IMG/VR virus record: IMGVR_UViG_3300049460_000312
Coordinates: 1-64,000 of that record
Direction: 5' to 3' (one strand)
From: a virus
Length of the DNA stretch: 64,000 nt
This document shows positions 1 to 64,000 of this stretch, piece after piece. Under the pieces are notes generated by a model, which had not been told where the DNA came from, searched no databases, and saw only the letters and a list, made by a program, of their open reading frames with translations. Numbering within the stretch: the first letter of the stretch is position 1; every line of letters starts with the position of its first letter. A program made the translations under genes and the position numbers.

Positions 1-496
1 ATACCAACGACTCCACGCGAACCAGCAGGCGACGCCATACGTCAGGCTGAGACACCCCCTGAGCGACAGAAATGAAGTACGACATCCCGGTCAGTCGATG
101 CTTGTACTCAAACACGTCGGCATTGACACTGGCGATACGGTAGCCCTTCGGTTTGACCGTCAGTTCGCTATAGCCGAGCTTCGCGAAGTCTTCGCTTTTG
201 GGTTCCGAGATAAAGAACACCGGCAGCCAGTACGACTTGGGCGCGTCCAGTGCAGCTTCCTGCAGCGCCTTGGCGACAGTGGAGCGTCGCGTGCCGTTCT
301 TGCCACCACCAAAGAGGTAGAGGAAGTTGCGCCAGTAGCCGTGGGCGTCAGTCGACTGCTTCTTGGCGAAGCGCCGGTTCTTCGTGTCAATCAGCACCAG
401 CCAGCCATTAAGATGGTTGGTGCGCAGGAATTCGCTTGCTGTCTTACCACCGAAGAAGCGCGCCATACGCCGCTCCAGTTCTGTTTCCAGTTTCAT
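1..496 (-). CDS. hypothetical protein, C-terminus beyond left edge
   Basis: The gene is cut by the window edge; 165 residues from the ATG at 496 are visible and open throughout. A purine-rich ribosome site (AAAGGAAAGAG) lies about 8 bases before the start. The visible part is basic, begins MKLETELERRMARFFGGK and has no signal peptide or membrane segment. It follows a strong hairpin terminator at 553-585, so it probably starts a new unit. I do not recognise the family. The only other reading of this stretch is a plus-strand ORF (98-538) without a ribosome site, which I take to be a shadow. Confidence 0.7.
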   Translation of the reverse strand, partial: MKLETELERRMARFFGGKTASEFLRTNHLNGWLVLIDTKNRRFAKKQSTDAHGYWRNFLYLFGGGKNGTRRSTVAKALQEAALDAPKSYWLPVFFISEPKSEDFAKLGYSELTVKPKGYRIASVNADVFEYKHRLTGMSYFISVAQGVSQPDVWRRLLVRVESLV

Positions 497-552
497 GTTA
501 CGGTCTCTTTCCTTTGGTTAATCGAAGGCGCGTGGTGAAACGCCATCATAAA

Positions 553-585
553 GGACCTCCGAGTAGAAACTCTACCCAGAGGTCC
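553..585 (-). terminator. hairpin terminator after the acidic 109-aa gene
   Basis: Stem GGACCTC/GAGGTCC with a second inner stem (TAGA/TCTA). On the minus strand it is followed by TTTATGATGG, a variant of the tail seen at most terminators in this window. Confidence 0.75.
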
Positions 586-597
586 AGTGCTCGTGCT

Positions 598-927
598 TTA
601 ACGCTCTTCTTCGAGGATATCGATGTCGCCGTCGTCATCCTCTTCACTCACGTCGGGGAACTCGTCATCCCCCGGCACGTCCGCGCCAGCCAACGCCGGT
701 GCTTCTTCGAAGGTGCTCACGTCGATCGTGACTTCCGACTGGAAAATAGCCGGATTAAGGGTGCGCATCGCTTCGATGACTTCCTCCTCGCGATCCAGGT
801 GCGTCGGATGCGAGTTGTTGGTCACGTCGTCAAACCCGTGCGTGTTAAAGGTAGCCGCAACCAGCCGCGCAGCGAGGTCGCCATCGGCTTGGTCGTCGGC
901 GGTAATGTCAATAGAAAGTCTGCCCAT
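598..927 (-). CDS. small acidic hypothetical protein (109 aa)
   Basis: ATG at 927 with AGGA eight bases upstream. The last 40 residues are dominated by Asp and Glu (PDVSEEDDDGDIDILEEER at the end), giving a strongly negative tail; the first half looks folded (MGRLSIDITADDQADGDL). Very acidic small phage proteins are sometimes DNA mimics or inhibitors of DNA-binding enzymes, but nothing here proves that. It ends just before the hairpin at 553-585, so it is the last gene of its unit. Family not recognised. Confidence 0.75.
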   Translation of the reverse strand: MGRLSIDITADDQADGDLAARLVAATFNTHGFDDVTNNSHPTHLDREEEVIEAMRTLNPAIFQSEVTIDVSTFEEAPALAGADVPGDDEFPDVSEEDDDGDIDILEEER

Positions 928-1010
928 GATGCAGGTCCTCTCGAAAGTGGTTGTAAATCGAAGGGTTAGATTCCCGGCTTATATGCGTCGGGTAGAGAGA
1001 GGTGCTTGGT

Positions 1011-1550
1011 TTAAACCGAGCGAGGAAAAGGGAAGGCGAGGCACCAGACCTGAACTGCTGGACTCTGCTCGTCTCCGTCGAACAACTTCTTGACTGCTAG
1101 CAACTGATGCGGTGGCAGGGAAGGTGCCATCACACATGTGTCGTCAACCGGTGTCTTGCAACCGATTCTTGAGACAAACGCGTAGGTAGCAAAGGGCGCG
1201 GCTTCCTCCAGGAGAGCCTTGCCGCCAATCACGAACGTATGGGCCTTCTGACACTTGGCAAGCGCTTCCCCTAGGCTATTGACGACAGTCGCGCCCGGCG
1301 CCTCGTACCCGAGGTTGCTGGTCACCACGATGTTGTGGCGATCCGGTAAAGGCCGAGCTTTTACCGGGAGTGACTCCCAGGTCTTACGACCCATAATCAC
1401 GTCGCAGAACATCGTGGTGCTTTTGAAGTAGGCGAAATCGTGACTAGAACGCCAGGGAATCCCGCCGTCTTTACCTATCACACCGTTCTGATCAGTCGCG
1501 TAGATCAGATACACCAGCGGCTTCTTGACCAGCTCACTCAGCTTGATCAT
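1011..1550 (-). CDS. folA: dihydrofolate reductase
   Basis: Reduces dihydrofolate to tetrahydrofolate with NADPH in the cytoplasm, regenerating the cofactor consumed by thymidylate synthase (encoded at 23,887-24,771). Family landmarks: GVIGKDGGIPW (residues 23-33), the substrate-binding acid D38 in HDFAYFK, the cofactor motif GRKTWESLP (54-62) and VIGG (107-110). Length 179 aa fits single-domain DHFR. The ATG overlaps the stop of the upstream 232-aa gene as ATGA, so the two are translationally coupled. About ten residues precede the usual first strand. Identity is firm; trimethoprim sensitivity cannot be judged. Confidence 0.93.
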   Translation of the reverse strand: MIKLSELVKKPLVYLIYATDQNGVIGKDGGIPWRSSHDFAYFKSTTMFCDVIMGRKTWESLPVKARPLPDRHNIVVTSNLGYEAPGATVVNSLGEALAKCQKAHTFVIGGKALLEEAAPFATYAFVSRIGCKTPVDDTCVMAPSLPPHQLLAVKKLFDGDEQSPAVQVWCLAFPFPRSV

Positions 1551-2245
1551 ATTCCACCTGTGGGCTGTTGCGGAGGCTCAGTGCGGGCGGACGCCGACGG
1601 ACACACGGGGAAACTGCCGGCGGCACGGTCGGTCACATGATACCCGACGAGTGGCTGGCCGTTCAGGATCAACCCACTGCGCAGGAGTGTCTTCCGCGGA
1701 AAGGCACTATGAAACGCCTGGATGGTGCTGGAAAGTCGCTCCTCCAGTACTGTTTTCATCGCTGCATTGAAGTAGCCTTCACGCAGAGCTTCTTCCACAT
1801 TGCCTAGCGCCTGGCAAAGCTCGATCGCGCGCTGCCGCATGCCAGGCATCCCACCGTTCATATTCGTGAAGTGGAAATCGGCGGTGTTGGAATGCTTCTG
1901 CCCGTAAGTCGCTTTCGGGTACTGATTGCGCCAGTAGCCCGCGGTGCTTTCTTCATAGGCCACAAAGCCATGAAAGCGGGGCTCGGCATCGACGCCGTCA
2001 TGCTCGCCGTTAACCAGATAGTGTCCTTTAATCTCGACCTGATGAAAGACCACTTCTTTGAGCTGCAGATCGGCGCCGGGCTCCAAACCATAGAAGGCGC
2101 TGTGCGAGCGCAACATCCGTTCGGGTGTGGAGTCGCTCGTGTAGCAGAAAGTCACGAGATAGAGTTGCAGGCCGATATGAAAGCGAGCATTCACTTTCTT
2201 CGAGTCGTCGCCTTCGAATTGAGGCAGGGCGGGTTCGTGTGGCAT
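1547..2245 (-). CDS. hypothetical protein (232 aa)
   Basis: ATG at 2245 preceded by a purine-rich stretch (GGAAAGGAAAAG). No membrane segment or signal peptide. The protein has many aromatic residues and mixed charge, and the last 25 residues (from SASARTEPPQQPTGGI backwards) look disordered. It is upstream of and coupled by ATGA to the DHFR gene, which suggests co-expression and perhaps a nucleotide-related job, but no catalytic motif is visible. Family not recognised. Confidence 0.8.
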   Translation of the reverse strand: MPHEPALPQFEGDDSKKVNARFHIGLQLYLVTFCYTSDSTPERMLRSHSAFYGLEPGADLQLKEVVFHQVEIKGHYLVNGEHDGVDAEPRFHGFVAYEESTAGYWRNQYPKATYGQKHSNTADFHFTNMNGGMPGMRQRAIELCQALGNVEEALREGYFNAAMKTVLEERLSSTIQAFHSAFPRKTLLRSGLILNGQPLVGYHVTDRAAGSFPVCPSASARTEPPQQPTGGI

Positions 2246-2281
2246 GGTCGTACTTTTCCTTTCCTTTAAATGGCGAATTGG

Positions 2282-2995
2282 TTAGATATCGCCGGTGGTG
2301 GTTTTACGAACGAATTCCTTGACTGCTTCCAGGTTAAGAAAGGCCACATGGGCCGAGATATTGCGTGCACACACGCCATCGGGTACGGAGCAACGTGCCA
2401 CCCGGGCGGTGTTCTTGTCGAAGATACGGCTGGGGGTAAGCGTTTTGGACCGTAACGCCACGCGCATGGTTTCCCGGTCGGCCTCGTGTTCGGTGCTTTC
2501 GGTGCGCAGCCAGCGACCAAATTGCAGATTCGCTTTGGAAACCAGCTTTTCTTCCGGCGTACTCAGCGGCGCAGCAACATATCGCTCCACCTTGTTAAAA
2601 GGAGAATAAACCCGGAACACGCCGTGCTCTTCTTCCATGGCTTCGCCACGCCGGGTCGCGACGCGGACCTTACCCTGGCTCGCCAGCCAGTTTTCCACCA
2701 GACCACGGGACTGCATGGGCATGACAAAGAACTGGTACTGCGGATGTATGTTCAGCAAGCGCCGCAAGACCAACGCCAGGGCCTTGTAACGCTGGTAGGG
2801 TTTCTCGCGTACCACCAGTTCGTAGAACTCGATGTCGCCACTGGTCGAGGTGTAGTACTGGTTCGTCGCCGGATGGTAAATCAAGATCCCTTCCCAGGCT
2901 TTCGGAATCTCCCGTTCCGGTACACCGTTCACTATCTCCCGCAAGTAGTGACTGATTTGGGACGGGCGAGTGAGTTTCTCATATTCGACAATCAT
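2282..2995 (-). CDS. hypothetical protein (237 aa)
   Basis: ATG at 2995, without a convincing Shine-Dalgarno sequence, 29 bases beyond the hairpin at 3024-3042. Soluble, basic in the second half, with three scattered cysteines near the end (residues ~200-212). It lies 36 bases upstream of the 232-aa gene and is probably in the same transcript as DHFR. No motif is recognised. Confidence 0.75.
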   Translation of the reverse strand: MIVEYEKLTRPSQISHYLREIVNGVPEREIPKAWEGILIYHPATNQYYTSTSGDIEFYELVVREKPYQRYKALALVLRRLLNIHPQYQFFVMPMQSRGLVENWLASQGKVRVATRRGEAMEEEHGVFRVYSPFNKVERYVAAPLSTPEEKLVSKANLQFGRWLRTESTEHEADRETMRVALRSKTLTPSRIFDKNTARVARCSVPDGVCARNISAHVAFLNLEAVKEFVRKTTTGDI

Positions 2996-3023
2996 GGCGG
3001 TTACTACTATCGTGCGGCATAGC

Positions 3024-3042
3024 CGGAGGGATTACCCCTCCG
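3024..3042 (-). terminator. hairpin terminator after the 435-aa gene
   Basis: Perfect 7-bp stem CGGAGGG/CCCTCCG. The minus-strand sequence after it reads GCTATGCCGC, again carrying TATG. Confidence 0.7.
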
Positions 3043-3057
3043 ACCATTTACCGGGTT

Positions 3058-4365
3058 TTAGAACCGGAAGACTTCGTTGTCACTCAGCAGACGTTTCGTT
3101 GACGCCGTGATGACTTTGGAGATCTCCAGACCGAGCGAGTCGTACAGGCCCACCAGCAGCCGGGCAACTCGCATGCGCTGGTTCAGTTCCTTGGCGAGCA
3201 GGTTCTGGAAAGTATGAAGCGCGGTGAAGAACGCTTCAAACGAACCATGGCCGCGCGACAAAGCGATGAACGCATTACGCAGATACTTCGACGGCTGGAT
3301 CAGCCGGGTGTTGATGGTGGTGAGATGCAGGTCCAGTCCTTCGGCTTCGAGCGCTTGCTCGACGACCTTCAGGGTCTTCGACGGCAGGGAAGCCGCTAGC
3401 GCCCGAATCAGCCAGAGCGACAGGTAGTAGTGTTCCGGCCGGATAGTGCGGGCCACGTGCGCGTACTCCACCCGGGTCGGATACTCTCCTTTACGATGCG
3501 GCACCTCCACCAGTCGAGCCAGTGCCATCGCATCAAACTCGCGCACAACCTTATCGTACGCTTGGTTATGCGTTTGCGACTGCTCGCGCGTCACCGTGTA
3601 GTACAGCGCCAGCTCACGCAGCAGATTCTTCGCTTCGTTGGTCAGCCCCACGATGTCGTCAGTGATAATCATGCTGCGGTAGGTGCCGAACTCCGTACCC
3701 ATAATCAGGTTCACGAAGTTAAAGAGCAACTCCTCGCGCGTAACCTGATCGAGGCCGCGTACCGCTGCATCCACACGTCGGAACTCACTTTCCAGCTTGT
3801 CGACATCGAGTGCCCCGTGATAACCCCGAAACTTCTCGAACAACTCCGCCTCACCCACGAAGTTGTAGTGTCCCTCGCGGACCAGGTCGCGATACGGCTT
3901 GTTGGCATCCAGCGGTTTGCCCGGATGGAACAGGCGCGAGAGCTTGGACGGATGCGCTTCCTGTTTGCCGGAGAGGTCGACGTTCTCCGCATCCTGATAC
4001 CGTCCGAGGGCTTGCTTGACGCTATCAGTGACGTTCGGAGCGAAGTCGTCAGCGTCGAGGAGATCTTCCAGCTCCGCATCTTCACCCCGCATCTCAGCCG
4101 CGATCATTTTGGAAAACGCCCCGGCTAGCTTCTGGATGTCATCTTCGCTGGGCGTGTCATCATCTTCCTCGCGGGACGAAACCAGCGTCACTGCTTTGGG
4201 CTGCATCGCGGAGGGATGTTCCTCCTGCCCGCCGTTAGGTTCATCGCCCGCTTTGGGTGGTTGCTTTGCCATGGTTTCCTCCAAGAACGCGGCCACTTCT
4301 TTCGACGTCATTAAAGGCCGTCGATCAGTTTTGACGCGCTTCGATTTCGGTGGTTTCTTAGCCAC
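3058..4365 (-). CDS. hypothetical helical protein (435 aa)
   Basis: I place the start at the GTG at 4365 because AGGGAG lies six bases before it; an ATG at 4398 would add 11 residues but has no ribosome site. The first 20 residues are very basic (VAKKPPKSKRVKTDRRP), followed by an acidic disordered stretch to about residue 150 (EEDDDTPSEDD, AEDAELEDLLDADD) and then a helical domain. This bipartite charge pattern is common in virion and assembly proteins, but no family is recognised. The 373-aa gene is 55 bases upstream and probably in the same unit. Confidence 0.8.
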   Translation of the reverse strand: MAKKPPKSKRVKTDRRPLMTSKEVAAFLEETMAKQPPKAGDEPNGGQEEHPSAMQPKAVTLVSSREEDDDTPSEDDIQKLAGAFSKMIAAEMRGEDAELEDLLDADDFAPNVTDSVKQALGRYQDAENVDLSGKQEAHPSKLSRLFHPGKPLDANKPYRDLVREGHYNFVGEAELFEKFRGYHGALDVDKLESEFRRVDAAVRGLDQVTREELLFNFVNLIMGTEFGTYRSMIITDDIVGLTNEAKNLLRELALYYTVTREQSQTHNQAYDKVVREFDAMALARLVEVPHRKGEYPTRVEYAHVARTIRPEHYYLSLWLIRALAASLPSKTLKVVEQALEAEGLDLHLTTINTRLIQPSKYLRNAFIALSRGHGSFEAFFTALHTFQNLLAKELNQRMRVARLLVGLYDSLGLEISKVITASTKRLLSDNEVFRF

Positions 4366-4419
4366 AGGACTCTCCCTTTCAAGCGGACTGGTTTTCATCA
4401 GTCCGTGCTACCTTGCTGC

Positions 4420-5541
4420 TTACCAGGGCGCATCCTGATCGTGGATACGTTCCTTGGATTCTTCGACCAGATGCTCGTACGTCATGCCGATACGGTTCAG
4501 GTACTGGAAGTACGCACCTAGATCGCTGACTTCAGCCATCAGCCAGGCACGCAGATCGTTGGACATCTCGACGATCGCTTCAAGCAGATCCGACAGGCGT
4601 TTGTCTTCGCGGATATAGCCCGCACTGACATCGCGCAGCTTGGCTGAGCTGCCGACCATCTTCGTCATCGCCTGGGTGCTTTGCTGCGGCCAGCGCGTCT
4701 TCGGAATGTAGTCGTACTGCACATTAGTCGGAATAGCGCTATTGAAGAAGTTGCGCAGTTGCTTGATGCGCTTGATGAGCTTCGCATCATCTTCGGGCGA
4801 CTGCCAGGCGAAATGCACCGGCACATCACCGGTCTTTGCCGGCAACAGCGGTGCGAGCAATTCTTCCTTGGTCGCGCCTTGCGTCCAGGGCTTGTAGAAC
4901 TGGAAGCGCTCGCGGATCATCGGCACAAACGAGACGATCGAATCGATGGCTTCGACTTCATCTTCGCTCAGCACTTCTGCCGCGACACTCTTTTGCATCG
5001 GAAAGCGCAGACCCGGACGATGTGTGGTGTAGTCAGTCATCCCGAACTGCTGGGCCGGTATCAACACGGTGTTGATGATGCGCTCGCGCGCGTCTTCGTC
5101 GAGGATCTCGTAGTCATCGTAAATCTTTTCGAGCTTACGGACCTTCTTGATCACGTCCTGCAGGCGCGTGCCCAGTGCCCAGCGTTCGACGATGGGTCCC
5201 AGACGGATCATCGTCATGCGATCGATCGCGGCGTCGAGGGCCATGTGGTTGAAGAACTGGAAATTCTTCAGCGTCACAGCACTGCTCTCGCCGTCCACCC
5301 CGTACGGTGACAGCTTCATCGCGTTGGTGAAGGTGTTGTAGCCTTCCTGGTCCTTGAAGCACTGGCGGGCCAGTTCGTTGGACTTGTCCATCAGCACTTT
5401 GGAATACGGAGCTTCGTACTCCGGATTCGTTTTGTACGGCTCGAACGCCGGAAGCACCGGCGCCTGACCGTCCGTAGCGACGGCGATCACAGTCGTCTTG
5501 GATTCATCTGCGGGCTTATCGTTTTTCGATTGTTTCGTCAT
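4420..5541 (-). CDS. hypothetical helical protein (373 aa)
   Basis: The start at 5541 (MTKQSKNDKPADESK) is chosen because AAGG sits seven bases upstream; in-frame ATG 5568 and TTG 5577 have poorer sites. After a charged flexible N-terminus of about 40 residues, the protein looks mainly alpha-helical and soluble, with long runs such as LQDVIKKVRKLEKIYDDYE. No catalytic or metal-binding motif. It pairs with the downstream 435-aa gene and may be its partner. Function unknown. Confidence 0.8.
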   Translation of the reverse strand: MTKQSKNDKPADESKTTVIAVATDGQAPVLPAFEPYKTNPEYEAPYSKVLMDKSNELARQCFKDQEGYNTFTNAMKLSPYGVDGESSAVTLKNFQFFNHMALDAAIDRMTMIRLGPIVERWALGTRLQDVIKKVRKLEKIYDDYEILDEDARERIINTVLIPAQQFGMTDYTTHRPGLRFPMQKSVAAEVLSEDEVEAIDSIVSFVPMIRERFQFYKPWTQGATKEELLAPLLPAKTGDVPVHFAWQSPEDDAKLIKRIKQLRNFFNSAIPTNVQYDYIPKTRWPQQSTQAMTKMVGSSAKLRDVSAGYIREDKRLSDLLEAIVEMSNDLRAWLMAEVSDLGAYFQYLNRIGMTYEHLVEESKERIHDQDAPW

Positions 5542-5613
5542 TTTGCTGCCTTGAGAGAAATTGATCATGATGCTCAATCCGGATATACTAATACAACGCT
5601 GCTCGCAGTAAAA

Positions 5614-6330
5614 TCAGGCTCTAGCAAGCAGGTTCTCTCGGTACTCCATGGAAAAACGGTGGTTGTCCAGTCCCGCGGCAGCCACCACTATTTTGCGTTT
5701 ACCGGCCTCGCCTGCCGTCGTGGATAGAATACAGAACTCAGTGAGCCTGTTATCCATCCACTGACGACTGGCTTCCGCGATCTGATTACAGCCGACGTAG
5801 TACGTCGTCAGATCGATAGAGTGACGGTTTAGCGCTGCATCCAGGGCATTGCGCCACTTATGCAGGAAATCGGCGATCAAGTTCTCGGGGGATTGTGGTC
5901 GAGCACTGGTGATCGTAAAGCCTCGCGCATACTTCGGATACGTCACCTGGTAGCCCCAGGTATCGGCTTCCGGATCGAGCCGGGAGCGGCGCGTGTTCAA
6001 ACTCTTGTAACGCCTGAGTAAGCTTTCCAGCTTTTCAGCCAATCCAGGGTACAAGCCGTCCGGACGAAAGTACACTGTCCAGTCGTCGATCTGGGAAGCT
6101 TCCAGCGCCGCTTTCAGATCCATAGCCCGATCAACGTAATAGCCTAACACCGCCTTACGGGCGGTTTCCAGGCAACGGTGAGCGTTGACGGTATGAAGCT
6201 GATAGCTCAAGCGATTGCGGGTTTGCACCAGCAGCAGATAACCCACCCGACTCCGGTGCAGGAAGTGCGCGGGATCGAGGCTAGGAATCTGCTGGAAACC
6301 CAGATCGATCAGTTGTTTTTTGAGTGACAT
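5614..6330 (-). CDS. hypothetical protein (238 aa)
   Basis: ATG at 6330, 12 bases after the preceding gene, with only a weak ribosome site, so coupling is likely. Basic and soluble; no membrane segment. Aromatic-rich region around residues 85-130 (DDWTVYFRPDGLYPG, DTWGYQVTYPKYARG). It follows the early-promoter-linked 175-aa gene in the same direction and is probably an early gene. Family not recognised. Confidence 0.78.
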   Translation of the reverse strand: MSLKKQLIDLGFQQIPSLDPAHFLHRSRVGYLLLVQTRNRLSYQLHTVNAHRCLETARKAVLGYYVDRAMDLKAALEASQIDDWTVYFRPDGLYPGLAEKLESLLRRYKSLNTRRSRLDPEADTWGYQVTYPKYARGFTITSARPQSPENLIADFLHKWRNALDAALNRHSIDLTTYYVGCNQIAEASRQWMDNRLTEFCILSTTAGEAGKRKIVVAAAGLDNHRFSMEYRENLLARA

Positions 6331-6342
6331 GGATAAAAGGCA

Positions 6343-6870
6343 TTACGCGGCCTGCGCAATACCGGCCAGTTCAAAGACTTCTGCCGGATTTTGTCCGTCG
6401 CAGTAGATGAGTTGAAAGGCTGCGTCGACATCCCGCAGTTTGATGTCGGTGTCGGGCACCGCTTTCTTCAGCACCAGCATATGCCAGAGCGCTGCCGAGA
6501 ACGGCTTGCGACCTGATGCCATTGCAGTCAGAAATTCTGTTGCGTCTTCGTTGAACTGTCGACTCTTGGACTGAGTGAACAAATGCAACACGGCAGGCGA
6601 GCCGTTCACTGCTTCCTGATAGGCACGAGCGATCGCGACCAGATCAGTCATCTCATCGGCCGGACCGGAGAAGGTCATGTCGTCCACACAGCCGAAGCAG
6701 CTGCTGGTCGTTTTGACTTCCGTATCGCTGATGCTCACGATACGGCTGTTGTAGTGCAGCTCCGCATCGACGAAATACTGGAGCATTTTCTCTTTGGGCA
6801 CCTGCTGGTCCGCACAGACGCTTTTGTCACGACCATCAGAAAACGTTCGAGTGAAGTAATGGTGGATCAT
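6343..6870 (-). CDS. hypothetical protein (175 aa), first gene of an early unit
   Basis: ATG at 6870 with AAGGAG upstream. It is the first gene behind the early-promoter-like ACATATTAC at 6912-6920, leaving a leader of about 40 bases. Three cysteines lie in the N-terminal half (VCADQQ; SCFGCVDD), the last two spaced CxxC, but no second pair is present to make a clear zinc ribbon. Its position suggests a host-takeover or early function; sequence alone does not say which. Confidence 0.82.
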   Translation of the reverse strand: MIHHYFTRTFSDGRDKSVCADQQVPKEKMLQYFVDAELHYNSRIVSISDTEVKTTSSCFGCVDDMTFSGPADEMTDLVAIARAYQEAVNGSPAVLHLFTQSKSRQFNEDATEFLTAMASGRKPFSAALWHMLVLKKAVPDTDIKLRDVDAAFQLIYCDGQNPAEVFELAGIAQAA

Positions 6871-6911
6871 TTCTTGTTCTCCTTATAGGTACACTGGATG
6901 TTGTTCAAGTG

Positions 6912-6920
6912 GTAATATGT
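6912..6920 (-). promoter_or_regulatory. phiKZ-type early promoter motif (ACATATTAC)
   Basis: Minus-strand CAACATATTAC is identical over 11 bases to the site at 17,197-17,205 and close to the phiKZ early consensus TATATTAC. It lies 42 bases before the start of the 175-aa gene. Confidence 0.65.
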
Positions 6921-6945
6921 TGCCAGCCAAAATTAGATTGCGAGC

Positions 6946-6975
6946 ATAAAGGCCAGGGTTGCCCCCGGCCTTTAT
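6946..6975. terminator. terminator hairpin with symmetric CATAAAGG/CCTTTAT ends
   Basis: AAAGGCC/GGCCTTT stem with an inner GGG/CCC. On the minus strand, after the 77-aa gene, it runs into TTTATGCTCG. It lies only about 25 bases upstream of the early promoter at 6912-6920: a stop immediately followed by a start. Confidence 0.8.
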
Positions 6976-6976
6976 T

Positions 6977-7210
6977 TCAGAAGAAGCCGCAATTCTGAGT
7001 TTTGTCGAGCAATGACACAGCATCTTCGACGAGAAGCTCGGGATGCAGCTGATATGCAATCACCAAATGACGAATGTGGCGTTCAGTAGTCTCTTCGTCC
7101 CAGTGAGGTGCTGATGGAAAGCGCGCCATCACTATCCGTTTGGCCAGTTTCTCGAACTCTTCGTACGGAAACTGAACTGGTCTGAACGGCACCGACTTAG
7201 GGGAGCTCAT
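6977..7210 (-). CDS. hypothetical protein (77 aa)
   Basis: I use the ATG at 7210 (MSSPKSVPFRPVQFPYEEF), which overlaps the stop of the secreted binding protein by 14 bases; the longer reading to 7312 would lie mostly inside that gene. Soluble and slightly acidic, with a helical middle (EKLAKRIVMARF, EETTERHIRHLVIAY). It is the last gene of the membrane/TAXI operon and ends at the hairpin 6946-6975. Unknown function. Confidence 0.72.
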   Translation of the reverse strand: MSSPKSVPFRPVQFPYEEFEKLAKRIVMARFPSAPHWDEETTERHIRHLVIAYQLHPELLVEDAVSLLDKTQNCGFF

Positions 7211-8126
7211 ACCAAGCCCAGCCGCCGTGGTTCGAAGCGTCGACTTCTTGCCACTTCGGATGCGTGCCCGTCTTGTCCTGGATATTGCCGAGCTTCGCGT
7301 CGAAACATGCACGCATGTTCTTCAGCTTGCCGATCATTTCCTGCGAACGGTAGACACGCGTCACGAGCAACGCTTGCGTCGCTACCGACTGCACCCCCGA
7401 GGCGTTCAGATTCTGATACGAGAGCTTCGCGGGGAAGTACAGCTTCGAGGCCGACAGCTTGGTCACGAGGTCTTGCGGAATCGGCAGAATCTTGAATGCA
7501 GGCGGGAGCGCCTTGACCAGACCATGCGGGGCACCGCCAACGACGAGGATCGCATCGAGGTCACCCGAGAGCAGTTTCGTCTTGAGCGTTTCATTGTCCG
7601 CCACCGGCAGCACTTTGAAACCGAGTCCCGAGTTCGCTGCCACGACATTGGCCGAAGCAATCGAGCCACCCACGGCGCCGACGTTACGACCCTTCAGATC
7701 AGCGAGCGTATTGAACGTTACCGCAGTGCCACCGACATTGAAACCGGCCACCGAGAGGCCGCCTTCCTTCTTGACGTCAGCGCGGGCAATGAAGTGCAGT
7801 TCTTCCGGATGGAGCGCGATCAGCGTCTTGATATTGGCGACCTTCGAGGCGTCGACACGGCGTTCGAATTCGAGCATGTCCGATTGCACGATCGCAGCAT
7901 TCACCTGATTGCCGATCAGCAGCGTCTTGTTGTCGATGCCGCCCTTCGTTTCGCGTTCGACCCAGTCGCCGTTGCCGCACATCTGGTTGAGTTCGCCGAA
8001 CATCACGCTGTACGTCGAGCCGCCTTTCTTGTCACCCGTGGCGACGATGATCTTCTCCTGCGCGACGGCATTCAAGCAGATTGCCACAGCGATCATCGCC
8101 AGGATGGATTTGAACAGATTTTTCAC
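7197..8126 (-). CDS. TAXI-type (TRAP transporter) periplasmic solute-binding protein
   Basis: 309 aa from a GTG at 8126 with GGA upstream. Residues 1-22 form a Sec signal peptide (basic MKNLFK, hydrophobic core, AVA before QEK), so the protein should be exported. The mature part follows the TAXI family in order: IIVATGDKKGGSTY, the GGIDNKTLL...AAIVQSDM segment, LIALHPEELHFIARAD, DLKGRNVGAVGGS and GDLDAILVVGGAPHGLV. Such proteins bind small organic acids and deliver them to a TRAP permease; no permease is encoded here. It is preceded by two membrane-protein genes in one operon. A secreted binding protein is unexpected in a phage. It may feed a host permease, scavenge a signal, or modify the envelope. 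Family call firm, role open. Confidence 0.88.
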   Translation of the reverse strand: MKNLFKSILAMIAVAICLNAVAQEKIIVATGDKKGGSTYSVMFGELNQMCGNGDWVERETKGGIDNKTLLIGNQVNAAIVQSDMLEFERRVDASKVANIKTLIALHPEELHFIARADVKKEGGLSVAGFNVGGTAVTFNTLADLKGRNVGAVGGSIASANVVAANSGLGFKVLPVADNETLKTKLLSGDLDAILVVGGAPHGLVKALPPAFKILPIPQDLVTKLSASKLYFPAKLSYQNLNASGVQSVATQALLVTRVYRSQEMIGKLKNMRACFDAKLGNIQDKTGTHPKWQEVDASNHGGWAWYELP

Positions 8127-8156
8127 TTCTTTTTCCTTCGAGTTATGGTGAGGTAA

Positions 8157-8315
8157 TTACAGCTTGAAATTCGAACTGCTGCCCGACTCGCTCGACGGCT
8201 GAGCTTCGGTTGCTGCAGGTGCAGCGTCCGTCGGCGCTGGTGACTTGTTGGTCACGAAGTACAGGGCGCCGAGGATGACGAACATCGCGACACCACCAAT
8301 GATACTGGCTTTCAT
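8157..8315 (-). CDS. small single-span membrane protein (52 aa)
   Basis: The ATG at 8315 overlaps the stop of the upstream 250-aa gene as ATGA, and GGAG precedes it. Residues 4-21 are hydrophobic (SIIGGVAMFVILGALYFV), followed by a flexible tail rich in Ala, Pro and Ser (residues 25-48). A short N-terminal anchor with a soluble Pro/Ala/Ser tail is typical of tethers or small transporter accessories. It lies 31 bases ahead of the TAXI-type gene and is clearly in its operon. No family known to me. Confidence 0.8.
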   Translation of the reverse strand: MKASIIGGVAMFVILGALYFVTNKSPAPTDAAPAATEAQPSSESGSSSNFKL

Positions 8316-9064
8316 GCGAGCTCCTTCACGGGTTCGAGAATACTGCCCAATTGCACACGGCCGTCCGGGGTGTACGTGACCTGGTGTGTCGACGTCGACG
8401 TTTTGATCTGTTCCTTCGCGTACGACTCATCGGTGAGCGCCATGCGCAGATGCGCCAGCGACTGGGCGTGCTCGCGATCGATCTTGTCGAAGGCGATCGA
8501 TTCCTTGAACTTGGCCATCACGTCACTGCCCGAGTTCAGTGCCTTGCCGGTTGCGTTACCCAGCTGCGCCAGCTCGTACTTGGCGATGTACTTGTCGACG
8601 TTGCGGCTGAACGCTGCATGCTTCTCGCGGGAGTCCTTGAACTGGTCGACACGGAATACGAGCAGCGCTTCGTATTCTTTCAGCGTCTGCATCGATTCTT
8701 CGGCTTCTTCCGGATACTGCTTGACGAGTTTCTTCGTCTTCTGACTGAAGAGTTCCACGGCGGCGACCTGTTGTTCCAGCATGCCACGTGCATCTTCCAG
8801 TGCTTGTGCCCGTTCCTGACGCTGGGCGATCAGGGTGGCGCAGGGATCACGCTCCACGACTTCCTTCACAGCCTTGTACTTCAGGTTCGTGAGCCACGTG
8901 GAAAAGGCTGGCTGCAAAGCCAGGGCGACACTGCCAACAACAAAGGCAGCGATCAGGCCAATCAACCCTTGAATGACCAGAAAGATCGTGGGGGCAACCA
9001 CAACCGCAACTCCTCCAGCGATCCCGACCTGTATCAGTCGTTTAAATCTTTGTTTTTTGTCCAT
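8312..9064 (-). CDS. membrane-anchored coiled-coil protein (250 aa)
   Basis: Starts ATG at 9064 (MDKKQRFKRLIQ). Two adjacent hydrophobic spans at about residues 12-31 and 32-55 (a hairpin into the membrane) are followed by a long charged helical region, about residues 75-165, with heptad-like spacing (QERAQALEDARGMLEQQVAAVELFSQKTKKLV), and a C-terminal tail. It is the first gene of the operon with the 52-aa membrane protein and the secreted TAXI-type protein. The layout suggests a small envelope complex, with this protein as cytoplasmic or membrane scaffold. Superinfection exclusion or lysis control are alternatives. Confidence 0.82.
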   Translation of the reverse strand: MDKKQRFKRLIQVGIAGGVAVVVAPTIFLVIQGLIGLIAAFVVGSVALALQPAFSTWLTNLKYKAVKEVVERDPCATLIAQRQERAQALEDARGMLEQQVAAVELFSQKTKKLVKQYPEEAEESMQTLKEYEALLVFRVDQFKDSREKHAAFSRNVDKYIAKYELAQLGNATGKALNSGSDVMAKFKESIAFDKIDREHAQSLAHLRMALTDESYAKEQIKTSTSTHQVTYTPDGRVQLGSILEPVKELA

Positions 9065-9151
9065 GATAACGGATGATAGGTTAGTGGATTGAGCGTACTC
9101 TACTCAAACCATCCCTGAGGTCTGTTAAAAACTAATACACCGGCAAAAAAA

Positions 9152-9215
9152 GAGAAGGTGCTGGCCGAAGCCAGCGCGACTCGGCACGGAGGAGTAGTGT
9201 GCCTTATCCCTTCTC
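9152..9215 (-). terminator. three-way-junction terminator with T-run
   Basis: The outer stem GAGAAGG/CCTTCTC encloses two inner hairpins, GCTGGC-CGAA-GCCAGC and GGCAC/GTGCC. On the minus strand it is followed by TTTTTTTGCC. Unusually elaborate for an intrinsic terminator; it ends the unit of the zinc-ribbon gene at 9231-9596. Confidence 0.75.
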
Positions 9216-9230
9216 AAAGGGAGAACGGTA

Positions 9231-9596
9231 TTACACTTGCGGGTCAATCAGAAACTTCAAGCCCGGCGTACGCATGGCTTCTTCCAGGGTCATGTTCGTA
9301 TTGACACCCATCGAACGCAGCACGCGCCACATCTCGCCACGCTCCACCTCTTCTTCCGTGGCTGCATCATCTACCCACTTTTCTACTACCGTCTCAACCG
9401 TGACTTTGGTGCCAAACACCACACGCCCATTACAGTGCTCACAGTTCACCTGACGCATCGGGTCGATCAGACGTTCGATCACTTCTTCTGGTGCACTGGC
9501 GAGCGAGTAGATGCGGTAGGTGCCAACAGCGCCGACCTGTTCGGTCGTTTCACGATTGCAATGCGGGCAATCAAACTTGACGGTATCGTAAGCCAC
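9231..9596 (-). CDS. zinc-ribbon-like protein (121 aa)
   Basis: GTG start at 9596 with GGAG five bases upstream. Two CxxC pairs, CPHC (residues 10-13) and CEHC (about 52-55), are separated by about 38 residues and should bind one zinc ion. The acidic C-terminal half (DDAATEEEVERGEMWRV) is probably helical. Such small ribbons in phages often contact nucleic acid or RNA polymerase; this is an inference from the fold only. Last gene before the three-way-junction terminator. Confidence 0.8.
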   Translation of the reverse strand: MAYDTVKFDCPHCNRETTEQVGAVGTYRIYSLASAPEEVIERLIDPMRQVNCEHCNGRVVFGTKVTVETVVEKWVDDAATEEEVERGEMWRVLRSMGVNTNMTLEEAMRTPGLKFLIDPQV

Positions 9597-9632
9597 ATTT
9601 TCTCCTAAAGGGTGTATAACAGGTACGACGTC

Positions 9633-10106
9633 CTACGAGCACAGCTGGACAATCGCCACGCCGTAACGATTGAGCGCACTGCGCTGCTGGTTCTGCTGTT
9701 CCATCTGACGCTCTAGCGCAACCATACTGTTCATGGCGGACAGCGTATCGGTATCCACCAGCTTCGCATCCAGATCATGCAGATACTTAGTGGCAGCTTC
9801 TTCCGTCACAAACATCCGGCTGTACATAGCGTACTGCTCAAAGTCCGGTCCCACACCGACACTCGCACACGAGATGCAATGGCGCCGACGCGCCGTCGCG
9901 ATGCTGTACTCGGTCACCGTGTGAAACACAAACGTCCAAAGACGACCACCGCGTTGGGTGATCGCTTTATACGGGCGCCCTGCCAGGGTAGCACGCACTG
10001 GCGCGAGCGCGTGGATCTGACCCGCGTACTTCAATGCCGCTACCATCCAAACTACCCGGCCCTGCCGAATATCTTCAAACTTTAACTTACCCGCCTTTGT
10101 CGGCAT
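9633..10106 (-). CDS. hypothetical protein (157 aa)
   Basis: ATG at 10106 (MPTKAGKLKFEDIRQG). Basic first half with a CxxC (HCISCASVG, near residue 78), and a helical Gln-rich stretch in the second half (ERQMEQQNQQRSALNR). Part of a run of small unknown genes between 9.2 and 12.0 kb, each with its own ribosome site and short spacing, which looks like an early accessory operon. No family recognised. Confidence 0.75.
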   Translation of the reverse strand: MPTKAGKLKFEDIRQGRVVWMVAALKYAGQIHALAPVRATLAGRPYKAITQRGGRLWTFVFHTVTEYSIATARRRHCISCASVGVGPDFEQYAMYSRMFVTEEAATKYLHDLDAKLVDTDTLSAMNSMVALERQMEQQNQQRSALNRYGVAIVQLCS

Positions 10107-10122
10107 TGTTCTTTTTCCTTTT

Positions 10123-10365
10123 TTAGTGCGCAGAAACAGCCAGACCCCGGAGATATTCCAATGCTTCGTTCAGCACCAGATCGAGGTCCGTATAGGTTTC
10201 GGTGAAGTAGACCGGAAGGCCGAGGGTAACTGCCGCCATCGACATGAACCATCGGTCCTCGCCTTCGCCTTCTTCACAGCTGATATCGTAGCCCAGATCG
10301 TGAGCCCGAGCTATGGCATGGACTTCGTTCAACTTCTCGACGTGTTCGATCCAGTGGAACGTCAT
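10123..10365 (-). CDS. hypothetical protein (80 aa)
   Basis: ATG at 10365 with GGAGA upstream, two bases after the preceding gene's stop. Acidic, soluble and probably helical at both ends (VEKLNEVHAIARAHDLGYD; DLDLVLNEALEYLRGLAV). Function unknown. Confidence 0.75.
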   Translation of the reverse strand: MTFHWIEHVEKLNEVHAIARAHDLGYDISCEEGEGEDRWFMSMAAVTLGLPVYFTETYTDLDLVLNEALEYLRGLAVSAH

Positions 10366-10367
10366 CG

Positions 10368-10733
10368 CTACTCTCCGCGGTGATACGCAGCGAGCTTGCG
10401 GCGATGCGCTGCACAGAGGTCGTACACTGGACCCGCAGGTCCCTCATCCGGGTCGCGGCAAGGCCACACGCGCGCGGGAATGAGAGCTTTGCAATGGTCG
10501 CACCAGTTCTGCACCATGCCGGCTTGTTCAGCAGCGCGGGCGGCCTGGATTTGAGCGTTATACTTATCCAGACACTCCTGACAGTAATCGTTGAGCTCTG
10601 CACCCATCGAATCTGTTTCGCCTTGAATTCTGGCGACTGCCGGCCGTGCGTGATGGTGATCGCAGGCCATGCTAGGCGGCAGAGGGTGGCGGTGACCAGG
10701 TAGAGTGGAAGTAGGTCCAGTGACAGCGGCCAT
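10368..10733 (-). CDS. small Cys/His-rich protein, probable zinc finger (121 aa)
   Basis: ATG at 10733 with AAGGAG upstream. The core YCQECLDKYN (about residues 50-59) and WCDHCKAL (about 77-84), followed by CRDPDEGPAGPVYDLCAAHRR, offers six cysteines plus histidines, enough for one or two zinc sites; the ending resembles the tail of treble-clef or DksA-type fingers. The first 35 residues are His/Pro-rich and likely disordered. It may bind nucleic acid or RNA polymerase; not established. Confidence 0.77.
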   Translation of the reverse strand: MAAVTGPTSTLPGHRHPLPPSMACDHHHARPAVARIQGETDSMGAELNDYCQECLDKYNAQIQAARAAEQAGMVQNWCDHCKALIPARVWPCRDPDEGPAGPVYDLCAAHRRKLAAYHRGE

Positions 10734-10777
10734 CTGTTGTTACTCCTTGGGTTAGTTAAGAGAGAGGAATACAAAGA

Positions 10778-11323
10778 CTATGCGGTGACGCGACCAACGA
10801 CTTTGTGCAACGTCGCCAGCAAGTCCTGAAAGAACACTTCCTTCGCTACACGGGTCGTGGTATCGCCGGAAAAGTTCACAGCGTTATACCAGTCAGCAGC
10901 TTCCCTGAGCGGCATCAAACGGTTGACAAAAGCCATGCGATACTTCGACAGTTCGGAGTGCGGAGGATGCGCAGTCTCAGCTACTGTCAGGGTATTGGCC
11001 CAACTGGCTTCATGCGCTAACTGGCGAGAGAGCAGCCGGGCTTGGAGATCCTGGTAAATCCGCACGAGGGTTGGCCAACCGTCTTCGGTTGACACCACCA
11101 TCACGTAAAACGTGTCCCAGCGCTTGGCGCGGATGCGATCGTGATCGTCATGCATTTCATCAGCGGCATGACCTTCACACGACCAGACCGGTGCGATATG
11201 TGGCAGCTGGTTAAAGAGCTTGGTTACTTCCGGCATGCGAGGATCGGCATTCTTAAAGCCGCTCCTTTCCCACACGTCGTGTCGTGCTTTAAAGAATTCT
11301 ACTTGCAGTTCTGTGGCGAACAC
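10778..11323 (-). CDS. hypothetical protein (181 aa)
   Basis: ATG at 11323 (MFATELQVEFFKARHDVWERSG). Soluble; a helix-rich protein with a His/Asp/Glu cluster near residues 50-62 (SCEGHAADEMHDDHDR) that could hold a metal ion. It lies in the small-gene operon at 9.2-12.0 kb, with short leaders each carrying TAGTTAAGAGAGA-like purine tracts (compare 10,755-10,769 and 11,337-11,352). Family not recognised. Confidence 0.77.
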   Translation of the reverse strand: MFATELQVEFFKARHDVWERSGFKNADPRMPEVTKLFNQLPHIAPVWSCEGHAADEMHDDHDRIRAKRWDTFYVMVVSTEDGWPTLVRIYQDLQARLLSRQLAHEASWANTLTVAETAHPPHSELSKYRMAFVNRLMPLREAADWYNAVNFSGDTTTRVAKEVFFQDLLATLHKVVGRVTA

Positions 11324-11350
11324 TGCGTCTCCTGGGTTAGTTGAGAGAGA

Positions 11351-11611
11351 TTAAACGAGATGCGCTTTCAGGCCGGCAATCGGCAGCGCCTCAGCATTCA
11401 ACAAGGCGCTGCGCTGTGACATACCTTCCGCATAGTGCACCGAGAAACACACGAGTACCGGGTAGTGATACTCGTGGTACGACGGACCGCCGATAAAATC
11501 TTCCGCAAAGGGCAGGACGATACCCATGTAGTGCTTGCTGGCTTCCTCGAATCCTTCGCAGTCACGGGCGAGATAGAACGCACCGCCCAGATGTTCAAAG
11601 GGCTGTTGCAT
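11351..11611 (-). CDS. hypothetical protein (86 aa)
   Basis: ATG at 11611 after AGGAG, nine bases past the end of the next gene upstream. Aromatic-rich small soluble protein (SYHEYHYPVLVCFSVHY near residues 44-60). No motif recognised. Confidence 0.75.
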   Translation of the reverse strand: MQQPFEHLGGAFYLARDCEGFEEASKHYMGIVLPFAEDFIGGPSYHEYHYPVLVCFSVHYAEGMSQRSALLNAEALPIAGLKAHLV

Positions 11612-11620
11612 GATCGCCTC

Positions 11621-12007
11621 CTAACTGTTGACGGCCGGATCGTCGAACTCTTCGGTATTCTGCACTTCAATCGACCAGCGACCCGCTGCGACTTCCACTG
11701 CGCGTTCCTCGACTTCGCCACCGAGTTCCTGCGCCACCCGATACAGCAGGCGCGGATGAAACACGTGGTCGGAGATCTGGGCGTCGTTGTATTCACCGAG
11801 GACAGCGAGCACCACATCACTGTCGACCTTCTCGACATGACCGTCGGGCGTGATCACGTAGATCTCGTACCACTTGGTGTAGTTCTCCAGCGTGAGGATA
11901 GGCACCGACGCGGGCTGACCCACGTAGAGTAGCTGATGGCCGCGAGGCGAGTAGTAGGCACGCGGTGGCGATACCTGAGTGGAGGCAATTCTGACGGGGG
12001 AGTTCAT
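11621..12007 (-). CDS. hypothetical protein (128 aa)
   Basis: ATG at 12007 with AAGGAAA upstream. Likely beta-rich in its first half (LLYVGQPASVPILTLENYTKWYEIYVITPDGHVEK) with an acidic C-terminus. It is divergent from the holin-like gene across 62 bases holding a perfect inverted repeat. Family unknown. Confidence 0.77.
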   Translation of the reverse strand: MNSPVRIASTQVSPPRAYYSPRGHQLLYVGQPASVPILTLENYTKWYEIYVITPDGHVEKVDSDVVLAVLGEYNDAQISDHVFHPRLLYRVAQELGGEVEERAVEVAAGRWSIEVQNTEEFDDPAVNS

Positions 12008-12038
12008 TTTACCGGTTTCCTTTAAATGAAGACAATTT

Positions 12039-12059
12039 TATGAATCACTACGATTCATA
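12039..12059 (+). promoter_or_regulatory. perfect 8-bp inverted repeat upstream of the holin-like gene
   Basis: TATGAATC-ACTAC-GATTCATA, starting with TATG and ending one base before the GGAG ribosome site of the holin-like gene. It could be an operator, or a 5' stem-loop of a transcript that begins at the TATG element. Confidence 0.55.
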
Positions 12060-12069
12060 CGGAGTCTTT

Positions 12070-12333
12070 ATGAAATTCGAACTCGAACTTATCGACGGCT
12101 GGAAGAAGTTCTATTCCATGTACTCGATCTGGTTTTTTGCTGCGCTCGGTAGTCTGCCGGACCTTTTCAATCTCGCCATTCAAAACGGCTTGATCACGAG
12201 CGCTAGCGCTCCCGAACTGCTCACCCGCGCAATCAATCTCGTTGCGTTCGTGGGCGCGGCTTCCCGCCTGGTGAAACAGAAGGCGCTGGCTGCTGAACAA
12301 ACGGCTGAACCGCCAGCCGGTTCCGCAAACTAA
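12070..12333 (+). CDS. holin-like small membrane protein (87 aa)
   Basis: I choose the ATG at 12070 (MKFELELIDGWKKFYSMYS) because GGAG lies six bases ahead; an ATG at 12040 sits inside the inverted repeat and lacks a site. The pattern WKKxxxxxSIWFFAALGSLPDLFNLAI, then a second hydrophobic segment ending ASRLVKQKA, matches the two-span phage holin type that begins with a D-W-K-K motif and ends GRLVKQ. It would permeabilise the inner membrane at lysis. It is one of the few plus-strand genes in this half and has its own terminator. No endolysin or spanin is adjacent. Confidence 0.75.
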   Translation: MKFELELIDGWKKFYSMYSIWFFAALGSLPDLFNLAIQNGLITSASAPELLTRAINLVAFVGAASRLVKQKALAAEQTAEPPAGSAN

Positions 12334-12339
12334 AGCGGT

Positions 12340-12373
12340 GGAAGAGGGGCTTTGGCTCCTCTTCCTTTTATGC
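12340..12373 (+). terminator. terminator after the holin-like gene
   Basis: GGAAGAGG/CCTCTTCC stem (12,340-12,365) followed on the plus strand by TTTTATGC. The converging minus-strand 126-aa gene ends four bases beyond it. Confidence 0.8.
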
Positions 12374-12376
12374 CGC

Positions 12377-12757
12377 TCAGGCTTGTTTGTTAATGCGTTC
12401 CTGCATCTCTGTCAGCTGATCAAGCAGAAATGGACTTGCCTTGCGCAGTTCGAGCAACGGCAGCGTGGCAAAGTACACAGTGAAATCGTTACGGTAATGC
12501 GGGTCTTTGTAGGCCGTCGGAAACGTGTCGCGCGGGAAAGCCCTTTCCTGGACATCGCGCGGTAATAGTCGAGACATATCCCGCATTGTCCGGGTGACAA
12601 TCGCGGCTACTCGGCTCGGGCTGAGATCAAACCGCTCGGCCACCACTTTGTACGACAGGCCTTCCATCACTTGCTTGGTGACAGCGATCCGACGTTCCAT
12701 ATTCGGTCCTTTACGCAGATGCTGCCAAGCTCTTTCATCAAACAAACATTCTGGCAC
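12377..12757 (-). CDS. helix-turn-helix protein, paralogue 1 (126 aa)
   Basis: GTG start at 12757 with a very strong ribosome site (TTAGGAGGTAGT). Residues about 22-60 (ERRIAVTKQVMEGLSYKVVAERFDLSPSRVAAIVTR) form a sigma-region-4 or transposase-like helix-turn-helix. After it comes PxxTFPTAYKDPHYRND and a C-terminal helix (LRKASPFLLDQLTEMQERI). The same order appears in the proteins at 13,392-13,799 and 15,548-15,943. Probably a DNA-binding regulator; its target is unknown. Confidence 0.8.
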   Translation of the reverse strand: MPECLFDERAWQHLRKGPNMERRIAVTKQVMEGLSYKVVAERFDLSPSRVAAIVTRTMRDMSRLLPRDVQERAFPRDTFPTAYKDPHYRNDFTVYFATLPLLELRKASPFLLDQLTEMQERINKQA

Positions 12758-12765
12758 ACTACCTC

Positions 12766-12951
12766 CTAACGAGCTGTACGAGAATCAAATACGTGCGAGA
12801 CTCGTGACTCTGGTGTCTGCACAAAACCTGTAGGGCTGTCGGAAAGTTCTAAGAGGTCAGCAATCACGTAAACGAACAAACAAAAGAAGCCTACGCGAAG
12901 GACCATTTTAAGTCTGCGGCGCGTGCGGCGACGAACCCGATACGGCTTCAT
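12766..12951 (-). CDS. small basic membrane protein (61 aa)
   Basis: ATG at 12951 (MKPYRVRRRTRRRLK) with AAGGA seven bases upstream. A strongly basic N-terminus (nine Arg/Lys in 15) is followed by one hydrophobic span (VLRVGFFCLFVYVIADLLEL) and a polar tail, so N-in, C-out topology is expected. It sits between two genes of the helix-turn-helix block. Function unknown; small toxin-like or holin-accessory roles are possible. Confidence 0.7.
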   Translation of the reverse strand: MKPYRVRRRTRRRLKMVLRVGFFCLFVYVIADLLELSDSPTGFVQTPESRVSHVFDSRTAR

Positions 12952-12961
12952 CGAGAATTCC

Positions 12962-13399
12962 TTACAACGACAACGACACTGGCTCACACCTAAAGAACGA
13001 CATCGGTACAGGACCCTTCATGGGCTGGACGGTGAGCTCATCCACTTTCATAAGCGTAGGAACAATGCGGCGCAACACTACTTCTTCCTCGTCCCGCAAC
13101 TTCTTGAACGGACCCTCGAAGTACACAAACTCCGACTGTTCCAATTCCCGAGGGATCTCCAGCTCATCCAGGATCTTGGCCATCGGTTTGTGCAACAACG
13201 CCACATAGCGCACGATATCCAGCGGCGTCTCAACCGAGTACGACTCGGCGTTGAGTTTCAGTGCTCGCCTGAATTCTTCGGGGCGAAACCGATGCGCCAT
13301 GTCGATCCGCTCTTTAAGCGTGTAGGCCTTAATAAGCTGTCGTCGATAGCCCGGGTACTCGCGGGTGGGACGGCCCGGAATCCATGTCATGCTAGTCAT
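12962..13399 (-). CDS. hypothetical protein (145 aa)
   Basis: ATG at 13399 with GGAG nine bases upstream, overlapping the end of the second helix-turn-helix gene by eight bases. It has the same general build as its neighbours' C-termini (PLDIVRYVALLHKPMAKILDELEI, then a charged helix) but I see no clear helix-turn-helix. Likely a partner in this regulatory cluster. Confidence 0.75.
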   Translation of the reverse strand: MTSMTWIPGRPTREYPGYRRQLIKAYTLKERIDMAHRFRPEEFRRALKLNAESYSVETPLDIVRYVALLHKPMAKILDELEIPRELEQSEFVYFEGPFKKLRDEEEVVLRRIVPTLMKVDELTVQPMKGPVPMSFFRCEPVSLSL

Positions 13400-13799
13400 T
13401 CTTCAATACTCCTGTGGTAGAGTTGGCGCACTCGCTGGCCTGACGAACAATCTCGTCCAGGTGCAGAGTCACGAATTCTTTTTCGGCAATCAGATCCGGT
13501 AACTTAAGCCAGCGCGGCTGCAGCTTGTCGGTTGTCCTATCATAGGCGTGTGGGTACTTTTCCAGAGTGAAGGGATGCTCACCCTTGCTCTCCCACAAGA
13601 CCTCGTTAAGTGCTGCTTCTAACGAGTGTCGTACCGCAGTCACTGACAACGACATCGAGCGCGCTACCACGCCGATGGGGACACCCTCCAGAAGCTGTCT
13701 CATCACTTCCATATTACGGGCCAGACGGGGATTTCGACCGTTTATTGAGCGGCCGTGCATCTGTTCACCTGTCAATGTCCGACGCCTAAGAGTACGCAT
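13392..13799 (-). CDS. helix-turn-helix protein, paralogue 2 (135 aa)
   Basis: ATG at 13799 with AAGGAAGG upstream. Residues about 27-62 (ARNMEVMRQLLEGVPIGVVARSMSLSVTAVRHSLE) align with paralogue 1: same LEG turn, VVA helix, and S-x-x-x-V recognition helix. A P-x-AY element (EKYPHAYDR) and a C-terminal helix with an EKEF...L pattern follow as in the others. The first 25 residues are strongly basic (MRTLRRRTLTGEQMHGRSINGR). Likely DNA-binding. Confidence 0.8.
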   Translation of the reverse strand: MRTLRRRTLTGEQMHGRSINGRNPRLARNMEVMRQLLEGVPIGVVARSMSLSVTAVRHSLEAALNEVLWESKGEHPFTLEKYPHAYDRTTDKLQPRWLKLPDLIAEKEFVTLHLDEIVRQASECANSTTGVLKND

Positions 13800-13842
13800 T
13801 TTTAGCCTTCCTTACAGTCTGTAAGCGATTTTGGAGAGTTCA

Positions 13843-13863
13843 CCCATCGTATGGAGCCCTCGC
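13843..13863 (+). promoter_or_regulatory. TATG element plus short hairpin upstream of the Ala/Pro/Glu-rich gene
   Basis: TATG directly followed by GAGC-CCTC-GCTC (full stem TGGAGC/GCTCCA), about 35 bases before the start. The arrangement mirrors TATG plus hairpin at 12,039-12,059 in front of the holin-like gene. Confidence 0.4.
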
Positions 13864-13895
13864 TCCACTAACTTTTTTCTTAAGTGAGTAAAGCA

Positions 13896-15380
13896 ATGTC
13901 GGACGCAACGACCAACACCGTAAATCAAGAAGTTGACCCTGCCGCTGAAGTAGCAATTGCAGCTGAAACGGTCGACACGAGCGTCCCCGCAACTCCGGAA
14001 GCAGCTCCTGCTGAGCAAGCCGCCGTCGTCGTGGATGAAGAACAACCTGGCCAACCTACCGATGCTACCGTCGCTGAATCGACGGACGCACAGGTCGTCG
14101 AAGCCCAACCCGCTGCGGATACGCCTGCTGTCGAAGCAGAAGCCCCTGCTGTGGAAGCACAACCCGAAGAAGCTGCACCGGTCGCTGTCGAAGCTGACCC
14201 GGTCGCCGAACAGCCTGCGGCCGATCCGGCGCAAGCCGAAGCACCTGTGGTGGCTGACGAAGCTCCGGCAGAACAAGCTGAGCAACCGGCTGCTACGAAT
14301 GAAGCTGCTCCGGCAGTCATCGAGCAACCCGCTGTGGAAACCCCGGCCGAAGTTCCGGCTGAGCAACCGGCAGAAGTGGCACCGGTTGAAGTGGAAGCAC
14401 CGGCAGTCGAAACCCCGGTTGACGCAGCGCCTGCTGAAGAGCAAGCTGCTGTCGAAGCCCCGGTCGAGACCGCAGTGGCGGAAACTCCCGCAGAACAGCC
14501 GGCCGAACAGGCTCCGGTTGCCGAGGCACCTGCTGTGGACGCGCCGGGCGCTGACACGCCCGTCGACGCTCCGGCAGCTGAAGCTCCTGCGCAGGAAGCT
14601 GCTGCTGATGCGCCTGCAGTCGACGCTCCGGTGGAAGCACCGGCAGCAGACCCGGTCGCTGAAGTTTCGGTCGAAGCACCTGCGGAGACTGCTGATGAAC
14701 CCGTTGCTGAACAACCTGCCGCTCAAGACCCTGTGGTCGACGAGCAACCTGCTGCTGCTGAAGTTCCGGCGGCATCCGACACTGCTGAAGCTGCTCCTGC
14801 AGCTGAAGAAGCTCCCGCTGTGGCGGATGATGCAGGCAGCCAAGATTCGGCGCCCGTAGTAGAAACCCCGGTGGAAAGCGCACCGGCCCAAGAAGAGGCA
14901 CAACAAGATGCAGCCCCTGTCTCGGGAGACGCTCCTGCAGCTTCGGATAACGGCGCTGATGCACCGGTCGTGGCGGAAGAACCCGCGCCCGTTGCAGCTG
15001 ACCCGGCTCCCGCAGCTGACGTACCTGCAGCGACGGATACCCCGGCAGATGCTGGCGAAACGCAACCCGCACCGGGAAGCGACGCTGGCGATGCAGAGGC
15101 TCCGGCTCCGGTAGTGGATCAACCCGCTGCTGACGCTCCCACAGAAACGCCTGTGGAAACGCCGGTCGACACGCCCGTGGACACTCCGGTGGAAGTGGCT
15201 CCGGTGGAACCCGTCGTGGTTGTGGTGAAGGAAGAAATTTCCCACCGCTTCCTCGAAGAGATCCGCCACGAGCTGACGGCATTCGAACACGAGATGATGG
15301 CTCGCGTCTTCGGCATCCTCTCGCGTATCAAGCCGCATCATCGTGAGAAGCTGTTCGAGCACTTCAAGAAGCATCGCTAA
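13896..15380 (+). CDS. Ala/Pro/Glu/Val-rich disordered protein with C-terminal helical tail (494 aa)
   Basis: ATG at 13896 (MSDATTNTVNQEVDPAAE); the GTG 12 bases earlier lacks a ribosome site. Residues about 10-435 are built from irregular units such as AEQPA, VEAPAVE and VETPVD, almost free of aromatic and basic residues, so strongly acidic and disordered. The last ~55 residues change abruptly to a folded, basic, His-rich helical tail (SHRFLEEIRHELTAFEHEMM, IKPHHREKLFEHFKKHR). A long acidic Pro-rich arm with a compact end is seen in tethers, spacers and condensate-forming proteins; which applies is unknown. It has its own TATG-plus-hairpin leader and terminator. Confidence 0.85.
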   Translation: MSDATTNTVNQEVDPAAEVAIAAETVDTSVPATPEAAPAEQAAVVVDEEQPGQPTDATVAESTDAQVVEAQPAADTPAVEAEAPAVEAQPEEAAPVAVEADPVAEQPAADPAQAEAPVVADEAPAEQAEQPAATNEAAPAVIEQPAVETPAEVPAEQPAEVAPVEVEAPAVETPVDAAPAEEQAAVEAPVETAVAETPAEQPAEQAPVAEAPAVDAPGADTPVDAPAAEAPAQEAAADAPAVDAPVEAPAADPVAEVSVEAPAETADEPVAEQPAAQDPVVDEQPAAAEVPAASDTAEAAPAAEEAPAVADDAGSQDSAPVVETPVESAPAQEEAQQDAAPVSGDAPAASDNGADAPVVAEEPAPVAADPAPAADVPAATDTPADAGETQPAPGSDAGDAEAPAPVVDQPAADAPTETPVETPVDTPVDTPVEVAPVEPVVVVVKEEISHRFLEEIRHELTAFEHEMMARVFGILSRIKPHHREKLFEHFKKHR

Positions 15381-15410
15381 GCTGCGAAAAAAGAAGTAAG
15401 CGGTAAGTAA

Positions 15411-15444
15411 GCCTCCTGGGCGCGAGCCCGGGAGGCTTTTATGC
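15411..15444 (+). terminator. terminator after the Ala/Pro/Glu-rich gene
   Basis: GCCTCC(T)GGG/CCC(G)GGAGGC stem followed by TTTTATGCC on the plus strand. Confidence 0.85.
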
Positions 15445-15448
15445 CGCT

Positions 15449-15538
15449 TTACAACAGCACGTACATCACAAAGCCGAATAACGGTACGATCCACCAGACA
15501 TACCAGTACACTGATCGTTTACCTTTCTCAGCACTCAT
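15449..15538 (-). CDS. membrane microprotein (29 aa)
   Basis: Sequence MSAEKGKRSVYWYVWWIVPL then FGFVMYVLL. ATG at 15538 is preceded by TAAGGAG at good spacing and sits nine bases after the stop of the third helix-turn-helix gene, so translation is plausible. It is a charged head plus one Trp/Tyr-rich transmembrane span. Such microproteins can regulate membrane enzymes or act as small toxins; no function can be assigned. Confidence 0.6.
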   Translation of the reverse strand: MSAEKGKRSVYWYVWWIVPLFGFVMYVLL

Positions 15539-15547
15539 GATAGCTCC

Positions 15548-15943
15548 TTAGCCCGTCTTGAATAAGGCATGGTATTCTTCCATCGCCCCTTGCAGCTTGG
15601 TGAGCAGATCCATCAAGTACTCTTTCTCCGCTCGTAACTGCTGAACCGTCAGGGCACGCGGCACAAAGTACACACGTTCCACGATCACGTTCCGGTAATA
15701 CGCATTCGGGCACTTGTCGCGCGTCCAGGGGCTGGACTGACCCAGCCACTCAGCGTAGCGAGCTGCATCCTTAACCAGGTACTCGACGATGTGTTTGACA
15801 TGGTTCTTGGAGAAGTGGTATTCAGCCCCCGCTTCCTGATAATCCATGCCTTCTAGCACCCGGCGGACAATCTCGATATTGCGCTTATAAAGCTTGGACC
15901 GAATCGCGTAATACTTCAGATGTCGACGAGTGGCGTCATCCAT
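15548..15943 (-). CDS. helix-turn-helix protein, paralogue 3 (131 aa)
   Basis: ATG at 15943. Residues about 20-58 (KRNIEIVRRVLEGMDYQEAGAEYHFSKNHVKHIVEY) carry the same helix-turn-helix pattern as paralogues 1 and 2, followed by CPNAYYRNVIVE and the helix LRAEKEYLMDLLTKLQ. Having three related copies in 3.6 kb, interrupted by unrelated genes, suggests duplication within the phage. Likely DNA-binding; partners or targets unknown. Confidence 0.8.
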   Translation of the reverse strand: MDDATRRHLKYYAIRSKLYKRNIEIVRRVLEGMDYQEAGAEYHFSKNHVKHIVEYLVKDAARYAEWLGQSSPWTRDKCPNAYYRNVIVERVYFVPRALTVQQLRAEKEYLMDLLTKLQGAMEEYHALFKTG

Positions 15944-16319
15944 CGGAACGGTCCTTTGCCAGGTCTAAATCAACTTCGTGCAGGCGAATGTTACCCGAGG
16001 GCAGAAACTCCGGCTGCAGTGCGTCGGTGCGGGGCTCCAGCACCCCGTCCCGGGTCTGCAGCACCGGACGTCCAAAGATCACCACGTTTTCATCTTTGTC
16101 CATCGTGGGGGCTTCGTCGCAAAGCTTCTTCCAACCATCGGCCTGCAACACACGTAACGACAGCTCAACCAGTTCCGGATCATTGGCTGGCACCAGGCGG
16201 TGCTGATCCATCAGCGCGTCGAGACACAGGTTGTGCGTCAGAGAAGACTCGGTCGGAGTCCCGGAAAGGTTGGATGAAGTATTGACTTTCGCTTCTTCGA
16301 GTGGCATTTCAGGCTTCAT
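15936..16319 (-). CDS. hypothetical protein (127 aa)
   Basis: ATG at 16319 with AAGGAG upstream; overlaps both neighbours by 8 to 11 bases, so it is tightly packed in an operon with the 263-aa gene and the third helix-turn-helix gene. Acidic and soluble; the second half looks beta-rich (NVVIFGRPVLQTRDGVLEPRTD). Family not recognised. Confidence 0.77.
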   Translation of the reverse strand: MKPEMPLEEAKVNTSSNLSGTPTESSLTHNLCLDALMDQHRLVPANDPELVELSLRVLQADGWKKLCDEAPTMDKDENVVIFGRPVLQTRDGVLEPRTDALQPEFLPSGNIRLHEVDLDLAKDRSDG

Positions 16320-17100
16320 GCGTTTCTCCTTTCATCCGAGCGAATAGCAGACCCTTATCGCGCTCGGGACGGCTTGCATCCAGAATCTTCATCGCGACTC
16401 GCCAGAAGTGATCGAATCCGGCGTTGTCATTCGTCTCGCCCCACTTACTGCGAGGACGGTGGATCACGCCTTCGTGTGTACCCGGCTTGCGCATCGGGTC
16501 ATTGCGTGCCCGAAACGTTTCCAGCGCCAGATGAAACACGTTGGTCAGCGCGATGTCATGCTTCGACAACTCGTAGAGGGCGTGCATATGCCGCTCAGCC
16601 ATACGGTTGATATGGTTCAGACTGCCATGCGTGAGGTCCGCGTGGCCCGCCATCTCCATATCCGTGAAATGATGTCCGTAGAGGCCGTACATGTCTTCCA
16701 GCAGTCTGCCGCTATGGACGACAGGAAAGGCTGCCGGCCACGTCGCTACCGTGTGGCAGGCTTTCAGGTAATCCAGGACGCTGTGATGGAATGCGAACTG
16801 GTCGTCGCTGTAGATCAGCAGCATTGCGGCGGCCATATAGCGCAGATCCGCAATCACTTCCTGTTCAGGTTGGGTTGCGTAGACCTGCGACTTTACAAAG
16901 CCGTAGCCTCGCTGTTGCAAACCCGGCAAAAGGATCTCGTCAGGGATCTGGTACTTCTGCTGGACTTCTCGATATTCGGTCACGTCAGCAAAGCCGTCTT
17001 CCTTCACGATCGCCTTGATGTCGTCAAGTGCTTGCTCAACGATCGGGTTCGTGCGCTTGATCGGCGTCACGGTGACGGTCGGTTGCGGTGCATATTGCAT
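16309..17100 (-). CDS. hypothetical protein (263 aa), first gene of an early unit
   Basis: ATG at 17100 (MQYAPQPTVTVTPIKR) with AAAGG eight bases upstream; a longer reading to 17157 has no ribosome site. Residues about 95-200 are rich in His and aromatics (AFHHSVLDYLKACH, GHHFTDMEMAGHADLTHGSL, ERHMHALYELSKHD) and look helical, which could provide a metal site. It is the first gene after the ACATATTAC motif at 17,197-17,205. No family recognised. Confidence 0.8.
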   Translation of the reverse strand: MQYAPQPTVTVTPIKRTNPIVEQALDDIKAIVKEDGFADVTEYREVQQKYQIPDEILLPGLQQRGYGFVKSQVYATQPEQEVIADLRYMAAAMLLIYSDDQFAFHHSVLDYLKACHTVATWPAAFPVVHSGRLLEDMYGLYGHHFTDMEMAGHADLTHGSLNHINRMAERHMHALYELSKHDIALTNVFHLALETFRARNDPMRKPGTHEGVIHRPRSKWGETNDNAGFDHFWRVAMKILDASRPERDKGLLFARMKGETHEA

Positions 17101-17196
17101 CTTAAAAACCTTTGGATAGAAGAGAGAAAAGACGAGTGCCGACTTGCACTCGCACAATAGTGGGTCGTGGTTAATTACGTCTCTATGCTCAGATTA

Positions 17197-17205
17197 GTAA
17201 TATGT
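17197..17205 (-). promoter_or_regulatory. phiKZ-type early promoter motif (ACATATTAC)
   Basis: CAACATATTACTAAT on the minus strand, 97 bases before the 263-aa gene; shares CAACATATTAC with the site at 6,912-6,920. Confidence 0.65.
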
Positions 17206-17228
17206 TGTTATCGAATCTTTCATTGCGG

Positions 17229-17257
17229 CATAAAGACCCGGGTCACCCCGGGCCTCT
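17229..17257 (-). terminator. terminator after the 99-aa gene
   Basis: CCCGGG/CCCGGG stem with GTGA loop, then CTTTATGCCGC on the minus strand. An early promoter motif lies only 24 bases downstream. Confidence 0.8.
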
Positions 17258-17270
17258 ATGTTGCCACCTG

Positions 17271-17570
17271 TCAGACCGGGGTGAATTCCGCTTCAAACAG
17301 TTCCGTGCGCACGCCTTGAACATTACCGCGCCAATCGATAGTCACGACATGACGAGGCGTAATGCCAAACGTGAAGCCGTGAATGTTGATGCGATACTGC
17401 TCATCGCTATCCTTAGCCACCGCGTAGTTGCGGAATTCATCTGCCCACATCTGACGCACAGCCGCACTTTCTTTCGGCCATTTACTGAAATCGCGCGGTT
17501 TAAGCGCCTTAGTGAACTCCCTGAAGGTCAGTGCTTCGTAGAGGTTCCCTTGTTTGTCACGGTACTGCAT
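17271..17570 (-). CDS. hypothetical protein (99 aa)
   Basis: ATG at 17570 with AAGGAG four bases upstream. The last third is beta-like (INIHGFTFGITPRHVVTIDWRGNVQG). Last gene of the unit that starts with the ATPase-containing cluster upstream. Function unknown. Confidence 0.77.
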   Translation of the reverse strand: MQYRDKQGNLYEALTFREFTKALKPRDFSKWPKESAAVRQMWADEFRNYAVAKDSDEQYRINIHGFTFGITPRHVVTIDWRGNVQGVRTELFEAEFTPV

Positions 17571-17578
17571 TGCGCTCC

Positions 17579-18043
17579 TTAATGACGGGTAAAGATGCCG
17601 GTAACGCGAACTGTTTCCGGCTGGGGTTCGGTTTGCCGCCAGCGATAGCGTTGACCGCCCTCGATGATGATGCCCTGGTCGTACTGGTCTTCTGCCTGCA
17701 TGATTTCAAGATCCGTCAGGGGCCGCATTGCCTGCCACTGATTTTCGCCAACTCGCGCGAAGAGCCAGTGAAAGTGCAATCCCTCACCGAAACCTACCGC
17801 CATGTCCGGGTTGTCCTGCACCCGAATCAGCTTCATCTTGGGATCAAGACCACGTACTTCCTGACGACCCCACTGACCTCGCTCCTGTGCGTCCAGGCGC
17901 ATCGAACAGGTAGCGAAGTCACACAGCGGGCCGTCGACATGCACACAACTGCCGCCAGCTTTGTCCTTGTAGACGCCACAGAGCTTGACCGGATCGGGTG
18001 GAAATGCAACAAGCTGCTTAAGCCAACCCACTAGCCGCTTCAT
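17579..18043 (-). CDS. hypothetical Cys-containing protein (154 aa)
   Basis: ATG at 18043, overlapping the stop of the 355-aa gene by four bases, with GGGG upstream. Four cysteines in the first 50 residues (LCGVYKDKAGGSCVHV, LCDFATCSM) could form a small metal-binding knot; the rest is mixed alpha/beta. Coupled to the 355-aa gene, so possibly its partner. Family not recognised. Confidence 0.77.
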   Translation of the reverse strand: MKRLVGWLKQLVAFPPDPVKLCGVYKDKAGGSCVHVDGPLCDFATCSMRLDAQERGQWGRQEVRGLDPKMKLIRVQDNPDMAVGFGEGLHFHWLFARVGENQWQAMRPLTDLEIMQAEDQYDQGIIIEGGQRYRWRQTEPQPETVRVTGIFTRH

Positions 18044-19107
18044 TGGAACTTCCCCGCTTCTTTTTGCTGCAACTGATGCGGAGTGAGCGGCTCCTGGGTA
18101 TTGATCCCCGGAATCGGCACAGGCCGGGCGGCAATGCTCTTGGCGAGGTCGCTGTGAATCGGATTGCCCTTGAGGTCGTGATCGACGGGCGCCATGACAT
18201 CAGGGACGCTCGTATTTTGTTGCTGCGCTGCGCGCTGCACGATCGACAGCAAGCTTTCGTGACCATGACAGATCTCGTTAGCAAACTGCTTGAACGCCTG
18301 GTACAGGCTATGACTGTCCGGCTGGCCGAGGTTCGTCATCAAGCGCTTGATGATTTCGTCCTGCTCTGTATTGCTGACCCGGTTGATCACCGATGGCTCA
18401 TGGAACTTCGAGGCAGCCATGCCGAGGCGTGCTACCCACGCCTGCGAGCCTTCCTCAGATTGACCGTTCAGGAACAGGCGGGCCTTGAGAGCGTCGGTAT
18501 CCAGCTTACTGAGCTTGGTGCGCGCGTCCTCCGACAGATCAGTCAGATAGGCCCCGTACGTCAGCTGGAAGTCGTGATCGATGTTATCGACCAGGGTGCG
18601 CAGATGTTCCAGTGCCGCAGCACGCTCCGCCACCGGGGCTTCAGCCACTGGCACGAGGTACTTGACCCAGTCTGCTTCGAAAGTGACGTCTTCGCCATGC
18701 GCACGCAGCTTGACATCGCAATCACCGCCCCACTTGGCACGATGGATCAGTTCGTTCAGCTTGTCCTGCACACCATCAGTCACGGCCCGCTTCGGCAGGA
18801 ACCAGCCGCCGTCTTCCGGCACCTGACCCTGTGGCAGCACCACCAGGGTCCCGTCGGGCATCGTCACCAGCAGGTCGCCGAAACCAAAGCGCAACGTCCG
18901 GCCGCCCTGGGTGATGAGGTACAGCTCGTAGTGCTCGTGCGTGACCGGACAGCCGTTGTAGGTGAACGACCAGGGTACACCGTCGACGACGCTTGCGCCC
19001 GACTGATTACGACCGATCATCAGGAAACGATCCCAATTCACGAATCCGGAGCGATGGCTGGGAGCAACCGTGACCTCAAAGTCCGGCAGATCGATAGCAT
19101 TAGACAT
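18040..19107 (-). CDS. hypothetical protein (355 aa)
   Basis: I use the ATG at 19107 (MSNAIDLPDFEV), with AGGAGA upstream. The first ~115 residues look beta-rich (WDRFLMIGRNQSGASVVDGV, GDLLVTMPDGTLVVLPQG); the rest is helical, with a Pro-rich tail (PVPIPGINTQEPLTPHQLQQ). No catalytic motif found. It overlaps the 77-aa gene by eight bases and sits just downstream of the small P-loop ATPase, suggesting one functional group. Confidence 0.78.
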   Translation of the reverse strand: MSNAIDLPDFEVTVAPSHRSGFVNWDRFLMIGRNQSGASVVDGVPWSFTYNGCPVTHEHYELYLITQGGRTLRFGFGDLLVTMPDGTLVVLPQGQVPEDGGWFLPKRAVTDGVQDKLNELIHRAKWGGDCDVKLRAHGEDVTFEADWVKYLVPVAEAPVAERAAALEHLRTLVDNIDHDFQLTYGAYLTDLSEDARTKLSKLDTDALKARLFLNGQSEEGSQAWVARLGMAASKFHEPSVINRVSNTEQDEIIKRLMTNLGQPDSHSLYQAFKQFANEICHGHESLLSIVQRAAQQQNTSVPDVMAPVDHDLKGNPIHSDLAKSIAARPVPIPGINTQEPLTPHQLQQKEAGKFQ

Positions 19108-19333
19108 TCTGCTCTCCTGCAAGCGGCTGCGAGTCCTCGCCGGCAGCCTGCGCTTCGTTGATGATAGCCAGGAAGCGCTCGCGCACTACCGGACGAGCAT
19201 CACGGAAACGATCGACGAGATGGCGCAGCATGGTCGCGTCTTCTTCAGTCCGATTGACTTCGCTCAGCCGAGCCTGCAACACGCTGTCGAAGGCTTCTTC
19301 ACGGAGAAGGGATGTCGCAACTTTGGTATTCAT
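19100..19333 (-). CDS. small helical protein (77 aa)
   Basis: ATG at 19333 with GGGGAAAG upstream. Almost fully charged helix (EEDATMLRHLVDRFRDARPV). It lies between the ATPase gene and the 355-aa gene with overlap to the latter, so probably an adaptor in this operon. Unknown family. Confidence 0.75.
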   Translation of the reverse strand: MNTKVATSLLREEAFDSVLQARLSEVNRTEEDATMLRHLVDRFRDARPVVRERFLAIINEAQAAGEDSQPLAGEQNV

Positions 19334-19343
19334 AGCTTTCCCC

Positions 19344-19814
19344 TTAGAGGATGTTGACGACGGAGAATTCTGGGTGGAACCATTCCGGGTGTTGTTCGTA
19401 CACGCGCTCGATCAGGTAGTACGGGCTGCTCGACGTGTAAGCGTTCCGCCCTTCGTTGTCGATCACCAACGTCACGACATCCTTAAGCTTGCTCTGCACG
19501 AGCTGGTGCGGTTCGAGACGACGGGTTTCGACGCGCTCGTCAAGCTTCAGATGCGCCACACCGTGGCCACCGACACCTGTGTTGATCATCAGACGTGCAT
19601 TATCGCGCTGGCGCACCGTTTGCTGGGCCAGAGTCGACTTGCCGGTTTGACGCGGACCGCCGATCGTCAGAACACGGAATTCACGCAACTGCATCAGCGG
19701 ATTGGTGATCAGCTGTTCTTCGATCTGCTTCACGCGAGTCTTGGCTTCGCGCAGGAACACCCAGACGAGATCGTCCCAGGGCATTTCCTTCGGGGGACGG
19801 GAATTCGAATACAT
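19344..19814 (-). CDS. small P-loop ATPase (156 aa)
   Basis: Walker A GPRQTGKST at residues 53-61 after a hydrophobic strand (FRVLTIGG), and a Walker-B-like strand VVTLVIDN near residues 112-119. At 156 aa it is shorter than most AAA or nucleoside kinase domains and lacks an obvious sensor region. The motif GPRQTGKS is typical of the ATPases paired with restriction or transposition systems and of DUF4143-type AAA proteins. It heads an operon of four unknown genes ending at 17,271. Role unknown; the nucleotide-binding call is firm. Confidence 0.83.
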   Translation of the reverse strand: MYSNSRPPKEMPWDDLVWVFLREAKTRVKQIEEQLITNPLMQLREFRVLTIGGPRQTGKSTLAQQTVRQRDNARLMINTGVGGHGVAHLKLDERVETRRLEPHQLVQSKLKDVVTLVIDNEGRNAYTSSSPYYLIERVYEQHPEWFHPEFSVVNIL

Positions 19815-19839
19815 GGTTGGTCTCCAGCTTGTAGGAGTA

Positions 19840-19859
19840 GGAGGAACTGCAGTTCCTCC
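19840..19859. repeat. 20-bp perfect palindrome
   Basis: GGAGGAACTGCAGTTCCTCC is fully self-complementary. It lies between the NAMPT-like gene and the small ATPase gene, without T-run or TATG, so it may be a weak terminator, an RNA-processing site or a protein-binding site. Confidence 0.6.
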
Positions 19860-19867
19860 CTGTGTTG

Positions 19868-21685
19868 TTAAGCCGCCTGCTTCAGGCGTTCGCAGACTTC
19901 GGCGTACGTGGTCGGGCGCGGAAATGCGCCATTCACGTACATCGCGCGCAGCTCACCCGAGGACGTGATAATGTCCTGGATCGCCATTTGCTGTTCTTCC
20001 AGCTTGACGAAGTCGCCGCGCTCGTTCTTCACGACCTTCAGGAAACCCTTGGCGGACTTCTTGTTAGTGACGCCTTCGGTCTTCGGTGCCTTGAAGAGTT
20101 CGATCACTTCGTCTTCCACCCGCACGGCGGTGGCCTTCACGGCAAAGCCGAAGGTGTCGCGCGTGTTGTGCTGGTACGTGTAGGAGCCGATACCGAACAC
20201 CGTGTTGCAGGAGGCGAAACCCTTGACGTAGAGACGTCGGAGGATTTCATCCGCACGCTCGACCGTGATCGAGTCACCGTAAATCAGACCGACCCGTTCG
20301 TGCAGGACCTTGTAGCCGAGCGACGTCTTGGTGCCGCCGAAGATATCCCACAGCACTTGCACCGCACCTTGTTCTTGCGGCGTGAGCGGCCACTCGGGCA
20401 GCGGGACGATGCAGTAGCCATTGTAGTTCGCCGTGTACCACTTGCCTTGCAGACGCTCGTCGTCTTTGAGAATGGCGCGAACGATTTCGCCACCACCGAA
20501 GTTGACGAGGAAGTCCTTCGGCGCATCGCGCATTTCGTCGGTACTCGACGTGATGCGCAGGAAGTCGTCCTTGCTGTGGACGTAACGACCCGCGAGCACT
20601 TCAACAGGGTCGCCCGAGTCCGGACGGAACACCACCTTGGCCAAGCCCATCTCGTCCGGCTGGCGGGCGAGGATTTCGTTCTTCAGGCTGGCTGCGATCT
20701 CGGTGATCACCTTCCAGAAGTCGAAAGAGTCCGACACCAGCGAGACCACACCGGTCGGATGCTTCTTGGTCAGTACGTCGAAGATGAACTTACGCTCGCC
20801 TTGGGCGCGCAGCTCGTCCATATCGAGGCCGATCTTGTCGTTCGGATAGTGCGCGTGGATCTGCTTGAGCAGCTTGCTGACGTTGAACAGAATGTTCGAC
20901 GTCGCCACGGCGTGTTCGGTAGCGACCACCGAGCAGGCGACGAATTCCTTTTCGACGTTGGCCCCGTACATGTCTTCGACGTAGTCGATGGCCGGCAGCG
21001 TATCGGTGCCCTTGAAGACGATCTGATGACTCGAACCCACCCGTGCCGCATCTTCCGGACCGGAGAGTCCACGGAAGGAGAAGTCATGGCCCTGGATGTC
21101 GACAAACGAGCGATCCACGCCGGTTTTATCGGCCCAGTATTCGAACGTACGGCGATACTCGTAGGCGATGGTCGCGTTGGTGGTCATCTTCCACAGCAGC
21201 GCCGACATCATCGTTTCGAGGTAGTTCACCAGCCAGTAGAACGCCGGATGCGTGTTGTACGTGACGTAGGTCGGCACGTTGATATTCACCCGCTCACCTT
21301 CGGGAAGCCCCAGCACCACGAGCGGCAGGTAGCCGAGGTCGTGCAGTTCCTCGAAGCACTTCACATCCACCCGGTTATCGCCGAGGTAGTATTTCATACG
21401 GCGCGCATAGCGCTTACAGACGGCTTCCTTGGGCTTGCTGAAGAACGAGTTGTGCCAGAGGCCGTTGATCTCGCGCATCACGCCCTGCAGGCCGTAGTTG
21501 ACGATCTTGCCGTCCCAGAAGCGCGACTTTGACTTGTTGTCGACGAACAGACGGTCCGAGCGGTACGTGCCGTTGCTGTAGGTGAAGTTCGTGCCGTCCG
21601 GGTAGAGCGGGCGATGGCCGACTTTGTAGCCGTCGGTAGTGGTGGGGGCGAACAGATGAAACGAAGTATCGTGAGTTTGGTGCAT
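19868..21685 (-). CDS. nicotinamide phosphoribosyltransferase family enzyme (NAMPT/NadV, or Namat of NARP1)
   Basis: 605 aa. Family landmarks: TDGYKVGH (18-24), GLQGVM (65-70), R205 in SFRGLSG, D228 in FKGTDT, the catalytic His H258 in VVATEHAV, R354 and D356 in FRPDSGDP, and the NadV-type end GLIYGDSIT...KGFASCNTVFGIG (466-500) with NTRDTFGF. NAMPT joins nicotinamide to PRPP to give NMN; the phage NARP1 homologue Namat joins it to ADP-ribose pyrophosphate to give NAD+. Human NAMPT is about 491 aa; here some 70 extra residues lie between RPDSGDP and the GDSIT motif, close to the active site. It stands next to a PRPP-synthetase-like gene. The enzyme class is firm; NMN versus NAD+ as product is undecided. 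Confidence 0.92.
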   Translation of the reverse strand: MHQTHDTSFHLFAPTTTDGYKVGHRPLYPDGTNFTYSNGTYRSDRLFVDNKSKSRFWDGKIVNYGLQGVMREINGLWHNSFFSKPKEAVCKRYARRMKYYLGDNRVDVKCFEELHDLGYLPLVVLGLPEGERVNINVPTYVTYNTHPAFYWLVNYLETMMSALLWKMTTNATIAYEYRRTFEYWADKTGVDRSFVDIQGHDFSFRGLSGPEDAARVGSSHQIVFKGTDTLPAIDYVEDMYGANVEKEFVACSVVATEHAVATSNILFNVSKLLKQIHAHYPNDKIGLDMDELRAQGERKFIFDVLTKKHPTGVVSLVSDSFDFWKVITEIAASLKNEILARQPDEMGLAKVVFRPDSGDPVEVLAGRYVHSKDDFLRITSSTDEMRDAPKDFLVNFGGGEIVRAILKDDERLQGKWYTANYNGYCIVPLPEWPLTPQEQGAVQVLWDIFGGTKTSLGYKVLHERVGLIYGDSITVERADEILRRLYVKGFASCNTVFGIGSYTYQHNTRDTFGFAVKATAVRVEDEVIELFKAPKTEGVTNKKSAKGFLKVVKNERGDFVKLEEQQMAIQDIITSSGELRAMYVNGAFPRPTTYAEVCERLKQAA

Positions 21686-21714
21686 GATGGTGTTTGTGTT
21701 CTTGCTGTTATAGG

Positions 21715-22614
21715 TTAAAGCGGAAACCAGTGGACGCGCCGGAGTTGTTCGTGGTTACGAAACTTCTCGCTATGCAGACGCAATTCACTCGTGCAATCCG
21801 GATGGAACGAATCGGTGGTGTAGATACGATCGAATACGTCGAGTACCGGCTCAAGACCGTAGGAGAAAATCCCGTGCGAGACGAACAGGCTCAGTTCCTT
21901 GCAACCTTCATCACGTAGGATCTTGCCAAGCTGAATGAATGTACGACCACCGTCGCAGATGTCGTCGACGACGATCAGGTTCTTGCCCGTGACATCCCCG
22001 TCCAGACGCGCAGCCGAGACTTCCATCGTCTTCGGGTCCCGTGCCTTGGTGGCTGTGACGTATGGAATGTCGAGTGCTTCCGACAGCGCCTTGATCTTCT
22101 TGACTGCACCAGCGTCCGGTGCGACCAGCATCAGATCACGCGTGTCGAGGCTCAGGATCTGATGTTCGACTACCTGACCGAGCATCTGCTTTTGCGTCGT
22201 GACGAACGATTTGTTGATCACGGCGGCAGCCACGTCGCTATGCGGATCGAACAGCGACACCGATTCCAGCTGCATGGCGTTGAGCATTTGCGCGAACATG
22301 CTCAGCGACAAAGCTTCGCCGACATTGCAAACGCGGTCCTGACGGGCGTACGGCAGATACGGAATGAACACGTGGATCTTCGCGACCGGTGCGATACGGC
22401 GCAGCGCGTCGATGGTCAGGAAAAACGCCATCACCAGATCCGAATTCGTCAGGTGTCCCGTGATCTCAACGCGCTCGCCACGAAACGTCAACGAGAACAG
22501 ATTCTTCACCACGGCTTCCGGCAGACGGACATTCACTTCACCGCCCTTGAAGGTACTGACTTCCACCGGCAGGTTCTGCATGAACACGCCGTTACCAACA
22601 CTAACCTTAATCAT
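21715..22614 (-). CDS. ribose-phosphate pyrophosphokinase family enzyme (Prs-like, or Adps of NARP1)
   Basis: 299 aa, slightly short for Prs (310-320). Conserved: the ATP site VFIPYLPYARQDR (82-94), FDPHSDVAAAV (122-132), the flexible loop KARDPKTMEVS (190-200) and the pentose-phosphate loop at 217-225. That loop reads DDICDGGRT where cellular enzymes have DDMIDTGGT, so the residues that cap the 5'-phosphate of ribose-5-phosphate are changed. Prs makes PRPP; the phage relative Adps pyrophosphorylates ADP-ribose instead. Its neighbour, 29 bases downstream, is the NAMPT-like gene that would use either product. An early-like motif at 22,642-22,650 sits 28 bases before its ATG. Confidence 0.92.
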   Translation of the reverse strand: MIKVSVGNGVFMQNLPVEVSTFKGGEVNVRLPEAVVKNLFSLTFRGERVEITGHLTNSDLVMAFFLTIDALRRIAPVAKIHVFIPYLPYARQDRVCNVGEALSLSMFAQMLNAMQLESVSLFDPHSDVAAAVINKSFVTTQKQMLGQVVEHQILSLDTRDLMLVAPDAGAVKKIKALSEALDIPYVTATKARDPKTMEVSAARLDGDVTGKNLIVVDDICDGGRTFIQLGKILRDEGCKELSLFVSHGIFSYGLEPVLDVFDRIYTTDSFHPDCTSELRLHSEKFRNHEQLRRVHWFPL

Positions 22615-22641
22615 GTTTTTACCCGAATGAAAATCAGGCCT

Positions 22642-22650
22642 GCTATATGT
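22642..22650 (-). promoter_or_regulatory. early-promoter-like motif (ACATATAGC) before the Prs-like gene
   Basis: The minus strand reads CCTTTTTACATATAGC: the T-rich tail of the preceding terminator runs directly into the motif, which lies 28 bases before the start of the Prs-like gene. It is two bases away from ACATATTAC. Confidence 0.5.
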
Positions 22651-22689
22651 AAAAAGGAAGGAGGGCTGCGGGGAACAGACACCTCCTCC
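22651..22689 (-). terminator. terminator after the 287-aa gene
   Basis: GGAGGAGG/CCTCCTTCC stem with a long loop, followed on the minus strand by TTTTT and directly by an early-promoter-like motif. Confidence 0.6.
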
Positions 22690-22696
22690 ACGAAAC

Positions 22697-23560
22697 TTAG
22701 GCGTCGCCGGGTGACGACTGGTCGAACGCGATCCACGGCTGGTCGTGGCTCTCGCGCGGCTGCCACGTAATCAGCGCAAGATCATCAGCACCTTCCGGCT
22801 TCGGGAGGGACTGATTGCCGTAGAAGATACCGTGCGAGACGATCGGTTGCTCACGACGCGGGGTATCGACGTAATGATGCACGTATTTTTTCGTCGAGAG
22901 ATGCGACTGCGGATCGGGATGAACGTGCTTGGTGAGGTGGAGATTATCTTCACCCGGCTCGGTCACATACACGTCGACATTCAGCAACGGCGAAATGTTC
23001 AGACATGTGAACGACTGCAGCGCCTGAAACAGCTTGAAGCGATTGACACGATAGGTGTAACTCGGCGTCGAAAGAATCACCCGTACGTGTTCAGGGTCAT
23101 TGGTGCTACCCCGTACGTAGAACTCTTTGACAAGCAGATTCGGACTGTCGTTCTCGCTGGGCTTGATCTTCACTGCCGTGACCAGCTCGCCCATGAAGTA
23201 CACCACGTTATCTTCTCGGTCGGCCCAGTTAAAGCCCGACAGGAACAACATGAGACAGTAGGCGTGCTTGCTGTCGATCACGAGATCCTGGCCTTCGCAT
23301 TGCAGCACGAAGTTAGCCTGGGTCTTGCTCGTGAAGCCATCCTTGTCGACCGGTAACCACTTCGGCACGTCGTAGCGGTCGTACTCGGCGTGCGCCTCGG
23401 CGTCGCTTTCCAGCTTCACGATCCGGAAATGCTCATCCGGTGTCAGGACGTTACCGTCCTTGTCCTTGTATTCCGAGAGACCCATGCTGATGGTCACCGA
23501 ACTATTGCGATCCATGCGCCGACGGGATTCTTCCTTTGCCAAACGTTCTGCTTTAGACAC
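22697..23560 (-). CDS. hypothetical protein (287 aa)
   Basis: GTG start at 23560 (VSKAERLAKEESRRR): AAGGAG lies six bases upstream and the start overlaps the previous stop by eight bases; the longer open frame to 23803 is antisense noise. Soluble mixed alpha/beta. Several His/Asp residues occur near the end (HLTKHVHPDPQSHLSTKK), too scattered for a motif call. It is the last gene of the unit containing thymidylate synthase. Family not recognised. Confidence 0.77.
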   Translation of the reverse strand: MSKAERLAKEESRRRMDRNSSVTISMGLSEYKDKDGNVLTPDEHFRIVKLESDAEAHAEYDRYDVPKWLPVDKDGFTSKTQANFVLQCEGQDLVIDSKHAYCLMLFLSGFNWADREDNVVYFMGELVTAVKIKPSENDSPNLLVKEFYVRGSTNDPEHVRVILSTPSYTYRVNRFKLFQALQSFTCLNISPLLNVDVYVTEPGEDNLHLTKHVHPDPQSHLSTKKYVHHYVDTPRREQPIVSHGIFYGNQSLPKPEGADDLALITWQPRESHDQPWIAFDQSSPGDA

Positions 23561-23879
23561 AACCTGCTCCTTCAAGAGTTTCCCCGCTGAAGCGCCACTC
23601 CACGTGTTTCGCATCCATACGGTTTTTGAAATAGAACACCGGCGAGAGCACGTCGTCGAACTTGCGCGGCATGCCATGCAGATACGACCACGAGAACGTG
23701 GTGATACCTTTTGCACGCAGATGCTGGAGTAGCTCATCGATCCACAGATCCAGTGGACGGGTCTCGCTGGTGATGGGCGGGAAAACGACGGTGTACCAGC
23801 CATACGGGGTCGGCCGATCGAAGACGGGCTCTTCTTTCTTGCTGGTATTTACCGGCGTAAGTTTTTTCTGTTTCTCCAC
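23553..23879 (-). CDS. hypothetical protein (108 aa)
   Basis: ATG at 23879, seven bases after the thymidylate synthase stop. Lys-rich flexible N-terminus (about 20 residues), then a compact, aromatic-rich domain (YGWYTVVFPP, TFSWSYLHGMPRKFDD). Co-transcribed with thyA. Function unknown. Confidence 0.75.
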   Translation of the reverse strand: MEKQKKLTPVNTSKKEEPVFDRPTPYGWYTVVFPPITSETRPLDLWIDELLQHLRAKGITTFSWSYLHGMPRKFDDVLSPVFYFKNRMDAKHVEWRFSGETLEGAGCV

Positions 23880-23886
23880 GACGACC

Positions 23887-24771
23887 TCAGACGGCGAAGG
23901 GATACTGGATGGGCGGGTGAAACGCCGTGTACTTCACTTCGAAGTCATTCACCGTGACCCACGACTCGACATCGGCCAGCGTCTTGATATCCGGGTTGAT
24001 ATCGATGGTCGGTTCAGCCAGGATCGGGCGATCCAGCTGTTCCTGGACCAGGTCCAGCTGGTTGCCGTAAATATGGCAGTTGACATTGCGGTGATGAGCG
24101 TACTTCGGGTTCTTGCCCGTGATCTGCGCCATCAGACGCAGCAGCAGCCACACCTGCACCATGTTCGCAACGGTCCCGAGCGGCCAGTCCGACGAACGCT
24201 GGGTCGAGTTCAGGTACAGGTCGTTACCCAGCAACGAGAACTGGTGTTCGTACATGCACGGACGCAGACATCCCAAGTAGAACATACCTGGGTTCCAGAA
24301 CGTGATAATTTCACCCCGATCGTCTTTGCCGGCCTTCAGGTTGTTGTAGACCTTGTGGAAGAGATCGATGGAATTGTCCGGATTCACATCGTCACGCACC
24401 GGCCAGTTCTTGGCGACTGCGCCGTAGATCAGACCGAGGTCATCCTCACCCTTGCGGTACGGACTGTTCAGCCACGCTTGGTTCTCGTTGGCATTGGCAT
24501 CCCACGACTTGGTGCCGAGGGCGCGCATCTGGGCGGCCGACGTCACGCCCTTGAGATACCCCAGCATCTCGGCGATCGGCAGCTTCACCGGTGCCTTGCG
24601 CGTGGTCACGATCGGGGCCTTGTTCGTCGTGGCATCATAGGTCATGTCGATATTGATCACCGTCCGACAGGCGATACCGGTACGCTCATTCGGGAGATCC
24701 ACCCCGTTGTCGTAAATGTGCTGCAAACCTGCGAGGTACTGCATTTCGGCGCGATCGATAGCGTGGGACAT
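23887..24771 (-). CDS. thyA: thymidylate synthase
   Basis: Converts dUMP and methylene-tetrahydrofolate to dTMP and dihydrofolate; the latter is recycled by the DHFR at 1,011-1,550. 294 aa. Conserved: R-TG (30-33), FWNPG (158-162), catalytic Cys C172 in RPCMYEHQF, R192 and D195 in QRSSDWPLG (Ser replaces the usual Cys after the Arg), N203, H233 and Y235 in NCHIYGN. The overall spacing is somewhat longer than in E. coli ThyA. The start at 24771 (MSHAIDRAEMQYL) fits the family, although there is no Shine-Dalgarno sequence; a hairpin plus T-run fills the leader just upstream. Identity is firm. Confidence 0.93.
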   Translation of the reverse strand: MSHAIDRAEMQYLAGLQHIYDNGVDLPNERTGIACRTVINIDMTYDATTNKAPIVTTRKAPVKLPIAEMLGYLKGVTSAAQMRALGTKSWDANANENQAWLNSPYRKGEDDLGLIYGAVAKNWPVRDDVNPDNSIDLFHKVYNNLKAGKDDRGEIITFWNPGMFYLGCLRPCMYEHQFSLLGNDLYLNSTQRSSDWPLGTVANMVQVWLLLRLMAQITGKNPKYAHHRNVNCHIYGNQLDLVQEQLDRPILAEPTIDINPDIKTLADVESWVTVNDFEVKYTAFHPPIQYPFAV

Positions 24772-24779
24772 GGCTGTGA

Positions 24780-24836
24780 TGACAAAAAAATAAAAGGTTG
24801 GAATTCGGGAGAAGCAGCGCGAAGCTGCTCCTCTCC
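24780..24836 (-). terminator. terminator/leader hairpin directly before thyA
   Basis: GAGAGGAGCAGC/GCTGCTTCTC stem (24,807-24,836) followed by CCTTTTATTTTTTT. It ends only nine bases before the thyA start, so read-through or an internal start is needed for thyA expression. This could be an attenuator. Confidence 0.65.
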
Positions 24837-24862
24837 ACATACAACCTTCAGGCCGGTATTTT

Positions 24863-25288
24863 TTAGTGAGCCAAAATCCAGATCACCAGCGGTGCGATCA
24901 CCAGCACCACAAACAGGGCCGCCATCCCGCCTCTGATAAAGAGTTTGTCGTGCTGTTCTTCCCGACGTTTTCTTTCTTGCGCGATGTCTTGCTTGATCTG
25001 CAGCTCGATCTCTTCGCGCGAGGCGCGCGGATTGATGCGGCTCTTCGGGTCGTTGAGCTGGTTGTAAAGCTTTTGTCCCAACGCTTGCACTTCAGGACAT
25101 GGCTGTGTCGGCGCCTTGCCGAAGTCGGGCTGGCCTTCTTTCTTGCTGAAGATGCCATCCAGCGCGTGGCACAATTCTTCCTGCTTTTCCGGTGACATAG
25201 TCTTGGGCACGCCATCCGGAGTGAAACAGTAATACCCACCTTCACATCCAAGAGAGGAACACCCGCCAGGCTTGCATGTTGCTTTCAC
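24863..25288 (-). CDS. C-tail-anchored membrane protein with Cys-rich N-terminus (141 aa)
   Basis: GTG start at 25288 (MKATCKPGGCSSLGCEGGYYC): four cysteines within 21 residues, resembling a small disulfide or metal knot. A charged helix (REEIELQIKQDIAQERKRRE) leads to one C-terminal transmembrane span (MAALFVVLVIAPLVIWILAH). Soluble part in the cytoplasm by the positive-inside rule. It sits just ahead of thyA in a four-gene unit. No family recognised. Confidence 0.78.
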   Translation of the reverse strand: MKATCKPGGCSSLGCEGGYYCFTPDGVPKTMSPEKQEELCHALDGIFSKKEGQPDFGKAPTQPCPEVQALGQKLYNQLNDPKSRINPRASREEIELQIKQDIAQERKRREEQHDKLFIRGGMAALFVVLVIAPLVIWILAH

Positions 25289-25291
25289 TTC

Positions 25292-25771
25292 TTAGTTCTC
25301 CAAGTTATCCATCATGAACCGCACTTTGGGCAGCTTGTTGTCGTGGTCAAGGAACGCCAACCAGACCTGCCCGTCTTTGTAGCCAACCCAGATGTCGGCG
25401 ATATGCTGCATGACTGATGCACCGGCATCCTGGAATTCAGGTCGATCGCCGACGTAGCAGTGCATCTCGTGCTTGGCCTTGAACTCTTCATGATTCGGTG
25501 TCGGCGAATGACAGATAGCCTGCGCGATCAGCTGGAAGAGAGCACGTACACCCGAGTAGTCGAGTTCGAAGTCAGCGTTAGATAACTCGAAACCTGAAAG
25601 CTCTTCGGTAGTGGTGACGTTAAACGTCAGGATGCCGGTGTTGTGAACCGGCTTGGTAGTCAGCTTCGAGACCTTGCCGTCGACGATCACTTTCAACGGT
25701 GTCTTGAACATGTCGTTCTGTTTGAACAGTTCGAGCACACCTGCATCAGCCATGACTTGTGGAATACGCAT
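25292..25771 (-). CDS. hypothetical protein (159 aa)
   Basis: ATG at 25771 with GAGAGAGAG upstream. Beta-rich centre (PLKVIVDGKVSKLTTKP, GILTFNVTTTEELSGF), acidic. No motif; possibly a small virion or regulatory protein in the unit 24.9-26.5 kb. Confidence 0.76.
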   Translation of the reverse strand: MRIPQVMADAGVLELFKQNDMFKTPLKVIVDGKVSKLTTKPVHNTGILTFNVTTTEELSGFELSNADFELDYSGVRALFQLIAQAICHSPTPNHEEFKAKHEMHCYVGDRPEFQDAGASVMQHIADIWVGYKDGQVWLAFLDHDNKLPKVRFMMDNLEN

Positions 25772-25783
25772 GTCTCTCTCTCC

Positions 25784-26149
25784 TTAACGAGTCCGTTCCC
25801 AACGACTTTGTTCCCACCAACGACGGTCTCGCTTGTAACGCGAGCCACCACCTGTATCCGGTTCTTCCGTGGCATCCTGCGCCGGCATCGCTTCGTACGA
25901 GAACTCGATTTCGTTATCGACCAGCTTGGTGCCTTCCGGGAACTTTGCAAACACGCTCCCGTCTTCGTTCTGGAACACCCGGCCGATCACGAAACCTCGC
26001 ACGCCATCACGCTCGATCTTGCCAAACGCTTCCATGTCATAGCGCTCACGCGGCCAACCCTGTCCGATCGGGGCTGCAGTTTCCGGAGGCGGATTCTCAG
26101 CGGCGGCCTGTCGGGCGAGTTTCTCGCGGTGGCTTTTCTTACTGCTCAT
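25784..26149 (-). CDS. hypothetical protein (121 aa)
   Basis: ATG at 26149 with GGAG six bases upstream. Basic N-terminus, then a probable SH3-like or OB-like beta segment (GKIERDGVRGFVIGRVFQNEDGSVFAKFPEGTKLVDNEIEF), and a basic Trp-rich tail (RYKRDRRWWEQSRWERTR) that could contact nucleic acid. Function unknown. Confidence 0.76.
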   Translation of the reverse strand: MSSKKSHREKLARQAAAENPPPETAAPIGQGWPRERYDMEAFGKIERDGVRGFVIGRVFQNEDGSVFAKFPEGTKLVDNEIEFSYEAMPAQDATEEPDTGGGSRYKRDRRWWEQSRWERTR

Positions 26150-26161
26150 TATTGTTCTCCG

Positions 26162-26482
26162 TTACTGGATATTGAGGAGGGTGCAAACTTTGTGGATGAG
26201 TTCGAAGAAGACGTTCTGGAAACCATGCCACGACGTAGTGGGGCGCGTGTACACATCGAGGTGGCCGACCAGGATGGCCTGACCCAACACAAAACCGACC
26301 ACGGCCATGGCGATGATGGTCAGTATCCAGTCAATCACTTTGTTCCAACGCTTCATCTTGCGATGCCGCAGGATCGTTCTGGCTTGCGCACGACGCAGCG
26401 AGTCGCGGCGCACGATGGTGCTCAGCGGGTAATCGAGGAGATTGAATTCGGTAATCGATTGCTTTTGCGAAGTGCGGAGCAT
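26162..26482 (-). CDS. single-span membrane protein (106 aa)
   Basis: ATG at 26482 with GAGG upstream. Basic N-terminal 45 residues (RRDSLRRAQARTILRHRKMKR), then one hydrophobic span (VIDWILTIIAMAVVGFVLGQAILV) and a C-terminal segment expected outside the cytoplasm. First gene of its unit. Unknown function. Confidence 0.76.
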   Translation of the reverse strand: MLRTSQKQSITEFNLLDYPLSTIVRRDSLRRAQARTILRHRKMKRWNKVIDWILTIIAMAVVGFVLGQAILVGHLDVYTRPTTSWHGFQNVFFELIHKVCTLLNIQ

Positions 26483-26504
26483 GGTGACCTCATTGAAGTG
26501 ATGA

Positions 26505-26544
26505 CGGCATAAAAGACAGGCTACGGGTAAATCCGTAACCTGTC
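26505..26544 (-). terminator. terminator after the GIY-YIG-like gene
   Basis: GACAGG-C-TACGG/CCGTA-A-CCTGTC stem; the minus strand continues TTTTATGCCG. Confidence 0.85.
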
Positions 26545-26554
26545 TCGGGTTTGT

Positions 26555-27316
26555 TTACTGGGCGATACCCAGGTACTCCTCCATACTCGCGTGCGGCAAG
26601 CGAAGCATCGAGTTGCGGTAGTAGAGTGCATCAACTGACGAGATGCGGCTCAACACCACTTCGCCTGCTTCGAGATGCTGCTTCGAGAGACGCGTAATGT
26701 ACAACATGGCCTTGTGCTCGGATTCAAACTCTTGGGCCAAATCCGTGATATCCCAATGGCTGATGTCCGTCAACCCATGGTGCTTCACGAAATAATACAT
26801 TGCCCGGTTTGCATTCGGGATGGTTTTGAGCACGTAGTTGTTGAACGTCAGCATACGCTGACTGATGCGGGCCAGGATTGCCAATTCGGGAACCGTAGAG
26901 ATTTCCTCGAAGTAGAAGACAGCGCCGGTTTCCCGATGACACAGCTTCCACACGGTAAAGCGAATCTTCTCTTCACCGGGCAATACGCGATACGCCCCAC
27001 CGCGATTAGGACTCGGACGCTTATAAAGGACACCGCGTTCCGAGAGATGGCTGAGCACGGCACGTGAGGACAGGTACAGCGCATCCTTCGTGTCTTTGGT
27101 GATCTCGGCCATAAAGAGGAGCACTTCAGAAGGATTCGTTTTGAGCAATTCCTTCAGAAGGTTCGGGTAGTTGTTCTTACTCCGTTGTGCTCGACAATTG
27201 CGCATCGCACGCACAAAGCTTTTCCCCGTCGCTTGGTGCGTGTAAATGTAGATGCCTGGGCCACTATAGAGCACTTGGCCCGTAACCGCACGAAACTTGA
27301 AACCCGCGATTTGCAT
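26555..27316 (-). CDS. protein with degenerate GIY-YIG-like N-terminus (253 aa)
   Basis: ATG at 27316 (MQIAGFKFRAVTGQ). Residues 19-36 (GPGIYIYTHQATGKSFVR) resemble the first half of a GIY-YIG nuclease, but the YIG triplet reads FVR and a clear catalytic Glu is not seen; the Arg after NC (residue 42) could be the usual one. A second related stretch (TVWKLCHRETGAVFYFEE, about 120-137) suggests internal duplication. It could be a decayed homing nuclease reused for DNA binding. Alternatively the resemblance is chance; confidence in function is low, in the gene good. Confidence 0.7.
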   Translation of the reverse strand: MQIAGFKFRAVTGQVLYSGPGIYIYTHQATGKSFVRAMRNCRAQRSKNNYPNLLKELLKTNPSEVLLFMAEITKDTKDALYLSSRAVLSHLSERGVLYKRPSPNRGGAYRVLPGEEKIRFTVWKLCHRETGAVFYFEEISTVPELAILARISQRMLTFNNYVLKTIPNANRAMYYFVKHHGLTDISHWDITDLAQEFESEHKAMLYITRLSKQHLEAGEVVLSRISSVDALYYRNSMLRLPHASMEEYLGIAQ

Positions 27317-27483
27317 GATAAGACGTCACAGACAGAAAGTGTTTTAAATTAATTAGCTGACTAGCCGACATAATGGTCCGTTCACGTCGACCCTACCCTG
27401 AACCATTGACGATTTAGCAACGGAGTGCGCAAACGCACGAAGATGCTCCCTAGGCCGCCAATGTTTTCATAGCAATAGATGAC
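27317..27483 (-). other. structured 167-base intergenic stretch
   Basis: On the minus strand it holds a GTGCG-TTT-GCGCAC hairpin with flanking GGAG/CTCC, then a bulged hairpin AATGG...TTCA/TGAA...CCATT (27,372-27,407) that runs into TTATGTCGG, the usual terminator tail here. No tRNA fold could be drawn. Probably a structured 3' end of the kinase transcript plus terminator. Confidence 0.5.
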
Positions 27484-28170
27484 TTAGCGCAGATGCGGAA
27501 ATACTTGTGACAATGCACCCGCTGCGCGGACTTCTTTCGAGCCGCGTTCAAAGAACGAGTCAAGCCGCGTGATGTTCAGGAGGTTGTCGCCGACGCCCTG
27601 ACTGGCCAGTCGGCGCTTCGCATCTTCGAGCTCTGCTTCCACCACATTTGACCAGACAAAGTTCTTGCCAGTCTTGTCAGCGCGCCAGCCGTCCGAGGAT
27701 TCCGTATCGGTCGCCCAACTCGTCGGATACGGGAGCATGACGATCGTAATCCGCTTCACTTGTCGCCACAGCAGGGCTAACAAGGCTTGATCACATTGCT
27801 CGCGCTTTTCCTTGATCGTCTGCAGCGTGAGTGCGTTGCTGAAAACGGTGAAGTAATAACCTGCGTAATCGTACGGCGAACGATCAGCGAGAATCAGATT
27901 CGGCTGATGGCGGCTGGCGGCATCGTGACTCACACCCCGGTAGAGGCGTTCGATGTTATCGGACATCACCTGATGCTGAAAATTCCGGTTGAATTCCGGG
28001 TCCTTCAATGCATCGCTTTCGTTGGTAAGGCCGTGCCTGGCATAGGTCTCGCGAGTAGACGAGTAATACGCCATTGTAGTCAGACCACGACCGGAGGCCA
28101 TCTTGGCACACGTATCCATCAGCGTGGTCTTGCCGACCGACCCTGCCCCTGCAAACATTAAGAGTTCCAT
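27484..28170 (-). CDS. NadR-like / AAA_28-type P-loop kinase (228 aa)
   Basis: Start chosen at ATG 28170 (MELLMFAGAG), since the first strand of a P-loop domain should begin here and the ATG at 28239 lies at the promoter motif. Walker A GAGSVGKT (8-15); STRETYARHGL, like the E-x-x-RE element of NadR-type kinases; the LADRSPYDYAGYY segment fits the D-R-S-P motif of this group. Relatives phosphorylate nicotinamide riboside or nucleosides. With NAMPT-like and Prs-like genes 5 kb away and thyA between, NAD or dNTP metabolism is plausible. The P-loop is certain; the substrate is not. Confidence 0.8.
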   Translation of the reverse strand: MELLMFAGAGSVGKTTLMDTCAKMASGRGLTTMAYYSSTRETYARHGLTNESDALKDPEFNRNFQHQVMSDNIERLYRGVSHDAASRHQPNLILADRSPYDYAGYYFTVFSNALTLQTIKEKREQCDQALLALLWRQVKRITIVMLPYPTSWATDTESSDGWRADKTGKNFVWSNVVEAELEDAKRRLASQGVGDNLLNITRLDSFFERGSKEVRAAGALSQVFPHLR

Positions 28171-28234
28171 TTCGAGTACGCTCAGTATGGTGACAAAAAT
28201 AAAGAAAGGAGAATTGACCAGCTGAAAGCTTAGT

Positions 28235-28242
28235 GTCATATA
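28235..28242 (-). promoter_or_regulatory. early-promoter-like motif (TATATGAC) before the kinase gene
   Basis: One base from phiKZ TATATTAC. It lies inside an imperfect inverted repeat (AAGCTTA...TATAAGCTT, 28,226-28,248) and 65 bases before the chosen kinase start. Confidence 0.5.
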
Positions 28243-28309
28243 AGCTTTTTGCCGGTAAAAACTTCTTTCTCCCTGTCACTGAAGCGCATTGGAAATGTCA
28301 CGCCAAATA

Positions 28310-28332
28310 AATAAGAGGGCCCGTAGGCCCTC
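28310..28332 (-). terminator. terminator after the Nudix gene
   Basis: Perfect 7-bp stem GAGGGCC/GGCCCTC with a four-base loop, followed on the minus strand by TTATTTATTT. Confidence 0.8.
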
Positions 28333-28338
28333 CCTCTC

Positions 28339-28851
28339 TTAGGTAGTAACTTTGTCGGAGGCTCCTACTTCCGGCGTAATCGACTTCAGGGTATTGGTCA
28401 GTGCCATCCGCATAGCTTGAATCCGCGAGTCGTTCAGTGGATCGCGCGGACCTGCTTCGATAATGCGCAGGGCGCTTCTCGGTAACTCCCAGGTGTAGTG
28501 CATCGCATCGCTCACTGCGTTTCGCAGTGTATTGTCGTAGCGGTCCCACTCCGCCCGAAAGTAATGGATCACCGTGCCGCAATAAAGTTTATCTTGCAGC
28601 GGTGCGTTGTCTGCGGTAACCGTTTCAGTCACTAGCGGTAACTTTTCGATGTTGCGCAAACGCATTCCTACCTTTTCGAGACTTTCTTGCTGTAGCGTCT
28701 GTATCATGGTGGCGCCACGCTCTACCACTCCACCTGGGAAGCAGTAGTGCGCAATGCGGCCATGTTCATTCCATACCCGTCCCAGACAGATCCGGCCATT
28801 CTTAACGATCACTACGCGTGCTGTGGCTCGCAGAGGAAGTTCTTTGGACAT
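28339..28851 (-). CDS. divergent Nudix-family protein (170 aa)
   Basis: ATG at 28851 with AAGGA upstream. The segment FPGGVVERGATMIQTLQQES-LEKVGM (38-63) has the spacing of a Nudix box (GX5EX7REUXEEXGU), but the first Glu is Ala, the Arg is Gln and one Glu of the EE pair is Lys; two acidic residues (E56, E59) remain. Nudix enzymes cleave nucleoside diphosphates such as ADP-ribose, NADH, caps or alarmones. Activity may be weak or altered. Preceded by an early-promoter-like motif, and near the NAD genes. Fold likely, substrate unknown. Confidence 0.8.
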   Translation of the reverse strand: MSKELPLRATARVVIVKNGRICLGRVWNEHGRIAHYCFPGGVVERGATMIQTLQQESLEKVGMRLRNIEKLPLVTETVTADNAPLQDKLYCGTVIHYFRAEWDRYDNTLRNAVSDAMHYTWELPRSALRIIEAGPRDPLNDSRIQAMRMALTNTLKSITPEVGASDKVTT

Positions 28852-28914
28852 GACTTTCCTTCTAGGTTTATTAAGAGAAGCAATTCAGCTCAGGTTAAAC
28901 TACAACCCAAAGAT

Positions 28915-28923
28915 GTGATATGT
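28915..28923 (-). promoter_or_regulatory. early-promoter-like motif (ACATATCAC) before the Nudix gene
   Basis: One base from ACATATTAC, 64 bases ahead of the Nudix start, in an AT-rich stretch right after the terminator at 28,962-28,989. Confidence 0.6.
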
Positions 28924-28957
28924 AGTTAAATTTATCTCTAAAAAAGAAAAGAACGGA

Positions 28958-28993
28958 CATAAAACGCGGTGGGTTTCCCCACCGCGTTTATGC
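28958..28993. terminator. strong symmetric terminator
   Basis: Perfect 12-bp stem AAACGCGGTGGG/CCCACCGCGTTT (28,962-28,989), flanked by CATAAAA on one side and TTTATGC on the other, so it could work on both strands. It ends the 84-aa gene's unit. Confidence 0.88.
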
Positions 28994-28996
28994 TGC

Positions 28997-29251
28997 CTAA
29001 CTACGATAACGATCGGGTCCGATGCGGCTGGAACGCGTGGATTCACGCTTAGGCAGATTGCTTTCTGCATCAAGCACGCCCACCAACTCCCGCAGCGTTG
29101 CTGCAGCTTGTTCTGCCTGGATGGCGGCGGCGCGTACCGTCTGGATTTCCAGTGTCGCGATCTCCCCGGCATTCGCATCAGTCAGAATGTTTGTTGCTTG
29201 CGCCAGATGACTACAGGCGTCTTTCAGATAAAGTTCTTTTCTGCGAGCCAT
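28997..29251 (-). CDS. small helical protein (84 aa)
   Basis: ATG at 29251, five bases after the neighbouring stop. Ala-rich helices (EIQTVRAAAIQAEQAAATLRELVGVLD) and a basic, Ser/Arg-rich tail (KRESTRSSRIGPDRYRS). Unknown function. Confidence 0.72.
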   Translation of the reverse strand: MARRKELYLKDACSHLAQATNILTDANAGEIATLEIQTVRAAAIQAEQAAATLRELVGVLDAESNLPKRESTRSSRIGPDRYRS

Positions 29252-29256
29252 GGTTG

Positions 29257-29526
29257 TTATTGAAAGAAGGGGGCTTTTTCTTTGATGAGTGTGTCGAGTG
29301 CACCGGTGTAGGCCAGCACGTCTTCTTCATACGTCGTGTCCGGATCGTAATAGTTCAGTTCCAGATTCAGGCGCTGAAGCAACACGGCGACTTTCTGACT
29401 GAGCGACTCGTTAAAGATGAGGGTGTAGGCGGTCTTCCAATCGTTCTCCGTGCGGGCAACGTCGGCGAGCGTCTTGGCTCGCCAGGAGAGTTTAACCAGC
29501 TCTTTGAAAATATCCTGACTGTCCAT
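29257..29526 (-). CDS. small helical protein (89 aa)
   Basis: ATG at 29526. Acidic, helical and soluble (DIFKELVKLSWRAKTLADVAR). Coupled with the 84-aa gene downstream; the terminator of the preceding unit lies at 29,575-29,598. Unknown function. Confidence 0.72.
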   Translation of the reverse strand: MDSQDIFKELVKLSWRAKTLADVARTENDWKTAYTLIFNESLSQKVAVLLQRLNLELNYYDPDTTYEEDVLAYTGALDTLIKEKAPFFQ

Positions 29527-29574
29527 GATGGGTACTCAGCTCTTTTGACAAAAAATAAGGCTAGGGGTTAAAAG

Positions 29575-29598
29575 AGTCCTGGGATCGCTCCCAGGACT
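29575..29598 (-). terminator. terminator after the 111-aa gene
   Basis: Perfect 10-bp stem AGTCCTGGGA-TCGC-TCCCAGGACT, then CTTTTAACC on the minus strand. Confidence 0.82.
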
Positions 29599-29613
29599 TT
29601 ACTCAGCGCTTAC

Positions 29614-29949
29614 TTACGCCGTGGCTGCACGCCAGAGCGGGGTGCCCTTACCACGCGCATACAGCTCTTTGTATTCGTCGAGCTGGTAGCAGTAGTGGTT
29701 GCCTTCGATCTTCAGTTCGAGGTGAGTGGCGTTGATGCCCATCTTCTCGATCTGGCGCTTCAGACGCCGCCAGGTGGCGTAGTTCATGCCGCGCGCGAGC
29801 AGCTTCGGCTTGTCGATGATGACTGGCACACGCAGATTCACGCGTTCGTTGCTGGTCTTCTGGTCGACCCAGAGCACGCCGTGGCGCACGCTTTCGTCAG
29901 CGTTCGGGTTCACGCCCAGGTTGACACGTTGTTCGGTGAGAAAGTTCAT
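29614..29949 (-). CDS. hypothetical protein (111 aa)
   Basis: ATG at 29949 with AAGGAG upstream. Alpha/beta with basic centre (ATWRRLKRQIEKMGINATHLELKIEGNHYCYQL). Second gene of a two-gene early-type unit starting at the motif 30,434-30,442. Family unknown. Confidence 0.76.
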   Translation of the reverse strand: MNFLTEQRVNLGVNPNADESVRHGVLWVDQKTSNERVNLRVPVIIDKPKLLARGMNYATWRRLKRQIEKMGINATHLELKIEGNHYCYQLDEYKELYARGKGTPLWRAATA

Positions 29950-29960
29950 GCGGTGTCTCC

Positions 29961-30362
29961 TTAGTGCGTCGGGGCGAGTGCTGCGATGTTGTCGACCTTC
30001 GTGAGCACGTCGCCGCGTTCGGCGACGCGACGCTCTTCGCTGATCAGCTGAGCCGGCTTGATATTCGTGGCGGTCGCGAGCACCTTGCCGTAGCCGGTGA
30101 GCGCGGTGGGGATGAAGCCTTGGGCGCGGGCTTCTTCCCAGATGTATTCGAAGATGCGCGGCGTGAGTGCCGGCGGCTCAGTCGTGCCGATAAACACGAA
30201 GCGCACGTCCTGGTCTTTCAGACCTTGGGTCACGTGGCTCGCGCGCAGCGTGCCGTGTTCGCCGTAGATGTTGGCGTCCTTGTGGAAAGCGATCTTCAGA
30301 TCGACGACTTCGATGGACTTGCCGAGCAGGTTGCGGGCGATTTGGCGAGCGATGTTCTTCAT
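29961..30362 (-). CDS. hypothetical protein (133 aa), first gene of an early-type unit
   Basis: ATG at 30362 with AAGGA upstream; the leader begins near GCATATTAC (30,434-30,442). A domain with a conserved-looking core (VDLKIAFHKDANIYGEHGT, DVRFVFIGTTEPPALTPRIF) and a charged C-terminus. No motif recognised. Confidence 0.76.
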   Translation of the reverse strand: MKNIARQIARNLLGKSIEVVDLKIAFHKDANIYGEHGTLRASHVTQGLKDQDVRFVFIGTTEPPALTPRIFEYIWEEARAQGFIPTALTGYGKVLATATNIKPAQLISEERRVAERGDVLTKVDNIAALAPTH

Positions 30363-30433
30363 GACAGATTCCTTAATTTAGATTTGGAAGGGTACAGCGA
30401 AGGGACAAATTGTTCACTCTTAATACTAAGAGC

Positions 30434-30442
30434 GTAATATGC
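30434..30442 (-). promoter_or_regulatory. early-promoter-like motif (GCATATTAC)
   Basis: Differs from ACATATTAC only at the first base; lies 72 bases ahead of the 133-aa gene, directly downstream of the terminator at 30,484-30,509. Confidence 0.6.
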
Positions 30443-30483
30443 CCGTGAAAATTGTTTGGTTTCAATTTCATCGGCATACTACG

Positions 30484-30509
30484 CCACCCACCTCGTAAGA
30501 GATGAGTGG
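30484..30509 (-). terminator. imperfect terminator hairpin
   Basis: CCACxCAxCTC/GAGxTGxGTGG with a GTAA loop, two mismatches; on the minus strand it is followed by CGTAGTATGCC, which carries TATG. It follows the 48-aa membrane-protein gene. Confidence 0.5.
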
Positions 30510-30518
30510 CAGCTAAGC

Positions 30519-30665
30519 TTAGGTGGTCACGCCATACAGCGGACGCACCACACGCGGATGGTTATCGCCCTGGTCGTCCCAATGCGTGGTCAGACCATTC
30601 AACGCCACGTAAGCGATGAGCAAGCCGACGATCACGCCCGCAGGACTTTTGAGAAATTTCTTCAT
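30519..30665 (-). CDS. small membrane protein (48 aa)
   Basis: Sequence starts MKKFLKSPAGVIVGLLIAYV. ATG at 30665, three bases after the stop of the 68-aa membrane protein, so translational coupling is likely although there is no clear ribosome site. One hydrophobic span (residues 9-24) followed by a polar tail expected on the periplasmic side. Third of a run of tiny membrane proteins. Confidence 0.65.
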   Translation of the reverse strand: MKKFLKSPAGVIVGLLIAYVALNGLTTHWDDQGDNHPRVVRPLYGVTT

Positions 30666-30668
30666 GAC

Positions 30669-30875
30669 TTAGAAGCGGAACGAAAACGAAGAGGGGCGAG
30701 CGCGATACTGATACTCGTAGTCGTACGTCGAGTAGTACGTGGTCGTGCGGGAGGTCGGGATGAAGCAGAGGATCAGCACGATCACGAAGAAGGTGCCGAA
30801 GAACACCGGGTCCAGCAGGATCAGGCCGATGATGACCACGAGGATCAGCAGACCGATAACGGTATCTTTCTTCAT
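30669..30875 (-). CDS. small two-span membrane protein (68 aa)
   Basis: ATG at 30875 with AGGA upstream. Residues 5-40 are almost entirely hydrophobic (TVIGLLILVVIIGLILLDPV, FFGTFFVIVLILCFI), forming two spans or one long hairpin; the tail is Tyr-rich then basic (TYYSTYDYEYQYRARPSSF). Function unknown; holin-like or host-membrane roles are possible. Confidence 0.75.
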   Translation of the reverse strand: MKKDTVIGLLILVVIIGLILLDPVFFGTFFVIVLILCFIPTSRTTTYYSTYDYEYQYRARPSSFSFRF

Positions 30876-30921
30876 TTATTATTTTTCCTGAAAAGGTTAC
30901 AGAAAGGGTACAGCGGCGGGC

Positions 30922-31146
30922 TTAGAAGGCCCAGGTCTTTTCCTCCGGAGCGCACAGGGTCGTGCCAAACACTACGTCGATCAGGGTGCAGAGCAAGCCG
31001 AACACCAGCAAGCCGCCAATGAAGATCACCACCGCCTGGAAAATCCAGCCGAGCAGTGTGCCGATACCCGCCGCGATGCTGGGGATAGCGATCAACACCA
31101 GTGCGCAAATGGCGATGACGAAGATGAAGCTTACGAAGCTGCTCAC
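30922..31146 (-). CDS. small two-span membrane protein (74 aa)
   Basis: GTG start at 31146 with AAGGAG eight bases upstream. Two long hydrophobic segments (SFIFVIAICALVLIAIPSIA; GTLLGWIFQAVVIFIGGLLV) connected by a short Gly loop. Its leader contains the competing hairpins at 31,176-31,231. First gene of a three-gene tiny-membrane-protein operon. Confidence 0.77.
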   Translation of the reverse strand: MSSFVSFIFVIAICALVLIAIPSIAAGIGTLLGWIFQAVVIFIGGLLVFGLLCTLIDVVFGTTLCAPEEKTWAF

Positions 31147-31489
31147 GTTGAAACTCCTTCCGTTGTGTTACCAAAGCCCGTAATGCTTAGGACCCTGCAG
31201 GATATCCTAAGCAATACGGGCGACCCGTATTGTCATCGCTCGATAGGCTTGTCCTATAACGAGAGGTTTGCACATGTTACGTCCGCCGTCGTGTGCTACG
31301 GCCATAGCGTTTTGGTCAGTCTGGTGACTGTGTGATAGTTCTCTCAAACGCCGGAGCGTCAGTGGATCTTAAGTCCCGGGTGTCGTCTAGTGACACCTAA
31401 CTAGGGGATATTCGTAAAGCAGGTTCTCCTTTGCTTCTAGCGTTCGTTGCAAGGGAAGTGACTTATCGCCCCACTTCGTAGGCGTGCCG
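31147..31489 (-). other. 343-base gene-free stretch rich in stem-loops
   Basis: No credible ORF on either strand. On the minus strand it is both the 3' region of the 143-aa gene and the leader of the 74-aa gene. It contains GCCCGTA...GCTTAGGA/TCCTAAGC...TACGGGC, the competing stem AATACGGG/CCCGTATT, ATAGG/CCTAT and GTGTC/GACAC. No T-run or TTTATGC terminator could be placed. Best read as a structured leader or noncoding RNA. Confidence 0.55.
31176..31231 (-). promoter_or_regulatory. mutually exclusive hairpins (possible attenuator)
   Basis: TACGGGC (31,215-31,221) can pair with GCCCGTA (31,176-31,182), extending a GCTTAGGA/TCCTAAGC stem to about 15 bp, or with CCCGTATT (31,224-31,231) in a tight 8-bp hairpin. 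Only one can form at a time. It lies 30-85 bases ahead of the 74-aa gene's start. Confidence 0.45.
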
Positions 31490-31921
31490 TTAGGCTGCGG
31501 CTGCAGCGGCGCCGAAGTCGGTCGCTTCAGCAGTCTTGGAGAAGCCTTCGATGAACTTCGCCTTCATACGACGCACCGTCAGGTTGCCAACGATGTCACC
31601 GATGTTCCAACCCACCGCCATCGCACCGATGTGACCGACGATGATCACGATGTAGTGCAGGGCCAGCGCCAGGCCCTCACCCAGACCGAGAGCGGCCAGA
31701 TAGGCGATGCCGAAGTGCATGCCGAGAGCGATTGCCGTGATCGCTGCGATGAACACCAGCGTCCAGAAAGCGATGCGCAGCCAGTAGGCCCAGAACGTGA
31801 GCGGCTCATTCTTCTTCGCGGCGCGCGCTGCCTTCTTCGCGGCCTTTTCTGCTGCCTTCGCTGCGGCCTTGTCGTTGTTAGCCGATGCGTTTGCGTTGTT
31901 TGCGTTTGCGTTTGCGTTCAT
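31490..31921 (-). CDS. membrane protein with Asn/Ala repeat and Lys/Ala helix N-terminus (143 aa)
   Basis: ATG at 31921 with AGGAG upstream. The N-terminus is a low-complexity Asn/Ala run (MNANANANNANASANN) followed by a Lys/Ala helix (AAAKAAEKAAKKAARAAKK), then about three hydrophobic spans (WLRIAFWTLVFIAAITAIAL, FGIAYLAALGLGEGLALAL, IVIIVGHIGAMAVGWNIG) and a C-terminal Ala run. The basic helix could bind nucleic acid or acidic lipids at the inner face. Its leader is nearly identical to that of the 116-aa gene. Confidence 0.8.
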   Translation of the reverse strand: MNANANANNANASANNDKAAAKAAEKAAKKAARAAKKNEPLTFWAYWLRIAFWTLVFIAAITAIALGMHFGIAYLAALGLGEGLALALHYIVIIVGHIGAMAVGWNIGDIVGNLTVRRMKAKFIEGFSKTAEATDFGAAAAAA

Positions 31922-31939
31922 GGTAAAACTCCTGATTTA
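31922..31939 (-). promoter_or_regulatory. ribosome-binding leader shared with 32,480-32,497
   Basis: TAAATCAGGAGTTTTACC directly before the ATG, identical over 18 bases to the leader of the 116-aa gene. A consensus AGGAG site. Confidence 0.7.
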
Positions 31940-32007
31940 GTGTTTGACTACAAAGGTTTGGAAAAGCCGAGATGGCGCCAGCTCATTGGCCGACGTCCTT
32001 ATTGCAC

Positions 32008-32116
32008 GCTGCGACAAAAACTAATTGCTTAGCTTCGGTCGCAGCTATGCTCTTATGCACACTCCCTACTTCGGAATGCACATAAGAGCAGCCTCTACAC
32101 CCGAAGGCGCAGAGGC
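32008..32116 (-). terminator. string of three perfect stem-loops (terminator region)
   Basis: Stems GCTGCGAC/GTCGCAGC (32,008-32,045), GCTCTTATG/CATAAGAGC (32,049-32,089) and GCCTCT/AGAGGC (32,091-32,116). On the minus strand the first one met after the 116-aa gene is followed by TGCTCTTATG, the usual tail; the other two follow in series. Confidence 0.6.
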
Positions 32117-32128
32117 AGTCGTGGTAGC

Positions 32129-32479
32129 TTAGCTACCGAGGCCCAGCATTGCCTTCGACTGGCGGATGCTTTCACGAATCATGCGCTTGGCTTGCCAGGT
32201 CTGGACGATCATGATCACGACGCTCGAGGCGATGCCTGCAACCACTGACCACACCAGGAACGAGCACAGGCCTTTCGGGCTGAGGAAGCCATCCAGCACC
32301 AACACTGCGACCCAGGCCAGATTGACCTTGAGGCGATGCTTGAAGATGAACTCTGCAAACTGATCGAACTTGTCGCGCTTCTTCGCAATCGTGCCAGCGA
32401 TCAGTCCGACGGTGACGCTCACAACCGTCAGCGTTACGAGGAAGAAGAACACTGCGTTGAATGTGGTGAGGTATGCCAT
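32129..32479 (-). CDS. membrane protein with three hydrophobic spans (116 aa)
   Basis: ATG at 32479 with AGGAG upstream. Spans: FFFLVTLTVVSVTVGLIAGTI, LAWVAVLVLDGFLS, FLVWSVVAGIASSVVIMIV; the loop between the first two is basic (AKKRDKF, KHRLKV) and so cytoplasmic. It has its own early-like promoter (32,540-32,548). Function unknown; it shares leader and general build with the 143-aa gene. Confidence 0.8.
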   Translation of the reverse strand: MAYLTTFNAVFFFLVTLTVVSVTVGLIAGTIAKKRDKFDQFAEFIFKHRLKVNLAWVAVLVLDGFLSPKGLCSFLVWSVVAGIASSVVIMIVQTWQAKRMIRESIRQSKAMLGLGS

Positions 32480-32497
32480 GGTAAAACTCCTGATTTA
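32480..32497 (-). promoter_or_regulatory. ribosome-binding leader shared with 31,922-31,939
   Basis: TAAATCAGGAGTTTTACC, second copy, directly upstream of the 116-aa gene. Confidence 0.7.
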
Positions 32498-32539
32498 AAG
32501 TTAGATTGTTGAGCCACTTGGTAGGTATAGCTCAGGTTG

Positions 32540-32548
32540 GTCATATGT
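32540..32548 (-). promoter_or_regulatory. early-promoter-like motif (ACATATGAC)
   Basis: One base from ACATATTAC; 61 bases upstream of the 116-aa gene, and 57 bases downstream of the terminator at 32,605-32,624. Confidence 0.55.
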
Positions 32549-32596
32549 GGTTGAAAATAAATAGATTTGAATTCTTTTGCTTAAAGGGATAATAGC

Positions 32597-32624
32597 GGCA
32601 TAAAGGGGTGCCTAAAGGCACCCC
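32597..32624 (-). terminator. terminator of the tail/baseplate-like operon
   Basis: Perfect 8-bp stem GGGGTGCC/GGCACCCC with TAAA loop, then TTTATGCCGC on the minus strand. Confidence 0.88.
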
Positions 32625-32636
32625 TCGTATGACCGT

Positions 32637-34004
32637 TTAAGCATCGGCTGCTTGATTGGCTTCATTGGCTGCAAAGAGTCGGATTGCCATATTCCGGTTA
32701 TACCGACCGGTAACAACCCCCGTCCCTTCCCAGCCCGTACCAATCTGGGTCGCTACCACCACAGCACTCACCTGACTCACCACCCCGTCGGAAAAGTAAG
32801 TGATGCGGGTTTGCATCCCCGGCCGGATTAACGACGGATCGCAGTTCTCCCACACCAGGTTGATATACACTCCTTCCTTGGCGGCCAAGCGGGACGCCTG
32901 GTACATGGTGTTGGCTGAGATCCGCTCCGGTGCGACTTGGACGTTGTTCAGTCCGCTTTTCAAGGGTGAAGAGATAAACTCGTTATTGAGTTTACCGCGC
33001 GACACCAGTGCCTTGTTGCCCGCCACCTGCACGCCCTGCTCAAAGAGCTTGCTCGCGTCCGCCACGCGAATACCGTTACCGGTAGTGCGTTTGTTCAGAT
33101 CGCTCTTATCATCGAAATGCAGTCCACCCGTGCAGACAATCGTCACCACCGAGCCTTCGACGATAAAGGTGTTATCCACCTGTGGCATCTTGTTCTCGGG
33201 CACAATCAGAATCATCAGCTGACGGGTCGCTTCCGCAAAACGCTGGTAGTTAAACGGCGGGAACACGTACCAGTAGTCGTCCTGGTAGTAGTAAGCAAAG
33301 CCCGCTGAATACACACCACCGCAGTGCTTGTGGATATAGCCCGGTGCATCAGCGGCCGTCACGCCATGCGGGATCACGATATGGTCGCGGATCACTGCAT
33401 CCACGGGGTCGACCATATCCACGCCGAGCGGCATGTAGGCGTCATCGATGTTCTGCGCGGCCTGCGAGGTCTGCAGCAGCAGGCTGCGAATCAGATCTCC
33501 TACGGCGGTCTTGCGATAGATACCACCGACACTGCGCATGGAAAACTGCTCCATGGGCTTGGAGAACAGCTGGAACTCCAGCACTTCGAAGTCCTGCACA
33601 TCCATCGTGAATTCGTCGAGGTAGTCGCGGGTGTTGGCTTCCATCGACGGATTATTAGCCTGCTTGAGCACCGCCCGAAAGCGCTGCTGTCCGTAGCTGT
33701 CGGAACTGACTTCTTCCGCACCATGTAGGTCGGTCGGTGAATCCGAGAGCGTGATCTCCAGCTCGTTGCGTGACGGGGCGATCTTGTAGGCAAACTGGCC
33801 CGAGGGCACCAGCACGATCAGCGAAACCTCATCCGTGTACTGCAGCATGTACTCACGCATGATGTCATGGTTAAGCACCCGCAGTACCTGGACGTCACCG
33901 AACGTGGTGTGAATGGTCGCGTCGATATAGTAGTTGGGCTGCCCCGTGCGGGCATCGATCACCCGGCGGACTTCATCGCCCAGGGGAGTCTCCATGAAGT
34001 CCAT
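32637..34004 (-). CDS. putative virion structural protein (455 aa)
   Basis: ATG at 34004, directly abutting the stop of the 226-aa gene. Long beta-rich protein without membrane segment, with recurrent strand-turn patterns (FGDVQVLRVLNHDIMREYML, GGVYSAGFAYYYQDDYWYVFPP, GMQTRITYFSDGVVSQVSAVVV). Length, composition and position as last of four co-directional genes (32.6-37.7 kb) fit a baseplate or tail component, the C-terminal part resembling a small beta-barrel as in tail hub proteins. I cannot name the phiKZ counterpart. Confidence 0.8.
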   Translation of the reverse strand: MDFMETPLGDEVRRVIDARTGQPNYYIDATIHTTFGDVQVLRVLNHDIMREYMLQYTDEVSLIVLVPSGQFAYKIAPSRNELEITLSDSPTDLHGAEEVSSDSYGQQRFRAVLKQANNPSMEANTRDYLDEFTMDVQDFEVLEFQLFSKPMEQFSMRSVGGIYRKTAVGDLIRSLLLQTSQAAQNIDDAYMPLGVDMVDPVDAVIRDHIVIPHGVTAADAPGYIHKHCGGVYSAGFAYYYQDDYWYVFPPFNYQRFAEATRQLMILIVPENKMPQVDNTFIVEGSVVTIVCTGGLHFDDKSDLNKRTTGNGIRVADASKLFEQGVQVAGNKALVSRGKLNNEFISSPLKSGLNNVQVAPERISANTMYQASRLAAKEGVYINLVWENCDPSLIRPGMQTRITYFSDGVVSQVSAVVVATQIGTGWEGTGVVTGRYNRNMAIRLFAANEANQAADA

Positions 34005-34685
34005 TTACTTCTTCCCCTTCTTGAAGAACGTGGCCATCGACGGACGCGGCGCGGCATCGTACTCGACGTTCTTGCCCGAGTAGTCGATAAAGTGCGCTTC
34101 CGCATCCGGATCGTACTTGGGCTGCACGATCTTGAGATCGATATTGCGCACCGCCAGCATGCCCTTGTCAGCCATCTCACGGCGACGGTCATCGACCTTC
34201 GACATGGCAGCCAGCATTGCCCGGCGACCAATCGCGGTCGAGTTCGAGAGCTTGAAGTGCTTGGTAATGAAGTTGCTGTCGTACGCGAACTTGGCGTGTT
34301 CGTAGACGATGTTGGCAAACTGATCGAGCATCAGCAGATCGTCATACGGGGGATTGCGCGGGTGATACGCGTTCTGGATATGATCCTTCCACGCATACAG
34401 GTGCGCCATGATCGCTTCGTAGATCTTGGGTGCGTCATCGCGCTTGAGGAGCGAGATATTGGCGCCCGCACTCCACAGCTCCGCCATCCGGTGGATCGGC
34501 AACGATAACAGACGCGGCTCCCACTGCATCGCGTGATCGTGGTGGATGTCGCCCGAAGTTGGCAGGCCGTCTTCCATCAGCTGGTCAATTGAGAGCGTCT
34601 GGATATACGGAATGCGACAGGGGTAGCGCACATACCACAGAGCGTAGCGGGTATCGCGATTTTCGGGCCTGATATACTGCGCCAT
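34005..34685 (-). CDS. putative virion structural protein (226 aa)
   Basis: ATG at 34685 (MAQYIRPENRDTRYALWYVR) with GGAG upstream; a TTG 15 bases earlier is less likely. Helical, Tyr/His-rich, with a basic C-terminal end (ATFFKKGKK). Part of the structural operon between the 457-aa and 455-aa genes. Exact role unknown. Confidence 0.8.
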   Translation of the reverse strand: MAQYIRPENRDTRYALWYVRYPCRIPYIQTLSIDQLMEDGLPTSGDIHHDHAMQWEPRLLSLPIHRMAELWSAGANISLLKRDDAPKIYEAIMAHLYAWKDHIQNAYHPRNPPYDDLLMLDQFANIVYEHAKFAYDSNFITKHFKLSNSTAIGRRAMLAAMSKVDDRRREMADKGMLAVRNIDLKIVQPKYDPDAEAHFIDYSGKNVEYDAAPRPSMATFFKKGKK

Positions 34686-34703
34686 GAAAGTATTCTCCAA
34701 TTC

Positions 34704-34738
34704 AAAAAAAGTGCGAGGAGTGGGTAGCGACCCCGCAC
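34704..34738 (-). terminator. terminator with T-run after the 457-aa gene
   Basis: Outer stem GTGCG/CGCAC (34,711-34,738) with inner GGGT/ACCC, followed on the minus strand by TTTTTTT; one of the few classic T-run terminators in the window. Confidence 0.75.
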
Positions 34739-34748
34739 CCCTCTGACA

Positions 34749-36122
34749 TCAGATAGCGCGAATTACTGACTTGATGAGAATCAGCAATACGGGGATAAAG
34801 TAAAACGAGTTGACGTTATCCCAGCGTACCGAGGCTTCCACCAGGGCACGCATCCGGTCGTAGGCAATCTCCTTGCTGTCCAGATAATCCTGCACGGCGA
34901 GTTCCAGATCACTCTGCGCACTCTCGGTGGTGCGGTCGTTATCGTAGAAGGCCTTCGAGAAGACGTAGTAACCGTCCGTGAAGGTATCCTTGATGCCGAC
35001 CTTGGTGGGATCGCCGTCTTCGGCCTGCTGGGCAGTGCTCATCAGGGAGGCCAGCGTCTTGCGAGGCGGCACCGTAGAGCGCACCGGCACGAATTCACCC
35101 GCAGCCTTGACGTTCTGCTCGAACTGGTTATCCACCCGCACCATCGGATCGTTCGGATAGATCACGTGCTCCACGCCCGAGTACCGAATCCCTTCCATCA
35201 TCGGCTCGTAGGTGAACGTACGGGCGCCGACGTAACCCACTGTCTGGAACGCATCGGCCAGCAAGGCCCGGTTACGCTCCATCAGCACCGTCCAGATGCT
35301 GTCGGACGCCATCACCTGATCGTCGTCACAGTTCAGCTGCCGCAGATTGGTGAGTTCCCGGGCATCCCACGTGGTGAGGTGCTGGAACACCGCACGCACC
35401 AGGAAGGCATCGTACGTGACGTTAGGCTGGTCGGGCAGAATCAGCGTGGCGTATTCGCGGCTGTAGTACCGCTTGAAATACTGGGTGACGAGTGTGCCAT
35501 ACTGACGGCGCAGGAACTGCAGGTTCTCATAGTCATCGGACACGAGTACCGGGTTCTGGCCGTGCGCAATGAAGTCCTTCTCGAAGTACGTGGTCTGGAC
35601 CGTCTTGCGCTTCAGGTTGTCGAGCCACGCCGGCTCGCCAAAGTTCACCAGCGAGTAATCGATCGAGTGCACGGCTTCGCGGAATACCGAGAGCCGCTTC
35701 ACATCGGTGATCTGGAAGATCGCACGGCGACCATCCAGCAGGTCAGCCACGAACATGTCCCCCTTGTTGGGGATCACGAACGGATAGACCGTGGCGGTGC
35801 CCTGCTCAGCCATTTCGTTGGTTTCGTTGTCCTGGCTCGCCTGCAGAGCGGAAGTGACTTTCACCTCCATCGCATTGATCAGCTTGTACTGCTGATAGGC
35901 GGGGTCCAGACCCAGCTCCAGGCCCTTGGGTTGCGTATCGCGTCCCAGCACCTGACTATAGTAGTCAATGGTCCAGGACATGCCCTCGACGTGCGAGAGC
36001 AGGGTTTCCTTCGGATTGTACTTCAGGTCCACCGCGATATTCTTCGCGTCGGGCTTGGCAATCGTCAGGACCGGTTTGGGCGGCAGTTGCGGGACGTCCT
36101 TCCGCGGTTGAATAATAGGCAT
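34749..36122 (-). CDS. putative virion structural protein (457 aa)
   Basis: ATG at 36122 with GAGG upstream, three bases from the preceding stop. Soluble alpha/beta protein with a Pro-rich N-terminus (MPIIQPRKDVPQLPPKPVL) and a short hydrophobic C-terminus (FYFIPVLLILIKSVI) that may insert into a neighbour or membrane. In one unit with the 529-aa gene. Tail or baseplate component by context; family not recognised. Confidence 0.8.
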   Translation of the reverse strand: MPIIQPRKDVPQLPPKPVLTIAKPDAKNIAVDLKYNPKETLLSHVEGMSWTIDYYSQVLGRDTQPKGLELGLDPAYQQYKLINAMEVKVTSALQASQDNETNEMAEQGTATVYPFVIPNKGDMFVADLLDGRRAIFQITDVKRLSVFREAVHSIDYSLVNFGEPAWLDNLKRKTVQTTYFEKDFIAHGQNPVLVSDDYENLQFLRRQYGTLVTQYFKRYYSREYATLILPDQPNVTYDAFLVRAVFQHLTTWDARELTNLRQLNCDDDQVMASDSIWTVLMERNRALLADAFQTVGYVGARTFTYEPMMEGIRYSGVEHVIYPNDPMVRVDNQFEQNVKAAGEFVPVRSTVPPRKTLASLMSTAQQAEDGDPTKVGIKDTFTDGYYVFSKAFYDNDRTTESAQSDLELAVQDYLDSKEIAYDRMRALVEASVRWDNVNSFYFIPVLLILIKSVIRAI

Positions 36123-36124
36123 AG

Positions 36125-37714
36125 TTAGACCTCGGCTACATTGACCCGATTGCGGTCATACGTTTCGATAAAGAAGATCATGACCGTATTCCACTGAATG
36201 GATGTGTGGTCCGACAGGTGACCGGTGTTGGTGGTCTGGGTGCACTGGCGGATGCGCGTGAAGAACTTCTCGCCTTCCGCGCGAGTGATATAGTTCGTGT
36301 TGCCCAGCGTCTGCGGCAGCTTCTTGTACTTGACCAGGTCCGGACAGAGCGCCGCACCAATCAGCGTGAGGCCATTGGCGTCATCGCGCGAGGAGTCCCG
36401 CGCCCGGGGCGTCAGATACGACGGGTCCATCACAATCGACAAACGCACGTAGTAGGTCCGACGCAGATCCGGCTCGAAGTCCAGAATCACGTTGAGGTCC
36501 GCATCGACGTGGAACAACGAGTGGTGCAACGGCATATGGTTGTCATACACCGTGACGTTCACGAATGACTCACAATACTTGTTGAGCCACTGATACTCGT
36601 GCTTCAGGAAGGCGATGAATTCGGGACGGAACTCCCACTTCTCATCGATCTCATTGAAGTTCATGATCGTGCGGTTATTGGTGCCGTCCGGATTGACTGC
36701 GACCCCCACCAGCGCCGAGAGCACCTGCAACGTCGCCTTGGGCACTGAGCGCGGATAGAACTCATGAAACTCCGGCAGGCGGATACCGCTACGGATGGTG
36801 GGCTTGGCAAGCCGATCCACTTCAAACGCACCCAGTGCTGTCAACGACCGGGGACTGCGGGACTCGAAGGTCTGGAAGTCGTCCTTCGGCTGGTACATCA
36901 GGTACTTCTCGTCGATCAGCTGATTGTGAATCAGTACCGGATAGTCACCGGCGGTGGCAATCGGGCAGTCGAAGAAGATCTTGTACGAGAAGGCCTGTCG
37001 GAAGGCTTCACCATCGTTACCCTGCTTGCTGGGCTCGTCAGGCAGGTCCTGGAACTCCCACTGACCCGTCACCCGGCCCTGCTGCTCAGCGACCGCCCAG
37101 CGCTCCTCTGTGCCGATCTGGGTGGCAATCTTGGTGACGTTTTGCGTAAAGTGATCGGCCAGGTACTTGTCAAACGTATCCCCGTAACCCGCCTGGGTTT
37201 CACGCAGCGTCCAAATATGCTCCAGCAGCGGGAAAAACTCCTGCGGAATCGGGAAGTGGTAATTGATGATGTGGGTGCGAATGTCGCGGTTGGTCGACAC
37301 GCGGCTGCGGATCTCGTCGCGCCAGCGGCGCGCGTTGTTCGCATCGGTTGATCGGTATTCGAACTCCATGGTGAGCACCACCGGCGAATACACGGGCCGC
37401 AGATACACCATCAGGGATTCGTCGTAGAAGTATTCCGGGAATTCCATCTGGTGCACGGCCGTCGCGAGCAGCTTGTCGGTGAGGTGTTCCTCGCGCAGGT
37501 TGACTCGCCACATTGGTCGAGTGTTGACCTGGTTAAAGCCCTGCGACTCATCCATCGTGGAAGCCGGCTGGGCCACGACTTCGCTGTCGCCCGGAAACAG
37601 GATCGGCAATGCACCCAGTCCCGTCCATTCCTGCAGCTGGCGTGTGATGTCCAGCACCACCGGCCGGATGACGGAGTCCCGGATTCCGTCGTTGGTAAAG
37701 AGTACCTTAGGCAT
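36125..37714 (-). CDS. putative virion structural protein (529 aa)
   Basis: ATG at 37714 (MPKVLFTNDGIRDSVIRPVV). Large mixed alpha/beta protein with no catalytic motif; many aromatic residues and a regular strand content in the second half (FVNVTVYDNHMPLHHSLFHV, LNVILDFEPDLRRTYYVRL). First gene of the 37.7-32.6 kb structural operon. Virion role is inferred from size, context and composition. Confidence 0.8.
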   Translation of the reverse strand: MPKVLFTNDGIRDSVIRPVVLDITRQLQEWTGLGALPILFPGDSEVVAQPASTMDESQGFNQVNTRPMWRVNLREEHLTDKLLATAVHQMEFPEYFYDESLMVYLRPVYSPVVLTMEFEYRSTDANNARRWRDEIRSRVSTNRDIRTHIINYHFPIPQEFFPLLEHIWTLRETQAGYGDTFDKYLADHFTQNVTKIATQIGTEERWAVAEQQGRVTGQWEFQDLPDEPSKQGNDGEAFRQAFSYKIFFDCPIATAGDYPVLIHNQLIDEKYLMYQPKDDFQTFESRSPRSLTALGAFEVDRLAKPTIRSGIRLPEFHEFYPRSVPKATLQVLSALVGVAVNPDGTNNRTIMNFNEIDEKWEFRPEFIAFLKHEYQWLNKYCESFVNVTVYDNHMPLHHSLFHVDADLNVILDFEPDLRRTYYVRLSIVMDPSYLTPRARDSSRDDANGLTLIGAALCPDLVKYKKLPQTLGNTNYITRAEGEKFFTRIRQCTQTTNTGHLSDHTSIQWNTVMIFFIETYDRNRVNVAEV

Positions 37715-37781
37715 GGTTGACTCGTGAAATAAGAGAAATCGGTGTCCTTTTTGGACTCACAACAATTTGGCGACATAAGTA

Positions 37782-37841
37782 CCCCTCCCAGAACGCTCAA
37801 ACGGCTCTCTAAACCGTTTGTAGCGCTCGGGAGAGGGATTA
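37782..37841 (-). terminator. long nested terminator after the first inner-head-type gene
   Basis: Outer arms CCCTCCC/GGGAGAGGG, then GAACGCT/AGCGCTC, and a central AAACGG/CCGTTT hairpin (37,799-37,819). On the minus strand it is entered just after the stop codon and ends in TACTTATGTCG, again TTATG. Confidence 0.75.
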
Positions 37842-37849
37842 TGCCTGCA

Positions 37850-39529
37850 TCAGGACGAAGCGCGCTGAGCGGCTCTGAGAGCCTTCAGCGTGAGGCCGTA
37901 GCTTTCCATCGCGGGATTGCTAAACTCGGTGTTCTGCTTGGCCAGGAACTTGACCGAGACAATCCGGTCCTTCGGGTCTTCCAGGGCCGAGAGTTCAGCG
38001 AGCGAAGCCACCACCATCGCACAACGGATATACATCCAGGCCATGGCCAGATACGGTTGCTGGATCGTACCGGCGATCGACGAGGCCACCTTGAAGTACG
38101 CGCCAATAAAGCCCCAGAAGGCGGGATCAGCTTTTTCCTGGGCTTTCTTGTTCAGAATCTCCAGGGCCTTGCCGATGTCTTTACCGAACTTCTCGTTCTT
38201 CTTGGCGAGCGCACCCAAGATCTGCATGTCGTTGAGCAACTCCACCGTCTCGTCCAGCATTTTCAGCAGGTCGCGACAGTTAGGCACCGGCATCGACGTT
38301 TCCGTCGCTTTGGGCGCGCTCTTGTCAAACACCAGCGAGGCGCCATAGTGCTTGAGCGCTTCAATGATGCTGTCGGCTTTGTCTCCGCCGTTCTTCTTCG
38401 GGCTGTGGGCCACCAGATAACGGTTATCCAGCAACGGGGCGAGCGTGAGGAACTTGCGATCCGGATAGGCGTTCAGTGCATGCTGCGGCGTCTGACCAGG
38501 TTTGGGCACCAGAGCGGCGTCTTTCCAGGTGAACGCCCAACGCGACTCAATGCCATCGCGCATCTTCTCCAGATAACCCACGTCCGGCTCACCTGAGCTG
38601 TGCAACGACTGCAGCGCTTCGAGCAGATTCTCGGTCACAGGCACGCAGTAACCTTCCGAGGCGCCATACACCAGCCGCATCGCAGCATTCTGCACCGCCA
38701 TGGCTTCCTCGAACTCGCCGATCGAGTTGATCGACTTGCCACCCACCTGAAAGAAGCGCGCATACTCACCGTACTCAAACAGCTCCACGAGTGGGAAGTC
38801 ACGCTTTTCCAGCAGCGGACGAATCTTCAGCAAGCGCTCACGCAGCATCTGGGCCAGCCCCACGTAATGCTTGAGCGCCTTGGAGGTGGTCGTGAACGCT
38901 TCCGGCACCTGCTTGGACATGCCGAAGACAGCCTTACGGAACAAGCCGGCCGCCATCTCACCAAAGCCTTCCGTTGCGGCCTGCACCGCAAACATTTCCG
39001 GTTCGGTGGTGGGTAACGGCTGCACTTCAGCAAATCCACTGGATTCCCGATAGGTTTCCTGAGCGACCTTCTTCGGCACTACGATCCCGTGCACTTCCAC
39101 TGAACCAAACACGTTGGGACCCAGACGAGCCAGTGCTACCGGATCTTCACCCGGGGTCGCTGCTGCAACCGAAGCAGACAACGGCTTCACGGCCACAAAC
39201 TCCGCATCGCCATCCAGACGCAGATTGCCCTTGTTATCCACGTAGGCTTCTAGCGCCCGCTTATCAGCCACGGCATAGACCGCACCCTTGTGTTCGTGTT
39301 GCAAGGTCTTGAAGTCATCGACCATTTTCTGCTGGTGATCGGTCAGCTGGACTTTCTCGTCCGACACGACCGCGCCCGTGCTAGGGGCGCCGCCGGTGAG
39401 GGCTTCGAGTGAGCCCTGGATCTCGTGCAGGTGGTGGTAACGTTCCTCGACTTCGGTATCGAGGATTTCACCACGCATGACTTCCTGCATCAGATCGGGA
39501 TTACCACTTGCATCGGAGGTAGCGTACAT
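37850..39529 (-). CDS. inner-head-type protein, paralogue 1 (559 aa)
   Basis: ATG at 39529, sharing one base with the previous stop (TAATG). The acidic N-terminal ~184 residues end at a candidate protease site QAATE (183-187), followed at once by a basic/hydrophobic helix (EMAAGLFRKAVFGMSKQV). phiKZ-type prohead proteases cut after S/A/G-x-E, and the arrangement recurs in all eight paralogues listed here. After cleavage a mostly helical protein of about 372 residues would remain. Expected inside the capsid, in the inner body or co-injected with DNA. Confidence 0.78.
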   Translation of the reverse strand: MYATSDASGNPDLMQEVMRGEILDTEVEERYHHLHEIQGSLEALTGGAPSTGAVVSDEKVQLTDHQQKMVDDFKTLQHEHKGAVYAVADKRALEAYVDNKGNLRLDGDAEFVAVKPLSASVAAATPGEDPVALARLGPNVFGSVEVHGIVVPKKVAQETYRESSGFAEVQPLPTTEPEMFAVQAATEGFGEMAAGLFRKAVFGMSKQVPEAFTTTSKALKHYVGLAQMLRERLLKIRPLLEKRDFPLVELFEYGEYARFFQVGGKSINSIGEFEEAMAVQNAAMRLVYGASEGYCVPVTENLLEALQSLHSSGEPDVGYLEKMRDGIESRWAFTWKDAALVPKPGQTPQHALNAYPDRKFLTLAPLLDNRYLVAHSPKKNGGDKADSIIEALKHYGASLVFDKSAPKATETSMPVPNCRDLLKMLDETVELLNDMQILGALAKKNEKFGKDIGKALEILNKKAQEKADPAFWGFIGAYFKVASSIAGTIQQPYLAMAWMYIRCAMVVASLAELSALEDPKDRIVSVKFLAKQNTEFSNPAMESYGLTLKALRAAQRASS

Positions 39530-40716
39530 TACTTCTTCACCTCTTCATACTTGGCGATGGACTGGGCACACCAACGCAGCAACGACTGCATGATGCGAAC
39601 GGTGTAGCGCAGATGCACGATATAGCTGTTCTGGCCGAGGGCGGTGATATTGCGCAGGGCGACCACCGAACTCTGATCGGGTTCTTTGGTCCGGGCAAAC
39701 GAGGCATCACGCAACACGCTCTTGAGGAGCTCTTCGTCGCGGGCAAAGCGGATCACGTCTTCACACACGGTGAGTGAGGTCCGGCAGATCGCGCGAATCT
39801 CGTCCGGTGACAGCAACGGGAAGAAGTTCACCCGCAGCGCAACTTCCGAGTCACGCCGGATACCGCAGTGAAACGTGAAAGTACCGTTATCGCGCACTTC
39901 GTCACTGATGACACCGACCAGATGGTTCTGGCCAAACATCGCCTCCGTAGCGTAGTACGAGTTACCGGGGGCTTTCTTCTCACTGAAGATGGCCGACTGG
40001 GTGCCGGGGTCGACCGGCTCCATGTCTTCCTCGATCCCAGCCTTAAGCTGCTCGTGCAGTGCGCGGGCTTCCTGCATCACCCGACCGTAGTTCTTCTCTT
40101 TGGCTGCTGACACCAGCTTGGCAGTTTCCGAGACGGCGGAGAACTTCTGCTGAACCTGGAAGTTGTGCGCAATGGTGCGGTAGAGTTCGTGCGGCTTGCT
40201 GGGGGCGGCGCCATCGAGATGCAGCGCGTTCATCAGCGAGCGATCCTTGATCACCAGCTGTGAGGCCACTGAGGCGGAGATGGAATCCGCATGACCGATG
40301 TAGGACTTGATCACCGGAATCAGTTTGCGGGCAGTCGCCTTGTGCATGCCGAAGAAGTCAAACAGCGTCTTGAACACCCGCTCGACAATCGCGTACAGGT
40401 ACAGGATCACTTTCTTCAGACGGCCTGCCTTGGGCTTGTCGTCGTCATCCTCGCTCTCCAGCGCAAAGCTCGGAATCTCAAAGCGCTCGATGTAGCACTC
40501 CACCGCCACATCCAGAAACTTGCTCGACGTCGCATCGGCTTCGGCGTAGTCCAGGCCTTCGAGCTTTTCGGCGGCAGCCAGGGCTTCCGCTGCATAGGCG
40601 ATCGCTTCCTCGACGTGGTCCGGATCATCGATAGGGTGTTGTTCCTCAGCGCGAGGATAACTCAGCGCATCAGCCGACCCACCCATGGTCGAAAATCCTG
40701 CTTGAAACGTATCCAT
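39529..40716 (-). CDS. inner-head-type protein, paralogue 2 (395 aa)
   Basis: ATG at 40716. Acidic N-terminal region up to the candidate site FALE (84-87), an acidic linker (SEDDDDKPKAG), then the hydrophobic/basic helix GRLKKVILYLYAIVERVFKT characteristic of the group. The rest is helical with a C-terminal domain rich in conserved-looking Cys/Arg (IRAICRTSLTVCEDVIRF). Preceded by a terminator/leader and coupled to paralogue 1. Confidence 0.78.
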   Translation of the reverse strand: MDTFQAGFSTMGGSADALSYPRAEEQHPIDDPDHVEEAIAYAAEALAAAEKLEGLDYAEADATSSKFLDVAVECYIERFEIPSFALESEDDDDKPKAGRLKKVILYLYAIVERVFKTLFDFFGMHKATARKLIPVIKSYIGHADSISASVASQLVIKDRSLMNALHLDGAAPSKPHELYRTIAHNFQVQQKFSAVSETAKLVSAAKEKNYGRVMQEARALHEQLKAGIEEDMEPVDPGTQSAIFSEKKAPGNSYYATEAMFGQNHLVGVISDEVRDNGTFTFHCGIRRDSEVALRVNFFPLLSPDEIRAICRTSLTVCEDVIRFARDEELLKSVLRDASFARTKEPDQSSVVALRNITALGQNSYIVHLRYTVRIMQSLLRWCAQSIAKYEEVKK

Positions 40717-40729
40717 GATGGTATCTCTT

Positions 40730-40772
40730 TAATAGACAAAAAGGAGTAAGGGAGCGCAAGCCCCCTTACTCC
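40730..40772 (-). terminator. terminator after inner-head paralogue 3
   Basis: GGAGTAAGGG/CCCTTACTCC stem with AGCGCAAGCC loop (40,743-40,772), then TTTTTGTC on the minus strand. Confidence 0.82.
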
Positions 40773-40793
40773 TCCAGGTTGTCGACTGAGTGC

Positions 40794-42182
40794 TTATTTC
40801 TGAGCCGGCTTGGCCTTCGACACTTCGACCGATTTCTCGACGTAGCGGATGAAGGATGCCGCGTTCTGGATGTTCACACGCAGCAGTTGCGGGACAACCA
40901 CCGTCGCGATGGCCGTGAGCGTCTTCAGATACAGCTCGACCATCTTCACCGATGAGCCGCTCTCACCGACCTTGGCAAAGCCTTCGATCTTGGCGAGGCG
41001 ATCTGCCAGATGATTCTGGTCAGCGTTCCACTTCTTGACGAGTTCGAGCATGTCGGTGGCGAGCTTCTTCTCGACCACAGGAATGCTACCACCTTCGACG
41101 AGCGGCACTTCAGCAGGCGCGACACCCGCTTTCACCACGCCGCCTTGATCCATCGGCTTGGAGAACGCCAGGTACAGCTGCAGACCGCCGATCTGCGGCT
41201 CGGTCATGCCGCCTTCGAGTTGCGCGTTGCCCGTGAGCTTGCCCTTCAGTTCGTTGGCGATAGCGTCGGGGATCTTGGTGTATTCGAACACGTGCTGACG
41301 CAGGCCCGAGAGGATCTTCGAGAGTTCGACGTACACTTCCAGCGAATCGTCTTCGCCTTTGCGAGCGGTCGCCGACAGCGCGTTCAGGAACGAATCGTTG
41401 AAGAAGCCGTAGAGCGTCTTGGTGGCGAATTCACCGTAGCGGCGGAACTGGGCGTTCGCATCACCGGCGTTCTTCACCATGCGTAGCGACTTGATAAACG
41501 CTTCGTCGTCGATCACGGCATTGCCATCGATCTGGTTGATCATGCCGATGGCCTTCTCGGCCTTGGCCGTCAGGCCATTGAACTTCTGGGCGATGCTGCG
41601 CACCACGCCAACGATCCAGGCGATGATCTTCTTGATGCCAGCCATCAGGCGTTCGAGGATGGTCTTCGACTTCGCTTTCGCGGCGTCACCGATCGCACCC
41701 ACTTGACCGTCCGGACCCTTCTCGGCGAGCTCGCCGTCTTCCAGGGCCGCGAGGCTACCGGAGAGGCCGGCACGCAACGAGATCTGTTCGAGGGCCATCG
41801 CATAGCCAGCAGCCGCTGCGTGGTTGGCCTGACCCGACTTCACCGCCAGATCACAGATGTAGGCGAGCTCTTCGAGCGCAGCGCCTGCCGAGACGGCTTC
41901 TTCCAGATCCGTGTTGACCGTGTCCGAGGTGGATTCGATCTGTTGCACGTCGTTGTCGAAACACTCGCCCGACAGTTCGTCGTTTTCAGCGGCCAGCGTC
42001 GAATTCTTTTCCATCAGCTCCGCCACCGCGTCCGTATCGGACTCGATCTTGGTTTCGGTGACAGGGGGTGCATTGGGGCCGGCTTCCAGTTCAGCCACGG
42101 CGTCAACTGCGGAGACGTCCTGACCCGCCTCTTGCTGCAGCTCTTCGAGCGCGGCAGTAATGAAAGGACTACGATTTTTCAT
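40794..42182 (-). CDS. inner-head-type protein, paralogue 3 (462 aa)
   Basis: ATG at 42182 (MKNRSPFITAALEELQQEAG). The N-terminal region is acidic, with repeated ALE elements (11-13, 102-104, 130-132) and the main candidate cleavage site LAALE (144-148), shortly before the helix AKSKTILERLMAGIKKIIAWIVG. The mature part is helical. An early-promoter-like TATATTGTG lies 75 bases upstream, unexpected for a late structural gene. Role as above: capsid-internal. Confidence 0.8.
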   Translation of the reverse strand: MKNRSPFITAALEELQQEAGQDVSAVDAVAELEAGPNAPPVTETKIESDTDAVAELMEKNSTLAAENDELSGECFDNDVQQIESTSDTVNTDLEEAVSAGAALEELAYICDLAVKSGQANHAAAAGYAMALEQISLRAGLSGSLAALEDGELAEKGPDGQVGAIGDAAKAKSKTILERLMAGIKKIIAWIVGVVRSIAQKFNGLTAKAEKAIGMINQIDGNAVIDDEAFIKSLRMVKNAGDANAQFRRYGEFATKTLYGFFNDSFLNALSATARKGEDDSLEVYVELSKILSGLRQHVFEYTKIPDAIANELKGKLTGNAQLEGGMTEPQIGGLQLYLAFSKPMDQGGVVKAGVAPAEVPLVEGGSIPVVEKKLATDMLELVKKWNADQNHLADRLAKIEGFAKVGESGSSVKMVELYLKTLTAIATVVVPQLLRVNIQNAASFIRYVEKSVEVSKAKPAQK

Positions 42183-42257
42183 GGTGTCTTATCCGACTAC
42201 AGGTTATCAAAAGAGGCTCCGCGTAGATACGTACCTCACGGGAATTTGAGCTCCGAT

Positions 42258-42266
42258 CACAATATA
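42258..42266 (-). promoter_or_regulatory. AT-rich promoter-like motif (TATATTGTG)
   Basis: Resembles phiKZ TATATTAC at six of eight positions; directly after the terminator at 42,279-42,300 and 75 bases before inner-head paralogue 3. Weaker match than the others. Confidence 0.35.
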
Positions 42267-42269
42267 GCC

Positions 42270-42300
42270 AGCATAAAAGCGGCAGGCGCGTGCCCGCCGC
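42270..42300 (-). terminator. terminator after inner-head paralogue 4
   Basis: GCGGCxGGC/GCCxGCCGC stem with GCGTG loop, then TTTTATGCTGG on the minus strand. Confidence 0.85.
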
Positions 42301-42331
42301 TTCTACACTTACTACTTAAGCCGGAGGCTTA

Positions 42332-43744
42332 TTACTTCGCACCACGTGCTGCCGCTTTCGCTTCCGAGATCGAGAAACGAATCCAACGCGACGCGCCGAA
42401 GTGGTTGAAGTACAGGCCATGAGCCGAACCGAAGGTCGTGCCCGCCACCAGATCCGACAGCAAACGCATCAGATGCGAATACTTCGAGAGCAGACGACGT
42501 GCGCTTTCGGCGTCGTCGCCGCCACCGCTGCGATGCGGGCGCGTCTTCGAATCGTCGCCGATTTCAAACAGGGCGTTGATTGCCATGTCGATCGCGCGAT
42601 CAGCCTTGCCAGCCGTTTCCTTCAGCTTCGTGACGTCTGCAGCCGAGGCACACTTGATGCCAGCCGAGAATTCGTGCTTGCCTTCTTCGAACGTGACTTG
42701 CTGGCCTTCCATGCCGCCCGATCCTTCGACCGTGAGGCGTTCCGGCAGATTCACTTCGACGACAACCGACGAGTGCTGGAACTTCGAACGACCGACTTCT
42801 GCCAGCGGCTTGGCCGAGGTGATCGCCGCGTTCATGCGGTTGACGACATCCTTCGGCTCGCTCAGCACCCATGCCTGGCTCAGCGAGTGCATGTCGCTCG
42901 ACACGCGATTCACGATCTTCAGCAGTTCGTTGAATTCAGCGATCGAGTTTTCGACAGCAGCGATCGGGGACTTGGTCGAGGAAGGTGCGTAGAAACGCTC
43001 CTGCACCGCCTTTTCCCACTTCGCGTTCTGGAACGGCTTGCCGGCGACGCTCGCCAGGATGCCTGCTTCTTTTTCCAGCTTCGCGTAGATGGCCGTGGTG
43101 CCGCGGAAGTAGTCGGCGAAGCGCTTGAGCTTTTCCGCCGTCAGTTCGAAGGCCTTCTTCATGAACTTCGCTGCTGCCGCATAGACTTTCTCGGCGCGCT
43201 CGCGCAGATTGTCGATGAAGCTTTCCGTGGCGACGCGTTGGTCGAAACCAAACGCTTCGAGGGCAACCGATTCCGACAGCGGCTCACCCACACCTGCGGC
43301 GTCGATCGCCGTGGTCAGCAGGCTCACCGTTTCCGGCGTCAGGCCATCACCGCTAGCAGCCGGCACGGGCTCGCCCGCGTCTTCGCCTTGCGTGACTTCT
43401 TCAGCCGATTGCTCGGCCGGTGCCAGGCTGGCTTCAGCCTGTTCTGCGATTTCTTCGAGCGCAGCAGCCATACGGCAGTAGCGCATCGACATCGTCTGCA
43501 GGTGTTCCAGGGCCAGGGTATGTTCCTGGCTTTCCGCGACCGTGTCGATCTCGTCGTGCTCGGCGATATCGGCATCTTCGCCAAAGGCCTTGTCGACCTT
43601 GACGTCGTCGACGTTCACTTCCGTCAGGCTCTTGTCTTCCGTGAAGCCCGGCTTCGGTTGCAGCGTCGACAGCTCGGTGACTTGAGCAATGTCCACAGTA
43701 CCGGCTTCAGCTTCCAGTGCTGCAGTGAAAAGGTTTCGTTTCAT
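42332..43744 (-). CDS. inner-head-type protein, paralogue 4 (470 aa)
   Basis: ATG at 43744 (MKRNLFTAALEAEAGTVDIA); the 24-residue upstream extension crosses leader hairpins and is rejected. Acidic N-terminal region with ALE elements and the candidate sites SVALE (159-163) and VATE (171-174), then the basic helix LRERAEKVYAAAAKFMKKAF. C-terminal half helical, with one Gly/Arg-rich loop (RPHRSGGGDDAES). Same order as its paralogues. Capsid-internal role inferred. Confidence 0.8.
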   Translation of the reverse strand: MKRNLFTAALEAEAGTVDIAQVTELSTLQPKPGFTEDKSLTEVNVDDVKVDKAFGEDADIAEHDEIDTVAESQEHTLALEHLQTMSMRYCRMAAALEEIAEQAEASLAPAEQSAEEVTQGEDAGEPVPAASGDGLTPETVSLLTTAIDAAGVGEPLSESVALEAFGFDQRVATESFIDNLRERAEKVYAAAAKFMKKAFELTAEKLKRFADYFRGTTAIYAKLEKEAGILASVAGKPFQNAKWEKAVQERFYAPSSTKSPIAAVENSIAEFNELLKIVNRVSSDMHSLSQAWVLSEPKDVVNRMNAAITSAKPLAEVGRSKFQHSSVVVEVNLPERLTVEGSGGMEGQQVTFEEGKHEFSAGIKCASAADVTKLKETAGKADRAIDMAINALFEIGDDSKTRPHRSGGGDDAESARRLLSKYSHLMRLLSDLVAGTTFGSAHGLYFNHFGASRWIRFSISEAKAAARGAK

Positions 43745-43771
43745 GTTGATCTCAGTTCTTGAAGTCGATGG

Positions 43772-43822
43772 AGGCTTCAGAGTGAAGCCTGTCGTAAGAT
43801 AGGCCTCACTCCTCACTCAGGC
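43772..43822 (-). terminator. two hairpins between inner-head paralogues 5 and 4
   Basis: GGCCTCACTCxTCACTxAGGCC-type stem (43,802-43,822) followed by the perfect AGGCTTCA-GAG-TGAAGCCT (43,772-43,790). The first fits a terminator; the second sits in the leader of paralogue 4, without a T-run. Confidence 0.5.
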
Positions 43823-43825
43823 CGA

Positions 43826-45127
43826 TTACTCAGCGCCCTTGTCCTTAGCGGCCGGAGCTGCTTCGGCTGCCTTCTCGCCCCGGTGGGCTGCGATCGCGGC
43901 CATGCAGTACTGCAGAGCGATCGTCGAGGCCGACGTTGCGTACGCGTAGGCGGCGACTTGCGGGCCCTTGATAATGCGCGGCACCACGGCTTGCATAGCC
44001 TTGAGCTGGGCGCTGTCCGATTTGCCGGCCTTCGCCTTGCTGGCTGCCGAGTCGAGCTGACGGTTCAGGTCGTCGAGGGTCTTCAGGTTCGACTGATAGA
44101 TCTTCACGAGCTGGCCGAGGCCGACCACGTATTCTGCGATCGCCTTGATCTCGTTGCCGTCCGGCGCCGCGATTTCTGCTTGCGCCTTGACTTCGTCGAG
44201 CTTCTTGACACCGTGATTCCAGTGGTTCAGGGCTTCGACGTTTTCCGGCACCGTGAAGAACGCGCGGTAGCCACCGAAGAACGGCTTGGTGACGAGCGTC
44301 TTCGTGCCAGCAGCGGCGCCCGCAGCCTGGGCTTGTTCCGCCGTCGCGTCTTCGTCGTACTCACCGCCAGCCTTCGCCAGCGCTTCGAGGAAACGGTCCA
44401 TCACGCCATCAGCCGACGACGAACCATTAGCCACGACGTCGATACAGGTGCGTGCTTCCTTCGTGAGTTCGACCGACGCCTTGCCGCCCTGGTCGTTCGC
44501 GAATTCCGACACTGCGAGCATGACTTCGCCGACTTCGACGTTCTTGTACGTCGCGATCTTTTCGAGCAGGCCCTTGTCGGTGATCTTCGCTTCGCCCTTC
44601 GTCGCGAGCGTCTTCGTCGCTTCGATGACCTTCTGCGCTTGGTTGGCGTTCTTCACGATACGATCGGTGAACTTCGCCCACGTCTCACGCACCCAGGCAG
44701 CGATACGCTTGCCGAAGTTGCGCAGCATTTCCCAGACCTTGGCGGCGAACGCCTTGATCTTTTCCAGGACCTTGCCCTTGTCGGGGTTGCTGCCCTGGTC
44801 GCCCGTCAGGGCCACGGCGCCGCCGCTGGCTTCGACGAGGTCGTTCGATTCGAGCGCGACGTTCACAGCCTTCTGAACAAACGGCTCCATCGGTGCTTCC
44901 ATTTCGCCCGGTGCATCTTCCACCAGGCTGATGATGTCTTCCAGGCCTTGTGCTGCATCGGTGATCTGCTCGACGTCGCCGTCGATGTCGCCAGCTTCTT
45001 GCGGGAAGTCGACGCCAGCGGTTTCTTCGCTGAAGTCGCCATCCACGGGTTGCTCAGGCGCGATGGAGGCGTTCACTTCTTCAGCGAACTCTTCCAGGCC
45101 GAGCATGGTTTTTGCAAAGGATGTCAT
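43826..45127 (-). CDS. inner-head-type protein, paralogue 5 (433 aa)
   Basis: ATG at 45127 (MTSFAKTMLGLEEFAEEVNA) with GGA upstream. The acidic leader ends at NVALE (89-93); after a Gly-rich linker follows VLEKIKAFAAKVWEMLRNFG, the shared basic amphipathic helix. The rest is helical, Ala-rich. Opposite this gene and the next runs a 1,173-codon open frame on the plus strand, which is a codon-bias shadow. Capsid-internal role inferred. Confidence 0.8.
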   Translation of the reverse strand: MTSFAKTMLGLEEFAEEVNASIAPEQPVDGDFSEETAGVDFPQEAGDIDGDVEQITDAAQGLEDIISLVEDAPGEMEAPMEPFVQKAVNVALESNDLVEASGGAVALTGDQGSNPDKGKVLEKIKAFAAKVWEMLRNFGKRIAAWVRETWAKFTDRIVKNANQAQKVIEATKTLATKGEAKITDKGLLEKIATYKNVEVGEVMLAVSEFANDQGGKASVELTKEARTCIDVVANGSSSADGVMDRFLEALAKAGGEYDEDATAEQAQAAGAAAGTKTLVTKPFFGGYRAFFTVPENVEALNHWNHGVKKLDEVKAQAEIAAPDGNEIKAIAEYVVGLGQLVKIYQSNLKTLDDLNRQLDSAASKAKAGKSDSAQLKAMQAVVPRIIKGPQVAAYAYATSASTIALQYCMAAIAAHRGEKAAEAAPAAKDKGAE

Positions 45128-45163
45128 TTTCCAGTATCCGATTTTGGTGTGCAAGGTTCAGAC

Positions 45164-45185
45164 AGGGGAGGCCGCAGCCTCCCCT
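45164..45185 (-). terminator. terminator after inner-head paralogue 6
   Basis: Perfect 9-bp stem AGGGGAGGC/GCCTCCCCT with a four-base loop; on the minus strand followed by GTCTGAACC, so no T-run or TTATG here. Confidence 0.6.
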
Positions 45186-45205
45186 GCCCTACTCACGTAT
45201 TACGT

Positions 45206-47416
45206 TCAGGCCTTAGCGACGGCCGTGCTCTTTTCTTCCGCTGCGCCACCGAGGCTGGCAGCGACGTAGTCGAGCGCGTAACCGAGGCTGCGCGGCAGAG
45301 CGCGATTGACCGCGTGGATCGGCAGCTTCGGTGCGGTCATCAGCAGCGAGTTGCAGAACACGGCAGCCTTGCGGAACTTCTCGCTCTTGATGCCGGCTTC
45401 GTCCATGATCTGGCCGAGCGCGCTGTTGGCCATCGCGGAGATGGTGTCGTTGCGCTTCTTCAGCTCAGCGTTCAGTTCCTTGATGCCACCACGACCGCCG
45501 TCGACTGCTTCCTTTGCAGCCTTGGCCAGTTCTGCCACTTGCGCGCAGATCTTGCCCGCTGCTGCCTGGTCGAGTGCCGGCACGCTGGCCGAACCTGCAT
45601 CAGCCGATGCGTTCGAGACGCTGCTCGTCATGCCGCGGATGCCTTCGGCCGTCGACGGGATGGTCGAGACCAGCACCTGATTGTCGAGCAAGGCGAAGGC
45701 GAGGATCTTGAGAACGTTCTCGTTGCTGCCGATTGCCACGTCGGCCGGCTTGAACGAAGCACGGTGACCGATTGCTTCCATCTGCGTCGCCCACTTGCCG
45801 AGCGCTTCGGAGATCTTGCCACGCAGTTCTTCTTCCTTCTCCGGCGTCTTGAGCATCTCTTCGGCGAAATCGATCGCTTCGAGGTACGGTGCATACGTCT
45901 TCGGATCGTTCATGGCTTTCGCGAACGCTGCGAGGTCGTTCAGGTACTTCGACAGGTCGTCGACGGCCACGCCACCCGCGGTGAGCTTCTTCGCGAGCGC
46001 CTTGCTGTCGATCTGGCCTTCGACCATCTTCGATGCCTTGACACGTTCGGCGAGCTTGTTCGCACGCGCTTCGACTGCCGAGAAGGCATTCGTGAGACGC
46101 TTGTACGTTTCGACGATCCACTGACCGAGACGCGCGAACGCTTCCTGCATGGCCTTGATCACGCGCTTGATGAACGCAACGATCTGGTCCTTCGCGCCAT
46201 TTGCGCCATCGATCTTGGCCGACGGCGTTTCCAGGTCTTCCAGAGCCGGGATCAGCAACGGCTTGACCTTCAGCGACTTCGTGACGGTGTTCAGGTTGTT
46301 GCGGAGCAGCGACGCGCCGTACAGGTCCAGACCACCACGCTGAGCAGCCGCGTCGAGAATGGCCACGCAGCCTTCGAGCGATTCCGTAGCATCCGTGAGC
46401 TTCGAGACGTCGTCCTGCACGTCTTCTTCCTGGTCTTCGATTTCGTCGACCGCGTCCATTTCGCCTTCGACTTCTTCGGCTTCAGCATCGCCGAGGTCAG
46501 CGTCTTCACCGACTGCATCGGTCGGCTCACCGGTCGAAGCAGCGTCTGCAGCGGCAGCGTCCGAGGCCGAAGCCGCAGCGTTGTCATCAGCAGCTTGCGC
46601 CGCATCAGCAGCAGCAGCCGGATCGGTTGCTGCGGCGTCGTCGGCCGGCGGGGTCGAACCATCATCAGCCGGCGGCGTGCTGCCGTCGTCTGCCGGAGGC
46701 GTCGCATCGTCACCGGTTGCAGCGGCGCCAGCGGCGTCGCCTGCAGCGGCGTCAGCGTCCGGTGCAGCGGCACCATCAGCGGGCGGCGTTGCATCGTCAG
46801 CTGCCGGGGGCGTCGCGCCATCGGCCGGCGGCGTAGCATTCGCATCGTCACCCGCTGCAGCAACGGCGGCGGCATCCGCGTCTTCCGTCGATTCTTTCGC
46901 GACCTTCAGGTTCTTGCCGCCCTTGCCCTTGGCGGTTTGCACCGCGGCTTGTTGCAGCAGGCGATCGAGCTGTTCGCACTTCGCCTTCAGTTCCTTTTGC
47001 AGGTCTTCGATCTGGCTGCCCTTGATGGCACCGTAGATGCCGCCGAAGAGCGTACCGAGCAGCGCGCCCTGGAAGATCGTGCCAAAGCTGGCTGCTTCGA
47101 TCTTTTCCTTGAAGTCTGCCGACGAGAGCTTGCCTTCCTTGACGGCTTTCTTGCCGTTGTCGACCGCGGCGTCCTTGATGGCTTCCGTGATCTGCTTGAT
47201 TTCCCGCTTGAGCTTGTCGGCTTCGTTGGCACCCACACCGCCTGCCACCGTACCTGCACCGGGGATCACCCAGCCAGCGCCACCGATCACAAAGCCGAGC
47301 AGACCGCCGACGAGACCTTCATTGGCCGGGTTGAACGTGGAGACCTGAGCCACCTGGGGCAGGTCATCCGAGAGTTCTTCCAAGGCGGCGACGCCCAGTT
47401 TTGACTTAAACTTCAT
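45206..47416 (-). CDS. inner-head-type protein, paralogue 6, with glycine zipper and TPPADD repeats (736 aa)
   Basis: ATG at 47416 (MKFKSKLGVAALEELSDDL) with GGAG upstream. Residues ~34-65 and ~105-130 are glycine-zipper-like hydrophobic segments (GLVGGLLGFVIGGAGWVIPG; FQGALLGTLFGGIYGAIKG). Then comes an acidic low-complexity region with repeats such as DATPPADGA and DGSTPPADD, and a Glu/Asp tract. The candidate site LIPALE (388-393) precedes the family helix DQIVAFIKRVIKAMQEAFAR. It is the longest family member because of these N-terminal additions, which would be removed by the cut. Glycine zippers suggest membrane interaction, perhaps at DNA ejection. Confidence 0.8.
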   Translation of the reverse strand: MKFKSKLGVAALEELSDDLPQVAQVSTFNPANEGLVGGLLGFVIGGAGWVIPGAGTVAGGVGANEADKLKREIKQITEAIKDAAVDNGKKAVKEGKLSSADFKEKIEAASFGTIFQGALLGTLFGGIYGAIKGSQIEDLQKELKAKCEQLDRLLQQAAVQTAKGKGGKNLKVAKESTEDADAAAVAAAGDDANATPPADGATPPAADDATPPADGAAAPDADAAAGDAAGAAATGDDATPPADDGSTPPADDGSTPPADDAAATDPAAAADAAQAADDNAAASASDAAAADAASTGEPTDAVGEDADLGDAEAEEVEGEMDAVDEIEDQEEDVQDDVSKLTDATESLEGCVAILDAAAQRGGLDLYGASLLRNNLNTVTKSLKVKPLLIPALEDLETPSAKIDGANGAKDQIVAFIKRVIKAMQEAFARLGQWIVETYKRLTNAFSAVEARANKLAERVKASKMVEGQIDSKALAKKLTAGGVAVDDLSKYLNDLAAFAKAMNDPKTYAPYLEAIDFAEEMLKTPEKEEELRGKISEALGKWATQMEAIGHRASFKPADVAIGSNENVLKILAFALLDNQVLVSTIPSTAEGIRGMTSSVSNASADAGSASVPALDQAAAGKICAQVAELAKAAKEAVDGGRGGIKELNAELKKRNDTISAMANSALGQIMDEAGIKSEKFRKAAVFCNSLLMTAPKLPIHAVNRALPRSLGYALDYVAASLGGAAEEKSTAVAKA

Positions 47417-47424
47417 GGTTTTCT

Positions 47425-47463
47425 CCATTCGAATGGAATTGATCTTGAGGATTCGCGCGAATC
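47425..47463 (-). promoter_or_regulatory. two perfect palindromes in the leader of inner-head paralogue 6
   Basis: GATTCGCGCGAATC (47,450-47,463) and CCATTCGAATGG (47,425-47,436). The second runs into the ribosome site (TGGAG), so a hairpin there would partly mask it. Confidence 0.45.
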
Positions 47464-47473
47464 TTGAATAGGA

Positions 47474-47494
47474 CAAACTTGCCGCCAGCATAAG
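47474..47494 (-). promoter_or_regulatory. GC-rich hairpin with TTATGC loop
   Basis: GCCGCC-AGCATAA-GGCGGC; on the minus strand the loop reads TTATGCT. It lies between the terminator at 47,527-47,552 and paralogue 6, where a late start of the TATG type would be expected. Confidence 0.4.
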
Positions 47495-47526
47495 GCGGCG
47501 GTGTCGTTCTATACAATGGGTTTTGC

Positions 47527-47552
47527 CTGGGCGACGTATTTACATCGCCCAG
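47527..47552 (-). terminator. terminator after the 199-aa gene
   Basis: Perfect 8-bp stem CTGGGCGA/TCGCCCAG, extended inside; followed on the minus strand by GCAAAACCC. Confidence 0.7.
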
Positions 47553-47558
47553 TGATGC

Positions 47559-48158
47559 TCAGCGCGTGTTATGTTCGCCAAAGAGCGTGTAGAGCGTGGT
47601 CACCATATCGGTGAAACCGCCCTGCTGCGAGAGCCAGCGGCAGATCACATTCGACAGGTTGTTGTTCGTTTGCACCTGGCTGCGGAAGCTGTAGCCATCC
47701 GGCAGTTGCGGAAAGAGCGCGTCTTCGAAAGTCGGTGGCGCGTTCGGGTCGTTAGAGCCCGGACCGATCAGGTGTTCCCACATGCTCACCGGCATCTGGC
47801 GCTTACCGTTCACGATAAAGCGCACGGTATCGCTGATGAAGTCAGCGTGGGTTTGCGTGAAGGTCGGGGATTCCTTTTGCACTGCGGCCCACAGACCGAA
47901 GTTGCTGACGCCGAAGGCTTGCCCGGCGATGCGGATCACACGTTCGCGGAAATCGAAGTCGGTGTGAATCACCTGGCGACGCACGAGTTGGTTGTACACT
48001 TCCACAACCGACTCGTTGGCCACCACGTGGTCGACGGCTTGCGGATCGAGATCGAAGACCGACAGGATCGGGCGGGACTTCCACGTCTGGAAGGTTTCGC
48101 TCGAATTGGCCTTCGACCCGAAGAAGCCTCGCACGTACAGTTTGAGGTCATCGCGCAT
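47559..48158 (-). CDS. putative virion structural protein (199 aa)
   Basis: ATG at 48158, three bases after the 299-aa gene. Soluble alpha/beta protein without motif (MRDDLKLYVRGFFGSKAN...). It is last in a three-gene unit (49.1-47.6 kb plus the 437-aa gene upstream) inside the virion block, so a structural or assembly role is likely. Confidence 0.77.
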   Translation of the reverse strand: MRDDLKLYVRGFFGSKANSSETFQTWKSRPILSVFDLDPQAVDHVVANESVVEVYNQLVRRQVIHTDFDFRERVIRIAGQAFGVSNFGLWAAVQKESPTFTQTHADFISDTVRFIVNGKRQMPVSMWEHLIGPGSNDPNAPPTFEDALFPQLPDGYSFRSQVQTNNNLSNVICRWLSQQGGFTDMVTTLYTLFGEHNTR

Positions 48159-48161
48159 GGA

Positions 48162-49061
48162 TCAGTCCTCGTTGAGTTCGGCGATCTCGCGAGCGAGGTC
48201 TTCCGTGAGGGACTGCAGGTAGCTGATCTCGCGCTCCAGCGCCGGATCTTCCTTACCCTGACGGGCCCGTTCCATTTGCATCAGGCGCAGCTTGGCCATC
48301 TGCAGTTCGGTTTCGGCTTCCTTGGCACGGGCCACCTTCGCTTCCACCGCATGCATGCGCAGGCGGCGGATCGGGTTCCAGGCAAAGTTGCTGATGGAGA
48401 ACATGAACGGATCGATCTTCGCTTCGCCGACCGTGTTCTTCAGGTTCGAGTAGTTCGTGTCGTCCGCGAGGATGTCGGGGATCTGGTCGAGACGGTCAAC
48501 CATTTCGCCAGCCGGCTTGGTGAGCACGGCGATGGCCGAGCAGAACGGCAGCAGGCCCTTGGTGAACCACTCGATTTCCGCCGGGATCATGTCCGTGGTC
48601 GGAATCGGTTCCATCTTCTTCTCATCGCGTGCGGCTGCGATTTCACTCTTGAGCGCATACGTGAAGAGTTTGATGGTAAAGCGCGAGGCGAAGGTGATCG
48701 CGTCGACGAGTTGCACCAGGTTGGCCTTACGGTAGTTCAGGCCCTTGGCGGCGATCTTGTCTTCGAACTCACCCTGCACGATGGCTTCGAGCGCGTCGAT
48801 GGTGGCAGTGATGTTGCCGATGTTGGTGGCCAGATAGCCAAACACACCCTTGCCGCCGGCGCCTTTGACGACGCCTGCGAAGGTCGACTGGACCTTGCGC
48901 ATTTCGTCGCTCTTGAATTTCGAGCCGAACATTTTGTCGGTGCGAACCAGGACGTCCTGCATCTGGGTGAACTGGGTGCGGGCAAACCGCAAATCTTCCA
49001 GGAGGCCGGACTTGCCGAACATCGAGGAGATCTGTTGTTGGATATAGGTCGTGATCTTCAT
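48162..49061 (-). CDS. putative virion structural protein (299 aa)
   Basis: ATG at 49061 (MKITTYIQQQISSMFGKSG); an upstream extension to 49106 crosses the leader. Helical, with Gly-rich KGAGGKGVFGYLATNIGN near residue 70 and a long C-terminal charged coiled coil (VEAKVARAKEAETELQMAKL, then EREISYLQSLTEDLAREIAELNED). It could form an elongated or oligomeric virion part. Exact role unknown. Confidence 0.78.
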   Translation of the reverse strand: MKITTYIQQQISSMFGKSGLLEDLRFARTQFTQMQDVLVRTDKMFGSKFKSDEMRKVQSTFAGVVKGAGGKGVFGYLATNIGNITATIDALEAIVQGEFEDKIAAKGLNYRKANLVQLVDAITFASRFTIKLFTYALKSEIAAARDEKKMEPIPTTDMIPAEIEWFTKGLLPFCSAIAVLTKPAGEMVDRLDQIPDILADDTNYSNLKNTVGEAKIDPFMFSISNFAWNPIRRLRMHAVEAKVARAKEAETELQMAKLRLMQMERARQGKEDPALEREISYLQSLTEDLAREIAELNED

Positions 49062-49110
49062 GTTTTTACTGAGTCGCTTTCGGCGAGACAAAGATGAACG
49101 GTACAAACAA

Positions 49111-49133
49111 TAGCAGGGGACGCGCCCCCGCTA
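49111..49133 (-). terminator. terminator after the 437-aa gene
   Basis: TAGC(A)GGGG/CCCC(C)GCTA stem with ACGCG loop, followed by TTGTTTG on the minus strand. Confidence 0.7.
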
Positions 49134-49146
49134 TCGTTCTTCTCTT

Positions 49147-50460
49147 TTACGCGCGGAACGAGGAACCTGCACGGAACATGTTGAGCACGTCGCCGATGTC
49201 CACGCCACCGTTCTTGTTCGAAGCCTTCAGATCGCGCTCCGAGAGTTCGGTGTATTCCGGGATGTCGCGGGTGTAGACCCGCACACGGCCCCATTGCTTG
49301 TCGATGATGAACATCAGCATGCCGTAGCCTTGCTGGAAGAGCTTCTGACGCGTGTTGAAGTCCTTCAGCTTGCCGTAGATCTTCAACTCCAGCGCTTCGG
49401 CGGTGGCCGAGGACATCACCACGATGTTCGAAGCGTTGTTGGCCGAGACCGAGGCGGAGAGCGCGGCCGACAGACTGTTCTGGCGGCGTTTCTGCATCAT
49501 CTGCAGGTAGACGCCGGTCTTGTCGTTCTTCAGGTTCTTTTTGTGCGCATCGATCAAGTCCTGGCAGAACACGAGGTCACGCCAGAAGTCGATGCCACCC
49601 AGACGCCACTTCTTAAAGCGTGCGCCGAAGCTGATGTCTTCCGAGCCCGAGGCGAGAATCGCCACGAGCGGGGCCGTGCCCATGTACATCGCGTTCAGAC
49701 GGATCACGACCGGCACGGTGACTTCGCGGTCGTTGTCCTTGATCGTGACGTTGATCATGCGACCGACGCCCATGTTCACCGGATCACTGATGTCGACGGC
49801 TTTGCCGAAGGTGACTTCGCTGCGATCATCGAGGGCGGCTTGCGCGCCAGCCTTGGCACCGGCCTTCGCTCCCGATGCAGCGTCGTCCAGATGGGTCGAG
49901 AACGGCGTGGGCGTACCCTTACCGACGGGCTGTTGACCCTTGATCGACCACGGCGCCAATGATTCCAGTGCCGGCGTCTTTTCGACGTCAGCAGCGCGCG
50001 CGGCGGCGGCTTCGACATCCTTCTTGATCGCGGCTTCGAGGTCTTTCAGCTCAGCCGGCAGTTCGCGCACTTCGCCGTCAATGACGAGGCGATCATCGAA
50101 CTCTTCGAGTGCTGCGGAGGCGATTCCGCCGATGGCACCGATGGCCGAACCCGCGGGGCTGCGACGGGTCGCGAACTTGTCCAGACGCTGTTGGACCGAG
50201 GCATTGCCAATGCTAATGTTGTGCATTGAAAACGCCCGCAGGTAGTACCCGGCGAAGATCGATTGTGCCAGTTGAAGCGTTTCCGGCAACAGGTCGGCGT
50301 TGCGCAGATCTTCGTCCACCAGGCACATCGGCTCGATCGTGCCTGCCTGGGCGTAACCCACCAACGAGTCACCCTTGGGCAGGTCTGCCAGCATTTTAAA
50401 GCCATGCTCGATGGCAGCACCAGCTACCTTCAGCCCGGCATTTGCTGCAAGTGTGTTCAT
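49147..50460 (-). CDS. putative virion structural protein (437 aa)
   Basis: ATG at 50460 (MNTLAANAGLKVAGAAIEHG); longer readings cross the divergent neighbour. Helical first part with TPALE (about 163-167) before SLAPWSIKGQQPVGKG, reminiscent of the inner-head cleavage sites but without the typical following helix; a Gly/Ala run (DDAASGAKAGAKAGAQAA) and an alpha/beta C-terminal domain follow. It is divergent from the 393-aa gene with only 30 bases between the start codons. Virion role inferred from context. Confidence 0.78.
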   Translation of the reverse strand: MNTLAANAGLKVAGAAIEHGFKMLADLPKGDSLVGYAQAGTIEPMCLVDEDLRNADLLPETLQLAQSIFAGYYLRAFSMHNISIGNASVQQRLDKFATRRSPAGSAIGAIGGIASAALEEFDDRLVIDGEVRELPAELKDLEAAIKKDVEAAAARAADVEKTPALESLAPWSIKGQQPVGKGTPTPFSTHLDDAASGAKAGAKAGAQAALDDRSEVTFGKAVDISDPVNMGVGRMINVTIKDNDREVTVPVVIRLNAMYMGTAPLVAILASGSEDISFGARFKKWRLGGIDFWRDLVFCQDLIDAHKKNLKNDKTGVYLQMMQKRRQNSLSAALSASVSANNASNIVVMSSATAEALELKIYGKLKDFNTRQKLFQQGYGMLMFIIDKQWGRVRVYTRDIPEYTELSERDLKASNKNGGVDIGDVLNMFRAGSSFRA

Positions 50461-50490
50461 TTTTTGTTTCCCAAAAAGAAGGATTTGACG
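50461..50490. promoter_or_regulatory. 30-base divergent intergenic region
   Basis: Holds AAGGA for the plus-strand gene and little else. Any promoters must lie in the opposing coding starts; minus-strand ACATATTAG (50,497-50,505) inside the plus gene is one base from the early motif. Confidence 0.35.
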
Positions 50491-51672
50491 ATGTCTAATA
50501 TGTTTACTGATGTCTGGGGGAGGACATTCACCCAGGGCGGAACGGTAAACGGGGTAGAGGACGTGTGGGCGCGCAGCGCAGTGGGTAACCCGAGCACAGC
50601 GGTTACGGAAACGTTGTACGGTATCAACCACCGCAGTCTGAACAACAGTATTCCCATTAACAAGGACTACTACGGTCTGGCCTTTTTCACAAAGCCCGAT
50701 CTGCGCTTCACCACGGACAACCTCCTGAAGCTCCGGAAGTTCACACCCATGCTGACCTCGCGCGAAACTTCGCTACCGCGCGCAATCCGCGCGATGCTGG
50801 ACTTTCGCCACAACACTCATAATGAAGATAGCTACAATTGTAGCCTGATCGACCCGAAGCAGATCTTCATTCCGCTCCTGACCAACCAGTGTGTGAGCAT
50901 GTCGGGATGGCCCGACATCGAGGCACCCACCTTCAAGAGCGATGCGGGCGTGTACGGCGAGGAATGGTCGTTCGTTGACGGGATCACCGAACTGTACCGC
51001 ACCTGGGATACGACGATCAATTTCCGCAACATTCCCGGCGACCCGATCACCGCGTTGTTCTGGTACTGGGTCTCGTACGCCTCAGCGGTGTTTGAAGGCA
51101 CCCTGACGCCGTACGCGGATAACATTGCGGAGAACGTCATCGACTACCAGACGCGGATCTACCGGGTAGTCCTGGATTCGAGCAAACGCTTTGTTCAAAA
51201 GATTGCGTGTACGGGCGCGGCGTTTCCGATTGGCGTGCCGCTCGGCATGTCCTTCAACTTCGAGACCGATACGCCGATTAACCGTCTGGACCAGATCCCG
51301 ATCAGTTTCCGCTGCATTGGCGCGGAGTATCTGGATGACATGATCATCCACGATTTCAACGCCGCGGTGGTGATCGGTAACCAGGATATGGCCGATGACC
51401 AGCGCCAGAACGCCGGACTCGTCAAGGTGCCGTACGAGTTCATCTACCTCTTTAACCACCTGGGCTATCCGCGCATCAATATCCAGACCTTTGAGCTGGA
51501 ATGGTGGGTGTATAACAACACCTATCTGGAGATGACGGGTAACAACAGTGATGGGGCGACGATGCCTGAGGTGGATCTCGCGGATGTGGATGCGGGTGAT
51601 CTGAACACCTACACGGGCATCCCGATGAACAACACGGGGCCAGGCGCACCGTCGGGTGTTCCGACCAAATAA
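50491..51672 (+). CDS. putative virion structural protein (393 aa)
   Basis: ATG at 50491 (MSNMFTDVWGRTFTQGG) with AAGGA upstream. Mixed alpha/beta protein with many aromatic residues (FYWYWVS-like segment ALFWYWVSYASAVFEG) and an Asp/Asn/Gly-rich flexible end (DLADVDAGDLNTYTGIP). Plus-strand partner of the following 978-aa gene, 13 bases apart. Probably a tail or baseplate part; family not recognised. Confidence 0.8.
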   Translation: MSNMFTDVWGRTFTQGGTVNGVEDVWARSAVGNPSTAVTETLYGINHRSLNNSIPINKDYYGLAFFTKPDLRFTTDNLLKLRKFTPMLTSRETSLPRAIRAMLDFRHNTHNEDSYNCSLIDPKQIFIPLLTNQCVSMSGWPDIEAPTFKSDAGVYGEEWSFVDGITELYRTWDTTINFRNIPGDPITALFWYWVSYASAVFEGTLTPYADNIAENVIDYQTRIYRVVLDSSKRFVQKIACTGAAFPIGVPLGMSFNFETDTPINRLDQIPISFRCIGAEYLDDMIIHDFNAAVVIGNQDMADDQRQNAGLVKVPYEFIYLFNHLGYPRINIQTFELEWWVYNNTYLEMTGNNSDGATMPEVDLADVDAGDLNTYTGIPMNNTGPGAPSGVPTK

Positions 51673-51685
51673 TCAGGTAACCAAT

Positions 51686-54622
51686 ATGACTGCAATTTTC
51701 TCTGACATCCAGAGCTCACTCACCCAGGTCCGCTACAACCCGACACGTATGCAAGGGGTGATTCTGCGGGCGGTGCGCGACGTGTACGACGGCAAGTACG
51801 ATATCGTCGACCCGAGCAATCCGTTTGTGCATCTGGTGGAAGCGGCAGCCACCGTGGGCTCGTCGGTCATGACTGAGTCGGCCGCCAATAACCGCAAGCA
51901 GTACGCCAAGGTCGCGCAGAACATGCTGGACCTGTATCGCCACATGCACTACGGCGACTTCACCGACATCTTTGCGCTGCCGTCCTCGGCCGGTTTCGTG
52001 ATTGGCTTTGACAAGGACGAGCTGATCGCGCGCATGGTCCAGGTGCCGGGCACCGAGATCCGCAAGATCGTGATTCCGCGCAATACGACGATCTCGATCT
52101 CGGGCACGCTCTTCTCGCTGCAGTATCCGATCGAGCTGCGCCAGCTCGCCCACGGTGGTTTGCAGGTGGTGTACGACGTCTCCAAGAAGACGCCGCTGAA
52201 GAACATCGACACCAACGTGATCGACTGGAAATCGATGCGGGGCTCGTCCGGGCAGGAACAGATTCTTTTCCCGGTGATGCTGGATCAGTTTAACATCATC
52301 ACGCTGAGCGACGTGGTGAACAGCACCCAGAAGTTTTCGCTCTCCACGACCATCAGCGACCAGTTCTACTTCTGTCGCGTCTGGCAGGAGACGACCGATG
52401 GTGGCTGGATCGAGATGGCGACGACGTATAGCCAGGACATCTACAGCAACAACGGACCAGTGGCAATTGTCAAGGTGGTCGACAAGCAGGTGACTGTCGA
52501 GATCCCGATCGTGTTTGTGAAGACCGGCCAGATCACTGGCAAGGTGCGCATGGACGTCTACCAGACCAAGGGTCCGCTCACGATGGATCTGGGGGGCTTT
52601 GACTACAAGCAGTTCGTGGTCAACTGGCTGGCACTGGATGTCAACGAGCGGGACCAGTTTGTCTCGCCGCTGAAAGCCATGACCTCGACGCAGGTATATT
52701 CGAGCGCCATGACGACCGGTGGTCAGGACGCCATGACCTTCGAGGCCCTGAAAGATCGGGTGATTGCCAATGCCTTCGGTGACACCGTCATTCCGATTAC
52801 GCCGGCCCAGGCTCAGAAGAAGCTGGAACGCGATGGCTACAACATCGTGAAGAATCTGGATCACGTGACCGACCGGGTGTTTGCTGCGGCGCGCGCGATG
52901 CCAGACCCGACCGACACCGATCTGATCACGCCGGCTTCGGCCGGTATCCATACGCTCTCGGATACCATCGAGCATCTGAGTGCACTCTCGACCACCTACA
53001 GCAACAACAACGGGGTGAGCCTGACGGTCACGCCTAATACGCTCTACAAGGTGAATGGCGGCGTGCTGGAAGTGTGTTCGGATTCGGAAGTGCAGCTGCT
53101 CAACTCCTTGCCGGGCGATAAGAAGGCGACCGCGATCACGCAGGGTGGGTATTTCTACTCGCCGTTCCACTACGTGTTCGATACCGATAACAACACCTTC
53201 GATTCGCGGGCTTACTACCTCGACTCACCGGTGGTGAATGCGCGCAGCTACGTGGATGAGAATGACCTCACGTTGCTGACGGTGGCCTCGGGCTCGGCCG
53301 TGCTGCAACGCACGCCGTCGGGCTGGTCGCTGACGGTCGCGACCAACTCCAGTACCGAGTTCCAGCAGCTGGATGATGAGAACGTGCACGTCACGCTCGC
53401 CTACCAGCCGGATCGCTCGGGTGACTACGCCTACACGTTGGGTCGGTTGCTGGGGACGACCACCGCAGGGGAGCGGGTGTTCCAGTTTGACATCAAGACG
53501 TCCTACGACATCGATGCGAGCAACGCGATGGAGTTGACCAACTTCATGATGTACGAGAACACCCAGCAGTTCCTGCGCACGCAGCTGGAGCAGAGCTTCG
53601 ATCTCTTCTGGTCGGTCTCGGCACCGATGCCCTCGGGCTGGAAAGCCGCCTCGTTCGATCCACTGATCGGGACTTTCCTGTTGCCGGAAGGCACGGTCGG
53701 CGTGGCACGGGAACGGGTCGACCTGATTCTGGGTTACTCGCTCGCTAACCTGTGGACACGGGCACGCACGGTGGTCGGTGAAAACGACTACGCAGTCTGG
53801 GACGTGGACGTGCAGGCGAGCTACGAGAAGGATGTGTACCAGACTGATCCGGTCACGGGCGCAGCCTTCACGATTGTCAATGGTGAGCTGGTCTACACCA
53901 AGCTGCACTCGGCGGGTGAGCTGCAGTTCGAAGCGGATGGTGTCACCCCCATCTACAAGTATCGCAAGGGTGACATCAAGAAGGACGTGTACAACAACCC
54001 GGTGATCGTGGGAGGGCGGAAGCTGGTGCGCCAGATCGATCTCTTCTTGCTGGAAGCGCAGTATTTCTTCGCGACCAACAAGGTGACGACCGATTACCGC
54101 AAGCAGCTGGTGGATACCATCGTGGGCTGGATTGCCAATGAGCTGAAGAGCTTGTCGACAATGTTGCTGGACAAGACCTCGATCTACTTCTATCCGGTGC
54201 AGAATGTCGGCTCGGTGGATGTGATCTACGGCGCGGGTCTGAAGTCGACGATCGATGCGGGTCAGTACTTCAACCTGAAGCTCTACGTGAAGGATTCGGT
54301 CTACAAGAACGATAAGCTGCGTGAAGCGCTGACACGGGCGACCGTGGTGGCTTACAGCAACTGTCTGAAGTCCAAGACGGTGTCGAACTCGCAGATCGTG
54401 GATGCGCTGAAGACTACGTATGGCGATGACGTACTGGCCTTTGAGCAGGAAGGTCTGGGCGGGGATGCAGCGTTGTCCATCTGCACCATGGTGGATGACT
54501 CGGCACGCCTGACTCTGCGCAAGAAGCTGGAGTATCGTCCGGACCAGACGTTTGCGTTGCGCGAAGACGTGAACATTGAGTTCGTGGCGGCGGAACGTGC
54601 TGGTGTGGTATTTGACCAGTAA
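51686..54622 (+). CDS. large virion structural protein (978 aa)
   Basis: ATG at 51686 (MTAIFSDIQSSLTQVRYNPT) with AGG upstream; an in-frame ATG at 51656 overlaps the previous gene. Third-largest open frame here and clearly coding. Beta-rich over most of its length (IRKIVIPRNTTISISGTLFS, VDKQVTVEIPIVFVKTGQITG), with no membrane segment or enzyme motif. Size, composition and position suggest a large baseplate or tail protein. It converges on inner-head paralogue 7 through a shared terminator. Confidence 0.85.
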   Translation: MTAIFSDIQSSLTQVRYNPTRMQGVILRAVRDVYDGKYDIVDPSNPFVHLVEAAATVGSSVMTESAANNRKQYAKVAQNMLDLYRHMHYGDFTDIFALPSSAGFVIGFDKDELIARMVQVPGTEIRKIVIPRNTTISISGTLFSLQYPIELRQLAHGGLQVVYDVSKKTPLKNIDTNVIDWKSMRGSSGQEQILFPVMLDQFNIITLSDVVNSTQKFSLSTTISDQFYFCRVWQETTDGGWIEMATTYSQDIYSNNGPVAIVKVVDKQVTVEIPIVFVKTGQITGKVRMDVYQTKGPLTMDLGGFDYKQFVVNWLALDVNERDQFVSPLKAMTSTQVYSSAMTTGGQDAMTFEALKDRVIANAFGDTVIPITPAQAQKKLERDGYNIVKNLDHVTDRVFAAARAMPDPTDTDLITPASAGIHTLSDTIEHLSALSTTYSNNNGVSLTVTPNTLYKVNGGVLEVCSDSEVQLLNSLPGDKKATAITQGGYFYSPFHYVFDTDNNTFDSRAYYLDSPVVNARSYVDENDLTLLTVASGSAVLQRTPSGWSLTVATNSSTEFQQLDDENVHVTLAYQPDRSGDYAYTLGRLLGTTTAGERVFQFDIKTSYDIDASNAMELTNFMMYENTQQFLRTQLEQSFDLFWSVSAPMPSGWKAASFDPLIGTFLLPEGTVGVARERVDLILGYSLANLWTRARTVVGENDYAVWDVDVQASYEKDVYQTDPVTGAAFTIVNGELVYTKLHSAGELQFEADGVTPIYKYRKGDIKKDVYNNPVIVGGRKLVRQIDLFLLEAQYFFATNKVTTDYRKQLVDTIVGWIANELKSLSTMLLDKTSIYFYPVQNVGSVDVIYGAGLKSTIDAGQYFNLKLYVKDSVYKNDKLREALTRATVVAYSNCLKSKTVSNSQIVDALKTTYGDDVLAFEQEGLGGDAALSICTMVDDSARLTLRKKLEYRPDQTFALREDVNIEFVAAERAGVVFDQ

Positions 54623-54624
54623 GC

Positions 54625-54661
54625 GGCATAGAGGCCGGGGTGTAACCCCGGCCTTTTATGC
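54625..54661. terminator. bidirectional terminator
   Basis: Perfect 8-bp stem GGCCGGGG-TGTAA-CCCCGGCC (54,633-54,653) with GCATAG before and TTTTATGC after, serving the converging 978-aa and 476-aa genes. Continues TGTCGTGCC, as does the one at 61,405-61,430. Confidence 0.88.
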
Positions 54662-54677
54662 TGTCGTGCCGTAGAAC

Positions 54678-56108
54678 TTAGGCGAAGAGGGCTTCCGCAT
54701 CCGCCGGCTGCATACCGAGCGTCTTCGCTTCAGCGAGAACCTTCTCGCGCAGCTTGGCTGTGACGGTCTGTTGCAGATTGACCTTCAGGCTCACCACATT
54801 GCGCAAGAAGCTCAACAGCTGGCCAATCACCGAGTACGAGAACGCGATCCGTTGCGTGGTCGGGATGATCACTTGCTTGTTGAAGTTCTTCAACGCTTCG
54901 AGCGAGGCCTTGGCAGTCTTCTCCAGTTCCTTGTCCGGCGTGTAGAGCTCCATGCGGTAGAGCGACTCGGTGAGTGTATCCATGCCAGCCAGCAGCTTCT
55001 CCTGGTCGTGCATGTCCGACTCCAGCATCTCACGGCCATAGACAAACGCAGCCATCATCTTGGGCGAATTCGCCAGACGCTGGAAGTCACCCCACTTCTC
55101 GACACGGTAGTCCGGGTTCAGCGCCTTGAACGCAATCACGGCCTTGGCGTGTGCATCGGCTGCGGCCACGATCTTGCTGAAGTGATCGCCCGTCACCGCA
55201 GCTTCGACGCCGTCGTAGTCCTTACGTGAGACCGCGCGCTGCAGGTCACCCAGCAGGATGTTCACGTTGACGATACTGTCTTCGTGCGTCGCCATCAGCG
55301 GACTGATAATATCCGGATCGCCCAGGAACTTCGTCACCACCGGCAGGCGCGCGAGCATGGCGTTCAGCTCCACCAGCAACGCTTCGTTGAAGATCTCGGG
55401 GGCTTTCATCCCGTCGATCGACTGCAACAGCTTGGCGGTCTGAGCGGCTTTGGCTTGCGCTGCGGCCTGGACGTCCTGGTCGTGCTCGGCCTGCTTGGCG
55501 GCTTCGTCGGCCTGACGTTGTAGCACCGTCGCGCGTTCCTTGGCCTGGTTGATGATTTCCTGGGTTTCCTTCTCATAGCCCAAGAGCGCGGCACCCACCT
55601 GCTCCACTTCGGTCTTGGCAGTGCCCAGCAGCTTCACGTTGTCCGGCGTCGTGATCTGCTTTTCCATCACGCGCTTGACCACGCCTTTGAACCAGCCGAC
55701 GATCTTGCGATACATGTCGACGATGAAGTCTTTGATCTTCTGCAGAATCCCGCCCTTCTTCTCCTCAACTTCTTCCAGGGCTGCACTGTACATCGTACGG
55801 CTCGGATGCTTGGTGAAGAATTCGATCGGCCGGTCGTCATGCAGGAAACCCGGCATCAGGCTTTCGCATTCCAGGGCGATGGTCTGGTCCATCCCTTTGT
55901 TGCCCTTGATCGTGTCGCCGAGCAACTCCAGGTCGCGCAGCTGGACTTCCAGGTCTTCGACCGCAACCGCGATCAGGTCGATGTCGTCACGCAGCTCAGG
56001 CACGTCACCGTCATCGCCTTCCTTGAAGGCCTTGACCGTGGCAGCCGGGGCGGCTTTCGGTTCCATGCTGTCATCGGGCAGCAGGAATTCGTCATTCAAT
56101 CCGGACAT
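54678..56108 (-). CDS. inner-head-type protein, paralogue 7 (476 aa)
   Basis: ATG at 56108 (MSGLNDEFLLPDDSMEPKAA). Acidic N-terminal region; candidate sites TIALE (76-80) and SAALE (108-112), then an acidic spacer and the helix GGILQKIKDFIVDMYRKIVG. The mature part is helical, with a Gln/Ala-rich coiled stretch (QRQADEAAKQAEHDQDVQAA). Closest in layout to paralogue 8 next to it. Capsid-internal role inferred. Confidence 0.8.
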   Translation of the reverse strand: MSGLNDEFLLPDDSMEPKAAPAATVKAFKEGDDGDVPELRDDIDLIAVAVEDLEVQLRDLELLGDTIKGNKGMDQTIALECESLMPGFLHDDRPIEFFTKHPSRTMYSAALEEVEEKKGGILQKIKDFIVDMYRKIVGWFKGVVKRVMEKQITTPDNVKLLGTAKTEVEQVGAALLGYEKETQEIINQAKERATVLQRQADEAAKQAEHDQDVQAAAQAKAAQTAKLLQSIDGMKAPEIFNEALLVELNAMLARLPVVTKFLGDPDIISPLMATHEDSIVNVNILLGDLQRAVSRKDYDGVEAAVTGDHFSKIVAAADAHAKAVIAFKALNPDYRVEKWGDFQRLANSPKMMAAFVYGREMLESDMHDQEKLLAGMDTLTESLYRMELYTPDKELEKTAKASLEALKNFNKQVIIPTTQRIAFSYSVIGQLLSFLRNVVSLKVNLQQTVTAKLREKVLAEAKTLGMQPADAEALFA

Positions 56109-56134
56109 GGTGGATGTTCTCTCAATGAATCAAT

Positions 56135-56172
56135 GGAATAAAGCTCCAGCGGACCGATCAGTCCACTGGAGC
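56135..56172 (-). terminator. terminator after inner-head paralogue 8
   Basis: GCTCCAG(C)GGAC/GTCC(A)CTGGAGC stem (56,143-56,172), then TTTATTCC on the minus strand. Confidence 0.82.
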
Positions 56173-56196
56173 CGTGTGTTACGGGTAGCGTCGTAC

Positions 56197-57525
56197 TTAG
56201 AACGCGATCTGGAAGCCTTTGCCGCCGAGCGCCTTCACGAGCTGGGCCTTCTGCTCTTGCGAGAGACCGGACCCTGCATCGGTGACCGCCTTCTCGAACG
56301 CATCGACCAGCCCCATCAGGGCCTTGCCGACTTCGTTGATCGAACCCACCGCATCCGAACGGACTTTCCACAGGCGCAGGATGTCTGCGCCGAGCTTGGC
56401 GAGACGGCGATAGAGTGCGGCGATCTTCTGGGCGTAGGTGCCCTGCTTGTCCGCCGGGACATCTTCCGGGATCATTTCCAGGATGTCTTCGATCTTGGTC
56501 TCAGCACTCATCTGGATCACGTGCTTGACACCCGAGGCCATTTCCTGCACCAGTTGTTGCACATCGACGCGCTTGAAGTCGTTCGCAGCCTGCGCCACGT
56601 TGTCGTACAGCTGACTGAATGGTACGGCCTTGTCGTCGCCCATCTCGGACGATTCGTGGTCGTTGATCGTCATGTTCTTTTCGAACGCATCCAGCTCGTG
56701 GGCAATGCCATCGATGCCTTCGATCGCCTGATAGAACTCTTCCGAACGGCGCGTCTTCATCGCCACATCCGCAGCCTTGTGGGCCTTGAAGAGGATCTGG
56801 GCAATCGCCGAGTCACTGTCTTGCTTGAAGAGTTCCTTCACTGAGACGATGCCCTTGGCGAGCCGGAAGTGCACCGGGTTCTGGTGCATCTGGTCTTCCA
56901 GACGTTCCACCGAGGCATGCAGGCCACCGAACTGGTCCGCGAGGGCCGACGCATAAGCTTTGGAGTCGCCATCGATCCAGCGTGCCACTTCATCCGCGGC
57001 TTCAGCCGGATCATCCGGCAGACTGGTGATATAGGCAATCGCGTCCTTGTTGCGACGCTCAGCGACGAACTGTTGCAGGTTCTCGTCCAGGTCAGTGGCA
57101 CCCGGTTTGGAGAACCTGGCGGTGAGCCAGCTGAGGAAACGCTTGTACAACTCCGCCACGAAGGTCCGCACCTTGATCACAATGGCCTTCAGCGTGTCTA
57201 CAACGGCCTTCACGCCATCGTTCAGCCCTTCCAGGGACGGACGGTGCGTAAACACCGCGTGGCCGCCTGCGCGCTTCAGGAAGCCCGGGTGGAGCTTGTC
57301 GAGTTCGCGGGCCATATCGAGGCTGATGCCCTCGCAGGCCATCTTCACACCCATCTGCTCCAGCGCACAGGCTGCGTCGTCGAGCACGTCGAGGTCGTCC
57401 TGCACCAGGAACTCACCCGGCAACTCCATGTCGGCATCGTCCGCATGGTTATCCGTACCAGAGAGCGGCACGTGCGAGACTTCGAGTTCCGGCTCATCTT
57501 CCAGGATGAGAATTTTCAAAGACAT
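56197..57525 (-). CDS. inner-head-type protein, paralogue 8 (442 aa)
   Basis: ATG at 57525 with AAGGGG upstream, which overlaps the stop of the 150-aa gene. Acidic N-terminal region with ACALE (52-56) and HRPSLE (94-99), followed by GLNDGVKAVVDTLKAIVIKVRTFVAELYKRFLSWL, the family helix. The shared element LHPGFL (78-83) matches LMPGFL of paralogue 7, confirming relatedness. Helical mature part. Confidence 0.8.
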   Translation of the reverse strand: MSLKILILEDEPELEVSHVPLSGTDNHADDADMELPGEFLVQDDLDVLDDAACALEQMGVKMACEGISLDMARELDKLHPGFLKRAGGHAVFTHRPSLEGLNDGVKAVVDTLKAIVIKVRTFVAELYKRFLSWLTARFSKPGATDLDENLQQFVAERRNKDAIAYITSLPDDPAEAADEVARWIDGDSKAYASALADQFGGLHASVERLEDQMHQNPVHFRLAKGIVSVKELFKQDSDSAIAQILFKAHKAADVAMKTRRSEEFYQAIEGIDGIAHELDAFEKNMTINDHESSEMGDDKAVPFSQLYDNVAQAANDFKRVDVQQLVQEMASGVKHVIQMSAETKIEDILEMIPEDVPADKQGTYAQKIAALYRRLAKLGADILRLWKVRSDAVGSINEVGKALMGLVDAFEKAVTDAGSGLSQEQKAQLVKALGGKGFQIAF

Positions 57526-57536
57526 GAGTCGCCCCT

Positions 57537-57989
57537 TTATGCCGTCGCGAAGTTGTCTTCGATGACGTTGCAGATGTGCAGGTAGACGCGGCCAATCGCG
57601 GTGTTGTTCGCGTTGCAGAAGGCGATCGTTTCCGGCGAGAAGAACTTCGGCACACCAAACACCGAGCAGAAGAAGTCACCCGGCACCTGATCCATGCGCG
57701 GGCATTTGTGAATGGCTTCGTAGCGCAGCAGCCAGAAGTTGCGGGCGAAGTCGAGCGCGAGCGCCGTATCGAGCACCGACACTTCATTGAGTGCCGACAC
57801 GACGCGCTTGGTGAACGATTCCACCGTCATGCGGTAATGGGCTTCGGCGTCGTCGACTTCCGAGGAGGGCAGCACCGCGTTGCAGGCGCAGGCATAGCCG
57901 ATGGCGACCGCGGCGATGCGGTGACGCTCTTGCACGGGGCCAGTCAGCGACTGCATCACGTTCACGAAGGGAAACAGTTTTGCGTTCAT
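57537..57989 (-). CDS. putative virion or assembly protein (150 aa)
   Basis: ATG at 57989 (MNAKLFPFVNVMQSLTGPVQ). Helical, with several Cys (ACACNAV, HKCPRMD, FFCSVFG, LHICNVI) but no metal motif. Eleven bases before inner-head paralogue 8, therefore co-expressed with it. No family recognised. Confidence 0.76.
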   Translation of the reverse strand: MNAKLFPFVNVMQSLTGPVQERHRIAAVAIGYACACNAVLPSSEVDDAEAHYRMTVESFTKRVVSALNEVSVLDTALALDFARNFWLLRYEAIHKCPRMDQVPGDFFCSVFGVPKFFSPETIAFCNANNTAIGRVYLHICNVIEDNFATA

Positions 57990-58019
57990 GGTGAACCTTG
58001 TAATTCTGAATGGGGTAGT

Positions 58020-58047
58020 AAAAGCCAGGGATAATCCTATCCCTGGC
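58020..58047 (-). terminator. terminator after the metallopeptidase gene
   Basis: Perfect 10-bp stem GCCAGGGATA-ATCC-TATCCCTGGC, then TTTTACTACC on the minus strand. Confidence 0.82.
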
Positions 58048-58054
58048 CTAAGCT

Positions 58055-59326
58055 TTAGCGGGTGCCGAGTTGGGCGGCGCGCACGAACAGATCGTTCGCA
58101 GCCAACGACTCCAGACGGTCCGTGTACTCACGGGAAGCACGAGCATCCATCTTGCCGCGCCGGAACATGTCGATGAACTTAACAATCGTGGGCGTATCGA
58201 AGTCGCCCGCGTAGTTCTGGATGATCTTGTCCGTGAGTTCGATGCTGGCGATTTCCTCGACCAGTTCTTCCTTGGGCAGATCCATCAGCTTGATCTTCTC
58301 GACAAACTGGTTGCGCATCTTCGTCGCGTTCTGCTTGAAGGTGGTCGCATCCGGTTCACGCGCAGCTTCTGCCGCGCCCTGGTACGTCAACCAGCCACCA
58401 CCGAGCATCAGACCGACACCGACCGGTCCGAGCAGCGGCGTTGCCAGCAGGCCCGCGAAGGCCCAGGCGAGACCCACGAGGATGCCGTAGCTCTTGCCAT
58501 TGACCGACACGAACTTCGAGCGCATCGTGACAATCGCCCGACCTGCACCATGGCGTGCCGCGAAGATATCCGCGAGCTCTTCGGCGGTATCCATCGAGAA
58601 GTAACGCTTGTTGTCCATCCGGCGCGGTTCGATTTGCACGGCGCTGGCGAGGATCTTGATCGCTACGTCGGCGCTCGTGGTGTCTTCCACCGGCTGGAGC
58701 CATTCGACGCCCTCCATGCCCATGTCCTTGGCGGCCTTGGTGAGGATCAGCTTGACCTTCTTGTCCGGCTGGCCGTTGGTGAGTTCGGCCCAGGTCCGCT
58801 GCATCACCACGTTCACGACGATCGAGTCGGCGAGGAACTGCAGGAACGTGTAGGCGTGCCCGACTTCGTGCAGAATCACCGCAGCCGTTTCTTCCGGGGT
58901 GAAGGTGCGCGCGAACAGGAACAGGCTGCCGATGTAGAGCTTGTGCATGATCTCGGAGAACGCACCACCGACGCGGGCGTTACTCGGGTCGATCCAGCCC
59001 TTCTGCTCCAGGTTGTAGAGCGAGAGCTTGTCCGCATCGAAGTGCTTTTCGAGGAATTTGTTGAACTGCGCGCGATTCAACACATTGCCACGGGTAAGCG
59101 ACGGCACGGCGACTGCCGCGTTGTCGTAACCGTTGAGCACCAGCGCATTGGTAAGGATGCCGGTGTGCTCGTAGATACACTTGTCGACGCGAACGCAGAA
59201 CTTGTTCACCGCGTCTTGGGACTTCTCGCCGGAGTCGCGCAAATCCTTGACGATCAGCGTAAGGGCCTTGAAAAAGGCGTCGGACTGGAAAGCAATGCTT
59301 TCATTCCCGAGGAAGAGGAGGTTCAT
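58055..59326 (-). CDS. M48-like zinc metallopeptidase with membrane segment (423 aa)
   Basis: HEVGH at residues 153-157 (AAVILHEVGHAYTF) gives the zinc-binding pair and catalytic Glu; AEELADIFAARHG (248-260) supplies an E-x-x-AD third-ligand motif as in M48 peptidases (HtpX/Ste24 type). A Gly-rich hydrophobic stretch at about 281-318 (GILVGLAWAFAGLLATPLLG) could insert in a membrane. ATG at 59326 without a clear ribosome site. It stands in the virion block next to inner-head genes. Possible roles: processing of host or phage proteins, or a virion component acting at entry. It is not the usual prohead protease type. Confidence 0.83.
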   Translation of the reverse strand: MNLLFLGNESIAFQSDAFFKALTLIVKDLRDSGEKSQDAVNKFCVRVDKCIYEHTGILTNALVLNGYDNAAVAVPSLTRGNVLNRAQFNKFLEKHFDADKLSLYNLEQKGWIDPSNARVGGAFSEIMHKLYIGSLFLFARTFTPEETAAVILHEVGHAYTFLQFLADSIVVNVVMQRTWAELTNGQPDKKVKLILTKAAKDMGMEGVEWLQPVEDTTSADVAIKILASAVQIEPRRMDNKRYFSMDTAEELADIFAARHGAGRAIVTMRSKFVSVNGKSYGILVGLAWAFAGLLATPLLGPVGVGLMLGGGWLTYQGAAEAAREPDATTFKQNATKMRNQFVEKIKLMDLPKEELVEEIASIELTDKIIQNYAGDFDTPTIVKFIDMFRRGKMDARASREYTDRLESLAANDLFVRAAQLGTR

Positions 59327-59510
59327 AAACTGTCAGCCATGAATTGTTGAAATTGACGCCGGCACCCGCGGTTCCCGTTAAAGAAAAACCACTGGGTCTA
59401 TTCCTTTGACTAGCGGGCATATGGCCTGCGCTAACCATCACAAGAATACCCTTACAAACGCAGCGATAGAGTCATACTAAAAGGCACATCCTGCGGTGCG
59501 AGCACAAGTT
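59327..59510. promoter_or_regulatory. divergent promoter region with palindromic CATATG
   Basis: 184 bases between the metallopeptidase (minus) and polymerase (plus) starts. CATATG at 59,418-59,423 presents TATG on both strands; the surroundings GCGGGCATATGGCCTGCGC are GC-rich and partly symmetric. Nothing else recognisable. Confidence 0.4.
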
Positions 59511-61388
59511 ATGTCCACGAAAAAACCTGAGATTAGCAAGGATGACATTGCCGGAATTGAATGCCGGCATGTTGTGTTTATCCCGCCGTCCAAAGACTCC
59601 CCGGACGACTACCACCTGATCAAGGAAGTCATCCACACCAAGGACAACAAGCGGATTCCGAATGTTCGGATCGTGAAGAACTACCAGCGCCCTTTCTGGA
59701 TTGCCAAGGAAGGGTTCCGGCGCTACAAGCAGAAGAAGGAATGGGAAGACGTCTCGAAGCTCAAAGAGTTCCGTTGCCCGCAGTCGCAACTGGTCGATCG
59801 CGCTGCCAAGGCGTTAGGGATTTTCAAGCCGCCGCGTAGTCTCAAGCAGCTTTCGCGCAGTCCGTACTTGTATGGGTCGGACATTCTCTCCACCTCGGTG
59901 ATCAAGCAGGAAGTCTACCGGGATCGTTGGCCGGATCTGAACACCCCGTCGAGCATTGCAGCATCGGATACGGAAACCGACATGATCAAGGGGCATGGCC
60001 GGGTGATCATGCAGACCGTGTCGTTTGGTAGCAAGGTCTACACCGCGGTGGTGCGGGACTTCCTGGAACAGATCGGTGGTGACGACAAGTACAAGATCGA
60101 GAAGTGCAAGGAAGGGCTCCTCAAGTACCTGGACGTGGATGAGCCCGTCTTTAAGAAGGATGGCAAGACACCGGAGCTCGATAAGAGCGGCAAGCCGAAG
60201 GTCACCAACGTCTACCGCGACCGCAAGCTTGACTGGGAAATCGAACTGGTGTCGGACGACGGTCAGGCGGTGTGGAAAACCTTGCAGAAGTGTCATGAGT
60301 GGCAGCCGGATTTCTTGACCTTCTGGAACATGGACTTCGACATCGGCAAGATGAAAGAGTCGCTGGATTTCCACAAGATCCCATTGGCCGATGCCTGGTC
60401 TGATCCGTCGGTCGCGCCTCAGTACCGTTTCTACGAATACCGCCAGGGTTCGAGCCAGAAGGTGACGGCCTCCGGTAAGGTGACGCCGATTGCCCCGCAT
60501 GCACGCTGGCATACGCTGTACACGCCGGCCTCGTTCTATGTGATGGACGCGATGTGTGCGTACAAGCAGGTGCGGACCGGGAAACAGGAAGAGCGCTCGT
60601 ATTCGCTGGAGTTTATCCTGAACAAGCACCTGAAGCGGGGCAAGCTCAAGTTTGACCAGGCCGATGGACTGGCCAAGGCCGACTGGCATATTCACATGCA
60701 GCGTCACCATCCGATCGAATACATCGTTTATAACGTGTTCGACTGTATCGGTATTGAGATGCTGGATGAGAAGACCAAGGACTTGTGCGTATCGGTGCCC
60801 TCGGGTGCGGCGATGTCGGACTACTCCAAGTTCAACTCTCAGCCGCGGCGCGTGGTGGATAAGCTTCACTACTTTGTGCAGGCGCGGGGGAAGATCATCG
60901 GGACCACGTCGGACGAGATGGCTACCGAGTTCGATGCCCGTACGATCAATCTGCGTAACTGGATCGTGATGCTACCTGCGCATCTGGTCGCGGATAACGG
61001 CCTACGGATCATCAAGGAGTATCCAGAGATTGCGAGTAACCTCCGACTCCACATTGGCGACCTGGACGTCTCGGCGTCTTATCCGAATGGGGAATCGGTT
61101 TTCAACATTTCCAAGGAAACGACGAAGAAGGAGTTGCTCACGATCGACGGGGTCTCGGAGTCGGTGCGCCGCATGCAGGGGATTAACCTCTCCGGAGGTG
61201 CGACCAACGCCGTGGAGTTCTGTACCGGGATGTTCCACATGCCGCAGATGACTCAGTGGCTCGAAGCCTACAAACGTCAGGACGATCTCGCCTCGGTGGC
61301 GCGTGATCTGGCCGAGTGGGTGGACGACAGCGCGGCGGCCGCTGAGGCGGTGTTGCTGGTGGCCGAAGAAGAGTACGAAGGCGACTGA
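59511..61388 (+). CDS. family B DNA polymerase, exonuclease domain through motif A only (625 aa)
   Basis: ATG at 59511 (MSTKKPEISKDDIAGIECRH); a GTG 15 bases earlier is possible. Proofreading motifs: Exo I D153-x-E155 (SDTETD), Exo II WNMDFDI (272-278), Exo III Y407-NVF-D411. Polymerase motif A is DLDVSASYP (517-525). After this only ~100 residues follow, and neither motif B (K-x-x-x-N-S-x-Y-G) nor motif C (DTD) is present. So the catalytic palm is incomplete and a second polypeptide with motifs B and C is needed; none is in this window. The frame ends in a clean stop and terminator, so this looks like a genuine split gene, not a sequencing error. Confidence 0.88.
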   Translation: MSTKKPEISKDDIAGIECRHVVFIPPSKDSPDDYHLIKEVIHTKDNKRIPNVRIVKNYQRPFWIAKEGFRRYKQKKEWEDVSKLKEFRCPQSQLVDRAAKALGIFKPPRSLKQLSRSPYLYGSDILSTSVIKQEVYRDRWPDLNTPSSIAASDTETDMIKGHGRVIMQTVSFGSKVYTAVVRDFLEQIGGDDKYKIEKCKEGLLKYLDVDEPVFKKDGKTPELDKSGKPKVTNVYRDRKLDWEIELVSDDGQAVWKTLQKCHEWQPDFLTFWNMDFDIGKMKESLDFHKIPLADAWSDPSVAPQYRFYEYRQGSSQKVTASGKVTPIAPHARWHTLYTPASFYVMDAMCAYKQVRTGKQEERSYSLEFILNKHLKRGKLKFDQADGLAKADWHIHMQRHHPIEYIVYNVFDCIGIEMLDEKTKDLCVSVPSGAAMSDYSKFNSQPRRVVDKLHYFVQARGKIIGTTSDEMATEFDARTINLRNWIVMLPAHLVADNGLRIIKEYPEIASNLRLHIGDLDVSASYPNGESVFNISKETTKKELLTIDGVSESVRRMQGINLSGGATNAVEFCTGMFHMPQMTQWLEAYKRQDDLASVARDLAEWVDDSAAAAEAVLLVAEEEYEGD

Positions 61389-61398
61389 GTCGCAACGT

Positions 61399-61437
61399 CA
61401 TAAAGGAGAGCGGGGGTGACCCCGCTCTCCTCTTATG
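61399..61437. terminator. bidirectional terminator
   Basis: Perfect 11-bp stem GGAGAGCGGGG-GTGA-CCCCGCTCTCC (61,405-61,430) between CATAAA and CTTATGC, serving the converging polymerase and glycine-rich genes; continues TGTCGTGCC as at 54,662-54,670. Confidence 0.9.
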
Positions 61438-61449
61438 CTGTCGTGCCAT

Positions 61450-62292
61450 TTACACATCCAGAACGTTGGTCGACGGATAGGCTCGACCCGCACCCCAGAT
61501 CAAACGCAAACCACCATTCAGACCCGGTGTATTGGTGGCCGCCCGTGAGGAAGAGGAACCGCCGCCGAATTCACCCGAACCGGTTATCTGCGAACCCGGA
61601 TTACCATTGGTAGAGCGTGTTGGGGTCGCGACCGCGGTCGTACCCAGCCCCAGCAGGCCAGTGCCACCGCCACGACCCGCATTGACGTTATCGTTATACC
61701 CGCTGCCGCCCGTGCCGCCTGAGCCGGCGCCCGTGCCCGCGGCAGGTGCTGTAGCAGTGCCGATGTCCGTACCATTACCACCCTTGCCGTTATAGCCACC
61801 GGCCGCACCGCCGCCCGCTGCTGCATAGTCAAAGGCGACACCGTCGCCACCATTACCCCCACCATCGCCCTGATAGGTGCCGCCTTTGCCGCGTGACGAA
61901 TCGTTGGCAGTGTCCCCACCCGCATCGCCACCATTGCCTGCAAACAAGCGGGTAGCCCCGCGCGCCAGGTAGGTGTCGCCGCCTTTTGTACCGATCGCGG
62001 CACCCGTGGCCGTGACACCGACTTGACCCACCACGACGGTTAGATGTTCGCCCGGGGTCACGGGGATTTGGTTCTTCCAGCCTAGGCCACCACCACCCCC
62101 TGAGGACCCCCAATGGCCTGTATCCTTGAAAGTGTTAATCCAGCCACCCCCGCCTGCACCGATACCCACCCCGCAGAGGAAGTAGACACCGCCCGGCACC
62201 ACGAAGTCATACGTACCCGGCGTGGTAAAGGCCATCTGACCCGGCCCAGCCGCGACAGTCTTAGGCTTAATTGTTAAGAGCATTTCCAACAT
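61450..62292 (-). CDS. glycine-rich tail-tip/adhesin-like protein, copy A (280 aa)
   Basis: ATG at 62292 (MLEMLLTIKPKTVAAGPGQM) with GGA upstream. An N-terminal beta module MAFTTPGTYDFVVPGGVYFL is followed by about 170 residues very rich in Gly (GGGGGLGW, GGGNGGDG, GGGAAGGYNGKGGNG), ending LRLIWGAGRAYPSTNVLDV. The F-T-T-P-G-T-Y...VP-G-V module and poly-Gly body are typical of phage glycine-rich receptor-binding or tail proteins, some of which (T4-like Gp38 adhesins) fold as polyglycine-II sandwiches. Paralogue of the next gene. Receptor binding is an inference. Confidence 0.82.
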   Translation of the reverse strand: MLEMLLTIKPKTVAAGPGQMAFTTPGTYDFVVPGGVYFLCGVGIGAGGGGWINTFKDTGHWGSSGGGGGLGWKNQIPVTPGEHLTVVVGQVGVTATGAAIGTKGGDTYLARGATRLFAGNGGDAGGDTANDSSRGKGGTYQGDGGGNGGDGVAFDYAAAGGGAAGGYNGKGGNGTDIGTATAPAAGTGAGSGGTGGSGYNDNVNAGRGGGTGLLGLGTTAVATPTRSTNGNPGSQITGSGEFGGGSSSSRAATNTPGLNGGLRLIWGAGRAYPSTNVLDV

Positions 62293-62303
62293 AGCTATCC
62301 TTT

Positions 62304-63155
62304 TTACACATCCGGCACGTAATTGGGATAAGTGCGGCCCGTACCCCAAACAATCCGGCAAGCACCGGTCTGGGCAGGATCATTGGCGAAACCCGGTCCG
62401 CCTTCGCTGGCACCACCACCGTATTCACCTGAGCCGGGATACTGAGAACCAGCCCCGCCCTTAGTATTAGCGGCCGTACCTGCCCCAGCGCCATTTGAGC
62501 CAGCACCCAGAATACCTACACCACCGCCGCGGCCACCGGCCCCAGAACCACCCCGTAGCACGCCAAAGCCGCCACCGCCACCGCCACCGGTGCCGTTGGC
62601 ACCCGGTGTGCCTGCGACGTTAGCGCCACCGGCCCCACCATTGCCTGAATAACCACCCGCACCACAACCGCCGCCGGCATATTCCCAGTAATAGACAGCC
62701 GGTGTACCTGAGTCACCGCCGCCATCGCCGATACCGCCCGCATTGGTATTCAGAATCGTGGCACTTTCTGTTTGACCGCCCCCCGTGCCGCCATTAGCTT
62801 GCAGCAGCACGGTACTGCCGCGCAGAATTTTCGTAACACCGCCATTACTAGCACGACCTGATTTCACGCTGGTGCCGCGATCACCTACGATAATGGTGAG
62901 CGTTTCTCCGGGCGTCACTGGAATTGAGGTTTTCCAACGCAGTGAACCGCCGTAGCCTGCCGAACCCCACCCACCGGTGGAGCCTGGGCTACGATCCCAG
63001 CTGCCGCCACCGCCACCCACCCCGACTGCTGAAATAGAAAACACACCTGCTGGCACTACCCAGGAGTACGTACCGGGTGTCGTAAAAGCCACCTGATTAT
63101 TACCAACCGTCTGGCTAGTGCCTGTACCCTTTATCTGCAATAAGGCTTCTAACAT
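62304..63155 (-). CDS. glycine-rich tail-tip/adhesin-like protein, copy B (283 aa)
   Basis: ATG at 63155 (MLEALLQIKGTGTSQTVGNN) with GGGG upstream; the longer frame to 63311 crosses two terminators. Same layout as copy A: VAFTTPGTYSWVVPAGVFSI, a Gly-rich body (TGGGGGGGFGVLRGGSGAGG) and the ending CRIVWGTGRTYPNYVPDV. The ends are more conserved than the Gly-rich middle, as expected if the middle contacts a variable receptor. Confidence 0.82.
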   Translation of the reverse strand: MLEALLQIKGTGTSQTVGNNQVAFTTPGTYSWVVPAGVFSISAVGVGGGGGSWDRSPGSTGGWGSAGYGGSLRWKTSIPVTPGETLTIIVGDRGTSVKSGRASNGGVTKILRGSTVLLQANGGTGGGQTESATILNTNAGGIGDGGGDSGTPAVYYWEYAGGGCGAGGYSGNGGAGGANVAGTPGANGTGGGGGGGFGVLRGGSGAGGRGGGVGILGAGSNGAGAGTAANTKGGAGSQYPGSGEYGGGASEGGPGFANDPAQTGACRIVWGTGRTYPNYVPDV

Positions 63156-63198
63156 TGCCGTACCCCGTTTGACTAATTCTTCGACATAGGATTTTGCG

Positions 63199-63229
63199 GC
63201 ATAAAGGAAAGAGAGGTGATCCCCTCCTT
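63199..63229 (-). terminator. second tandem terminator
   Basis: GGAAxGAGG/CCTCxTTCC stem, then TTTATGCCGC on the minus strand. Confidence 0.7.
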
Positions 63230-63250
63230 CCTTGTCTCCAAAAATTGACG

Positions 63251-63284
63251 GCATAAAAAGATCGAGCGGTTGCCCGCTCGATCT
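63251..63284 (-). terminator. terminator of the noncoding stretch
   Basis: Perfect 11-bp stem AGATCGAGCGG-TTGC-CCGCTCGATCT, then TTTTATGCCG on the minus strand. Confidence 0.85.
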
Positions 63285-63719
63285 AGTAATTGCATGATGG
63301 TGAAGCTGCACCCTGCCGCCGTAATCTCCTCGTACGTCGGGACCCTACTCGCCTATCCTGCAATCGGGGCACTCGGGAGAATGTCCTTAGGGTAGTGATC
63401 TTTTTCGCGTGGTAGCTTATCCGCCCAGGGGACGGGGTAATGCAAGGGGGTTAGGTGGCTTCGTCCTATCGCAGGATACTGCGCACCTGAACCGTACAGA
63501 TTGTCAAAGAAAGCGCTGCGTCATCCCGACGTGGGCGCTACTTGGTGGATTCTTCAGGACGTGATTGGGCTCCGGAATGATTACTTCTAAATGGCATGCC
63601 CTGCCTGCGTGTCAGTCTCGGTGTCATTGCTTTTGCTGTGTTCCCCGATGGGATTTAATCAGCCTGTGTCGACGTTTGAGACCTTACTGCGTTTCCACAT
63701 AACATACAGCGATAGGCTG

Positions 63720-64000
63720 TTATTTTTTACCCTGCTCTTTCTTCATGTCCTGCAGCAGGTCATGGAGTTCCTGGGCCTGCTCCGGTGCACGCTTCTCCAT
63801 GATCTCTAGCATCAGGTCGCACATGTACGGGGGCTGGTTGATAAACTCGGTAAAGGACATGTGAAAGGCGGTGCCAATCTTCAGATCGGCAAACGCTTCC
63901 AGACGCTCGCGCAAGCGAGAGGCCACGATCGCATCTTCACACCAGTGATGTCTCACCAGCGCAAAGTGGTCGTCGGTTGCGGCCCGATGGTCGTAGATAC
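63720..64000 (-). CDS. hypothetical protein, N-terminus beyond right edge
   Basis: The frame is open from the window edge to the stop at 63720 (at least 92 residues visible). A GTG at 63956 could start a 78-aa version but has no ribosome site, so the gene most likely continues. Visible part: helical, with HWCEDAIVASRLRERLEAF and a Lys/Gln-rich end (LLQDMKKEQGKK). No family recognised. Confidence 0.65.
   Translation of the reverse strand, partial: IYDHRAATDDHFALVRHHWCEDAIVASRLRERLEAFADLKIGTAFHMSFTEFINQPPYMCDLMLEIMEKRAPEQAQELHDLLQDMKKEQGKK

Follow-up and report, generated by a model that had tools for sequence, protein, structure and literature searches.

A TAXI-type binding protein encoded with two membrane proteins in large phages: a probable non-transport module

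A periplasmic binding protein is generally taken to be part of a transport system, which raises the question of what purpose a phage would have for one. The question arose at a locus in the first 64,000 nucleotides (henceforth referred to as the window) of a 283,373-base virus, IMG/VR record IMGVR_UViG_3300049460_000312. An initial annotation, made from the sequence alone, had described a two-span membrane protein with a coiled coil, a 52-residue single-span protein and a binding protein. All three genes are present as listed in Table 1, with the spans assigned by hydropathy. The remark that no phage system of such composition had been described agrees with the literature, in which none was found within an incomplete coverage. 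The main new result is a family of coiled-coil membrane proteins, defined by sequence comparison, that lies beside solute-binding proteins (SBPs) of two Pfam families, and the three-gene set is probably a non-transport module.

Table 1 Features of the locus (positions in the window).
Feature	Position	Strand	Basis or remark
250-aa membrane/coiled-coil protein gene	8312-9064	minus	ORF list, PHROG 27316, hydropathy, AF2
52-aa single-span protein gene	8157-8315	minus	PHROG 37009, hydropathy
309-aa TAXI-type binding protein gene	7197-8126	minus	PF16868, PHROG 6856, structure profiles
77-aa ORF	6977-7210	minus	overlaps TAXI stop codon
ATGA start/stop overlap (250-aa gene stop, 52-aa gene ATG)	8312-8315	minus	
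Terminator-like hairpin between upstream gene and three-gene set	9160-9175	minus	consensus scan, weak

Gene order and its recurrence among phages

The ATGA overlap of the first two genes is also present in an RP12-like contig, in phage Motura and at a bacterial locus (L112). The TAXI gene has a GTG start codon with AAGGA ahead of it. The terminator-like hairpin upstream points to a separate transcript start, and the three-gene set is probably transcribed from its own start. The 77-aa gene, which the initial annotation had coupled to the set, does overlap the TAXI stop codon but has no place in the conserved set. Searches of PHROGs, Pfam and NCBIfam gave no match, no homologue was detected in the syntenic loci, including the RP12-like neighbourhood, and the gene was dropped as a module component. 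Antisense to the TAXI gene runs a 309-aa open frame (window 7227-8156, plus strand), probably a by-product of codon bias.

Synteny in other phages had been named as a check on the initial annotation, and the order does recur. The same three genes were found in the same order in five further lineages: an RP12-like viral contig of 279,845 bases (L006), Achromobacter phage Motura (L001), Vibrio phages phiTY18 and Va1 (L002 and L008), the group of K406, K354 and K408 (L003), and RYC (L007). Products of the phage loci measure 243-252, 44-56 and 305-321 aa for the 250-aa, 52-aa and TAXI genes, respectively; the small gene, which lacks annotation in Va1, keeps its place in all six lineages. The TAXI proteins of the Vibrio phages are the most distant, with 22-25% identity to that of the window. 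Because the gene order is kept in six phage lineages with TAXI proteins as low as 22% identical, it is far beyond what chance would produce. The two groups of phage 250-aa proteins are homologous by hhalign (E 1.5e-9), as are the TAXI proteins of both groups (4.8e-23). Each record recovered from the phage collection through either large gene carries both, with the exception of a faecal fragment of 7.5 kb that gave a weak TAXI match. Between the window and the RP12-like contig the TAXI gene is the best-conserved gene of the region, with 78% identity compared to 32-64% for the others. Given this identity and a dN of 0.17 against a dS of 1.0, the TAXI protein is, as judged from this pair of sequences, under purifying selection.

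Wider searches added few relatives. A nucleotide search against phages gave no match, IMG/VR scans with the Vibrio-type TAXI and 250-aa alignments returned no relatives, the other IMG/VR scans found relatives only in the RP12-like contig and Motura, and a genome scan with three Burkholderiales-phage TAXI proteins returned none. A link to the phage nucleus was considered and dropped, since the set occurs also in Vibrio phages, one of which has a T4-like clamp loader annotated nearby.

The neighbourhoods differ among phages. In the RP12-like contig, the two genes right after the TAXI gene (L006:6993-8518) encode an ABC-type SBP closest to WtpA and a permease closest to WtpB/ModB, and no confident ATPase was found in that genome. 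The window lacks the pair and has the 77-aa gene in its place. In Motura the set is followed (L001:9959-12784) by genes for homospermidine synthase and glutathionylspermidine synthase, polyamine enzymes that are unusual for a phage; metabolic genes adjoin the set in RYC as well. Two permease matches, in records of 329 and 379 kb for Acinetobacter phage MD-2021a, were set aside, in our judgement, as probable host sequence. ABC-ATPase matches in three phages did not reach the cut-off and resemble generic P-loops.

The binding protein and the case for transport

The assignment of the 309-aa protein to the TAXI family, already made in the initial annotation, was borne out by three comparisons. Its score against PF16868 (NMT1_3) is 31 bits, above the Pfam gathering score of 27, and it matches PHROG 6856 at 1e-67. 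A profile of the six phage TAXI proteins matched the solved TAXI structures 4ddd (6e-16), 8s4j (5e-14) and 1us4 (1.6e-13). The score against NCBIfam TIGR02122 (TRAP_TAXI), 51.7 bits with an E of 5.6e-14, is below the curated cut-off of 84.35, and the protein is a clear, if diverged, homologue. The N-terminus carries a signal-peptide-like segment with an n-h-c pattern, as judged by hydropathy only. Foldseek matched the structure model to SBP folds; the model is of low confidence (mean pLDDT 52), so these matches support the SBP fold only.

The residues expected to contact a ligand are largely retained. In VcGluP, L-glutamate binding depends on Y45 and Q93, whose substitution by Ala causes 213- and 990-fold losses, and on S75 (14-fold loss), while E125, Y200 and M201 are minor contacts (PMC11574862). 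A profile alignment places Y45, Q93, S75 and E125 at Y39, Q81, G63 and E108 of the window protein; Y200 and M201 correspond, by eye from the motif, to V195 and V196. Y39, Q81 and E108 are invariant across the six phage proteins, which also have two cysteines in common (C50 and C274 in the window). Since the Tyr, Gln and Glu positions are kept, the phage protein likely binds a small ligand; the altered domain-2 wall means that this ligand need not be glutamate. The phage proteins thus share with VcGluP (8s4j) and TtGluBP (1us4) the fold family, the signal-peptide-like start and the Tyr/Gln/Glu ligand residues, but differ in the replacement of S75 by Gly and of Y200/M201 by Val/Val in the window, and in having no TRAP permease gene. 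Their C-terminal part reads HPKW..V...W where TRAP-linked SBPs read PLHPGA..YY.

Bacterial TAXI proteins found with the phage proteins comprised a TRAP-linked group and a group without an annotated adjacent TRAP permease, several records of which are unannotated (henceforth permease-less; L017-L020, L026, L027 and L032-L111). When the proteins were placed on an unrooted tree, each of the three sets (phage, TRAP-linked and permease-less) lay on one side of a branch, with supports of 99/97, 100/99 and 94/92, respectively. The HPKW..V...W motif (H289-W292, V295 and W303 in the window) is common to the Burkholderiales-phage and permease-less proteins, reduced in the Vibrio phages and absent from the TRAP-linked group. 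The phage profile aligns with permease-less proteins over the full length (E 4e-31), whereas against TRAP-linked ones it stops at column 262 and covers 217 columns only (E 4.5e-23).

Genome contigs yielded at least 423 relatives of the permease-less proteins. The best 80 are nearly all from Burkholderiales, and by a crude ORF-level test 65/78 of them had no multi-span ORF in their flanks. Most had an upstream single-span neighbour, with a zinc-ribbon-like CxxC in 50/72 at the same crude level. The upstream partner in Burkholderiales consists of a zinc ribbon, a single span, a Pro/Ala linker and a C-terminal C.xALAAL.LC; in Alphaproteobacteria it is a coiled-coil protein whose C-terminus bears a Cys motif. 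These loci resemble the phage set in the HPKW motif, the lack of an adjacent TRAP permease and the single-span or coiled-coil gene upstream, but their zinc-ribbon/TM or long coiled-coil partners have, as far as tested, no sequence kinship to the phage proteins. No published account of the permease-less TAXI proteins of either group was found in the literature.

A direct search for the TRAP permease DctM (PF06808) gave no match in the six phage genomes, while the positive controls did. Lack of a TRAP permease alone cannot exclude transport, since the orphan TAXI protein BP0403 of Bordetella pertussis works with GltS (PMC12344293). Both systems would have a membrane-tethered TAXI protein and no TRAP permease, the tether being proposed in the phage case. 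BP0403, however, is a lipoprotein with an extra domain encoded beside GltS, while the phages have a separate 52-aa span, a coiled-coil membrane protein and no adjacent GltS.

The transport reading holds that the TAXI protein passes its ligand, an organic or amino acid, on to a permease of the host (TRAP, GltS or ABC type) and that the membrane proteins aid docking. It draws on the retained ligand core, the Bordetella precedent, the WtpA-like SBP and WtpB-like permease directly downstream in the RP12-like contig, and the metabolic genes that neighbour the set in two phages, Motura and RYC. The count of TRAP permeases in the phages (0/6), the C-terminal region shared with permease-less and not with TRAP-linked proteins, and the anchoring of the bacterial homologues' SBP to membrane and cell wall (see below) argue against it. 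Feeding through a TRAP permease, as the initial annotation had suggested, was weakened by the permease-less motif, the absence of DctM from the phage set and the anchored, LysM-bearing SBP of the bacterial module. We consider feeding through a host permease unlikely, and less likely than a sensing function. Interception of an extracellular signal, another early suggestion, is still a candidate.

The membrane proteins and their bacterial counterparts

The 250-aa protein matches PHROG 27316 at 1e-69. Its N-terminal hydrophobic stretch (about residues 9-56, from hydropathy only) is long enough for a hairpin and is followed by a long helical hairpin (74-116 and 121-175) and short helices. The AF2 model is mostly helical, with a pLDDT of 80-88 over most of residues 80-170. 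The protein is proposed to be a membrane-anchored cytoplasmic output or scaffold. The 52-aa protein (PHROG 37009, 8e-18) has, again by hydropathy only, one N-terminal span and a Pro/Ala/Ser-rich tail of 25-30 residues, and is proposed to tether the binding protein.

The helical hairpin model could also suit an envelope scaffold or maintenance role, in which the 250-aa protein would shape or protect the membrane in the manner of BAR or PspA/ESCRT-III proteins and the SBP would have the structural role of a cell-wall tether. Weak Snf7 matches on the same stretch of the window and RP12-like proteins, weak arfaptin-BAR matches and the LysM domain of the bacterial partner are in keeping with such a role. 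A PspA/ESCRT-III identity had been suspected from the order of the helices, but hhalign against E. coli PspA was negative (probability 1.2%) and the best Foldseek E was only 0.16 (Vipp1, 0.99). Conserved ligand residues in the SBP argue further against this role, which we judge decidedly improbable.

Profile searches for the 250-aa family in 369 and 399 genomes (class and phylum sets) gave one strong match each, designated G321 and G676. The G321 contig carries the full trio, consisting of a 261-aa protein, a 48-aa protein with the ATGA overlap and a TAXI protein (Pfam 2.6e-8), among ordinary-looking bacterial genes; its TAXI protein groups with those of phages, on a long branch. The 250-aa-type gene of G676 precedes one for a 377-aa protein with an N-terminal span, a Pro/Ala linker, SBP_bac_3 (1.3e-9) and LysM (1e-9). 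The 250-aa-family gene was found in 39/399 genomes, about a tenth, of one Burkholderiaceae-type bacterial family. The next gene encodes a protein of the same span, linker, SBP_bac_3 and LysM architecture in 36/36 loci examined, which fall into two sequence groups and are kin to each other rather than independent. No published account of this pair was found in the literature.

Alignment of the phage 250-aa protein with the Burkholderiaceae-type family by hhalign (E 3.4e-30 over 210 columns, including the hairpin) makes a solid sequence-based case for homology. In these bacteria (L115, L121-L156) the homologous 250-aa protein is followed by a binding protein as in the phages, but SBP_bac_3 and LysM form one chain with the anchor, where the phages have a TAXI protein, a separate 52-aa protein and no LysM. 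Compared by sequence with the bacterial anchor, and with a control comparison alongside, the 52-aa protein gave no significant match; position and composition suggest that the two may be equivalent. The phage, G321 and 36 bacterial loci together place one coiled-coil membrane family beside an SBP at every locus read, with the SBP drawn from two Pfam families. This suggests that the SBP is exchangeable while tethering and the 250-aa partner are constant. The presence of different-family SBPs tethered beside the same coiled-coil membrane protein, with no permease, points to a non-transport use.

The bacterial loci also bear on superinfection exclusion or receptor block, whereby an envelope complex would prevent a second phage from adsorbing or its DNA from entering, with the SBP as sensor or plug. 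Known exclusion proteins have periplasmic and membrane locations similar to those predicted here, and the set is found in distant lytic phages. In bacteria, however, the homologous pair lies on the chromosome with stable surroundings, PADLOC matched the set to no defence family beyond a weak LeoBC match for the 250-aa protein, and a conserved ligand site would be superfluous. Exclusion is accordingly rated improbable.

A possible sensing function

The reading that we prefer, at roughly even chances, is that the three gene products form a single complex in the envelope, in which a tethered periplasmic SBP is coupled to a membrane protein whose helical domain is cytoplasmic, and which serves as a ligand sensor or switch rather than a transporter. 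The TAXI protein would be exported and bind a small carboxylate or a ligand resembling an amino acid. The 52-aa protein, oriented N-in and C-out, would keep it at the inner membrane and connect it to the 250-aa protein, itself inserted through its hairpin with the coiled coil inside. The 250-aa protein may then change state with ligand occupancy and act on a target of host or phage origin. The set would then be the viral version of a module for envelope sensing in bacteria, with which the infecting phage would monitor a nutrient or cell-wall signal or keep that signal fixed.

Support for a sensor comes from the gene order in six phage lineages and G321, the tethered SBPs at 36/36 bacterial loci, the homology of the 250-aa family, the retention of Y39, Q81 and E108, the HPKW motif and full-length profile match to permease-less proteins, the strong constraint on the TAXI gene and the lack of DctM. 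The kinship of the 36 bacterial loci, the TAXI-GltS transport precedent, the ABC-type SBP and permease downstream in the RP12-like contig, and the non-significant match of the 52-aa protein to the anchor count against it. In SBP-coupled receptors such as LuxP-LuxQ and TorT-TorS, a periplasmic binding protein signals across the membrane. The working principle proposed here is similar, but the 250-aa protein is without a kinase or other known output domain.

A bolder and rather doubtful extension is that phages and Burkholderiaceae share a new class of transmembrane signalling module, in which an exchangeable tethered SBP would signal via a dedicated hairpin-anchored coiled-coil protein. If this were true, large phages would use the module to sense a metabolite of the periplasm or a fragment of the cell wall and change how infection proceeds in response. 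Recurrence of the set in distant large phages would allow periplasmic sensing by phages to be tested with only three genes, and in bacteria the homologous pair provides a genetic system free of phage complications. A ChaA-like gene (Ca2+/H+ antiporter-like, by eye; L114:7569-8648 and L120:7243-8331) adjoins both of the first bacterial 250-aa-family loci, on the opposite strand and in different genomes.

Follow-up and report, generated by a model that had tools for sequence, protein, structure and literature searches.

Does a pair of adjacent viral genes resembling NAMPT and PRPP synthetase (Prs) carry out ordinary nicotinamide salvage, or does it form a NARP1 system, in which a relative of Prs, the ADP-ribose pyrophosphate synthetase Adps, and a relative of NAMPT, the nicotinamide ADP-ribose transferase Namat, reconstitute NAD+? 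The question is raised by a locus within the first 64,000 nucleotides of IMG/VR virus record IMGVR_UViG_3300049460_000312, a stretch referred to here as the window and forming part of a record of 283,373 bp.

The gene pair and its setting

An earlier note on this DNA, made from the sequence, had reported two open reading frames at this site, and both are present, on the minus strand and in the same direction. The adps-like gene (21715..22614, minus strand) encodes a protein of 299 residues, a predicted ADP-ribose pyrophosphate synthetase of the Prs fold whose loop for ribose-5-phosphate (R5P) or ADP-ribose (ADPR) reads DDICDGGRTF. Downstream of it, after a spacing of 29 nt, the namat-like gene (19868..21685, minus strand) encodes a predicted nicotinamide ADP-ribose transferase of 605 residues. 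Family scores are far beyond chance for both proteins, at 1.3e-44 to TIGR01251 (ribP_PPkin) for the former, and at 2.6e-129 to NCBIfam PRK09198 and 1.5e-29 to the NAPRTase Pfam model for the latter. A thymidylate synthase is encoded close by, and phiKZ-type inner-head proteins are encoded farther away. Megablast of the region returned no near-identical known phage and no DNA-level match to any annotated phage; at the protein level, the nearest annotated phages are Phabio and Viktualia.

Eight nucleotides past the namat stop codon lies a perfect 20-nt palindrome, GGAGGAACTGCAGTTCCTCC (19840..19859, minus strand), which is possibly a transcript end or a processing site. No run of T follows this palindrome, and a hairpin of differing sequence occupies the equivalent place after namat, likewise near the stop, in the closest relative, locus L029. 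A search for sigma-70-like promoters found none. Reading frames at window positions 18040-19122 and 19344-19814 match separate halves of PHROG 31185, which in L029 is one P-loop protein of 376 residues (L029:7812-8942) adjoined by an RNA ligase-like gene that is missing from the window; the split and the missing gene together indicate that the region 3' of namat has been rearranged. The single PADLOC candidate was rejected as a weak match to PsyrT through a shared PRTase motif. A Nudix hydrolase encoded at 28339-28851 shows weak similarity to MutT; action on ADPR would compete with NARP1, and, its resemblance to MutT being only weak, the protein was set aside as a candidate ADPR hydrolase neighbor.

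Clamp, loop and phylogenetic placement

The Namat of Bacillus phage SPbetaL1 has been solved with NAM and NAD+, and an adenine selectivity clamp separates Namat from Nampt; this clamp is defined by a stacking Arg, Lys or Tyr in a loop together with a helix motif, GSXnXnXnTRD, in which positions 3 and 7 are aromatic (PMC12774641). In an alignment of 23 NAMPT-family proteins, with the SPbetaL1 reference taken from its genome record OQ921341, the stacking residue of the clamp loop is R45 in the window protein, aligned to SPbetaL1 R40, and residues 500-510, GSYTYQHNTRD, conform to the helix motif in the form GSX(T/S)X(Q/N)X(N/V)TRD, placing clamp residues at Y502 and H506. Motif position 7 (residue 506) is thus His in the window protein, as it is in the Namat of Mycobacterium phage DyoEdafos (GSFTYQHNTRD), and Tyr in SPbetaL1. 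At this site the Nampt references from ValKK3, Roth27, ACP17, Arthrobacter and Cupriavidus all read GGxLLQ..RD, and such a Nampt/NadV-type PRPP entrance, with no adenine clamp, is not found in the window protein. The 21 SPbetaL1 residues that contact NAM or NAD+ or supply the catalytic His (H258 in the window protein) are identical in the window protein except for A362S, F392Y and Y396H, the replacements being conservative, and the equivalents of the Nampt-type core residues D13, Y15, F189, R192, D215, H245, R306 and D308 are all conserved. An AlphaFold2 model built from 75 alignment rows (pLDDT 91) finds its best fit in Namat entries 9w5x/9w5w (Z 45.1, 1.6-1.8 A, 43-44% identity), with Z scores of 43.2 to Haemophilus ducreyi NadV (HdNadV) and 40.1 to human Nampt; sequence bit scores are 378 to SPbetaL1 Namat, 291 to HdNadV and 129 to mouse/human Nampt.

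Relative to SPbetaL1 Namat, the window protein carries two inserts, one of about 62 residues straight after RPDSGDP (residues 354-360), falling roughly at residues 367-439 (approximate DNA 20369..20587, minus strand), and one of about 29 residues after the catalytic-His segment, roughly at residues 262-298. The first, close in length to the "about 70" extra residues near the active site counted in the earlier note, is variable and was modelled with low confidence (pLDDT 40-67). The alignment shows no insert at this position in the Namats of SPbetaL1, DyoEdafos, ICP1 or GH15, and shows 27-77 extra residues in the same place in those of Phabio, Viktualia, PA1C, Psa21, Bas63, PAK_P1, pf16, phiR1-37 and KNP2. 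Judged from these sequences, the insert varies within the clade and often occurs in the Namats of Gram-negative phages. The extra residues listed in the earlier note are no sign of NARP1, and an insert of about 60 residues was rejected as a functional hallmark: many Gram-negative phage Namats carry one, yet the biochemically shown Namats of SPbetaL1 and DyoEdafos do not, and it is therefore not diagnostic of NARP1.

In Prs, the loop DDMIDTGGT holds the 5'-phosphate of ribose-5-phosphate. The window protein has DDICDGGRT where E. coli Prs has this sequence, as the earlier note had correctly read, and alignment identifies the change as the norm of the Adps family: DDICDGG(R/A/G/W/M)(T/S) is the Adps-like loop of most NARP1-bearing phages, including DyoEdafos (DDICDGGGT) and Bas63 (ending GGRT), whereas SPbetaL1 Adps deviates with DDLSSFGGT. 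The changed loop may fit ADPR. Adps-like proteins retain the Prs catalytic residues, FxxGE, RxDR (R/Q/DR), H, KxR (K/R), PD and DD, represented in the window protein by F22..E26, R91-R94, H125, D167, K190/R192 and D217/D218. The model of the window protein matches Prs structures; Adps itself has no published structure according to PMC12774641.

E. coli Prs alone is too thin an outgroup for an Adps tree, and it was replaced by housekeeping Prs paralogs of nine bacteria in whose genomes an Adps-like gene is present as well. The resulting tree contains an Adps-like clade of 32 rows (support 100/98) and sets the 11 housekeeping Prs apart (100/99). Because SPbetaL1 and DyoEdafos both fall within the clade that holds the window protein, the latter is enclosed between two Adps whose biochemistry has been shown. 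The Namat tree groups the window protein with the Namats of SPbetaL1 and DyoEdafos, with five Nampts split off at 100/100. Clustering with ordinary Prs and NadV, the outcome that the earlier note had named as contradicting NARP1, is thus not what the trees return, as both proteins fall apart from Prs and Nampt.

One member of the Namat clade counsels care. HdNadV (PDB 9ke8/9keo), represented in the tree by a partial sequence assembled from HMMER alignments, nests beside SPbetaL1 inside the clade, and expression of this enzyme in E. coli yields NMN (PMC6095924). Membership in the Namat clade by itself is therefore no proof that ADPR pyrophosphate (ADPR-PP) is the substrate, and HdNadV stands as a caution against assigning a substrate from clade only. 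At the positions of SPbetaL1 R40, F392 and Y396, the HMMER alignments give Glu, Gln and Arg for HdNadV, and Arg, Tyr and His for the window protein. By its sequence, HdNadV apparently descends from Namats whose recognition of ADPR-PP was lost, unless the change ran in the opposite direction. With a clade member that lacks the clamp, the assignment of substrate rests on the clamp residues, and these the window protein has kept.

Proposed reaction and competing explanations

Under the NARP1 reading, a host defense NADase of Sir2, TIR or SEFIR type would split NAD+ into ADPR and nicotinamide, the Adps-like enzyme would convert ADPR and ATP to ADPR-PP, and the Namat-like enzyme would join ADPR-PP to nicotinamide, so that NAD+ would be restored in two steps with no NMN adenylyltransferase involved. 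The DyoEdafos enzymes have rebuilt NAD+ in vitro (PMC13232231), and NARP1 from several phages overcomes NAD+-depleting defenses (PMC12774641, PMC13232231). Every sequence-level feature of NARP1, for Adps and for Namat, that we tested is present in the pair. The trees, the Adps-type loop and the adenine clamp, the last of which the earlier note did not mention, all support its interpretation of the pair as a possible NARP1 system. We consider it very probable, from sequence, that the pair is a NARP1 system with the substrates and reaction of NARP1 chemistry, and reasonably probable that counter-defense is the role for which it has been selected. Counting against the NARP1 reading are the NMN-forming activity of Namat and the place of HdNadV, both taken up below, the His at residue 506, and the related phage PaP1, for which NAD+ in infected cells reportedly still falls despite the presence of Adps and Namat genes (PMC12846349).

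Ordinary nicotinamide salvage would have the Prs-like enzyme convert R5P to PRPP, the NAMPT-like enzyme form NMN, and host enzymes of NadD/NadR type complete the synthesis of NAD+. It draws on the finding that Namat can also make NMN from PRPP in vitro (PMC12774641) and on the NMN made in E. coli by HdNadV, of the same clade, but all three clamp residues are gone from HdNadV, where the window protein retains Arg, Tyr and His, and the Prs-like protein has an Adps-type loop and groups with the SPbetaL1 and DyoEdafos Adps, not with the housekeeping Prs, which makes this explanation improbable. Salvage of the NARP2 type, in which NadV/Nampt is paired with an NMN adenylyltransferase (NMNAT), is less credible still. 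A search for NMNAT (CTP_transf_like, PF01467) found no match in the 283,373-bp record and was positive in 14 of 14 control genomes; it is this lack of a detectable NMNAT that disfavors NARP2, although incompleteness of the record could hide such a gene. The window protein does belong to the NAMPT family, and NARP2-like phages do exist, as in ACP17, where an NMNAT-Nudix gene adjoins Nampt; its clamp, however, is of the Namat type rather than the Nampt type, and the tree separates it from the Nampts of ACP17 and ValKK3 at 100/100.

A different objection grants the pair its NARP1 chemistry and disputes the purpose, assigning it to general NAD+/ADPR housekeeping during a long jumbo-phage infection, a role also suggested for NARP1 on bacterial chromosomes, instead of counter-defense. 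Bacterial genomes commonly contain Adps-Namat pairs of the same signature (77 of the 80 best-matching loci), and for active bacterial NARP1 a host-centered role has been argued (PMC12774641). We nevertheless regard a housekeeping role as rather unlikely, given that phage NARP1 defeats NAD+-depleting defenses (PMC12774641, PMC13232231) and that a patchy occurrence across chimallin-encoding phages, described below, suits a defense-dependent trait better than a core trait.

NARP1 in chimallin-encoding and other genomes

A search with PA1C protein QBX32206, named ChmA in PMC10643120, identified a ChmA homolog in a frame of 708 codons at record positions 101355-103127 (E 2.7e-13 and 3.3e-9; 26-28% identity). 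This homolog, diverged as it is, marks the window phage as a chimallin-encoding jumbo phage. Nine or ten jumbo-phage sequences, the window included, form one Namat clade in each of two trees, with support of 99/97 to 100/99. Profile searches found Namat and Adps in Phabio and PA1C, and NARP1 is also present in chimallin-encoding Psa21; neither protein was found at profile sensitivity in the ChmA-encoding phages phiKZ, PhiPA3, 201phi2-1 and FBPa36 (genomes PP813861, for FBPa36, and NC_004629, NC_028999 and NC_010821). FBPa36 is equated here with Pa36, since the FBPa36 protein XCN26243 shares an accession series with the published JADA protein XCN26233. Both phiKZ and Pa36 are reported to be sensitive to Avs5, and the Avs5 study described a drop and then a rebound of NAD+ in Pa36-infected cells, wondering about recycling enzymes of the phage (PMC12931631). 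Since Pa36 shows neither Namat nor Adps, NARP1 is an unlikely source of its rebound under Avs5. Tentatively, and with considerable doubt, NARP1 in chimallin-encoding phages might be viewed as a lineage-specific shield against Sir2-type NADase defenses such as Avs5; if that is true, the Pa36 rebound in the presence of Avs5 needs another source. The patchiness of NARP1 among phages that face the Sir2 NADase defense Avs5 yields a testable prediction.

NARP1 has been described already, NARP1-bearing Pseudomonas phages such as the Pakpunavirus Adele among its recognized carriers (PMC12846349), and the window pair adds a clear further example, carried by a chimallin-encoding jumbo phage that is uncultivated and whose relatives continue to be annotated with simple NadV/Prs salvage. 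The NARP1-like pairs of the chimallin-encoding jumbo phages Phabio, Viktualia, PA1C and Psa21, labelled ribose-phosphate pyrophosphokinase and nicotinamide phosphoribosyltransferase, share with the window pair the Namat clade, motifs, insert position and nearby thymidylate synthase, at roughly 37-58% identity. Beside their pairs, PA1C, Viktualia and L029 encode RtcB and/or RNA ligase, the ligase lying downstream, in an NAD+/RNA repair neighborhood (loci L003, L004 and L029); the 283,373-bp record has no detectable RtcB. SPbetaL1 NARP1 has the same order, adps then namat, and the same fold and clamp architecture, but identity is only about 47% for Namat and 29% for Adps. In DyoEdafos, RyDEP lies between the two genes; with the DyoEdafos RyDEP as query, none was found in the window, and a Pfam RyR search gave no match there or in its positive control. 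The Nampts of human and Xcc and those of phages (KVP40-type ValKK3 and NARP2-type ACP17) share the fold, NAM-binding and catalytic core with the window protein but differ at the clamp motif and by clade, and the ValKK3, Roth27 and ACP17 loci have no Adps partner. Taken together, the Namat clamp and the Adps loop make a practical two-gene sequence test.

Among 80 viral and 80 bacterial loci that were the best matches to a Namat profile, and hence do not constitute an unbiased survey, an Adps gene lies within the fetched flanks of Namat in 69 and 77, respectively. Bacterial carriers include Burkholderiaceae, Achromobacter, Acinetobacter, Citrobacter, Klebsiella and Bacteroidota; as predicted pairs, these loci agree with, and broaden, the bacterial NARP1 of PMC12774641.

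Several relatives depart from the usual arrangement. In Shigella phage Ag3, gp130 (L010:2953-4596, 547 residues) is a chimera in which the N-terminal part of Adps, through DDICDGGRTF, continues in frame into the C-terminal two thirds of a Namat that lacks the D13/Y15/R40 region; the product looks like an in-frame deletion that joined two NARP1 genes, and PHROG 12872, of 547 positions, appears to be the family of this protein. Aeromonas phage AS-zj (L013:2983-4509) and Shewanella phage 1/40 (L027:3628-5211) each encode a Namat-like protein whose clamp is non-standard, GSWGFLKNASRD and GSYANLQNNTRD, respectively, and whose locus also contains an Adps-like gene; these two Namat-like proteins may differ in substrate. 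Leptolyngbya phage Lbo-JY46 (L026:1-663 and 2213-3238) has a Namat-motif protein labelled PncB and a gene labelled PrsA with the loop DDICDGGAT, and this cyanophage pair is probably a mis-annotated NARP1. Finally, a RyDEP-like reading frame (L033:2123-2548; E 2.8e-11 to DyoEdafos gp78) lies about 3.4 kb from an Adps gene of an uncultivated viral contig, outside the annotated mycobacteriophages.
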